A stretch of 35,114 nucleotides of DNA from a bacterium. GTDB lineage: Bacteria; Sysuimicrobiota; Sysuimicrobiia; Sysuimicrobiales; Segetimicrobiaceae. Position 1 is the first letter of the stretch, and each line of letters begins with the position of its first letter. The notes beneath the pieces were generated by a model that saw only the letters and a list, made by a program, of their open reading frames with translations, did no database searches and was not told the origin of the DNA. The stretch is from positions 1-35,114 of the forward strand of contig DATGFS010000020.1 in NCBI GenBank assembly GCA_035308905.1. Reading direction: 5' to 3'. Shown one piece after another: positions 1 through 35,114 of the stretch. Made by a program: the position numbers and the translations under genes.

Positions 1-44
1 CGGATCCGTCGGGTGCCGCGCACCAGGCTCTGGTGAATCTGCAT
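1..44 (-). CDS. Start of an unidentified gene running off the window (partial)
   Basis: An ATG on the minus strand opens a reading frame of 14 codons plus two bases that continues past the window edge and begins MQIHQSLVRG. It lies 57 bases downstream of the HAD hydrolase on the same strand. There is no Shine-Dalgarno sequence, but a TATACT box sits 6 bases upstream of the ATG, so a leaderless transcript is possible. Too little is visible to name a product. Confidence 0.3.
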   Translation of the reverse strand, partial: MQIHQSLVRGTRRI

Positions 45-50
45 GGGGCC

Positions 51-56
51 AGTATA
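51..56 (-). promoter_or_regulatory. Possible -10 box of a leaderless transcript
   Basis: TATACT on the minus strand ends 6 bases before the ATG at 44, the spacing expected when transcription starts at or next to the start codon. No convincing -35 is seen, so this is a weak call resting on one hexamer and its spacing. Confidence 0.3.
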
Positions 57-101
57 GCCATGGCCCAGCGGTTGATAGCGCCGAGTCCGTCGCGACACCC
101 T

Positions 102-806
102 TCAACGAGGGTCTTTCGGATCTATCTGAACCTGTACAGGCAAGGTCAGTTCGTCCACGATGTCGGGCAGCCGCGCGAGATCCGTGAGCACCCGCGTCGG
201 GGCCGCGCCGCGCACGGGATCGCGGTGGCGATTGATGAAGACGGTCCGATAGCCGAGAGCGGCGGCGGGAACCATGTCGTGGTAGAGGCTCGCGCCGACG
301 TGGATCGTCTGCGGTGCTCCAGACCCGCTGCGTGCCTGAAACGTCGTCCAGTGCCCCGGCGCCGGCTTGTAGCTCCGGCAGTCTTCCGCGGTGACGATGA
401 GGTCGGGTGTGATCCCGAGCAGCGGGACGGACAGATCGATCAGATCGCGGTCGACGTTGGAGAGGATGGCGAGACGGCGGCCGCCATCCCGGAGCCGCCG
501 GAGCGCCTCGGGCACTTCGGGAAACGGCCGCCACGTCCCAAGAGAGTCCGGCAGGACGCGCTCGCGGCCGGCCGGCAGCGGCCGGCCGAGTGACCGCATC
601 AACCGGGCGCTCGCCTCGGCGAGCACGTCGCGGTAGGGCCGGTAGGCTTCGTCCTCCACCTGCGCCTCGACCTGAATGTAGCGCGCGGCGAGTGCCCGCC
701 GGTCGGGCGTCCCTCCGAGGAACGGGCCGAGCGCATCGGCCACGCCGCCTTCCCAATCGATCAAGGTCCCGTAACAGTCGAACGTCAGCCAGTCCGCTCG
801 TGCCAT
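102..806 (-). CDS. HAD-superfamily hydrolase (haloacid dehalogenase type II-like)
   Basis: This 234-residue cytoplasmic hydrolase has the HAD fold. Motif I is near the N-terminus as DCYGTLIDW (about residues 10-18), where the first Asp is the nucleophile and the DxYGT form is typical of haloacid dehalogenase type II and related phosphatases. Motif II is the ILSNVDRD stretch (about residue 115), motif III is the Lys in SYKPAPGHW, and the HVGAS segment leads to the acidic motif IV region. Length is normal for the family. The ATG at 806 follows an AGGGTGG ribosome site. The gene is monocistronic as far as can be seen and is divergent from the DUF881 gene. Substrate cannot be deduced: 2-haloacid dehalogenase and sugar or nucleotide phosphatase are both open. 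Confidence 0.85.
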   Translation of the reverse strand: MARADWLTFDCYGTLIDWEGGVADALGPFLGGTPDRRALAARYIQVEAQVEDEAYRPYRDVLAEASARLMRSLGRPLPAGRERVLPDSLGTWRPFPEVPEALRRLRDGGRRLAILSNVDRDLIDLSVPLLGITPDLIVTAEDCRSYKPAPGHWTTFQARSGSGAPQTIHVGASLYHDMVPAAALGYRTVFINRHRDPVRGAAPTRVLTDLARLPDIVDELTLPVQVQIDPKDPR

Positions 807-921
807 GGGCCACCCTGCCCGCGCCTGACCTGGATTGGACCGCGTTCAAAAAATAAGGGTTCGCCGCGCGGCGACAGCCGGCCTGGGCCGCGGCTGCCCG
901 GTGCGGCCGCCGGCATGATGT

Positions 922-949
922 TTGTCGCGAGGGCGTGGCGGGGTAAATT
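922..949 (+). promoter_or_regulatory. Candidate promoter for the DUF881 gene
   Basis: TTGTCG (922-927) and TAAATT (944-949) are separated by 16 bases and would start transcription about at the ATG at 960. The arrangement favours 960 over the upstream in-frame ATG at 915, which has no ribosome site and would lie upstream of this promoter. The spacing also resembles the leaderless arrangement at 44-56. Confidence 0.35.
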
Positions 950-959
950 CGCGGTACCT

Positions 960-1547
960 ATGGCCGCGGTCGTCGCCACGATTTCTCGCCTGCACTGGCC
1001 GGCCTGGGTTCGCATGCGCGGAGCCGGTGCGACCGCCTGGATCTTGCTCGCCGCCGCCGGCTGGGGGTTTGGCGCGGCGGGCGTGTCCGTGGCGGTCCAT
1101 GAGCATGAGCGCGCAGGCCAGTACGCCGCACTCGGCGGATTTACGACGGTCTCCGGACCCGGCGTAGGCGTGACGCTCAGCGACTCGGACCGGGTGGTCC
1201 CGGCCGGAAGTGATCCCAGCACGGCCTTGGTGCAGGACAGCGACCTGACCTTCCTCGTCATGATGCTGTGGTACGGGGGCGCGCGGGCGATCGCGATCAA
1301 CGGCGAGCGCGTGACGACGCTGACCACCATCACCTCGTCGGGGCCGACGCTTCTCATCAACGGCCGCCGCCTGGTGGGCCCATTCGAAGTCGTCGCGGTA
1401 GGAGACCCGAGGGTGCTGCGCGGGGTCCTCGAGACGCGAGGCGGCTTTGCAGATCGTATGCGCCAAAGCGGCCTGGGCGTCCGGATCTCAGCGCATTCCG
1501 CGATTACGGTCCCCGCCGGCCGCGACGTCCCGCCCCCGCTCTTCTGA
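960..1547 (+). CDS. DUF881 family membrane-anchored protein
   Basis: A 195-residue protein with one N-terminal membrane segment (about residues 20-42) followed by an extracytoplasmic DUF881 domain. Diagnostic stretches are TTVSGPGVGVTLSD, then the DLTFLVMMLWYGGARAIAING segment with conserved Asp, Leu-Trp and Gly-Ala-Arg positions, then GPFEVVAVGDP. In Firmicutes and Actinobacteria, family members (YlxW/YlxX type) often lie near division and sporulation genes, but their molecular role is unknown and no such neighbour is present here. Start 960 was chosen from promoter placement; an ATG at 915 would add 15 residues and the ATG at 1014 would remove 18. It is divergent from the HAD hydrolase. Confidence 0.8.
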   Translation: MAAVVATISRLHWPAWVRMRGAGATAWILLAAAGWGFGAAGVSVAVHEHERAGQYAALGGFTTVSGPGVGVTLSDSDRVVPAGSDPSTALVQDSDLTFLVMMLWYGGARAIAINGERVTTLTTITSSGPTLLINGRRLVGPFEVVAVGDPRVLRGVLETRGGFADRMRQSGLGVRISAHSAITVPAGRDVPPPLF

Positions 1548-1683
1548 CCGGCGCCTTCCCGGCCCGATCACCCGTTCGTCTGTCCTGTTCCCTCCTCGTG
1601 GCGGAAGTTCGCCGTTCGCGCCGAATAGTGGCGCTACCGCGTGAGGGCGAAGAGGGGCGCGGGCGCGGAAGGGGTGAGACGGA

Positions 1684-2793
1684 ATGAAGCGATGGGGTCG
1701 GTTGTCGGCACTCGCGATATGCCTCGCGGTCGCATGCTCGCTGTTCGTGGGGCTGAGAGGCCAGGCGCAGGGTCAGGCCTACCGTCAGATTGCGCTCATC
1801 CAAATGCCCGGCGTACCGGTGCCGAAAGGGCCCTACAGTTTTGACATCAGCTGGGTCGATTCGACCACGCACCGATACTATCTGGGCGACCGTTCCACGA
1901 ACGGGGTCGACGTCATCGATACGATGACGAACCGGTTTCTCTACCGGCTTGCGCAGGGACAGTTCGTCGGATTTACCGGCAAGAACGACACGTCGGGACC
2001 CGACGGCGTGCTGGTGATCCCCGAGCTGCAGCAGGCCTGGGTCGGCGACGGCAAGAGCCGCGTCAAGGTGATCGGTCTGCGGTCCGGGCTCGTTGTGGCG
2101 ACGATTTCGACAGGGACGACGGCGAACCGCGCGGACGAACTCGCGTACGATCCTGCGGACCATCTCGTCGTGATTGCCAATAACGCGGACGACCCGCCGT
2201 TCATCACGTTTATCTCCACGACGGACCGGCGCGTCGTCGGCAAGATCGCGTATGCCGACGCCACCGACGGCATCGAGCAGGCGGTGTACGAACCGAAGAG
2301 CGGCATGTTTTACCTCAGCGTCCCGGAGACCAAGGCGCAGCCGGGCGGACGCATCGACCGCATCGACCCGAAGACGATGAAGATCGTCGCGAGCTTCCCC
2401 GTCGACGCCTGCCACCCCGGCGGCTTGACTGTTGGACCCCAGCAGCGCCTGCTGATCGGATGCAGCGACTTTTACCCGAACGTGCCGGGCCGGTCGATCG
2501 TGATCGACTCGAACGACGGACACGTCGTGGCCACGATCACGCAAGTGGGCGCATCCGACGAGGTGTGGTACAACCCGGGGGACAACCACTACTATCTCGC
2601 AGCGCGCAACTGGACCGCGAACGGCATGAAGGGCGGGCCGGTGACGCCCGTGCTCGGCATCGTCGACGCGGCCACGAACCAGTGGATCCAGAACGTGCCG
2701 ACCGGAAACGCGGCGCACTCGGTGGCCGTGGACTCGTCGAATAATCACATTTTCGTTCCCGTGCCCAACGGGATCGCCGTGTTCGGGAAGTAG
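1684..2793 (+). CDS. Secreted YVTN-type beta-propeller protein
   Basis: A 369-residue exported protein. Residues 1-30 form a signal peptide (basic MKRWGR start, hydrophobic core, cleavage near GQAQGQA). The rest consists of repeated blades of about 40-45 residues with motifs such as GVDVIDTMTN, VKVIGLRSG, RIDRIDPKT, IVIDSNDG and LGIVDAATN, each followed by a short strand; this is the cytochrome-cd1/YVTN seven-bladed layout. No catalytic residues or heme motifs are evident, so a binding or scaffold role outside the membrane is likely. The ATG at 1684 follows a purine-rich GGGGTGAGACGG stretch. A strong hairpin about 50 bases after the stop may end the transcript. It appears to be a single-gene unit. 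Confidence 0.75.
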   Translation: MKRWGRLSALAICLAVACSLFVGLRGQAQGQAYRQIALIQMPGVPVPKGPYSFDISWVDSTTHRYYLGDRSTNGVDVIDTMTNRFLYRLAQGQFVGFTGKNDTSGPDGVLVIPELQQAWVGDGKSRVKVIGLRSGLVVATISTGTTANRADELAYDPADHLVVIANNADDPPFITFISTTDRRVVGKIAYADATDGIEQAVYEPKSGMFYLSVPETKAQPGGRIDRIDPKTMKIVASFPVDACHPGGLTVGPQQRLLIGCSDFYPNVPGRSIVIDSNDGHVVATITQVGASDEVWYNPGDNHYYLAARNWTANGMKGGPVTPVLGIVDAATNQWIQNVPTGNAAHSVAVDSSNNHIFVPVPNGIAVFGK

Positions 2794-2841
2794 CACCGTC
2801 CCGGCCGCGGGATCGCGGTCCGGCCGTCCGTTGTAATCTCG

Positions 2842-2872
2842 CCGCGCCGCCGGAACTGATCCGGCGGCGCGG
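2842..2872. terminator. Perfect 12-bp hairpin between the propeller gene and ssb
   Basis: CCGCGCCGCCGG (2842-2853) and its exact complement (2861-2872) enclose a 7-base loop. It lies just downstream of the beta-propeller stop and upstream of the ssb promoter, where a terminator is expected. There is no clear T-run, so it may work with Rho or only stabilise the 3' end. Confidence 0.5.
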
Positions 2873-2918
2873 TCCCTATTGACCGTCCCGATCCGAGGAA
2901 CGCCGGCGGTTGCCGGAG

Positions 2919-2960
2919 ACATATAACTATCTTGACATCTATACATATAAATGCTACGGT
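2919..2960 (+). promoter_or_regulatory. ssb promoter with phased ACAT half-sites
   Basis: A consensus -35 TTGACA (2932-2937) is followed after 17 bases by TACGGT (2955-2960), 31 bases before the ssb start. ACAT occurs at 2919, 2935 and 2943, exactly 16 and 8 bases apart, with CTAT at the missing step (2927). The same array and the same TTGACATCTA-N-ACAT core occur at 25121-25148, upstream of the relaxation/coupling genes. The promoter call is strong. A shared regulator binding both sites is inference. Confidence 0.65.
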
Positions 2961-2991
2961 GCCGGTACGCCAGTTTCGGGAGGCGAGAGGC

Positions 2992-3423
2992 ATGCTCAAC
3001 CGCATCGAACTGATCGGCCGCCTGACCAGGGATCCGGAACTCCGGTACGTGGCCAACGGACACGCGATGGCGCAGTTCACGGTCGCGGTCAACCGCGACT
3101 TCAAGAACGCCGCGGGCGAGCGCGAGGCCGACTTCATCCGCTGCGTCACTTGGCGCAAGCTGGCCGAACAGGTCGGCCAGTACTGCGGCAAAGGCCGTCT
3201 CGTCGCGGTGGAGGGGCGGCTGCAGACGCGCAATTACGAGCAGCCCGACGGCTCGCGACGTACCCTGACCGAGGTCATCGGCGACCGGGTCTGGTTCCTC
3301 GACAGCCGCCGCGCCGAGGGCGACGGCAACGGCCAGCAGACGGAAGGCGACGCGCAGGAATCGCAGCCGGAACTGATCGGCGATCCAGAGGAGGGGGCCC
3401 TCGAGACCGTCGTGGACACGTAG
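2992..3423 (+). CDS. ssb: Single-stranded DNA-binding protein, short form without acidic tip
   Basis: A 143-residue SSB that coats single-stranded DNA during replication, repair or recombination. The OB fold spans about residues 1-105: it starts MLNRIELIGRLTRDPELRY, has FTVAVNRDFKN, then FIRCVTWRKLAEQ, GRLVAVEGRLQTR and finally VIGDRVWFLD. The C-terminal tail (106-143) is Gln/Glu-rich but ends ALETVVDT and has no DDDIPF-like tip, the usual docking site for replication and repair partners. The ATG at 2992 is preceded by GGGAGG at good spacing; an in-frame ATG at 2932 lies inside the promoter and is rejected. There are no ribosomal protein or DnaB neighbours, so this may be an accessory copy rather than the replicative SSB. 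Confidence 0.92.
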   Translation: MLNRIELIGRLTRDPELRYVANGHAMAQFTVAVNRDFKNAAGEREADFIRCVTWRKLAEQVGQYCGKGRLVAVEGRLQTRNYEQPDGSRRTLTEVIGDRVWFLDSRRAEGDGNGQQTEGDAQESQPELIGDPEEGALETVVDT

Positions 3424-3435
3424 CACTTTTGGCCC

Positions 3436-3510
3436 GTGGCGGGGCCGCAGCCGGCGGAACAAGTTCGGGCCGCCGCCGGCGAACGGCAGGCGCGGCCCCG
3501 CCGCCGCCAC
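3436..3510. other. Large nested GC-rich hairpin downstream of ssb
   Basis: The region between ssb and the ATPase gene (3424-3680) holds no convincing gene. GTGGC (3436-3440) pairs with GCCAC (3506-3510), GGGGCCGC (3441-3448) with GCGGCCCC (3492-3499), and inside these GCCGGCGG (3450-3457) pairs with CCGCCGGC (3473-3480). It may act as an ssb terminator or a stable 3' structure. No T-run follows. Confidence 0.45.
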
Positions 3511-3680
3511 GGCTCTCCCGGTCCCGCTCCGGTCGCGGTGTTTCCCCGTGAGCCCGCGCGGCGCTGCGCGCCCCGCTTCGTCCATCGTGATGCTCGGTCC
3601 CTTGCCCGAGGCGCGAATCCGGCGCCTACCCGATGCGCCGGCGTCGGACGCCGCGGTACGGTGGACGAGGGATTGAATCG

Positions 3681-5627
3681 ATGGTGACACGGTCTCTTGC
3701 GCCGGGGCGGCCGGGTTCTGTCCGCGCGCCGTCGCAGCCAACGCCTCCGGGTGAGGCGTCGCCGCCCGGGCAACTCTTGCCCGCGGCGCAGCCGCTGCTC
3801 TGCCTGGCGAGCCTCCTGGCCGGCTGGCTGGTGGGCGGCACGGCGTCCCAGTGGGGCGGCCCGCTCTATGTCATCGCGTATCTCGCCGGCGGAACGGGCA
3901 GCGCCGTCACCGCGTGGACGGCGCTGCGCCGCGGCCGGATCGACGTCAATGTCTTGATGCTGGTCGCGGCCGCGGGGGCGGCCTCGCTCGGCGCCTGGGC
4001 CGAAGGCGGCGTACTGCTCTTCCTTTTTTCCTCGAGCAACGCCATGGAGTTCTACACGCTGGGACGCACGCGGCGGGCCATCCGAGCCCTCGTCGCTCTC
4101 CGGCCGGCGGTCGCGCTGGTGCGCCGTGACGGCGAGACGGCCGTCGTGCCGGCCGACACGCTCCGCATCGGCGACGTCGTGCTGGTCCGCCCGGCGGAAC
4201 GGCTCGCGGCCGACGGCGTCGTAACGCTCGGGGAGTCGAGCATCGACCAGGCGCCGATCACCGGGGAGTCCATGCCGGTCGACGTCGCGCGGGGATCCGT
4301 CGTGTTTGCCGGCACGATCAACCAGCGCGGCGGTCTCGAGGTTCGCGTGACCAAGAACCCGCAGGACACGACCCTGGCCCGGATCATCGCGCTCGTCGAA
4401 GAGGCGCAGGCGGCCCAGGTGCCGGCGCAGCGGTTGATCGACCGGTTCGGGCAGATCTACGCGGTGGTGATCATCGCAGGGTCGGCCGTCGCCTACGGCG
4501 TCATGGTGGCCGCGGGCATCGGCGGCGGCACCGCGCTCTATCGGGCGATCACGCTGCTGGTGGTCGCGTCTCCCTGCGCCATCGTCATCTCGACGCCGGC
4601 CGCGATCCTGTCGGCGATCGCCAACGCCGCGCGGCGCGGCATTTTGTTCAAGGGCGGCGCGTTTCTGGAGGCTCTCGCCCGCGTGGACACCGTCGTCTTC
4701 GACAAGACCGGTACGTTGACGGTCGGGCGTCCGGCGGTGACCAATGTTGTGGCGATCCAGGGGGACGAGCGCGGGGTCCTGGCGACAGCGGCCGGCCTGG
4801 AGCAGCGCTCCGAGCATGCGCTGGCCGATGCGGTCATCGGCGCCTGCAGCGACCGGGACATCGCGATCGCGCCCGCGGACTCTTTTGAAAGTGTGACCGG
4901 CCGGGGCGTGCGCGGCCGGCTCGCCGGCGCCGTCGTGCGCGTGGGCAGCGAGGCCTTCATGCGCGAGGAAGGGGTGGCGATCCCCGAACGCCTTCGCCCT
5001 ACCGTGACGCGCCTTCAGATGGAGGGCAAGACACTGATCTACGTGGCGACCGGCCGCCTGGACGGCGTGATCGCCGTCGCCGATGTCCCGCGGCCGCAGG
5101 CCGCGGCGGCGCTGCGGTCACTTCGGGCGCTCGGCATCACGCGGCTGGTGATGCTCACCGGCGATAACGCGCAGGCGGCCGCGGCCGTGGCCGGACGTCT
5201 CGGCATCACGGACGTGCGCGCCGAGCTGCTGCCGGACCAAAAGGCCGAGGCGGTCCGCCTGCTCGAAACGGCGGGGCAGGTCGCCGTCGTGGGCGACGGG
5301 GTCAACGACGCGCCCGCGCTCGCCGCCGCACACGTCGGCATCGCCATGGGGGCCGCCGGCACCGACGCGGCCCTCGAGACCGCCGACGTCGTGTTGATGG
5401 GGGACGACCTCACGCGGCTGCCGTACGCCATCGGCCTCAGCCGGCGGACGCGCCGCGTGGTGGCGCAGAACCTGACGCTGGCGTCGCTTGTCATCGCGGG
5501 ACTGATCGCGCTCACGCTGGGATTCGGTCTGCGGCTGGCCTTCGGGGTCGTGGGCCATGAAGGCAGCACCGTCGTGGTCGTCCTGAACGGCATCCGGCTG
5601 CTGGTCTACCGGCCGCGGCCGGCCTAG
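3681..5627 (+). CDS. P1B-4-type heavy-metal transporting ATPase
   Basis: A 648-residue inner-membrane P-type ATPase that would export a divalent metal at the cost of ATP. It has no N-terminal CxxC metal domain. Visible motifs are TGES in the actuator domain, SPC in the membrane channel helix (residues 297-299), the phosphorylated Asp in DKTGT (341-345), MLTGDN and GDGVNDAPAL in the ATP/hinge region, and HEGST in the last membrane part (626-630). SPC plus HEGxT without a CxxC domain defines the P1B-4 group (CoaT, CtpD, CzcP), linked to Co, Zn, Fe or Ni efflux. Start 3681 is chosen for the GAGGG ribosome site about 9 bases upstream; an ATG at 3633 lacks one. No metal-responsive regulator is adjacent. 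Confidence 0.9.
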   Translation: MVTRSLAPGRPGSVRAPSQPTPPGEASPPGQLLPAAQPLLCLASLLAGWLVGGTASQWGGPLYVIAYLAGGTGSAVTAWTALRRGRIDVNVLMLVAAAGAASLGAWAEGGVLLFLFSSSNAMEFYTLGRTRRAIRALVALRPAVALVRRDGETAVVPADTLRIGDVVLVRPAERLAADGVVTLGESSIDQAPITGESMPVDVARGSVVFAGTINQRGGLEVRVTKNPQDTTLARIIALVEEAQAAQVPAQRLIDRFGQIYAVVIIAGSAVAYGVMVAAGIGGGTALYRAITLLVVASPCAIVISTPAAILSAIANAARRGILFKGGAFLEALARVDTVVFDKTGTLTVGRPAVTNVVAIQGDERGVLATAAGLEQRSEHALADAVIGACSDRDIAIAPADSFESVTGRGVRGRLAGAVVRVGSEAFMREEGVAIPERLRPTVTRLQMEGKTLIYVATGRLDGVIAVADVPRPQAAAALRSLRALGITRLVMLTGDNAQAAAAVAGRLGITDVRAELLPDQKAEAVRLLETAGQVAVVGDGVNDAPALAAAHVGIAMGAAGTDAALETADVVLMGDDLTRLPYAIGLSRRTRRVVAQNLTLASLVIAGLIALTLGFGLRLAFGVVGHEGSTVVVVLNGIRLLVYRPRPA

Positions 5628-5667
5628 ATCTCGATCCCGCCTCCCGCCTGCCGATTATTACGCGTTG

Positions 5668-5696
5668 TTAACATTTGCCTTAACGTCCTCCTAACC
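5668..5696 (+). promoter_or_regulatory. TTAAC-type direct repeats upstream of the yceI-apbE-two-component operon
   Basis: TTAAC at 5668 and 5680 and CTAAC at 5691 form three direct repeats with steps of 12 and 11 bases. This is an AT-rich island in a GC-rich intergenic region, about 100 bases before the YceI start. OmpR-family regulators bind direct repeats near 11-bp spacing, and an OmpR-type regulator is encoded four genes downstream, so autoregulation is a reasonable inference. The rest of 5628-5796 shows only the ribosome site for the YceI gene. Confidence 0.5.
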
Positions 5697-5796
5697 ACGG
5701 CAGGCCGGCTCCGCTGCATCATGGAGGCGGTGATCGAACGCCGGCACAGCCGGGCCCGACCGGCGCGGCAATCACTCTCGAGGAGGAGGACGATCA

Positions 5797-6486
5797 ATGA
5801 GACGACGCAGTCACACCATTCTCGCCGCGGGGGCTCTCACGATCGCGGCCGCCGCGACCGTGTGGCAAATCACGGCGGGGGCCGGATCGCTTCCCGCGAC
5901 GCGCGCGGCGGCCGCGCCGGCCACGCCCATCCGCGTGTCGCAGGCCTCGCAGCAGTTCGTGATCGATCCCCAGGCGTCCGCGGCATCGTATCACGTGGGC
6001 GAGACGTTCTTCCGAAACAATCAGTTCAAAGTCGCCGTCGGCGTCACGCACGGGATCCAGGGCGCGGTCTACGTCGACGGCGCCCATCCCGACCAGAGCA
6101 AGATCGGCCCGATTACGGTCAACGTGAACCAGCTCACCTCGGACAGCGGGCATCGAGACAGAGAGATCCGGGGCCGCTGGCTGGAGTCGGACAAGTACCC
6201 GACCGCGGTGTTCACGGCGACCTCGATCGAGGGGCTGCCGAAGACGGCGGCCGCCGGACAGACCATCCACGTCCGCATCGCGGGCAACCTCACAGTGCAC
6301 GATGTGGCGAAGCCCGCGGTCTTTACCGGGACGCTGCAGTACGCCGGCGACACCCTCACCGGCAACGTGGAGTCGACGGTGTCGATGACCGATTTTGGCT
6401 TCGATCCGCCCAGCATCATGATGCTGCAGACGGAGAACAAGGTCACGCTCGATTTCCAGTTCACCGCGCACCCGCTCGCGGGGTAG
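5797..6486 (+). CDS. YceI-family exported lipocalin-like protein
   Basis: A 229-residue protein with an N-terminal hydrophobic export segment (about residues 7-28) followed by a low-complexity Ala/Pro linker and a YceI domain (about 50-225). Family features are FVIDPQASAASYHVGE, the TVNVNQLTSDSGHRDREIRG segment with its conserved Asp-Arg-(Glu/Asp) helix, LESDKYPTAVF, and the ITVHD-like NLTVHD followed by KPAVF. YceI proteins are beta-barrels that bind polyprenoid chains in the periplasm or outer space; several are tied to redox or quinone processes. A GAGGAGGAGG ribosome site precedes the ATG. It is first in an operon running through the histidine kinase gene. Confidence 0.88.
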   Translation: MRRRSHTILAAGALTIAAAATVWQITAGAGSLPATRAAAAPATPIRVSQASQQFVIDPQASAASYHVGETFFRNNQFKVAVGVTHGIQGAVYVDGAHPDQSKIGPITVNVNQLTSDSGHRDREIRGRWLESDKYPTAVFTATSIEGLPKTAAAGQTIHVRIAGNLTVHDVAKPAVFTGTLQYAGDTLTGNVESTVSMTDFGFDPPSIMMLQTENKVTLDFQFTAHPLAG

Positions 6487-6546
6487 GCGCGGTACGCCAT
6501 CGGCCCCGGCCGCCCCTCGCGGCCGCGGCGGCAAGGGAGTGAGCCG

Positions 6547-6837
6547 ATGAACACACGTACTCGCAGACGCAACCGCGGGCTCAGGTGGGGCCTGACCGCG
6601 GTGTCGCTGGTGGCCACGCTCCTCGGGTGGAAGAGCTTTGCCGGCGCCGGGCCTCAGGCGGGCGCGCCGTCCGTCGAGGCGCCCTCCGCCGTGTCGTCCG
6701 CGCCCGCGCCGGATCCGGCCCAGTACGTCCGTATGGCCGTCGTCACCGGGCCGAACGGGCAGCTCTATCTCGTCCCGCTGGCGGCCGGTTCCGGGTCCGC
6801 CCCGGCGCCGATCGTGCGGACGCAGTCGTCGCGCTGA
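6547..6837 (+). CDS. Small membrane-anchored or secreted protein of unknown function
   Basis: A 96-residue protein with a very basic start (MNTRTRRRNRG), one hydrophobic segment (about residues 14-32) and an Ala/Pro/Ser-rich tail holding a single conserved-looking segment, MAVVTGPNGQLYLVPL. AAGGGAG upstream supports the ATG. It sits between YceI and ApbE with a 13-base gap to apbE, so it belongs to the same transcript. It is not a recognisable FMN-binding domain, and the tail GSGSAP only loosely resembles the Ser/Thr-Gly-Ala acceptor motif modified by ApbE, without the preceding Asp. No function is assigned. Confidence 0.65.
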   Translation: MNTRTRRRNRGLRWGLTAVSLVATLLGWKSFAGAGPQAGAPSVEAPSAVSSAPAPDPAQYVRMAVVTGPNGQLYLVPLAAGSGSAPAPIVRTQSSR

Positions 6838-6850
6838 CCGGAGGCCCGCC

Positions 6851-7828
6851 ATGACGTGCGTCGCGACGTCACCGTCCGCGGAGCTCCGGCGCGCCGCGTT
6901 CCGGGCGATGGGAAGCGAGATGACGCTTCTTACCGCCGCCGGCCGCCCGGATGCGGCGGCCCGTTTGACCGCCGTGCATTCCATGATCGACGGGTTCGAG
7001 GAGCGTCTCAGCCGCTTCCGCGAGTCCAGCGAACTGTGCCGGCTCAACGCACAGCCGGGCCGGCCGGTGCCGGTCAGCGACGAGCTGTGGGACGTGCTGA
7101 CCCACGCGATCGACGGAGCGCGGCGCACGAACGGCCTCTACGATCCGACGATCCTCGAGGCTCTCGAACGCGCGGGCTACGATCGGCCGTTTGACGCGGT
7201 TCGAGACCGCGGCGACCTGCCGGCGCCGGTCGCGCACCGCGCGGCGTGGCAGGACATCGGGCTGGATTCCGCCGCCCGCACGGTCACGCTGCCGCCGGGA
7301 GTGCGCCTCGACTTCGGGGGCATCGGCAAGGCCTGGGCCGCCGACCGGGCGGCCGCCGTGCTATCGTCCGTTGGGCCCTGCCTCGTCGACGCAGGTGGGG
7401 ATATTTCGGTGCGGGGGGTGCCGGCCGGCTGGCGCGGGTGGCCGGTGGGCGTCACCGATCCCCGCAACCCCGCCGAGACCCTCACGGTAATCGCCGCGGC
7501 GGATTGCGGCGTGGCGACGTCCGGGATCGATGTCCGGCATTGGCGCCGCGGCGGCCAAATGTGCCATCATATCATTGATCCGCGAAGCGGAAAGCCGGCC
7601 GAGACGGATCTTTTGTCTGTCACAGTCGTCGCGTCGGATGCGAAGGAGGCCAATCTGTACGCCGTCGCAACGATGATCCTCGGTTCGGACGCCGGCATGC
7701 GGTATCTTGCCGCGCAGCGCGGGGTCGACGCCCTGGCCGTCCGGCAGGACGGCGGGCTGCGCTGCACCGAGGGATTTTGGGCCTACGTGTGGTCCGAGCC
7801 GCGCCCGGAAAGGCGCGCCGATGCATAA
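6851..7828 (+). CDS. apbE: FAD:protein FMN transferase (ApbE)
   Basis: A 325-residue ApbE-family enzyme, which attaches FMN from FAD to a Thr or Ser of an extracytoplasmic acceptor protein. Seen in order: AMGSEMTLL near the start, LSRFRESSELCRLN, LYDPTI, DFGGIGKAWAADRA (family GGIxKGxAxD), VDAGGDISVRG, the GVATSGIDVRHW segment and CHHIIDPRSGKPAETD, which contributes to FAD/Mg binding. No signal peptide is obvious, although such enzymes usually act outside the membrane. A GGAGG site lies 7 bases before the ATG at 6851. It overlaps the ferric-reductase-like gene by 8 bases, so the two are probably translated together. No classic FMN_bind target is encoded within the window. Confidence 0.92.
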   Translation: MTCVATSPSAELRRAAFRAMGSEMTLLTAAGRPDAAARLTAVHSMIDGFEERLSRFRESSELCRLNAQPGRPVPVSDELWDVLTHAIDGARRTNGLYDPTILEALERAGYDRPFDAVRDRGDLPAPVAHRAAWQDIGLDSAARTVTLPPGVRLDFGGIGKAWAADRAAAVLSSVGPCLVDAGGDISVRGVPAGWRGWPVGVTDPRNPAETLTVIAAADCGVATSGIDVRHWRRGGQMCHHIIDPRSGKPAETDLLSVTVVASDAKEANLYAVATMILGSDAGMRYLAAQRGVDALAVRQDGGLRCTEGFWAYVWSEPRPERRADA

Positions 7829-8414
7829 CTGGCTGACCCTCATCGCGGCGTCGTTGAGCGGGCCCGAGCCGCGGGCTTACTGGTATCTCAGCCGCGCCGC
7901 CGGCCTGACGGCGTACGGCCTCTTGTGGCTCGCCATCGTCCTCGGCCTGTCGCTCTCCAACCGCCTGGCGCGGGTGTGGCCGGGCGGCCCCACCGCCGCC
8001 GACCTCCACCAATTCGCGAGCCTGCTCGCGCTGGTCTTCGCGACGGTCCACGGGCTCGCGCTTCTCGGGGATCAGTACATCGGCTATACGTTCGCGCAGA
8101 TTCTCGTGCCGTTTGCCGGGACCGCGTATCGGCCGCTGTGGGTCGGGCTGGGGCAGGTCGGATTTTACCTGGCCGCGGTGGTCGCCTTCAGCGTGTACCT
8201 GCGGGACTCGATCGGCTACCGCGCCTGGCGCACGCTGCACTACCTGAGCTTCGCCGTGTACATCCTGGCCACGGTGCACGCGCTCGGCGCCGGTACGGAC
8301 AGCGCGTCTCCCCAGGCGTTCTTCATCTATTGGGCCGGGGCGGTCGTCGTGGGTCTGCTGACCGTCCGGCGCGTCCTCGCCGGCGGGCCGCGGTCCGCCG
8401 GGGCGCATGGGTAA
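7821..8414 (+). CDS. Ferric-reductase-like di-heme transmembrane protein
   Basis: A 197-residue integral membrane protein with five or six hydrophobic helices and almost no soluble part. H63 (DLHQF) and H77 (TVHGL) lie 14 apart on one helix, and H140 (TLHYL) and H153 (TVHAL) 13 apart on another. This is the paired-His pattern that holds two b hemes in the ferric reductase/MsrQ/NOX membrane domain. It lacks the C-terminal FAD and NAD(P)H domains, so electrons must come from or go to another protein. ApbE upstream suggests a covalent-flavin partner. It overlaps apbE (8 bases) and the regulator gene (8 bases), as expected for one operon. Confidence 0.85.
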   Translation: MHNWLTLIAASLSGPEPRAYWYLSRAAGLTAYGLLWLAIVLGLSLSNRLARVWPGGPTAADLHQFASLLALVFATVHGLALLGDQYIGYTFAQILVPFAGTAYRPLWVGLGQVGFYLAAVVAFSVYLRDSIGYRAWRTLHYLSFAVYILATVHALGAGTDSASPQAFFIYWAGAVVVGLLTVRRVLAGGPRSAGAHG

Positions 8415-9138
8415 CGGCGGTGGTACCCGGACAAAGGTGCTCGTCATCGAAGACGACGAGGGCATTGCGGAACCGCTGATCTTCGGCCTGCGCGATGAGG
8501 GCTTCGAGGTGCATCACGCGTCGGGCGGCCGCGCGGGCCTCCAGCTGGCGCGCGAGACGCACCCCGACGTGGTGCTGCTCGACGTGATGCTGCCGGACGT
8601 CGACGGGTTCACCGTGTGCCGGACGCTGCGCAAGGAATCCTCGGTGCCGATTTTGATGCTGACGGCGCGCGGTCAGGAACTGGAGAAGGTGATGGGGCTC
8701 GAAGTCGGGGCGGACGACTACGTGGTGAAGCCGTTCAGTTTTCGCGAGCTCGTGTCGCGCCTCCGCGCGATTCTGCGGCGCCGTGCGCTGGACCGCGGCG
8801 AGGCTCCGCCGGCGGACCGCCTCAGCGCCGGACCGATCGTCCTCGAGCGCACGGCCCGCCGCGTGTGGCGGAGCGGCCGCCCGGTCGAGCTGCGGCCGCG
8901 CGAGTTCGACCTCCTGCGGATCCTTGTCGAGCACGCCGGTCGGGCGTTGACGCGCGAGGAACTGCTGACGCAGGTGTGGGGCGCCGAATGGGTGGGCGAC
9001 CCGCGAACGCTGGACGTCCATATCCACTGGCTGCGGGAGAAACTGGACGACCCGGCGGAGCCCACGCTGATCGAGACGGTGCGCGGTCACGGGTACCGGC
9101 TCGTGGACCGGCCTCCGCCCGCCCCCGATGGCCCGTAG
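8407..9138 (+). CDS. OmpR/PhoB-family response regulator
   Basis: A 243-residue DNA-binding response regulator. The receiver domain (about 9-122) carries the acidic pair D16/D17, phospho-acceptor D59 (LLDVML), T86 and K108 (VKPF). The winged-helix domain (about 140-235) has RPREFDLLRILVEHAG, a recognition-helix region TLDVHIHWLREKL and the wing signature TVRGHGYRL. Phosphorylation by the kinase encoded next would alter promoter binding, most likely including the TTAAC repeats ahead of this operon (inference). The gene overlaps its neighbours by 8 and 11 bases, so regulator, kinase and the membrane redox genes are co-expressed. Confidence 0.95.
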   Translation: MGNGGGTRTKVLVIEDDEGIAEPLIFGLRDEGFEVHHASGGRAGLQLARETHPDVVLLDVMLPDVDGFTVCRTLRKESSVPILMLTARGQELEKVMGLEVGADDYVVKPFSFRELVSRLRAILRRRALDRGEAPPADRLSAGPIVLERTARRVWRSGRPVELRPREFDLLRILVEHAGRALTREELLTQVWGAEWVGDPRTLDVHIHWLREKLDDPAEPTLIETVRGHGYRLVDRPPPAPDGP

Positions 9139-10585
9139 CCTCCGCGCCCATCTGCTGGTGACGTTCCTGGCCGTCGCCATCCTCGGACTGGGCGGACTCA
9201 CCGTGTGGACCGGCCAGCGGCTGCAGGCGATCCGTCTCGAGCAGGCCAAGCAGAATCTCGCGCTGCAGGCGGAGCTCATCGCGGCGGCGGTTCGCGAGCC
9301 GCTGGAGCGCCTGCGCGGCGGCGAGGCCGAAGAGCATCTGACGCTCGCCGCCCTGACGCAGTCGTACGCTCGCAGCATCGGCGGACGCGTGACCGTGATC
9401 TCCCCGGACCTCCGCGTCCTGGCGAGCTCCGATGCGCGTCTCGCCGGCCGCCTGATCGACGCGCCGGAAGTCAACGCGGCGCGGGAAGGCCGCGAGCAAT
9501 TCGCGCTGCGCCACGACGCGGCGGCGGGCGGCGACAGTCTGTTCGTCGCCGCCCGTGTCGGGCGGGAGGGCGGGCCGATCCCGCTCGCGTTCGTGCAGCT
9601 CGCCATTCCCGCCACCGGCATCTACACCGAGATCCGCCGGACCTGGCTCGGCCTGCTCCTGTCCGGGGGCGTGCTGCTGCTCGCGACGGTGGCGGCGAGC
9701 GCGCTGCTGGCACGCCGGATCGCCGCGCCCATCCACAGCCTGACGGAGGTCACGGAGGCGATGGCGGCCGGTGCACTGGTGCAGCCGGTGACGCCCGCCG
9801 GTCCGGAAGAGGTGGAGCGGCTTGGGCGAGCCTTCAATCGGATGGCCGAGCGCGTGCGGGACACCCTCGCCCATCAAGAAGCGTTCGTCGCGCATGCCGC
9901 GCACGAGCTTCGATCGCCGCTTACCAATCTGCGGCTGCGCCTGGAACTGCTGCAGGCGCCGCAGCATCCGCACGACGAGATGACGCGGCGCTACCTCGCG
10001 GAGATGACCCAGCAGGTCGCCTCCATGCAGCGACTCGTCGACCATCTTCTGGCGCTGTCCGCGCTCGACGAGGACCATCAGGCGTCCCGGACCCCGTTGG
10101 ATCTGTCGCCGCTCCTGTATGAACTGGCCGACGAGATGGGCCCGCTGGCGAGAGCCGCGGGGCTGGATCTCGCCGTCGACGTCCCCGCGCACCTGCCGCT
10201 CGTGAGCGCGAACGCCGACCAGATGCGGATCGTCGTCCGGAACCTCCTCGACAACGCCGTCAAATACACGCCGGCGCCGGGCCGAGTGACGCTCGCCGCG
10301 GCACGGGACCGCGGCACGGTCGTGCTGCGCGTGACGGACACGGGTGTCGGGATCCCGCCGGACCAGCTGCCGTTGGTGTTCGACCGCTTCTACCGCGTAG
10401 AAGGCGGCGGCGCCCGGCGGGTCGGCGGTTCCGGGCTGGGCCTCGCGCTCGTGCAGGGGATCGTCAAAGCGCACGGCGGCGAGATCCGGCTCGACAGCGA
10501 ACCTGGGCGCGGCACAACAAGTACCGTGCGCCTGCCCGCGGCGGCGCCGAACGCGGAATCGAGCAACCGGAGAGGTCTCACTTAA
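9128..10585 (+). CDS. Sensor histidine kinase
   Basis: A 485-residue membrane kinase. Layout: TM1 about residues 8-27, an extracytoplasmic sensor region about 28-172, TM2 about 173-195, a HAMP linker about 195-248, a dimerisation domain with the phospho-accepting H259 (HELRSPLTNLRL), and an ATPase domain with the N box from N372 (NLLDNAVKYTP), DTGVGIP at about 404 and GGSGLGLALVQGI near 435. The sensor segment contains RVTVISPDLRVLASSDARL, like a PAS/CACHE-type fold. All catalytic residues are present. It pairs with the OmpR-type regulator it overlaps by 11 bases. The signal is unknown; envelope redox or metal stress is suggested by the operon. Confidence 0.94.
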   Translation: MARSLRAHLLVTFLAVAILGLGGLTVWTGQRLQAIRLEQAKQNLALQAELIAAAVREPLERLRGGEAEEHLTLAALTQSYARSIGGRVTVISPDLRVLASSDARLAGRLIDAPEVNAAREGREQFALRHDAAAGGDSLFVAARVGREGGPIPLAFVQLAIPATGIYTEIRRTWLGLLLSGGVLLLATVAASALLARRIAAPIHSLTEVTEAMAAGALVQPVTPAGPEEVERLGRAFNRMAERVRDTLAHQEAFVAHAAHELRSPLTNLRLRLELLQAPQHPHDEMTRRYLAEMTQQVASMQRLVDHLLALSALDEDHQASRTPLDLSPLLYELADEMGPLARAAGLDLAVDVPAHLPLVSANADQMRIVVRNLLDNAVKYTPAPGRVTLAAARDRGTVVLRVTDTGVGIPPDQLPLVFDRFYRVEGGGARRVGGSGLGLALVQGIVKAHGGEIRLDSEPGRGTTSTVRLPAAAPNAESSNRRGLT

Positions 10586-10601
10586 AAAGGGGGGCGCTTC
10601 C

Positions 10602-11159
10602 TTGGCGGTACGCTTGAACTGGCCGGTTGAACTGCATCCGATGCTGGTGCACTTTTCGATCGCGCTGCTGTGCTTCGCCTTCTTCCTGGACGTCGTGGCG
10701 TGGCTGCGCGGCTCGCCATCCGCGCGCACGGCGGCCCTCTATTCGCTGATCGCGGGTGCCGTCGCGACGGCGGTGTCCCTCCTCAGCGGGCTGATCACCC
10801 CGGAAGCCCGCGAGCACGAGGGGCGGGGCGCCCTCGAGGGACTCGCCCAGCAGGGGTTCAGCCTGCAGCGATTCTTCAGCGGGCGCGTTGTCGAAGTCCA
10901 CAAGCACTGGGCCTACGTTCTGCTCGCACTCGTGGTCGTCTGGCTCGTCGTGCGCCTCGCGGCCGAAGGACGGGCGGTGCGCTGGCATCGCCTCGCCACG
11001 GGCGTCGGGGTGCTCGCCCTCATCGCGCTGGTGGCGACGGGCTATTACGGCGGCGACCTGGTCTATGGGCGGCCGGGCCGCGAGCGCGAGCGGGGCGATC
11101 GTGCGCCGATCGTGCGGACCGTCCAGGACGCCCGCGCGCCGCTGCCCGCCGGGCGGTAG
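10602..11159 (+). CDS. DUF2231 membrane protein
   Basis: A 185-residue protein with four predicted membrane helices and the DUF2231 hallmark HPMLVHFSIALL near the N-terminus (about residues 12-23). A second conserved part is EVHKHWAYVLLAL, with a further His on the helix (HRLAT), and the end of the last helix reads GYYGGDLVYG. Conserved histidines in the membrane suggest heme or metal binding, but no function is established for the family. Translation starts at TTG (10602) after AGGGGGGC at good spacing. It lies 16 bases after the kinase and probably ends the operon. It converges on the IclR gene with only 28 bases between stops and no obvious terminator. Confidence 0.85.
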   Translation: MAVRLNWPVELHPMLVHFSIALLCFAFFLDVVAWLRGSPSARTAALYSLIAGAVATAVSLLSGLITPEAREHEGRGALEGLAQQGFSLQRFFSGRVVEVHKHWAYVLLALVVVWLVVRLAAEGRAVRWHRLATGVGVLALIALVATGYYGGDLVYGRPGRERERGDRAPIVRTVQDARAPLPAGR

Positions 11160-11187
11160 GCACCGACGCTTACCAGAGGGACCACCA

Positions 11188-11961
11188 TCATCTTCGGTAG
11201 CCTAGTGAGGCAGAGAGTCTGGCGGCTGAATCTGTGGCGAGGGCAGCGAGCTCCTTCTCGCGGCCGCGGTTGCGATTGTCAGGCCATGTAATAATCAGAT
11301 CGCCGATCACCCTAACCGGATTGTAGACAGGCGCAGAGGCACCCACGGCGCCAGGGAACCGTTCGCCGTGGCTCAAGACGTAGCCACGGCGACGTGCCTG
11401 TTTGAGCTGCTGGCGCAGCTGCGCCTTAGAAATCGGTTTGAGGCCGGGGACGCGGTCCGGCAGGGCGGCCAACACAGCGTTCTGTTCCGCTTCTGGTAAG
11501 AACGCGAGGATGCCCTTACCGCTCGACCCCAAGTGGAGATCACTCCATTCGCGAAGCGAGCGCCAAATGTAGCGGACGGTCTGGGTAGATTCCACCGCGT
11601 CGACCGCAAAGAACTGACGGCGCCCCGGATCATACAGCGTCAGCATCACGGTCTCGCCGGCGACGCGCGCCGTTTCCTCCAATACCGCGCGCGCGCGCCG
11701 AGTTACATCCAGGCCATCGAGGAGGAGGGACGCGATGCGGACAAGCGACGGACCGGAGACGAAACGGCCGGGACGTTCAGCCGCGGTGAGCAAGCCGTAC
11801 CCGTGCATCTCGTGCAAGATCCGGTGCACGGCACTTCTCGGCAGATGAATGGCGGCCGTCAGGTCGCGTACCCCCCATTCGCCTTTTTCAGCGAACGCCT
11901 CGACGACCCGAAGCCAGCGCTCCATCGGTTTGAGCTTGGCTCTGCAGCGTCCGGCGGTCAT
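11188..11961 (-). CDS. IclR-family transcriptional regulator
   Basis: A 257-residue regulator with an N-terminal winged helix (about residues 13-75; LTAAIHLPRSAVHRILHEM is the recognition region) and a C-terminal IclR effector domain (about 80-255), which binds a small-molecule ligand; the LGSSGKGILAFLPE segment and GRRGYVLSHGE-like region are typical. It is divergent from the E1-like/Liv/HyuAB genes, the usual position for a local pathway regulator. The ATG at 11961 follows GGGGGAA on its strand; M13 is an alternative. On the minus strand TTCAAC (12052-12057) and TAGAAA (12029-12034), 17 bases apart, could be its promoter, overlapping that of the target operon. Confidence 0.92.
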   Translation of the reverse strand: MTAGRCRAKLKPMERWLRVVEAFAEKGEWGVRDLTAAIHLPRSAVHRILHEMHGYGLLTAAERPGRFVSGPSLVRIASLLLDGLDVTRRARAVLEETARVAGETVMLTLYDPGRRQFFAVDAVESTQTVRYIWRSLREWSDLHLGSSGKGILAFLPEAEQNAVLAALPDRVPGLKPISKAQLRQQLKQARRRGYVLSHGERFPGAVGASAPVYNPVRVIGDLIITWPDNRNRGREKELAALATDSAARLSASLGYRR

Positions 11962-12008
11962 CGGGCGCGTTCCCCCACGCGTTGCCGGAGGGCGGGGCAG
12001 CGGGGCCC

Positions 12009-12055
12009 TTGACAGCGCGGCGTCGCGTTTTCTAAACTGTCGGCAATTCGAGTTG
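12009..12055 (+). promoter_or_regulatory. Promoter of the catabolic operon with a possible IclR operator
   Basis: TTGACA (12009-12014) and TAAACT (12033-12038), 18 bases apart, form a strong promoter about 57 bases before the GTG at 12095. The near-palindrome CAATTCGAGTTG (12044-12055; 10 of 12 positions symmetric) overlaps the predicted start of transcription and the -35 of the possible divergent IclR promoter. This is a sensible place for an operator read by the IclR protein, but binding is inferred. Confidence 0.55.
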
Positions 12056-12094
12056 AACGAGACATCTGTCCCATTTTACTCTAGCGGAGGACAA

Positions 12095-14526
12095 GTGGCC
12101 AGAGTGACCTACCGGAGGGCGCTCGTCGGCACCGGGACAGATGCCGTCTGCTTCCACGGACGGAGTGTCCGCTCCTGACGCCGGAAACGGCGCTCGAGGC
12201 GGGTGCTCGCCCGCTTGACGATCGGCCGCCCCATGGCCTGGCGCGACTGGACACGCTGGACAGCATCCAGCGTCGGGTCCTGTGGTTAAGCGCGCTGATC
12301 GTCCACCACGCCAACAATATCAGGCCCAACGCCAGCGGCATCAAGGTTGGCGGGCACCAGGCGTCGAGTGCGTCGGTGGTTTCGATCATGACCGCGCTCT
12401 TCTTCGACTTCATGCGGGGAGGAGATCGGGTTGCGGTCAAGCCGCACGCCGCTCCGGTATTGCATGCCATCCACTACCTGCTCGGAAGCCTAGATAGGCG
12501 ATACCTGACGACGCTGCGGGCGTATCATGGGCTTCAAGCCTATCCGAGCCGGACAAAGGATCCGTATCCAGTGGATTTTTCGACCGGCTCCGTCGGTCTT
12601 GGTGCGGTGGCGCCCAATTTCGCCGCGTTAGTTGACCGCTACGTCCAGGCGCGATTCGGAACGACGGACCATCCCGCGCACCGCTTTATCGCGGTCATCG
12701 GGGATGCCGAGCTGGATGAGGGCTCGGTGTGGGAAGCGGTGGCGGAGCCGGCGCTCGCTCATCTCAACAATATTCTGTGGATCGTGGATTTGAACCGCCA
12801 GTCATTGGATCGCGTAGTCCCCGGTATCCGGGTTCGCCAATTGGAAGAGATGTTCCGGGCCAACGGTTGGGGCGTGTTCGAGGCGAAATACGGCCGCCGC
12901 CTGCAGGCCGTGTTCTCCGAGCCCGGGGGAGAATCTCTCAAGCGGCGAATCGATGAGATGCCCAACGAAGAATACCAGCTCCTCCTTCGCTCGGACGCGA
13001 AAACGATCCACCAAGCGCTCGGGGAAACGTGCCTCGTCGACCGATCCGACGAGGAGGTCAGGGGCCTGTTGGCCGACCTTGGCGGGCACGATCTCGACGT
13101 GCTCCGCGGCGTTCTCGCGGAAGCCGACGCGAATCCCATGCCTTCCGTGATCTTTGCCTACACCATCAAAGGCTGGGAACTTCCGATCGCGGGCGACCCA
13201 TTGAATCACTCGGCGTTGTTGTCTGCGGAGCAGATGGAGGACCTGAGGGTCCGCCTTGGGATCTCGCCGGATGACGTGTGGGCCGGGTTCCCAGAAATGA
13301 GCGCAGAGGCGGCACTGTGCGCGGATCGCGGGCGCCTCTTTGCACGCCCTTCCCCTCGGCCACGGCAGAGCATCGAGCTCCCGTCCGATCTCGGCCGTGA
13401 CTACGGGGCCGTCAACTCTACGCAGCGCGCGTTCGGACAAATTCTTACAACGCTCCGCCGGATCGCGCCTGAGGCAGGCCGGCGTGTGGTTACGCTCAGC
13501 CCAGACGTTGCCACGTCCACGAATCTGGGAGGATGGATCAACCAGGTGGGGGTATGGAGCCCCCGGGAAGAGCGCGATCCGTTTACCGCGCTGGGCCCTC
13601 GACTCATCAAGTGGGAACGTACGCCGGATGGGCAGCACTTGGAGCTCGGTATTTCCGAAACCAACCTGCTGATGGCCCTGGGGCAGTTGGGATTGTCCGC
13701 GGAGGCGAACGGGCAGCCGCTCTTCCCGATCGGCACCTTGTACGATCCATTTGTTGCCCGGGCGCTCGATGCGTTTGTCTATGCACTGTACTCCGGCGGC
13801 AGGTTCATCCTCGTGGGCACACCGTCGGGCATCACCCTCTCCACCGAGGGGGGCGCGCACCAATCGGTCATTACACCGGCGATCGGGCTCTCGCTGCCGG
13901 GGGTCGTGTACTATGAGCCGTGCTTCACGCTCGAGCTGGAGTGGATTCTCCTGGAGGCGTTGCGTGCCTTACACCGGGAGGACGATCCGAAGTCCGCGTA
14001 CCTGAGGCTGAGCACGGCCCCGATCGACCAGCGGCTGCTCGCCGTCCGTGACCGGGACGATCTCCGAGCCAAGGTCCTTTCGGGCGCCTATCGGCTGATT
14101 GACAGGACGGCCGAACCCGGGTGCGTGCCGGGCCGGAACCTGGTGGAAATCTGGGCGACAGGCGTCATGGTCCCGGAGGCCGTGCGGGCTTCGGTCGAGC
14201 TTCTCCAAGACGGGTACTACGCGAACGTCGTGAACTGCGTCAGCCCTGACCTCGTGTACCATGCCTGGCAGGGCGGCGTCGTTCGGAGCCTTGAAACGAT
14301 TCGCCCTGAGCCGCTCGAGGCGGTCGTAGATGCCCCGATCGTCACGGTCCTGGACGGCCATCCCTCTGCCTTGGCGTGGGTAGGGAGCATGACGGGCCAG
14401 AGGACGTATCCGCTCGGTGTGACGCGTTTTGGAGAGTCGGGATCGCCGTCGGAGCTCTACCAAGCGTGTCGGATCGACTGGGAGTCCATCTACGCTGCGT
14501 GTTGTGTTGCGCTCCATGCGCCGTGA
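12095..14526 (+). CDS. AceE/transketolase-like TPP-dependent enzyme with an apparent 5' frameshift
   Basis: This large thiamine-diphosphate enzyme is related to the homodimeric pyruvate dehydrogenase E1 (AceE) and transketolase. Conserved parts are GIKVGGHQASSAS, VDFSTGSVGLGAVAPNF, the TPP/Mg motif GDAELDEGS with NRQSLD, FAYTIKGW, and the pyrimidine domain with GISETNLLMALGQLG and GGAHQSVITPAI. Frame 1 is open from 12085, and homology-like sequence (LDSIQRRVLWLSALIVHHAN) extends upstream of the first in-frame GTG at 12376, but no ATG/GTG/TTG precedes it in that frame. The plausible start is GTG 12095 behind GGAGG in frame 2, which hits TGA at 12176; one missing base near 12175 would join both parts. 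A CTG start at 12175 is the alternative. No E2 or E3 gene is present. Confidence 0.8.
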
Positions 14527-14566
14527 TCGAATTCTTGTCGGCATGAGGTAACGGGGGGGGGAGTCC

Positions 14567-14671
14567 GTGGCAGCTGCCAGCGCGATTGTGATCAGGTCCG
14601 ATACTCCGGCCGGCGTCACGAGGTTCCTCTCCGGCTGCGCGCCGCGAACGGGTGACCCGGCGTGCATCTGA
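14567..14671 (+). CDS. Possible 34-residue leader ORF before livH
   Basis: A GTG at 14567, preceded by a long G-run with GGGGGGAG, opens a 34-codon frame (begins VAAASAIVIRSD) whose stop (14669-14671) lies 10 bases inside livH. The livH GTG has only a weak ribosome site, so translation of this short frame could couple to livH. Equally, it may be chance. No homology is recognised. Confidence 0.25.
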   Translation: MAAASAIVIRSDTPAGVTRFLSGCAPRTGDPACI

Positions 14672-15537
14672 TTCTCAACTCGTTCGGTTTTGGTTTGGTG
14701 ACCGCGTCAGTCCTTGCGTTGGCCGCCGTCGGCGTGACGTTGCAGTTTGGAGTCACCAACTATGTCAACTTCGCGTATGGCGAGTTCCTCACCGTCGGAG
14801 CATACCTAACCTGGATGCTCAACGTTCAGCTCCATGTCAATTTCTGGCTCGCGGCGGCCGGGGGCGCGATCGTGACAGGCCTCGGCGCCGTCGCCATCAG
14901 CGAGTTCGTCCTCAAGCCGTTTGTGCGACGCGGCGCGAGACTACTGTTCTTGCTCATCGTGACCCTCGGCCTGTCGTTGATACTTGCCAATGTGTTTCAG
15001 ATACTCTGGGGCACCGACTTCCGAAAGTTCGCCATCGCCAATCAACAAGTCTTCTCCGCCGGCCCTCTCATTTTCACGCCGAACCAGATCATCATCATGG
15101 CGATTGGTATTGGAGCCATGCTCGCGATTCACTGGCTTCTCAAGCACACCAAACTGGGTAAGGCAATGCGTGCGATGTCTGACAATCTGAGCTTGGCCCG
15201 CGTAAGCGGCGTCGACACGGATCGCGTCACACGGTGGACGTGGTTCATCAGCGGGTGTTTGGCGGGCCTGGCGGGAGTGATGCTGGCGCTGAGCGCGGAG
15301 GGATTCCAGCCTTCATTTGGCGAGCAATTTCTGTTCGTCATCTTCGCGTCTGTGGTTCTCGGGGGCGTCGGCCAACCGTACGGTGCGATGCTGGGGGCTT
15401 TGATCATCGGCGTCGTGACGGAGATGTCGGCGGCGGTACTCAGCTCGGCCCTGAAGGGCGATGTGGCCTTCCTTGTGCTGATCGTGATGATCTTGATCCG
15501 GCCGCAGGGACTCATTCCCTCTCAGGGAAAGGCGTAG
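14662..15537 (+). CDS. livH: Liv-type ABC transporter permease (LivH family)
   Basis: A 291-residue inner-membrane permease with about eight helices, one of two membrane subunits of a branched-chain amino acid/amide-type importer. Family features are the N-terminal LAAVGVTLQFGVTNYVNFAY segment (conserved Asn-Phe-Ala in the first re-entrant part), KLGKAMRAMSDN in the cytoplasmic coupling loop, and the C-terminal VLGGVGQPYGAMLGALIIGV with IRPQGLIP at the end. Translation begins at GTG 14662. Only 3 bases separate it from livM. The substrate need not be an amino acid: amides, urea, aromatic acids and hydantoin-like compounds are carried by relatives. Lower GC than flanking genes, as for the whole island. 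Confidence 0.93.
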   Translation: MHLILNSFGFGLVTASVLALAAVGVTLQFGVTNYVNFAYGEFLTVGAYLTWMLNVQLHVNFWLAAAGGAIVTGLGAVAISEFVLKPFVRRGARLLFLLIVTLGLSLILANVFQILWGTDFRKFAIANQQVFSAGPLIFTPNQIIIMAIGIGAMLAIHWLLKHTKLGKAMRAMSDNLSLARVSGVDTDRVTRWTWFISGCLAGLAGVMLALSAEGFQPSFGEQFLFVIFASVVLGGVGQPYGAMLGALIIGVVTEMSAAVLSSALKGDVAFLVLIVMILIRPQGLIPSQGKA

Positions 15538-15540
15538 GCG

Positions 15541-16563
15541 ATGAACGATATCGTCTATTACATGGCGACATTGGCCGTGCTGTTCTGCATCTACAATATC
15601 TTGACGTTGGGCCTCAATATTCAGTTTGGGTACACGGGCATTCTGGACTTCGCCTACATCACATTTCTGGCGGCCGGTGCCTACTTCGCCGGAGTCAGTG
15701 CGCTGCCGCGGGCGGGCGGAACAGATCAAGAGTACATCTTGGGATTGAGTTGGCCCTTCCCGCTTACGCTCGCGCTCGGTGCGGTGGTCGCGGGTCTTTT
15801 GGGGGTCGCGGTTGGTGGAACGATCCTGTCGCGCTGGAATCTACGCAGCGATTACCTTGGCATCGTTACGGTGGCGTTCGGTACGATCTGCTACGACCTG
15901 GTCGGCAACCTGACGCCCCTGTTCAATGGATGGTTCGGACTGCGGGGAATTCCGCAGCCGCTGAACCGCTTACTGAATCTCAATCCGAATACATACACCT
16001 TGTTCTTCCTGGGTGTCTGCGTCGTGATCATGCTGGTGCTGTGGCTCGTCGCGAACCGCATCTATCACTCGCCCTTGGGCCGCACGATGCGGGCGATCAG
16101 AGAAGATGTCGACGTTGCGGCGACGTTTGGCAAGGACACGGTGAAGGTGCGAATGCTTGCCATGTGCATCGGCTGTGTGTACGCGGGCATCGCCGGAGGT
16201 TTGTTGATCGAGTTTATTGGCGGAATTGCCCCTGACTCGTGGACCACCGCGGAGACATTCATCGTCTGGGCCGCGATGATTATCGGCGGGCAGGGGAACA
16301 ATCTCGGCGCGGCGGTCGGTACGCTGCTCGTCACCGTGGTCTTCATCGAGGGTACGCGCTTTCTCCCCCCGGTGCCGGGGCACCCGTTGCTGATCGCTGC
16401 GGCCCGCAACATCGCGATCGGAGTCCTGTTAATCGTCACGCTGCGATTCCACCCCCAAGGGCTGGTTCCGGAACGCAGGGCGCGTGCCCCACGGGGTTGG
16501 CAGGCGCCGGGCGCCCCAATGCCGGCGTCATCGCTGAGCAACAACCCCGGGGTGGGGCGATGA
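15541..16563 (+). CDS. livM: Liv-type ABC transporter permease (LivM family)
   Basis: The second membrane subunit, 340 residues, with about nine helices. It carries the LivM-type start region NILTLGLNIQFGYTGILDFA, the RSDYLGIVTVAFGTI segment, the coupling loop PLGRTMRAIREDVDVAATFG and the ending RFHPQGLVPERRA. A Pro/Ala-rich tail follows. It ends in an ATGA overlap with livG, so permease and ATPase are translationally coupled. It would form a heterodimer with LivH. Confidence in the family is high; the substrate is unknown. Confidence 0.93.
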   Translation: MNDIVYYMATLAVLFCIYNILTLGLNIQFGYTGILDFAYITFLAAGAYFAGVSALPRAGGTDQEYILGLSWPFPLTLALGAVVAGLLGVAVGGTILSRWNLRSDYLGIVTVAFGTICYDLVGNLTPLFNGWFGLRGIPQPLNRLLNLNPNTYTLFFLGVCVVIMLVLWLVANRIYHSPLGRTMRAIREDVDVAATFGKDTVKVRMLAMCIGCVYAGIAGGLLIEFIGGIAPDSWTTAETFIVWAAMIIGGQGNNLGAAVGTLLVTVVFIEGTRFLPPVPGHPLLIAAARNIAIGVLLIVTLRFHPQGLVPERRARAPRGWQAPGAPMPASSLSNNPGVGR

Positions 16564-17330
16564 CCGGCGGCATTCTCGTTGTCGAAGGTTTGAACCATGC
16601 ATTCGGCGGCGTGAAAGCGGTAGCGGGCTGCACCTTCAGTTTGGATGCGGGGCGCGTAGGCGCGCTGATCGGACCCAACGGCGCCGGCAAATCGACCGTC
16701 GTTAATCTACTTGCAGGCGCTCTCCCGCTGCAGCGAGGCAGGATCGTGTTTGAAGGTGGCGACATCGGCGGCTGGCCGATGTATCGCATTGCGCGGCGGG
16801 GCCTGATTCGGACATTTCAGCTATCGAGGGAATTCGGCGGCCTGAGTGTGCTGGAGAACATGCTGGTGCCCCCTCCGCACCAGCAGGGCGAGGATCTGCT
16901 GAACGCCTTGTTCCGCCCAAGTGTGGGACGATGCGAAGATCGCCGCCATGTGAGCAAGGCGCTGGAGGTCCTCAACACATTTGGTTTGTACAATCTGCGG
17001 GACCAGTACGCGCGAAACCTGAGCGGCGGTGAGAAGCGGCTCTTGGAGCTGGCCCGCGCGGTGATGGCCGAGCCGAAGCTGCTGGTCCTTGATGAGCCCA
17101 TGGCCGGCGTGAACCCTGCACTCGTGGAGCGGCTGTGTGAGCACATTCTGCGGCTTCGCGAAGCCGGCATCACATTGCTTCTGGTTGAGCACAACCTGCG
17201 TGTCGTCGACCAGATTTGCGATCAGGTGATCGTCATGGCCTACGGCCGGACGCTGGCCGTCGGGCAAATGGCCGAGCTGCGCGCTCATCCTGAGGTGATT
17301 CGAGCGTACTTAGGGAGTGCCGAAGCGTGA
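16560..17330 (+). CDS. livG: Liv-type ABC transporter ATP-binding protein (LivG family)
   Basis: A 256-residue cytoplasmic ATPase subunit. Walker A is GPNGAGKST (residues 38-46), followed by the Q-loop in IRTFQLSREF, the signature LSGGEKRLLELARA, Walker B LLVLDEPMAG and the switch His in LLVEHN. The insert after the Q-loop and the NPALVERL segment mark the LivG rather than the LivF type. The ATG overlaps the livM stop (ATGA). It overlaps the start region of livF by 14 bases if livF begins at 17317. Confidence 0.95.
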   Translation: MTGGILVVEGLNHAFGGVKAVAGCTFSLDAGRVGALIGPNGAGKSTVVNLLAGALPLQRGRIVFEGGDIGGWPMYRIARRGLIRTFQLSREFGGLSVLENMLVPPPHQQGEDLLNALFRPSVGRCEDRRHVSKALEVLNTFGLYNLRDQYARNLSGGEKRLLELARAVMAEPKLLVLDEPMAGVNPALVERLCEHILRLREAGITLLLVEHNLRVVDQICDQVIVMAYGRTLAVGQMAELRAHPEVIRAYLGSAEA

Positions 17331-18090
17331 GACAGGCTGCGGCGCATTGTGCGAGGTACGGGAATTGACTGCCGTTTGCGCGGAGCGCCTCACCGCCGGT
17401 TATGGGGCGGTGCCGGCCATCACGAACGTGTCCGTTCGCGCGGACGCCGGCTCCATTGTGGCGGTTGTCGGCCCGAACGGGGCCGGCAAATCGACGCTGC
17501 TGAAGGCCATGTTTGGGTTGCTTCGAGCCGTTGAGGGCACCGTCATGATCGGTGCGCAGGATGTGACCGGGTGGCCGCCGCACCGGATCGCACAATGCGG
17601 GATGGCCTACGTCCCGCAGGTGGACAACGTGTTCCCTTCGATGACGATCCTCGAGAATCTCGAGATGGGCGCCTTCATGCAGCGAGGAGACATCCGGCCG
17701 CGACTCGACAGCGTGTTCTCGATGTTCCCTGACTTGGCGGCGGCCAGGGGGCGGAAGGCAACGACGCTGAGCGGCGGTCAGCGAACCATGCTGGCGATGG
17801 CGCGCGGCCTCATGTTGGATCCGCAGGTGCTGCTGCTCGATGAGCCAACCGCCGGGCTTTCACCCCCCAACGTGGCCGTTGTTTGGCGGCAGGTTCGGCG
17901 CATCGCCGAGGCCGGGACGACCGTGTTCGTGGTGGAGCAGAATGTGGATCTCGCGATTGCGAACGCAACCTGGGTGTACGTGATGACCAATGGCCAGAAC
18001 GCGATCGACGGGCCGGCCGACAGGATTGGGCAGCGAGATCTGGCGGAACTGTTTCTGGCGAAGGGGGTGGACCGGCAGCGAGATGTGTGA
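17317..18090 (+). CDS. livF: Liv-type ABC transporter ATP-binding protein (LivF family)
   Basis: The second ATPase subunit, up to 257 residues. Walker A is GPNGAGKST (52-60 counted from 17317), then YVPQVDNVFPSMTILENLEM (LivF-type Q-loop), LSGGQRTMLAMARGLM, Walker B LLLDEPTAGLSP and VVEQNVD with the usual LivF Gln-Asn in place of the switch His. The start is uncertain: GTG 17317 gives an extra 10-16 residues compared with family members, while TTG 17347 or TTG 17365 (behind GAGGTACGGGA) would give a more typical N-terminus. The C-terminus is complete. Together with LivG it powers the importer. Confidence 0.93.
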   Translation: MPKRETGCGALCEVRELTAVCAERLTAGYGAVPAITNVSVRADAGSIVAVVGPNGAGKSTLLKAMFGLLRAVEGTVMIGAQDVTGWPPHRIAQCGMAYVPQVDNVFPSMTILENLEMGAFMQRGDIRPRLDSVFSMFPDLAAARGRKATTLSGGQRTMLAMARGLMLDPQVLLLDEPTAGLSPPNVAVVWRQVRRIAEAGTTVFVVEQNVDLAIANATWVYVMTNGQNAIDGPADRIGQRDLAELFLAKGVDRQRDV

Positions 18091-18130
18091 GGCATCGGCG
18101 AAGAGCACGAGACTGAGAGCCCGGGGGGTC

Positions 18131-19375
18131 ATGCAGATGCGACGGAGTCGATTCGGCGGCGCAATGGTGGGTTTGGCGGTCATCGCCGTGGGCGCCTTGA
18201 TCGCCACGTGCGGTGGAGCGGCGAGCTCGGGGGCCAGCCCGCCCATAATCGTGGCTGAGCTCTTTCCGCTTACGGGTCTTCACGCCCATGTCGGTCAGTG
18301 GTTCGTTCATGGGGCCCAGGTAGCGGTGGCCGATGTGAATGAGAACGGCGGGGTACTGGGGCGGCAGTTAAGCGTGATATCGGCTGATACCGGCGGAGAC
18401 CCGACGGATGCGGTAACGGCCTGGCATCGGCTCTACCTACAGCACCCATCGTTCGAGATCGGTCCGGCCATGCCCGATTTCGACGGCGTCGCGGCATTAT
18501 ACGATCCGGCCAAGCTGGTGGAATTCACGGAGGCAGGATCAAACGCATTTGACCACATGACGTACAAGTATGTCTATCGTGCCAACCCTTCGGACTCTAC
18601 CCTGAGTATTTCCATGGCGTACTATGCGATCTTCAAGCAATACAAGACGGCAGCTCTTCTCTTCGAGTCAACGCCCAACGCCTACGGAGAAGTGCCCGAT
18701 CTTGTTGCGGCGTACAAAAGACATGGTGGCAAGGTACTCGACATTGAGAAGTTGGCGCCGGGTCAGAGTTCATACAGAACGGAGATCCAGAAAGCCTTTG
18801 CGACCCCACCTCAGGTCGTCTTCATCGCCGTCTCGGTGGCGACCGCCAATACGGTATTTACTGAAATAAGGCAGCTTGGGCATCTCAACGTTCCGTTCGT
18901 CACCGACAATAGCAACGGTCCTGAGTTTGCGCAGGCCATGGGTCTCGATGACGCCAGCAAGTATCTGGTCGGTGCGAGCGGGGCTCCGCCTTCCGGACCG
19001 GCATGGCAGCATTTCACAGCCATGTATCAGAAGGTGGTGGGAAAGAATCAGCCGGATACGCTGTCGGAGAACATGTACGACGCGGTTGTGATCGCATCGC
19101 TCGCGATGACCGACGCCAAGTCGGCGGATCCGGCGATCTTCAACGACAAAATACTGGACGTGGCAAACCCCCCGGGGACGGTTTGTTACTTCTACTCTCA
19201 ATGCCTCAAATTGCTGACCGCGGGCAAGAAAATCAGCTATCAGGGCGCGACCGGCAGCACGGGTTACAACAAATACCACAACATCTTCGGCACGTGGAGT
19301 ATTCAGGGATGGACGTCAAGCGGAGAGCGTGTGCATCTGATGACGGTGCCGGCCTCCGCGATGTCGACATTCTGA
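18131..19375 (+). CDS. Liv-type ABC transporter substrate-binding protein
   Basis: A 414-residue exported binding protein. Residues 1-30 are a basic and hydrophobic export signal ending LIATCGG, where Cys could be lipidated although Thr just before it is unusual for a lipobox. The mature part begins with IIVAELFPLTGLHAHVGQWF and has the family feature GAQVAVADVNENGGVLGRQL, then DPTDAVTAWHRLY, which is typical of periplasmic-binding fold type I (LivJ/AmiC-like). It should capture the substrate for the LivHMGF complex. The ATG at 18131 follows CGGGGGG; 18137 is an alternative. It sits between the ATPases and hyuA, tying uptake to the catabolic enzymes. The ligand is not predictable from sequence alone. 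Confidence 0.9.
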   Translation: MQMRRSRFGGAMVGLAVIAVGALIATCGGAASSGASPPIIVAELFPLTGLHAHVGQWFVHGAQVAVADVNENGGVLGRQLSVISADTGGDPTDAVTAWHRLYLQHPSFEIGPAMPDFDGVAALYDPAKLVEFTEAGSNAFDHMTYKYVYRANPSDSTLSISMAYYAIFKQYKTAALLFESTPNAYGEVPDLVAAYKRHGGKVLDIEKLAPGQSSYRTEIQKAFATPPQVVFIAVSVATANTVFTEIRQLGHLNVPFVTDNSNGPEFAQAMGLDDASKYLVGASGAPPSGPAWQHFTAMYQKVVGKNQPDTLSENMYDAVVIASLAMTDAKSADPAIFNDKILDVANPPGTVCYFYSQCLKLLTAGKKISYQGATGSTGYNKYHNIFGTWSIQGWTSSGERVHLMTVPASAMSTF

Positions 19376-19497
19376 ACTCCGGTGTCATACGCGGTGGGAT
19401 GCCGCGTGTGCCGCGGCAGAGCCCTGGAGTCGGGTCCGGCCGCGGCTGAAGGACGTGCCGGGGCGACCGCGGCGCACTGCGGGGAGGAGATCATGCG

Positions 19498-21576
19498 GTG
19501 AAGGCGTCAGACGGCTGGCTAATCGGAGTAGACATCGGCGGCACCTTTACCGACGTCGTCGCGGTGGACGGTTCCAGTGGAGCCTACGTGACCGGAAAGG
19601 TGTTGACGACGCCGCAGCCGCTGGACGGTGTGTTTCACGCGCTCGAAGCGATCCGTGCCAAGGCAGATGTCGAATTGCGCGGAGCTGAGTTTTTCGTCCA
19701 TGCGACCACGCTGGCCTCGAATACGCTGATCGAGCGAACGGGAGCGAAAGTCGGCCTCATGACGACGGCCGGCTTTCGCGACATCATCGAGATCGGCCAG
19801 GAAGATCGGTATGACTTGTACGACCTTCAGATCGACCTTCCCACCGCTTTGGTGCCGCGTCAATGGCGCTGCGGGATCGTCGAGCGGGTGACCGCCACGG
19901 GCCAAATCCATACGCAATTGGACGGCCGGTCGGTGCTCGCGGCGATTGAGCAGCTGCGAGATCGGGACGCGATTGCGGTTTGCTTCTTGAACTCGTACGC
20001 TAATGGTGAACACGAAAAGCAAGCGGCAGAGATGATCGCCCGTGAGTGCCCCGATACATACTTCAGCACGTCGTCGGAGATCGCCCCGATTGTACGCGAA
20101 TACGAGAGGTTCATGGCCGCAGTGATCAATGCATATGTCGGCCCGCGCATCTCTTCCTACCTGCGGGACTTGTCGGAATCGCTGCTTCGACGGGGGTTCA
20201 GCGGTCGCGTAGGCATCATGAAGTCCGACGGGGGCATGTGTTCTCCCGAAGAGGCGAGCCGGCATCCGGCGCGGATCCTCGAATCGGGGCCGGCGGCCGG
20301 GATCATCGCCGCAAGCGCAGTCGCGCAGCGGTCGGGAGAGTCGTTGAGCGTGGCGCTGGATATCGGAGGAACGACAGCCAAAGCCTGCTTGGTGAGAGAA
20401 GGCATTCCGGCCCTCACGGAGGAGCTGCGGGTCGCGAGGCTCCACAGACTTGTCGATGGGAGCGGTCTCCCGTTGCGGCTGCCGAGTCTTGACTTGATTG
20501 AAATCGGCGCCGGCGGCGGCAGCATCGCCTCGATTAACAGCCTTGGGCTGCTTCAAGTTGGGCCTTCCAGCGCGGGTGCAAACCCCGGCCCGGCGTGTTA
20601 CGGACGGGGGGGGGAGTTGCCGACCGTTACGGATGCCGACGTGGTGTTGGGTTATGTGGGAGCCGCCGACTTTGCGGGCGGCGATCTTCAGCTGAACGCC
20701 GCACGCGCCCATCAAGCGATCGAGACGCACATACTCAGCAGGACCGGCACCCGCGATCCGATTGTGGCCGCGTGGGGCATCTACGATGTCGTGAATGAGA
20801 ACATGAGCCGTGCCGTACGCCTGCACTGCTTGGAACACGGCATCGATCCAGGCGCGGTCACGCTGATTGCGACCGGAGGCGCGGGGCCGGTTCACGCCTC
20901 CGGAATCATGTCCAAGATCGGAGCTGTTCGCGTGATCTGTCCCGTGGATGCGGGTGTTGGCTCGGCCATCGGGTTGTTGCTTGCACCTCGGACCGTCGAC
21001 CAGTCGGTGGCCCAGATCGTGCAACTGGAAGATCTCACTCCCGACGAGCTGCGGCGCCGTCTGCTGGCAGTAGAAGGGGAGCTGCGCTCCGGACAAACCG
21101 AGAACGGTGCTGCCATGACGGCGACTCACCACCTGAATATGCGGGTCCAGGGACAGGCGTATGATGTGGAGTTGCCGGTTACCCCGGAGGCGCCGCTCGA
21201 CGGATTGGTCCACGCGTTTCGAAGGGAATATGAGGTGAGGTTCGGGAGGCCGCCGTGGCCCGGGAAACTGGAGATCGTCGGCTGGGGTGTGCGACTGACT
21301 CAGGCGCCGTCCGCCACGCCCCGCCGCAAGAGGCTCACGGCTTCCCAGCCCCGATCCGCAACGACCCGCCGTGCATATTTCGGACCACGCCGCTCGTGGA
21401 TGGACGCCAAGGTGCTGGACCGCGCGTCCTTGTCTCCCGGCATGAGCGGCGCGGGTCCGATCTTGATTCAAGATGAAGCATCGACAATCGTCGTAGGACC
21501 TGCGCATCGCATGACCGTGGATCGGGAAGGAAATGTCGTGATCCATTCCGCCAACGGAGCCGGCCTTAATGACTAG
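19498..21576 (+). CDS. hyuA: Hydantoinase/oxoprolinase subunit A
   Basis: A 692-residue HyuA-family ATP-dependent enzyme subunit with an actin-like ATPase fold. Phosphate-binding loops are GVDIGGTFTD (residues 10-19) and ALDIGGTTAKACL; further marks are HATTLASNTLIERTGAKVGL, GFRDIIEIGQEDRYDLYDL, the ANPGPACYGRGGELPTVTDA stretch, and LIATGGAGPVHA. Relatives open five- and seven-membered lactams or imides (N-methylhydantoin, 5-oxoproline, caprolactam) or carboxylate ketones. A GTG start at 19498 follows GGGGAGGAGA; the ATG at 19493 is out of frame and closes after two codons. It overlaps hyuB by 8 bases, so the A and B subunits are made together. Substrate is unknown. Confidence 0.93.
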   Translation: MKASDGWLIGVDIGGTFTDVVAVDGSSGAYVTGKVLTTPQPLDGVFHALEAIRAKADVELRGAEFFVHATTLASNTLIERTGAKVGLMTTAGFRDIIEIGQEDRYDLYDLQIDLPTALVPRQWRCGIVERVTATGQIHTQLDGRSVLAAIEQLRDRDAIAVCFLNSYANGEHEKQAAEMIARECPDTYFSTSSEIAPIVREYERFMAAVINAYVGPRISSYLRDLSESLLRRGFSGRVGIMKSDGGMCSPEEASRHPARILESGPAAGIIAASAVAQRSGESLSVALDIGGTTAKACLVREGIPALTEELRVARLHRLVDGSGLPLRLPSLDLIEIGAGGGSIASINSLGLLQVGPSSAGANPGPACYGRGGELPTVTDADVVLGYVGAADFAGGDLQLNAARAHQAIETHILSRTGTRDPIVAAWGIYDVVNENMSRAVRLHCLEHGIDPGAVTLIATGGAGPVHASGIMSKIGAVRVICPVDAGVGSAIGLLLAPRTVDQSVAQIVQLEDLTPDELRRRLLAVEGELRSGQTENGAAMTATHHLNMRVQGQAYDVELPVTPEAPLDGLVHAFRREYEVRFGRPPWPGKLEIVGWGVRLTQAPSATPRRKRLTASQPRSATTRRAYFGPRRSWMDAKVLDRASLSPGMSGAGPILIQDEASTIVVGPAHRMTVDREGNVVIHSANGAGLND

Positions 21577-23299
21577 CCATGACGGCCTCGCCGCCGGGTC
21601 GACATCGGTCCAATCCGATGGCGCCGCCGGTGGTCTCGACGCGTTCATCGAGCTTGAAATCGACAGAGGCCGGCTGCAGGCGATCGTGGACGAGGCGGGC
21701 GTGGTGCTGATGCGCACCGCGTTCTCAACGATTGTGCGAGAATCAAAGGACTTTACCTGCGCGATTCTCACAACCGACGGCGCCACGGTCGTTCAATCGG
21801 CGCAGAGCATCCCCGCCTTTCTTGGAAGCATTACCCACACCGCGCGTGAGATCCTGGCTCAATTTCCATTGGCTGAGTGGACGCCGGGAGACGTCCTTGG
21901 CACCAACGATCCGTGGATGGGAACCGGGCATTTGTTTGACCTCACCCTCTTCGCCCCGGTCTTGGTCGATGGCAAGATCGCGGCGCTTGCCGGTGTCGTG
22001 GCACATCTGCCGGATGTGGGCGGACGAGGTCGAGATGCTGCCGCGGCGGAGATATTCGAGGAAGGTCTGCGCCTGCCGCCGATGCGGTTTGCAAGCACGC
22101 AGGGGCTGGATGCTGTTGTGTCCCGTCTGATCGAGGCAAACGTCAGACTTCCAGAACAGGTCATGGGGGATATCAGCGCGCTGCTGAATTCTCTCGGGAC
22201 GATCACGGAGCGCCTGGCGGGTCTCTGCGGTGAAATAACCGTTGGGCGGTTCCACCATACGTGTCGCGAGTTGGCCACGCGGACTGAGGCATACATGCGC
22301 AGCGCGATCCTGGCCATTCCAGACGGCACATATCGATCGGTCCTCGCAGCGGAGCGGGTTGGTCATTTGAGTTTTACCGTTAAGGTGTGCGTAACGGTCG
22401 AGGGCGATCGGATCCTGGTGGATTTCGCGGGGTCATCACCGCAGGTGCCGGCAGGCGTGAATGTCGCGCTCTCCTTCACCACCGCGTACACGGTCTACGG
22501 CCTGAAGTGTCTCTTGGCGCCTGCTCTGCCGCTCAATGAGGGAATCTTCGCTCCAATCAAGGTGGTGGCTACCGAGGGCTCCATCGTCAACAGTAAGTTT
22601 CCTGCCGCAGGCTCCGCGCGCAGTTCCGTTGGACATTTCATCCCCACGTTGCTGTTTGATGCCCTTGCCGAGATCGTGCCCCACGACTGCATTGCGGAGT
22701 GCGGGGCCCCGAGACCGATCATGAACCTGCGGGGAACCGACCGGGAACGGGGGATGTTCTCGCCACTCATCATCGCGGCCGGCGGCTTCGGAGCACGTGC
22801 CACGAAGGACGGGCCGTCATGCCTGGCCTTTCCCACCAATACGGAGTGCGCACCGATAGAGATGATCGAGGCAACTGCGCCGGTTCTGTTCCGAGAGAAG
22901 GAGCTCATTATTGACTCGGGCGGCGCCGGGCTGTTTCGAGGCGGTCTGGGGCAGCGGGTCGTCGTGGAGTGCCTTGCCGATCATGCTGAAGCGTTCGTCC
23001 GCGCGCAGCGGTTAAGGCGACCGGCACGGGGCATTTTAGGTGGACGTCCGGGGGGCCTCGCGGCGATCGTCGTCAACGGCAAGGCGGTCTACAGCCCCTT
23101 GCGGAAGATTCATCTGCGGAGGGGCGACACGATCGCAATCCACTCGCCCGGGGGCGGCGGATATGGTCCCCCGACGAGCCGCGCCAGGGATCTGGTCGAG
23201 GAGGACGTGCACAATGGATATGTGTCGAGCGAGAAGGCAGCAGCCCTATACGGCGCCCAGCCGGAAACGGGCGCCGTCAAAGAGGGTGGTCGGCAATGA
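21569..23299 (+). CDS. hyuB: Hydantoinase/oxoprolinase subunit B
   Basis: The 576-residue partner of HyuA. Family marks are the start DAFIELEIDRGRLQAIVDEA, ESKDFTCAIL, the probable metal-binding NDPWMGTGHLFD with LTLFAPV, GRGRDAAAAEIFEEGLRLPP, FAGSSPQVPAGVNV, and the C-terminal GGRPGG and SPGGGGYGPP. In characterised systems A and B form a heteromer in which ATP use by A drives hydrolysis at B. The ATG overlaps hyuA, and the stop overlaps the next gene in ATGA, so four genes from hyuA on form one translation-coupled set. Length is normal. Confidence 0.93.
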   Translation: MTSHDGLAAGSTSVQSDGAAGGLDAFIELEIDRGRLQAIVDEAGVVLMRTAFSTIVRESKDFTCAILTTDGATVVQSAQSIPAFLGSITHTAREILAQFPLAEWTPGDVLGTNDPWMGTGHLFDLTLFAPVLVDGKIAALAGVVAHLPDVGGRGRDAAAAEIFEEGLRLPPMRFASTQGLDAVVSRLIEANVRLPEQVMGDISALLNSLGTITERLAGLCGEITVGRFHHTCRELATRTEAYMRSAILAIPDGTYRSVLAAERVGHLSFTVKVCVTVEGDRILVDFAGSSPQVPAGVNVALSFTTAYTVYGLKCLLAPALPLNEGIFAPIKVVATEGSIVNSKFPAAGSARSSVGHFIPTLLFDALAEIVPHDCIAECGAPRPIMNLRGTDRERGMFSPLIIAAGGFGARATKDGPSCLAFPTNTECAPIEMIEATAPVLFREKELIIDSGGAGLFRGGLGQRVVVECLADHAEAFVRAQRLRRPARGILGGRPGGLAAIVVNGKAVYSPLRKIHLRRGDTIAIHSPGGGGYGPPTSRARDLVEEDVHNGYVSSEKAAALYGAQPETGAVKEGGRQ

Positions 23300-24663
23300 C
23301 TGAAATGTGCGTGCTGGCGCCGACGGGCTCGCTGGGCGCCGGATACCGGCTTGAGTCTCTCAAACGGGCGATGGCCTGGAAGCCGGATTTCATCGGCTGT
23401 GATGCAGGGTCGACCGACAGCGGCCCGTACTACCTGGGGTCCGGGGCCCTTCATTTTTCGGCCGCGGCGATGCGCCGGGACCTCCAGCACATGCTCGCGG
23501 CGGCGCGCGACGCCCGTATACCGCTGTTGATTGGTTCCGCGGCCACCGGAGGAGCAGATAATCAACTCGCGGTGGTTGTCGGGATGGTTGAGGAGATTGC
23601 CCGGCAGGCCGACCAGCATTTCCGTTTGGGGGTCATCCATTGCGAGCCGCCGAGAGAGTACCTGCGAGGCAAGTATCGTGACAAGAAGATTCGTCCATTA
23701 GGCACGGCTCCCACTATCGATGAGAACATCTTTGATCGAAGTGCGCACATCGTTGCGGTGGCGGGGGTAGAGCCGTTTCAAGCGGCGTTGGACCTCGGGG
23801 CCGATGTCGTCATCAGCGGACGGGCCACCGACGCATCGATTTTCGCCGCCATACCGATGCGTGCCGGCCTTCCCGCGGGACCGGTGTGGCACGCCGCCAA
23901 GGTGCTCGAGTGCGGCGCCGCGGCGGTGGTGCATCGTCAATATTCGGACCCATTGGTCGCCTGGATTCGCGATGACCACTTTGTGGTTGAGCCGCCCAAT
24001 CCGGACTATCGCTGCAGCCCGATCAGCGTCGCCTCGCACAGCCTATATGAGAATGGATCCCCGATTGAACTCATTGAGCCTTCCGGGACTCTCTGGCTCG
24101 ATCGCGTCACCTACGAGGCGGTCAGCGAACGTGCCGTGAAGGTCAGCGGAAGCCGCTTCGAACCATCCAACGTCTACACGGTCAAGCTGGAAGGCGCCGA
24201 ACTCGTGGGCTACCAAACCGTGGTCATTGGGTCCATCCGCGATCCCGTGATCCTCAGTCAATTGGACGGATGGTTGGAAGGCATGCAGGCTACCGCGCGG
24301 CGCCGGTTAGAGGACATTTTCGGCACCGAAGATTCCGCTTCAATCCAGATCGGCATCCGCCGCTATGGGAGCAATGGAACGCTGGGCAAGCTTGAGCCGG
24401 ATCCCCGCATTTCACATGAGGTGGCGCTGGTGTTCGAGACGACGGCCGGCAACCAAGAACTCGCCGCGTCGGCGGCGAAGGCCGTAACCCACATTGCGAG
24501 TCACTATTCGGTTCCGGAGTGGTCTGGTTTGATCAGCGCGCTGGCGTTTCCACACTCGCCAATGGAGCTGAACCGGGGTCCCGTGTACCGTTTCAATTTC
24601 AACCACGTGCTCGAGCTTGAGGATCCACTTGAACCGTTCTCGATCGAAACGTTGAACGTCTAA
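23296..24663 (+). CDS. AtuA/DUF1446-family protein
   Basis: A 455-residue protein of the family named after AtuA of acyclic terpene use (PF07287, formerly DUF1446). It begins with LAPTGSLGAGY and has the conserved FIGCDAGSTDSGPYYLGSG, LLIGSAATGGADNQ, and VISGRATDASIFAAIP, all glycine-rich loops that suggest nucleotide or cofactor binding. The biochemical role is not established for the family. It overlaps hyuB by 4 bases and is followed 18 bases later by a DUF4387 gene; these two families often occur together or fused. Its place here suggests it handles the HyuAB substrate or product, but that is inference. Confidence 0.88.
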   Translation: MTEMCVLAPTGSLGAGYRLESLKRAMAWKPDFIGCDAGSTDSGPYYLGSGALHFSAAAMRRDLQHMLAAARDARIPLLIGSAATGGADNQLAVVVGMVEEIARQADQHFRLGVIHCEPPREYLRGKYRDKKIRPLGTAPTIDENIFDRSAHIVAVAGVEPFQAALDLGADVVISGRATDASIFAAIPMRAGLPAGPVWHAAKVLECGAAAVVHRQYSDPLVAWIRDDHFVVEPPNPDYRCSPISVASHSLYENGSPIELIEPSGTLWLDRVTYEAVSERAVKVSGSRFEPSNVYTVKLEGAELVGYQTVVIGSIRDPVILSQLDGWLEGMQATARRRLEDIFGTEDSASIQIGIRRYGSNGTLGKLEPDPRISHEVALVFETTAGNQELAASAAKAVTHIASHYSVPEWSGLISALAFPHSPMELNRGPVYRFNFNHVLELEDPLEPFSIETLNV

Positions 24664-24681
24664 GATAGGAGTGAGTGCCCC

Positions 24682-24990
24682 ATGGCACGCCTGGCGGAAC
24701 TGGCGACGCTGATCCGGAGTAAAAATGCCGGCCCGTTTACGTTGACGATCGACATCATGTTTGATGATCGAGCCACGTACGACCGTGTGATACGAAGCGG
24801 CGTATTGAATCGGGCCCGAATCAGCTCGATCTACAATTTGAAGGAGGAAGACGTCAACATCTTCCCGTACGCGCCGGCGCATGCGATAAAGGTCACATTC
24901 CCGCGGCCCGTGACATCAGGCGACTTGGCAGACGGCGATGTGCTCGGCGGCCAACAATACGCGCCACTGGTCGATCTTCTGATCGAGTAA
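24682..24990 (+). CDS. DUF4387 protein
   Basis: A 102-residue cytoplasmic protein with LATLIRSKNAGPFTLTIDIMF at the start, YNLKEEDVNIFPYAPAHAIK in the middle and PRPVTSGDLADGDVLGGQQ at the end, matching the full length of the DUF4387 family. In other genomes it accompanies or is fused to AtuA-like proteins and is probably its small partner. The ribosome site AGGAG precedes the ATG by about 9 bases. It appears to be the last gene of the island's operon; no clear terminator follows. Confidence 0.88.
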   Translation: MARLAELATLIRSKNAGPFTLTIDIMFDDRATYDRVIRSGVLNRARISSIYNLKEEDVNIFPYAPAHAIKVTFPRPVTSGDLADGDVLGGQQYAPLVDLLIE

Positions 24991-25120
24991 CAGGAGTGAC
25001 GTAGCCTTCCGTATCGAGGCGTGCGGCGGTGCGGGCGCGCGTGTTCGGCGGAGCATCGCTGTCGCCGGAGTTCCTAGCACGAGAACGGTGAGTACGGACT
25101 GCGTTTTTGACTGCAATCGA

Positions 25121-25162
25121 ACATATTAATGTATTGACATCTAAACATCATACTATTATAGT
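25121..25162 (+). promoter_or_regulatory. Near-consensus promoter with four ACAT/ATGT half-sites in 8-bp steps
   Basis: TTGACA (25134-25139) and TATAGT (25157-25162) are 17 bases apart, among the closest to consensus in the window. ACAT at 25121, its inverse ATGT at 25129, and ACAT at 25137 and 25145 are spaced exactly 8 bases. The array and the TTGACATCTA core match those upstream of ssb at 2919-2946. A predicted start near 25169 leaves a leader of about 430 bases before the first gene. Confidence 0.7.
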
Positions 25163-25601
25163 TGTGGTAATCGAATAGCGACGACTGCCGCGGGCCACGG
25201 TGCGGCGGCAGCGTAGGGGCCGGGCGACCCTCGAGTGGAACGCGGAGCAACGGGTGAGCGAGTGGTGGACTGGCCACGCCTATCAACGCGCTGATGGTTT
25301 TCGGACGGGCTCGGGGTTTTGAACGAGCCAGTAGGTCGAGAATGACGGTTTAGTCAGTAAGGTGCGCGGCAAAAGAACTCTGTGCGCACGAGTGTTCTAG
25401 GGTCGTAACGGCAATCGTTTGAACACGCGAGTGCGCGCGTAGACGAGGCACCCGTTGAGGTGGACGCTTCACCCCCCTCAGAAGCGCCGGGCCTGACCAG
25501 CCCCCTCGTCGACGCGCGTCCCCGCGTGTCCGCGTTTTCCTGATCCGTCCCGCACCTCGGCTCCCGCTCTCCAAATCTGCTTCGACAAGGAGATGATCGC
25601 C
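25163..25601 (+). other. Long structured leader without a gene
   Basis: No convincing protein gene lies between 24991 and 25601. A long-range inverted repeat pairs 25434-25448 with 25504-25518 (14 of 15 bases), and inside it CGCTTC (25465-25470) pairs with GAAGCG (25481-25486) around a 10-base loop. Another possible stem is GTGTTC/GAACAC near 25392-25426. This region may be a regulatory 5' leader or encode a separate small RNA. No known riboswitch class is recognised. Confidence 0.4.
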
Positions 25602-26495
25602 ATGCGCTCATGGGAGCGCGCGGCGGCGGCGCTTGCGTGCCTCACGCCGCGCGACCGTGCGTTGCTTCGCGTGCTGCACGACCTCCGTTACCTGACGTGC
25701 GAGCAGGCGCACCGCGCGTGCTATCCCGGTCTTGCGCCGCGCAGCGTCCGCGCCCGTCTCAGCAACCTGCGGCATCGCGGGCTGATCGCCCCGCTCCGCC
25801 GCGGCGTGTTTGCCGACCGGCGCATGTTCTGGGGCCTCGGCCCGCTCGGCCGCACCGCAGCGGCCGCCCTGGAAGCCGTGGACGGCGGCGGCGGGAAAGG
25901 GGACGGCTCCGCCGCGCCATCGCGGTCGATCGTGATGGCGGCCCTGCAGCTCGAGCACCTCAGTGGGACAAACGATCTGTTCTGCGATCTGTGCGAGACC
26001 GCTCGGACGGTCCGCCTGCCGCCCTGGCGCTGGCTGGCCGGTTTCCGATCGGCCGTGGATCTCGGGCAAACGCGCCTGGTGCCGGACGCGGCGGTGCTGA
26101 TCGCCGGCCCGGACGACGGATGGTGGACATACTATGTCGAGCGCGACCGCGGGACGATGCCGCTCCAGGCGATGCGCGACAAACTGGAGCGGTACGCCCT
26201 ACTGTTCAGGATGGCCGCCGCGCAGTCCGGCGACCCCGCATGGCAGGCGCGCGCCGACGCATGGCTGCTGTTCTCCTGCGACGATCTCCGCCGGGCGGAG
26301 CGCCTGGCCGCCCTCGCGGCCGGCGCCGGTCTCGAGCGGGTGTGGGCCGGCCTGGCCAATGCGTGCGCGGCCGGTCTCGCGGGAGCACTCTGTGACGTAT
26401 CCCCGCCGCGACAATGTCCGGCGCTGCCTTCGTGGGCGCGCGGCGCGCTCGCGGTGTCCGATACCAGCCAATCAACCGAGGAGGAGCCGGTATGA
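25602..26495 (+). CDS. Replication-relaxation family winged-helix protein
   Basis: A 297-residue protein whose N-terminal half matches the replication-relaxation family (PF13814): LTPRDRALLRVLHDLRYLT, a helix-turn-helix region with RSVRARLSNLRHRGLI, and the wing FADRRMFWGLGPLGRTA. The centre has a HLSGTNDLFCDLC segment and a VPDAAVLI strand, then YYVERDRGTMPLQAMRDKLE, as in the family's C-terminal domain. Such proteins occur on plasmids and conjugative elements near mobilisation genes. ATG 25602 is preferred because AAGGAG lies 9 bases upstream; the ATG at 25593 overlaps that site. It overlaps the coupling-protein gene by 4 bases (ATGA). Confidence 0.78.
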   Translation: MRSWERAAAALACLTPRDRALLRVLHDLRYLTCEQAHRACYPGLAPRSVRARLSNLRHRGLIAPLRRGVFADRRMFWGLGPLGRTAAAALEAVDGGGGKGDGSAAPSRSIVMAALQLEHLSGTNDLFCDLCETARTVRLPPWRWLAGFRSAVDLGQTRLVPDAAVLIAGPDDGWWTYYVERDRGTMPLQAMRDKLERYALLFRMAAAQSGDPAWQARADAWLLFSCDDLRRAERLAALAAGAGLERVWAGLANACAAGLAGALCDVSPPRQCPALPSWARGALAVSDTSQSTEEEPV

Positions 26496-28144
26496 ACCGT
26501 ATATCGATCACCGTCCGTCTGATGCTTGCCGGATTCGCCCTGGCCGTCCTGTCGCCGCTGTTCCCCGGCCTTCCGGCCGTCGGCGTGATCCTCGCGTGCG
26601 CCGCCTGGGCCTGCCTGATCGGCGCGTACGCCGCTGCGCGGTGCGGCCAGCGCCGGACCGTCGCCCCCCCGGCCGGCGCCGTGTGGGCGGAATGGCCCGA
26701 CGTCTCAGACCTGACGCGGCCCGGCGCGCTGCTCCTCGGCCTGTGGCCGGGGTCGCGCGCGCCAATGTACGTCGATGACGAGCAGGCCTCCGCGCACGCG
26801 CTCGTCCTCGGGCCGTCCGGGACCGGCAAGAGCGCCGGCGTCATCGCGCCGAACGTGCTGCTGCGGGATCCGTCGAGTGAAAGCGTCGTCGTGCTTGACG
26901 TAAAGACCGGCCCGCGCTCGCTGTGGAACACCACCGCCGGCCGCTACGGCGGCCGCGCGCACCTGTTCTGTCCGTTGCTGGACGGCTCGATCCGGTACAA
27001 TCCGCTGCATCGGGCCGGGACGATCGGCGACGCGCAGCGCACGGCGGCGCTCCTGGTCCACAACACGACCCCGCGCGATCTCTCCGGCGACGCACAGGTC
27101 TACGCCTCCGCCGCCGCCGACCTGGCCGCGCTCCTCTTTCTTCACGCACAGGGCGCCCGCGCCGCCGGCGGCCACACGGTCGGATCTGTGTACCGGGTGC
27201 TGCTCGGCGGCGCGGGGATGGTTCGGGCCACGCTCGCGGGAAGCCCGATCGCCGAAGTGCGGGAGCGGGCGGGGGTGTTCGCGGCGCGCGAGCGCCGCGT
27301 GCGGGACGCGGCGGTGACCGGACTGCTGCAGCGCCTCGCGGCATGGGCCGACCCCGCGATCGATGACGCGACCTCCGGCCATTGGGACCTTGGGCAGCTG
27401 GGCCGAACGCCGTCCGCGCTCTACATTCTCCTGCCCGAGCCCGAGGCCGCGCGGCTGCAGCCGCTCGTGGCGTGGCTCGTCGCGGATCTGCTGGACACTT
27501 TGATCGACCAGGCCGATCGCGGCGAGCAGCGGTGTCCCGTCCGCGTGTATCTCGATGAATTCCGCCGATTCGGATATCTCGCCGGACTGAGCGACCGGCT
27601 CCCGACGCTCCGCGAGCGCGGCGTGAGCGTCGTGCTCGGGGCGCAGGTGCTGAGTCAGATCGAGGACGTGTACGGCGCGCGGGACGCGCGCTCGCTCGTC
27701 GCCAACACCGAAACGAAGCTCATCTTCCGGGCGGGCGACATCGAGACCGCCCGAACCGTGAGCGCGTGGCTCGGGCAGACGACGGTGCCGGTGATCTCAC
27801 GGACGATCGCGCCCGGAGGCGCCCGCGCCACGGTGCAACCCTACGTGCGGCCGCTCGCGATGCCCGACGACATCCTGCGGCTTCCCGACAACACCGTTCT
27901 CGCGCTGGCCGGCGCCCGCCGTCCGTTCGTGCTCCGTCAGGCACGCTGCTTCGATGCAACTGTCCGCGCGCTGCTTGGCTTCACGCGACAAGAGCCGCCG
28001 TTTGCCCTGCGGCCACGAACGAGTCGTGCGCCGGCGGCGGCACCGGCGGCCGCGGCCGCCGCCCCCGCGGCGCCCCAACCCGCACCGGCTCCGCGCCGGC
28101 GGCCGGCGCCCCGACCGCACGGCGGCGTGCGCGTCTCTCCTTAG
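26492..28144 (+). CDS. VirD4/TraG-type coupling protein (AAA+ DNA-pumping ATPase)
   Basis: A 550-residue membrane ATPase resembling type IV secretion coupling proteins. Two N-terminal membrane helices lie at about residues 8-48. Walker A is GPSGTGKS (107-114), followed by VVVLDVKTGPRS, and Walker B is VYLDEFRRFG with D355/E356. The TraM-recognition-type section LPTLRERGVSVVLGAQVLSQ and the ETKLIFRAG segment follow. The last about 50 residues are Ala/Pro/Arg-rich and probably disordered. In conjugation this protein hands the relaxase-DNA complex to the secretion channel, but no relaxase, VirB4 or channel gene is nearby. It converges on the DyP gene with 5 bases between stops. Confidence 0.85.
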   Translation: MNRISITVRLMLAGFALAVLSPLFPGLPAVGVILACAAWACLIGAYAAARCGQRRTVAPPAGAVWAEWPDVSDLTRPGALLLGLWPGSRAPMYVDDEQASAHALVLGPSGTGKSAGVIAPNVLLRDPSSESVVVLDVKTGPRSLWNTTAGRYGGRAHLFCPLLDGSIRYNPLHRAGTIGDAQRTAALLVHNTTPRDLSGDAQVYASAAADLAALLFLHAQGARAAGGHTVGSVYRVLLGGAGMVRATLAGSPIAEVRERAGVFAARERRVRDAAVTGLLQRLAAWADPAIDDATSGHWDLGQLGRTPSALYILLPEPEAARLQPLVAWLVADLLDTLIDQADRGEQRCPVRVYLDEFRRFGYLAGLSDRLPTLRERGVSVVLGAQVLSQIEDVYGARDARSLVANTETKLIFRAGDIETARTVSAWLGQTTVPVISRTIAPGGARATVQPYVRPLAMPDDILRLPDNTVLALAGARRPFVLRQARCFDATVRALLGFTRQEPPFALRPRTSRAPAAAPAAAAAAPAAPQPAPAPRRRPAPRPHGGVRVSP

Positions 28145-28149
28145 ATGGT

Positions 28150-29049
28150 TCAGTCCGCCTGCTCGGTGACGAATCCGCGGATTGCTTCCACCGAGGGGAT
28201 GAAATAGTAGGCGCCGGTCAGCGCCTTTGTGTAATTGGTCAGCGCATCCCGAACGCCGTCGGTGACCCCGGCCATACTGTCCAGCATCCCGGCGAGGCGC
28301 TGTTGGTCGGCGCTGAAGCCGACGAACACCGTGCCGTGGTTCGTGACCGTGCCGTACGGCATGTTCCGGCGGAAGATATGGCCGAACGTGTCCTGATCGG
28401 TCCGGGCGACGTGAGAGTCGGAGGGCTTCGGGTCCAGCTCGACGCTGTCGGGTTTGCGCCGGCCGATGACGCGCTCCTGCGCAGCAACATCGAGCGACTC
28501 CCAACGGGCGGCATCGTGGCCCCACTTTTGAAGCAGCAGGACGGTGCCGCCCGCGCCCGGTGTTCCCTTCGGCACCGCGAGCACCTCGGGGGCCTCCAGC
28601 AGGCTTGGGTTTTCGGTCCCGTCGATAAAGCCCGTGAGGTCGTGGTCGTAGCGATAGGGCCAGCTCGATGTCTCCTCGGCGACCGACGCGAGACCGGCGA
28701 GCGCGGCGATCGCCTGGCGCGATTCGTCGAACACGACGTCGTAGGCGCTGCCCGAGAGCCAGAGCACCGCGTCGTGCTGCGTGGCCGGCATCACGTACCC
28801 GTCCGCTCCGCGGATCTCGCGGTTGAAGCCGGTGACGCCGGGCGGTATTCCACCGGGCACCGCGCCGCGCCACAGTTCGGGTCGGAATCCCGAAACCAGA
28901 TTGATCCCGCCGATCGTGGTGCGGGGTTCCCGGAGGTTGGCCATCGTGGTGATCAGGTCCGAGGGGTTCTTCCCGCGCCGCAGATCGAATTCGAGATAGG
29001 CGTGCGAGGTGGTGCCGAGGGCAAAGATTCCACTCTGGGGCGTGCCCAT
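28150..29049 (-). CDS. Dyp-type (YfeX-like) heme peroxidase
   Basis: A 299-residue dye-decolorising-type peroxidase, the usual length for the YfeX group. The diagnostic motif GFIDGTENP lies at 140-148 with catalytic D143; the predicted heme ligand is H213 (DSHVARTD) and a distal Arg is in IFRRNMPYG (227-228). It uses peroxide to oxidise porphyrins or other substrates. The ATG at 29049 follows GGAGAGGA; an upstream in-frame start at 29256 would overlap the divergent gene and is rejected. No signal peptide and no encapsulin-type tail is apparent. It is divergent from the FAD oxidoreductase gene, with 157 bases between. Confidence 0.93.
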   Translation of the reverse strand: MGTPQSGIFALGTTSHAYLEFDLRRGKNPSDLITTMANLREPRTTIGGINLVSGFRPELWRGAVPGGIPPGVTGFNREIRGADGYVMPATQHDAVLWLSGSAYDVVFDESRQAIAALAGLASVAEETSSWPYRYDHDLTGFIDGTENPSLLEAPEVLAVPKGTPGAGGTVLLLQKWGHDAARWESLDVAAQERVIGRRKPDSVELDPKPSDSHVARTDQDTFGHIFRRNMPYGTVTNHGTVFVGFSADQQRLAGMLDSMAGVTDGVRDALTNYTKALTGAYYFIPSVEAIRGFVTEQAD

Positions 29050-29206
29050 CGCGTCCTCTCCGTACCCACCGGTGGAGCCGTCGGACTGGAGTTCCGAACC
29101 CGACGCCCCAACCCCTTCGCGGCGAAGCGTGCGACCTGCGGGGCGCGGCGAAGCGCCGCGGCCGGATGAGTAGGGGCGCCAGCCGGCCGCGCAGAAGGCG
29201 AAACGA

Positions 29207-30328
29207 ATGAACGGCAGCGCAGACGTGGTCATTATCGGCGGCGGGATCGTGGGCATCTCGGCCGCCTACTTCCTGAGCGAGGCCGGCGTGCGCGACATCG
29301 TCGTCCTCGAACGGGCGACGGTGGGCGCCGGCGCCACCGGCCGGGCGGCCGGTGTCATGCTGGTGCAGAGCGGTTCGGACGCCGATCTCAGCTTTCAGTT
29401 GGAGGCCGTCGCCGTCCACCGGCGCTTCCACGAAGAACTCGGGACCGACCTGCGCGCGACGGGATCGCTGCTGCTCTGGCGCTCGGCCGGCGACGCGCAG
29501 GCCGCGCGAGAGCGGCTCGGGTTTCACGCGGACCGCGGAATCATCATGGAAGCCCTCGGTCCCGACGACCTTCGCCGCGAGTTTCCGTATCTTGCGGCCG
29601 ACGACGTGGCCCTCGGCACGTACACCGGTGTCGATCAATGGGCGACGCCGCTTGCCACGATGCAGCGGCTCGCCGACGCCGTCCGCGGCCGCGGCGTCGT
29701 CGTCCGGGAAGGCACGCGTGTCGTGGACGTCGAGACCGACGGCAACCGGGTGCAGCGGGTCGTGACGAATGACGGCGGCGTGGCCGCGGGGAGCGTGATC
29801 AACGCCGCCGGGGCCTGGGCCCGCGATCTCGGCGAACTGAACGGCGTACGCGTGGCGGTGTCGCCGCGGAAGCGCCAGGCATTCATCCTGGAGCCGCCGC
29901 CCGGGGTCCCATCCGACTCGGCCTTTATAATGGAAGAAGCGGACGATTTCTACTGCAAGACGCGGGCGGAAGGGCTCATTATGGTCTGCGGGCAGCCGCC
30001 GGGCGAGACGCTCGACGACGTGGTGGAGTGGGGCTACCTCGACGACGCCTTGTCCCGCACGGAGCGGCGGATTCCCGCGGCCCGCTCCATGCCGATCGTC
30101 GGCGCCTGGGCCGGGATCCGGCCGGTCTCCCCCGACGGCAAGCCGTCGTTGGGGCCGGCTCCCGGGCTCGAAGGCTACTATGTCGCCGGAGGCTTCGGCG
30201 GCCAGGGCTTCACCCAGGGTCCGCTCGGCGGCCGCCTCGTGGCGGAATTGATCACGACGGGCCGGCCGAGCCTCGACCTGGCGCCCTTCCGGCCGGACCG
30301 CGCCGTCCGTTCGCCGCGGCCGCGCTGA
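29207..30328 (+). CDS. FAD-dependent amine/amino-acid oxidase-like oxidoreductase (DAO family)
   Basis: A 373-residue flavoprotein of the DAO family (glycine oxidase, sarcosine oxidase and dimethylglycine dehydrogenase relatives). The dinucleotide-binding start is DVVIIGGGIVGISAAYFL with GGGIVG at residues 11-16 and the acidic VLERA at the end of the second strand. Later marks are GRAAGVMLVQ, VINAAGAWA and the C-terminal GGFGGQGFTQGPLGGRLVAEL for FAD contact. There is no covalent-FAD His-Cys motif at the N-terminus. It would remove hydrogen from an amine, with oxygen or another carrier as acceptor. It begins a forward run (oxidoreductase, TatD, M48, ComB). The substrate is unknown. Confidence 0.9.
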   Translation: MNGSADVVIIGGGIVGISAAYFLSEAGVRDIVVLERATVGAGATGRAAGVMLVQSGSDADLSFQLEAVAVHRRFHEELGTDLRATGSLLLWRSAGDAQAARERLGFHADRGIIMEALGPDDLRREFPYLAADDVALGTYTGVDQWATPLATMQRLADAVRGRGVVVREGTRVVDVETDGNRVQRVVTNDGGVAAGSVINAAGAWARDLGELNGVRVAVSPRKRQAFILEPPPGVPSDSAFIMEEADDFYCKTRAEGLIMVCGQPPGETLDDVVEWGYLDDALSRTERRIPAARSMPIVGAWAGIRPVSPDGKPSLGPAPGLEGYYVAGGFGGQGFTQGPLGGRLVAELITTGRPSLDLAPFRPDRAVRSPRPR

Positions 30329-30348
30329 CGCGCGGCGCGCGAATCCGC

Positions 30349-31161
30349 ATGTGGATCGACGCGCATCTGCATCTCGACGCGGCTGAATTTGAGCCCGATC
30401 GTGACGAGGTCGTGGCGCGCGCCGCGGCGGCCGGAGTCGGGTTGATGGTCTCCGCCGCGACGACCGTCGCCGGCGCCGAACGCGTCCTCGCCCTGACCCG
30501 CCGTTTTCCCGCCGTCCGGGCCGCCGTGGGCGTGCATCCCGAGCATGCCGGTGAGGTGGATGCGGCCGCCATCAACGCGCTCGAGCGCCTCGTCTCCGAT
30601 CGGGCGGTCGTCGCGATCGGCGAGACTGGTCTCGATTACGTGCGCGGCCTCGCCGCCAAGGCGGCGCAGATCGACGCGTTTCGCGCGCAGGTCCGGCTGG
30701 CGCGCCGGCTCGACCTGCCCGTTGTGGTGCACGATCGCGAGGCGCACGACGATGTCGAGCGGATACTACGAGAGGAAGGCGTGTCCAAGGTTGTGCTGCA
30801 CTGTTTTTCGGGCCCGCCGGAGATGGCCGTGCGCTGCGCCGCGTCGGGATGGATGATCTCGCTCGCGGGGCCGGTGACTTTCCGAAACGCGGGGAGCCTT
30901 CGGGATGTGGCGCGGGCGCTGCCGGATGACCGGCTGCTGGTCGAGACGGACGCGCCGTACCTCAGCCCGGTGCCGGTGCGGGGGCGCCGGTGTGAGCCGG
31001 CCTTCGTCATCCACACGGCGCGCGCCGTCGCGGGTCTGCGCGGCGTCTCGCTGGACGCGCTCGAAGCCGTGGTGGAGCGGAACGCGCGCCGCGCCTTCGG
31101 CGTTTCGGAAGAGAGGTCTCCGTCGGGGAGCGACGAACGGTCGGCGGAGAAGGAGCGGTGA
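30349..31161 (+). CDS. tatD: TatD-family metal-dependent hydrolase
   Basis: A 270-residue TIM-barrel hydrolase. Metal ligands are visible: H6 and H8 (DAHLHLD), E92 (IGETGLDY), H128 (VVVHDREAHDD), H151 (VLHCFSG) and D201 (ETDAPYL). TatD proteins are 3' exonucleases or DNases in DNA repair and turnover. It is of normal length, with a charged C-terminal tail. Start 30349 is the first codon giving the expected MWIDAHLH beginning; no strong ribosome site precedes it, and the gene lies 20 bases after the oxidoreductase. The stop overlaps the M48 gene's GTG (GTGA), so the two are coupled. Confidence 0.93.
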   Translation: MWIDAHLHLDAAEFEPDRDEVVARAAAAGVGLMVSAATTVAGAERVLALTRRFPAVRAAVGVHPEHAGEVDAAAINALERLVSDRAVVAIGETGLDYVRGLAAKAAQIDAFRAQVRLARRLDLPVVVHDREAHDDVERILREEGVSKVVLHCFSGPPEMAVRCAASGWMISLAGPVTFRNAGSLRDVARALPDDRLLVETDAPYLSPVPVRGRRCEPAFVIHTARAVAGLRGVSLDALEAVVERNARRAFGVSEERSPSGSDERSAEKER

Positions 31162-32321
31162 GAAGCGGGATGATGAGACCGTGGCACAGCCGCCGCAGGG
31201 TCGCGCTGCTGCTTGCGATCGCGACCGCGGTGGTGCTGGTCGGGATGCCGGGCGAGCAGTCCTCCGTCTCCGCATTGACGTTTCCGTCGACCGCGGATGA
31301 GGTCAAGTTCGGCGCCCAGACCGCCAAGCAGATCGAATCGCAGTTCCGCCTCATCAACGATCCGGCGCAGGTGGCCCGTCTACAGCGGGTGGGCGACGCG
31401 ATCGCGCGCGTCGTGGAACGCCAGGACCTCCCATACCACTTCAAGATTGTCGCGGTGCCCGGCATCAACGCACTCTCGATCCCCGGCGGGTGGGTGTACG
31501 TGACCGAGGGCATGATGCGGTTCGTGCGCTCCGACGACGAACTCGCCGCCGTGTTGGCGCACGAGATGACGCACGTCAACCACCGGCACTACTACATTCA
31601 GGCGGACCGCGAGCGGCATCTGACACCCGCGCTGCTGGTCGCGTTGGCCCTGTCCATACTCGCGCATTCGCCGGCGCCGCTGCTCGGCGCCCAGGTCTCC
31701 CTGATGGCCGTCATGAACAATTACCAGCGCGACCTGGAGCACGAAGCCGACCTCAACGGGGTGACCTACCTCACGAAGACCGGCTACTCGCCGGTGGCGA
31801 TGCTGACCCTGATGGAGCACCTCGCGCAGGAAAGCCGGTTCACCGCGCACCCCGATCCGACGGGCCTCGAGGACCACCCGCTGCCGCAGGAGCGGGTCGA
31901 CTATATCCGGGCCGACCTGCAGAGCCGCCACGTCCCGATCGTGCGCCGTCCGGTGGAGGGTTACCTTCGCATCGCGCTCGAGCCGGCGCAGCCCGCCCCC
32001 GGCGCGCCGGTGACTATTCGCGTCGACGGCCAGCCGATCGTGACGCTGGGAGCGGCCGTCAACGGCCAGGCCGCGGCCGACCGCGCCCTGGCCCTCGCCG
32101 TCCGGCTCAACACGTTCTTCAACCGGGACCCCGAGCCGTTCGACGTCCGGGCGGTCGCGGCCGGCGGCACGTGGAGCGTCGTCGGGGGAGAGATGCCGCT
32201 GTTCGAGGTGACCCCGCAGGACGCCGCGTTCGCGCAGACGACAGCCGCGGCGCTCGCGGAGGAAATCCACGCGAGTCTCACGCGCGTGATCACCGCCGCG
32301 CCCTACGTCCGGAAGTTCTGA
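31158..32321 (+). CDS. M48-family metalloprotease
   Basis: A 387-residue zinc metallopeptidase with an N-terminal export or anchor segment (about 13-30) and an M48 domain. The zinc motif is HEMTH (135-139), and the third ligand is E194 in EHEAD. VPGINALSIPGGWVYVTEGM is the conserved strand before the active site. M48 enzymes (HtpX/BepA/LoiP type) take part in envelope protein quality control. A C-terminal extension of about 130 residues carries a domain without a named match here. The start is GTG 31158 with AGGAG just upstream; ATG 31170 or 31173 are possible and would not change the domain. It is followed directly by comB. Confidence 0.92.
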   Translation: MRSGMMRPWHSRRRVALLLAIATAVVLVGMPGEQSSVSALTFPSTADEVKFGAQTAKQIESQFRLINDPAQVARLQRVGDAIARVVERQDLPYHFKIVAVPGINALSIPGGWVYVTEGMMRFVRSDDELAAVLAHEMTHVNHRHYYIQADRERHLTPALLVALALSILAHSPAPLLGAQVSLMAVMNNYQRDLEHEADLNGVTYLTKTGYSPVAMLTLMEHLAQESRFTAHPDPTGLEDHPLPQERVDYIRADLQSRHVPIVRRPVEGYLRIALEPAQPAPGAPVTIRVDGQPIVTLGAAVNGQAAADRALALAVRLNTFFNRDPEPFDVRAVAAGGTWSVVGGEMPLFEVTPQDAAFAQTTAAALAEEIHASLTRVITAAPYVRKF

Positions 32322-33119
32322 GTGGAGGTCCACGTCGCGTTCCTGCCGCAGGAGGCAGACGACGTGCGCCGGCGCGTCGCCGTGGTGATCGATGTGCTGC
32401 GGGCGACGACGTCGATCCTCACCCTCCTCGAGCGCGGCTGCGCGGAGGTCGTCGTCGCGCGGAACGTCGCGGCCGCCCGCCGCTATGCCGCGGAGAGCGC
32501 CGGGAGGCGTGTCGCGCCGGTGGTCGAAGCCGGCCGCCGCGGCGGTGATGACGCGCCCGCGGTCTCGACGCCGCCGGTCCGCACGGCCGGAGAAGAGGGC
32601 GGGCTCCCGCCGGAGGGTTTCGAATTCGGCAACAGCCCCGCGGCGTTCGCGCGCGCGGACGTCAGGGGAAGCCGGGTCGTGATCGCGACGACGAACGGTA
32701 CCAAAGCGCTTCACGCCGTGCGCGGCGCGCCGGCCGTGTTCACGGCATGCCTGCGCAACCGGGCGGCCGCCGCGCGCGCGGCCGTCGAGGCCGCGCTCCG
32801 CGGCGGCTTCGATCTCACGGTGGTGTGCGCAGGACGGGAGGGGCGGTTCAGCCTCGACGACGCGTACGCCGCCGGCGGGGTGGTCGACGCGATCGAAGAG
32901 CAGCTTGCGGATCGGGCGCCGCACACCTCGACCGACGCGGTGCTCGCGGCGCGGACGCTCTACCACGCATGGCCCGATCCCGTCGACGTGTTCCGGCAGA
33001 CGGCGGGAGGCCGGAATGTCGCGGCGATCGGACTCGAGGAAGACCTGCGCTACTGCGCGGTGCGGGACTGCTCGGAGCTCGTGCCGTGCGTAGGGAACCG
33101 GCTCACGCTGTTGGAGTGA
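32322..33119 (+). CDS. comB: 2-phosphosulfolactate phosphatase family protein (ComB)
   Basis: A 265-residue ComB-family phosphatase. Marks are VVIDVLRATTSI (about 21-32), LPPEGFEFGNSPAAF, VIATTNGTKAL and VVCAGREGRFSLDDAYAAG. In methanogens ComB removes phosphate from 2-phosphosulfolactate in coenzyme M synthesis; bacterial copies are widespread and their substrate is often uncertain. The GTG immediately follows the M48 stop. Its last 70 bases are shared on the opposite strand with the glycosyltransferase gene. Confidence 0.88.
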   Translation: MEVHVAFLPQEADDVRRRVAVVIDVLRATTSILTLLERGCAEVVVARNVAAARRYAAESAGRRVAPVVEAGRRGGDDAPAVSTPPVRTAGEEGGLPPEGFEFGNSPAAFARADVRGSRVVIATTNGTKALHAVRGAPAVFTACLRNRAAAARAAVEAALRGGFDLTVVCAGREGRFSLDDAYAAGGVVDAIEEQLADRAPHTSTDAVLAARTLYHAWPDPVDVFRQTAGGRNVAAIGLEEDLRYCAVRDCSELVPCVGNRLTLLE

Positions 33120-33757
33120 GCGCCGTCCGGCTTCGCCCGGCCGTTGCGGCCGCTCCACTTGGCGATCTGCCAGGTAGCCTTGAGCTTCCCGGCGTATCCG
33201 CGGAGCAGCCCATGTTTCTCCAGTTTGGACAGGTGCGCGAGGCCGCCGAGCGGTACGGTGCAGCTGCGCAGCCCGGAGTTCTTGACGTGGCGGCTGAGGG
33301 CGGCCTCGACGCCGAAGCCGGTGCTCCCGAGGTCGGGGATCGCGTCGAGCACAGACCGCCGCATGGCCCGCTGGCCGGAGAAATTCGGGAATAACCGTTG
33401 CATCAGGTCCGGTTCAATTTGTCCAACGCTGACCTCCACCGCTCCCCGCAGGACGGGTCGAAGGAGATCCTCCACGTGACGGCTGGTGAGACCGAGCAGA
33501 TCACCGTCGAGCAGCAGGATGACGCGGGCGTCCGTGGCCGCGAGCCCGGCGGCGATCGCACCGCCCTTGCCGAGGTTCTCGATGAGTTCAATGACCCGCG
33601 CGCCATGGGCGCGGGCCGCATGCCCGGTGGCGTCCCGCGATCCGTCGCTGACGACGACCACGTCGTCTACGAGGCCGCTGTGCTTCACGGCCGCCACCAC
33701 GTCGCCGATCGTGCGTTCTTCATTGAAAGCCGGAATGATCGCCGCGACCCGGGGCAT
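33050..33757 (-). CDS. Family 2 glycosyltransferase
   Basis: A 235-residue GT-A glycosyltransferase of family 2 that transfers a sugar from a nucleotide or polyprenyl donor. Marks are AAIIPAFNEERTIGDVVAAV, VVVSDGSRDAT, ENLGKGGAIAAGL and the metal-binding DGDLLG (DxD equivalent). The FSGQRAMRRSVLD and GFGVEAALSRH parts resemble polyprenyl-phosphate-type transferases. There are no membrane helices. GGGAGGG lies just before the ATG at 33757. The last 23 codons overlap the 3' end of comB tail to tail and encode a Ser/Arg-rich tail that may be non-essential. It is divergent from the bactofilin-like gene, with only 30 bases between starts. Confidence 0.85.
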   Translation of the reverse strand: MPRVAAIIPAFNEERTIGDVVAAVKHSGLVDDVVVVSDGSRDATGHAARAHGARVIELIENLGKGGAIAAGLAATDARVILLLDGDLLGLTSRHVEDLLRPVLRGAVEVSVGQIEPDLMQRLFPNFSGQRAMRRSVLDAIPDLGSTGFGVEAALSRHVKNSGLRSCTVPLGGLAHLSKLEKHGLLRGYAGKLKATWQIAKWSGRNGRAKPDGAHSNSVSRFPTHGTSSEQSRTAQ

Positions 33758-33787
33758 ATTCCCTCCCGTTCACGGCCATGTTCCCCG

Positions 33788-34837
33788 ATGATCCGGCGTT
33801 TCCTCCACTTGGCGCTGTGCGCGCTCGCGATCGCGCTTGCGGCCGGCGCCTTCGGCGCCACGGCGGCGCAGGCCGAAGAAGTGCTCCTGCGCGTCGGCGA
33901 CGCCGCGGTGCCGCCGGGGACGATCGTCTACGGCGATGCGGTCGTGATCGGCGGCACGCTCGATGTAGGCGGCACGGTGACCGGCAACGCCACCGCGGCC
34001 GGGGGGTCCGTACACGTCAGCGGACACGTCGGCGGCGACGTGCGTGCCGCCGGCGGCAATGTCATCCTCGACTCCACGGCCGTCGTCGGCGGGACCGTCC
34101 AGGCGTCCGGCGGCAGCGTCCGCATCGCGCCGGGCGCCATCATCCGCAGAGCGCCGCCGGGCCATCCGGCGCCGCAGGCGCCCCCCGTTTCGCCGATACC
34201 GCCGATGCCGTTCCCGCCGCCATCGCCCGGGCCCTCACCGTCGCCGCTCCCGTGGCAGTTCCCGGGGCTGCCCTCGTGGATGCCGCCGTTCTTCGGCGTC
34301 CTGGCCGTGTGGAAGCTTGTCGGGGGCGTGCTGCTGCTGCTCGCGCTCCTCACTTTCGTCGTGACCGCCTGGGCCACGGCCGCGGTGTTCCCCGGGGTCA
34401 CCGCGGCGGTCGCGGGCGCCCTCGAGCGGAGTCCCGCCGCATCGGTCCTCGCCGGCGCGCTGGTCTGGCTGCTCATCGGACCGGTCGCCGTGCTGCTCGT
34501 CTTGAGCGTCGCGGGCATCCTGCTCGTGCTGTTGCTCGTCTCCGCGCTGCTCATCGCGATTCAGCTGGGCATCAGCGCGGTCGCGGTACTTGTCGGGCAC
34601 CGCGTGCGGCCTGGACGGCTCGCGGTCGAGGCGGCGGTCGGCGCGCTCCTGCTCGCCATCGCCTTCGCGGTTCCGCATCTCGGCTGGCTCGCGGGGTTCG
34701 CGGCCACGACCTGGGGGACCGGCGGTGTGGTTGTGGCCATTATGGAGCGGCGCCAACGCCACGGCCCGGTGCCGCCTGCGCCGCCGACGCCGTCCTCGTC
34801 CCCTCCGCCGGCGGTCCCCGCGCCGCCGGTGGCGTAG
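33788..34837 (+). CDS. Exported bactofilin-like repeat protein with membrane domain
   Basis: A 349-residue protein. An export signal (about 1-25, ending TAAQAEE) precedes a beta-solenoid-like region (about 35-110) made of short Gly/Val repeats such as GGTLDVGGTVTGNA, GGSVHVSGHVGGDV and GGNVILDSTAVVGGT, as in polymer-forming cytoskeletal (bactofilin-type) proteins. A Pro-rich hinge (about 115-155) leads into four or five membrane helices (about 170-325), and the tail is Pro/Ser/Ala-rich. The order solenoid-hinge-membrane suggests an external polymer or scaffold fixed in the membrane. ATG 33788 is chosen to give a proper signal start (MIRRFLHLALCAL); the ribosome site is weak. No enzyme function is seen. 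Confidence 0.75.
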   Translation: MIRRFLHLALCALAIALAAGAFGATAAQAEEVLLRVGDAAVPPGTIVYGDAVVIGGTLDVGGTVTGNATAAGGSVHVSGHVGGDVRAAGGNVILDSTAVVGGTVQASGGSVRIAPGAIIRRAPPGHPAPQAPPVSPIPPMPFPPPSPGPSPSPLPWQFPGLPSWMPPFFGVLAVWKLVGGVLLLLALLTFVVTAWATAAVFPGVTAAVAGALERSPAASVLAGALVWLLIGPVAVLLVLSVAGILLVLLLVSALLIAIQLGISAVAVLVGHRVRPGRLAVEAAVGALLLAIAFAVPHLGWLAGFAATTWGTGGVVVAIMERRQRHGPVPPAPPTPSSSPPPAVPAPPVA

Positions 34838-34862
34838 CGGCAGACGGCCTCCGCGTGTCTGT

Positions 34863-34868
34863 TATAAT
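34863..34868 (+). promoter_or_regulatory. Perfect -10 box of the tRNA-Arg gene
   Basis: TATAAT lies 13 bases before the tRNA 5' end. The matching -35 position (about 34840-34845, GCAGAC) is poor. Confidence 0.6.
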
Positions 34869-34881
34869 AGAAAGGTAGCGC

Positions 34882-34957
34882 GCGCCCGTAGCTCAGCGGA
34901 TAGAGCGTCGGCCTCCGGAGCCGTAGGTCGGGGGTTCAAATCCCTCCGGGCGCGCCA
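34882..34957 (+). tRNA. tRNA-Arg (anticodon CCG)
   Basis: A 76-base cloverleaf with encoded CCA. The acceptor GCGCCCG (34882-34888) pairs with CGGGCGC (34947-34953); the D arm is GCTCAGCGGATAGAGC. The anticodon loop CTCCGGA gives CCG, which reads the CGG arginine codon. The T arm is GGGGGTTCAAATCCCTC, with one weak end pair. The outer pair of the anticodon stem is T-T, otherwise all stems are sound. Confidence 0.95.
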
Positions 34958-34979
34958 GACTTTCCCGGTCCAACCCGGA

Positions 34980-35020
34980 GACATGGGTAACACTTCGTAC
35001 CTAAGACATAGGTAACACTT
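34980..35020. repeat. Tandem 16-bp repeats at the end of an IS481-like element
   Basis: GACATGGGTAACACTT (34980-34995) and GACATAGGTAACACTT (35005-35020) differ at one base and are 25 bases apart. The inner copy lies in the last codons of the transposase. GTTACCTATGTC-type sequences are typical of IS481 element ends. The exact outer border, somewhere in 34958-34980, is not defined. Confidence 0.6.
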
Positions 35021-35114
35021 TCGGCCCAAACGGATTGTCGAGCGGTTCGAGCACGCGCGTCTCGAGATCAAAGTAGCCCAAGTCATAGTCCATAAAGCTG
35101 ACCAGCCAGATATC
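35001..35114 (-). CDS. IS481-type transposase, C-terminal end (partial)
   Basis: The last 37 codons of a transposase enter from the right edge on the minus strand. The visible part includes WLVSFMDYDLGYFDLE and ends NPFGPKVLPMS, which I recognise as a common ending of IS481-family DDE transposases. The catalytic core is outside the window, so integrity is unknown. The gene ends inside the element's terminal repeats, and the element lies directly beside tRNA-Arg. Confidence 0.7.
   Translation of the reverse strand, partial: DIWLVSFMDYDLGYFDLETRVLEPLDNPFGPKVLPMS

Follow-up and report, generated by a model that had tools for sequence, protein, structure and literature searches.

What are a coupling ATPase and a relaxation protein doing on a bacterial chromosome, surrounded by ordinary metabolic genes? 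The question is raised by a two-gene unit in a 35,114-nucleotide stretch of DNA (hereafter, the window), which constitutes the whole of contig C20 in a 4.0-Mb, 97% complete MAG of Ca. Segetimicrobiaceae (Sysuimicrobiota), a family of soil bacteria. A first-pass annotation, made from the letters of the window, had described the unit as standing without any other transfer gene and proposed that it was either a remnant of an integrated element or a domesticated DNA-moving pair with a new role. In the present analysis, the pair was followed through 12 Segetimicrobiaceae genomes (the source genome and 11 relatives) and 31 genomes from the other families of the order, all of which are MAGs. The results suggest that a bacterium has turned conjugation machinery into its own means of swapping chromosomal DNA.

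The Relaxase and Its Coupling Protein

The two ORFs lie on the plus strand and share a 4-bp ATGA overlap (Table 1), in keeping with the translational coupling first proposed. Position 25602 is favored as the start of the upstream gene because AAGGAGATGATCG immediately precedes it in almost every relative; this start is preceded by AAGGAG, and the alternative ATG at 25593 falls within the conserved ribosome-binding site. The 297-residue product matched PF13814 (6.6e-24; 85.5 bits against a cut-off of 25.3), which is classed as the MOBC relaxase family (PMC5357655, PMC12479173). It probably has an N-terminal winged helix and a C-terminal PD-(D/E)XK-like domain. The MOBC family is related to PD-(D/E)XK restriction enzymes, and its member TraX of pAD1 has an N-terminal winged helix and binds a site composed of direct repeats (PMC12857230). 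Residues D162, E180, D182, and K194 are invariant across the 12 orthologues, in the acidic/lysine active-site pattern of the PD-(D/E)XK type. A structure model of moderate confidence (pLDDT 73.6) had PD-(D/E)XK nucleases and nickases as its nearest matches, with Z values of only 5-7, which lie below the tool's safe level. A Foldseek comparison of the model with the PDB returned no match at E <= 0.001, nor did a plasmid search with the protein at E <= 0.01. Judged by its sequence, the winged-helix protein is a MOBC relaxase-family protein and would be expected to nick DNA. The "relaxation protein" of the first-pass annotation is thus real, whereas the accompanying premise that the locus lacks a relaxase was mistaken, as PF13814 is itself a relaxase family.

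The downstream gene encodes a coupling ATPase (T4CP) of 550 residues that matched PF02534 far over the cut-off (2.3e-39), together with PF12696 and PF10412, and its assignment to the VirD4/TraG type therefore stands. Hydrophobic stretches near residues 8-52, a possible membrane anchor at the N terminus, were seen in the sequence by eye. The Walker A (GPSGTGKSAG) and Walker B (VYLDEF) motifs are indeed intact, as they had appeared to be, and are nearly invariant in the relatives. In a plasmid search with this protein, identity was below 30% among the best matches listed.

TABLE 1. Positions of the features discussed, in window coordinates.
Feature	Position	Strand	Details
SSB promoter with tandem 8-bp repeats	2912-2955	+	TTGACATCTATACATA at 2932-2947
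Second single-stranded DNA-binding protein (SSB)	2992-3423	+	PF00436 8e-35; in relatives, its gene adjoins that of the relaxase on the upstream side
21.6-kb insertion between SSB and relaxase promoter	3506-25117		Absent in L032 (same genus)
Relaxase promoter/operator	25118-25160	+	Repeats AACATATT AATGTATT GACATCTA AACATCAT; -35 TTGACA, -10 TATAGT
Conserved leader hairpin	25165-25245	+	CTGCCGC..GCGGCAG, GGGCGACCC; weak covariation
Cloverleaf	25433-25519	+	Four-way junction, 31 pairs; candidate oriT or RNA switch
MOBC-family relaxase (Replic_Relax)	25602-26495	+	PF13814, 12-orthologue alignment, model and fold comparison, literature
VirD4/TraG-type coupling ATPase (T4CP)	26492-28144	+	PF02534, PF12696, PF10412, alignment
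Syntenic downstream flank	29207-33757		FAD oxidase 29207-30328, TatD nuclease 30349-31161, M48 protease 31158-32321, ComB-like phosphatase 32322-33119, glycosyltransferase 33050-33757 (- strand)

Conservation and Vertical Descent

The pair is present once in each of the 12 family genomes, always at one syntenic position. The T4CPs of the 11 relatives are 56-77% identical over full matches, and each is accompanied by a single paired PF13814 gene. Among the 31 genomes from the order's other families, no orthologue was found, the matches there being at most 35% identical, and a GTDB scan seeded with just two peptides placed T4CP orthologues exclusively in Segetimicrobiaceae. The downstream flank is the same throughout the family, apart from contig-end losses and a FAD oxidase gene that is missing in some genomes, and in relatives without insertions the relaxase and T4CP genes are all that lies between an SSB gene and this flank. 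The adjacent genes are ordinary metabolic or housekeeping ones, in line with the metabolic neighborhood described in the annotation. A DyP-type peroxidase gene (window 28150-29256, - strand), situated between the T4CP and FAD oxidase genes, was not seen there in most relatives.

Distances calculated for the pair, the flank genes, and the channel genes VirB4 and VirB6 (see below) agree closely (r 0.87-0.93; Mantel, 0/2000), and the trees of these three sets share well-supported groups. In close pairs within genera, dN/dS (Nei-Gojobori) was 0.15-0.20 for the T4CP, 0.19-0.32 for the MOBC protein, and about 0.15 for the SSB. The pair is under purifying selection, including on the ATPase itself, and is vertically inherited on the chromosome. 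With the pair in 12/12 family genomes at the same place, dN/dS of about 0.15-0.3 among close relatives, and congruent trees, the domestication alternative of the first-pass annotation is supported; its other proposal, the remnant of an integrated element, is not. An integrase beside the transfer genes and a variable insertion site are the hallmarks of an ICE or IME, and here the same syntenic site is occupied in 12 genomes.

A Channel Operon at a Second Locus

Further components of a transfer system are encoded on contig C3 of the same genome. An operon there specifies a 442-aa protein, a VirB2 pilin, a membrane protein of VirB3 size, VirB4, a protein of 360 aa, a VirB6-like protein, another protein of 309 aa, and a second VirD4. 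VirB2 matched PF04956 at 2.4e-10 and VirB4 the TraC type at 4.7e-53, and the VirB6-like protein matched PF04610 at 0.003, which is under the cut-off. VirB8, VirB9, VirB10, and a VirB1 hydrolase were not recognized; the 442-, 360-, and 309-aa products of the operon are conserved proteins without a family match. As far as the contigs allow a view, the operon is syntenic in 11/12 genomes, flanked by a helicase gene on one side and by the gene of a divergent AAA protein on the other. The latter (AAA/Lon-like; L031:17600-18971, + strand) shares the promoter region of the operon where the relatives' contigs reach. In two genomes, G005 (L045:4753-9466) and G007 (L046:1700-8855), unrelated metabolic genes (peptidase, ABC transporter, proline dehydrogenase-like) are found between the channel VirD4 and the helicase.

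Relaxase, T4CP, VirB4, and channel are therefore all encoded in this genome, the first two in the window and the rest on C3. The claim of a pair without any other transfer gene does not survive, given that a relaxase-family protein is part of the pair, an SSB gene adjoins it in relatives, and a VirB2-VirB3-VirB4-VirB6-VirD4 operon with a matching operator lies on another contig. Because a relaxase and a channel operon were the very items that the annotation had named as evidence against an orphan pair, that claim is refuted on its own terms, and the reading of the system as one for DNA exchange gains.

The Region Between the SSB and Relaxase Genes

In relatives, an SSB gene immediately precedes the relaxase gene; another SSB of the source genome is encoded on contig C41. 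In the window, the two genes lie far apart. The intergenic region of L032 aligned by blastn to both window 3429-3505 and window 25118-25238, indicating that 21.6 kb have been inserted in the window. By eye, the inserted DNA contains genes for a metal P-type ATPase, a two-component system, a branched-chain ABC transporter, and hydantoinase-type enzymes, and GC falls to about 0.58-0.65 across 11.5 to 25.5 kb of the window. An insert of about 8 kb with other, unrelated genes occupies the same place in G001, and the gap between SSB and relaxase may therefore be an insertion hot spot. The leader hairpin is common to the relaxase mRNA in the window's genus and the SSB mRNA in other genera, as though the promoter had been relocated together with the leader.

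The same gap holds a cloverleaf of 87 bases, in which an outer stem (GACGAGG/CCTCGTC) encloses three inner hairpins. The element folds as DNA at z -5.2. In an alignment of eight sequences, 12 cells, most of them in the outer stem, had changed on both sides of a pair, compared with 5.1 in shuffles (0/500). A covariance model found exactly one strong copy in 10/12 genomes, in each case next to the gene for the SSB or the relaxase, and two of these ten genomes lay outside the training set of the model; G003 and G011 gave no match. Searches of Rfam with gathering and E-value thresholds returned no known RNA at this position. The cloverleaf is a candidate for an oriT or an RNA switch. A switch of the latter kind acts on parAB in the gonococcal T4SS (PMC8716806).

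A Shared Operator

Tandem 8-bp units of NACATCTA form an operator that stands before the SSB, relaxase, channel operon, and comM-dprA genes. In the window's genus, the relaxase promoter carries the repeats, and SSB promoters carry them too. Across all 4.0 Mb of the genome, the exact core ACATCTNNACAT was found at three places, namely the promoters of the SSB gene, the relaxase gene, and the channel operon. A weight matrix trained without the channel-operon and parAB sites was run over 1.76 Mb of the source genome and yielded five sites of at least 20 bits, located before SSB, relaxase, comM, the channel operon, and parAB. The channel-operon site scored 21.5 bits, and column-permuted matrices gave 0.1 site of at least 20 bits per run. 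The channel-operon motif is weaker in G007 and G008 (12.5 and 14.4 bits). Further matches in relatives pointed to comM; all nine comM promoters examined contain the motif, with dprA following about 2.5 kb further on. On the evidence of these sites, the SSB gene, the relaxase-T4CP unit, the channel operon, and comM-dprA are apparently co-regulated. An SOS/LexA regulon was also considered; the few strong sites rather favor a small dedicated regulon, although the recA and lexA promoters were not located.

Operator-like tandem repeats (27 bits) also lie about 60 bp upstream of the chromosomal parAB genes, near the rnpA/oxaA cluster (L172:13069-13100, G000:C14, - strand). An operator site before parAB was found in this genome only.

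Absence of ComEC and Natural Losses

ComEC is the usual DNA-uptake channel, and comM encodes a transformation helicase. A ComEC gene (PF03772) is absent from 12/12 family genomes and present in 27/31 other genomes of the order. Within the family, G004 and G006 lack both comM and dprA. G004 also has no second VirD4, its channel operon being absent; in G006 (L050:16400-20000), the channel promoter, the first gene, and the start of VirB2 are gone and, by eye, another element with a primase-polymerase-like gene stands in their place. The operon is kept in the ten other genomes wherever the contigs allow a view. An apparent loss of comM in G002 was attributed to a contig end (dprA lies 41 kb into a contig of 43.3 kb) and was left out of the count. 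Channel and comM-dprA thus appear linked, since they were lost together in 2/2 genomes compared with 0/10. The SSB, relaxase, and T4CP genes are intact in both G004 and G006, and the pair may therefore have a role of its own; for a role that depends on the channel alone, this is the chief obstacle.

A Model for Chromosomal DNA Exchange and Its Alternatives

On balance, we lean toward a domesticated conjugation system, chromosomal and vertically inherited, by which the cell exchanges or donates its own DNA. The system has the three features by which domesticated conjugation is recognized, being chromosomal, vertically inherited, and tied to host recombination genes. In this model, the chromosome would carry an origin of transfer that the MOBC relaxase nicks; the candidate is the cloverleaf with the repeats just upstream of the relaxase gene. 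The co-translated T4CP would then pass the strand, presumably outward, to a VirB2/B3/B4/B6-type channel supplied by the second chromosomal locus. In the recipient, the dedicated SSB, together with ComM and DprA from the same regulon, would shield the single strand that arrives and see to its recombination, and a single regulator binding the tandem NACATCTA repeats might switch on the whole set. Three observations weigh against this model: G004 and G006 retain an intact SSB-MOBC-T4CP set where the channel is absent or broken, the channel operon has its own VirD4, which leaves the need for a second T4CP unexplained, and VirB8, VirB9, VirB10, and VirB1 were not recognized. More tentatively, the whole family could have dropped ComEC-based transformation, such that its native chromosomal gene exchange is a self-encoded conjugation from two loci, with one operator wiring in ssb, comM-dprA, and possibly parAB, and with the relaxase and a cloverleaf oriT as part of the normal chromosome.

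The absence of ComEC also lends itself to an opposite interpretation, in which the channel replaces ComEC as an uptake pore, as in archaeal Ced, and the MOBC nuclease renders incoming or donor DNA single-stranded. The retention and co-regulation of comM, dprA, and the second SSB fit such an import machine, as do VirB4, VirB6, and VirB2, which also make up the core of Ced (PMC9905601). The sequence gives no indication of direction, but Ced operates without a relaxase, and a relaxase with a T4CP normally serves export; we consider import rather unlikely.

Persistence of the pair in G004 and G006, where no intact channel operon is found, would instead suit an integrative mobilizable element that became fixed in the family, is merely tolerated, and hitches on resident conjugative elements. 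CloDF13 (PMC7431656) and streptococcal IMEs with PF13814 (PMC12479173) have just such a mobilization module, in which a MOBC relaxase is accompanied by its own T4CP. The lack of an integrase between the SSB and the flank genes, the one fixed position in 12 genomes, the vertical trees, and the operator shared with the host genes comM-dprA nevertheless make such an element improbable.

The same two genomes could point to repair or defence, with the MOBC protein, T4CP, and SSB processing chromosomal ssDNA or foreign DNA inside the cell and no transfer taking place. The T4CP-like ATPase weakly matched the defence protein mad8 (3e-10), and SSB and ComM act on ssDNA; the mad8 match is nonetheless weaker than the T4CP matches (2.3e-39), and the operator is shared with a pilin-VirB4-VirB6 operon, so that this role seems very doubtful. 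A decaying ICE remnant, to which a single T4CP frameshift in G009, a short T4CP deletion in G010, and the broken channel operon of G006 might testify, is hardly credible and already largely refuted by dN/dS values well below 1, given that the frames are full-length in the other genomes, the motifs are invariant, and the faults in G009 and G010 occur in fragmented draft MAGs.

Comparison With Known Systems

The model of domesticated exchange can be set against four known systems. One is the mobilizable plasmid CloDF13, whose MOBC relaxase (MobC) and dedicated coupling protein (MobB) likewise have no channel genes beside them (PMC7431656, PMC5357655). Unlike in CloDF13, the pair described here is chromosomal, vertically inherited, and preceded by an SSB gene, and it shares its operator with host recombination genes. 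The ssDNA-secreting T4SS of the gonococcal genetic island is also chromosomal, with a relaxase and a T4CP, and the island carries SsbB and ParA/ParB (PMC3334931, PMC8716806), which recall the SSB and the operator site upstream of parAB in the present genome. That system, however, has a MOBH relaxase, resides in one island in part of the strains, and operates beside ordinary transformation, whereas the present one has a MOBC relaxase, is split over two loci, and occurs in all family genomes, none of which has ComEC. In Patescibacteria, a T4SS of conjugative descent is lineage-wide and chromosomal (PMC12102498), but it is mostly without a relaxase and thought to be non-conjugative, while the relaxase is universal in Segetimicrobiaceae.

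Conjugation, competence, and secretion systems go unmentioned in the paper describing the phylum (PMC11604079). With the operator, the cloverleaf, and two genomes that have undergone natural losses, the hypothesis can be tested directly. If it is true, finding "transfer genes" in a MAG is not in itself evidence of a mobile element. Archaeal Ced and Ted offer a precedent for chromosomal conjugation machinery as a cell function, built from VirB4, VirB6, and VirB2 homologues (PMC9905601). Neither system has a relaxase, and both are believed to take DNA up, whereas here a bacterium combines a relaxase with a T4CP. Beltran et al. (2023) stated that, to their knowledge, a conjugative apparatus domesticated for DNA transfer was unreported outside the archaea they studied (PMC9905601). 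A family in which relaxase, coupling protein, channel, and recombination factors are core and apparently co-regulated, and in which ComEC is absent, would be a bacterial case of such domestication and, if the model holds, a bacterial counterpart of archaeal Ced.
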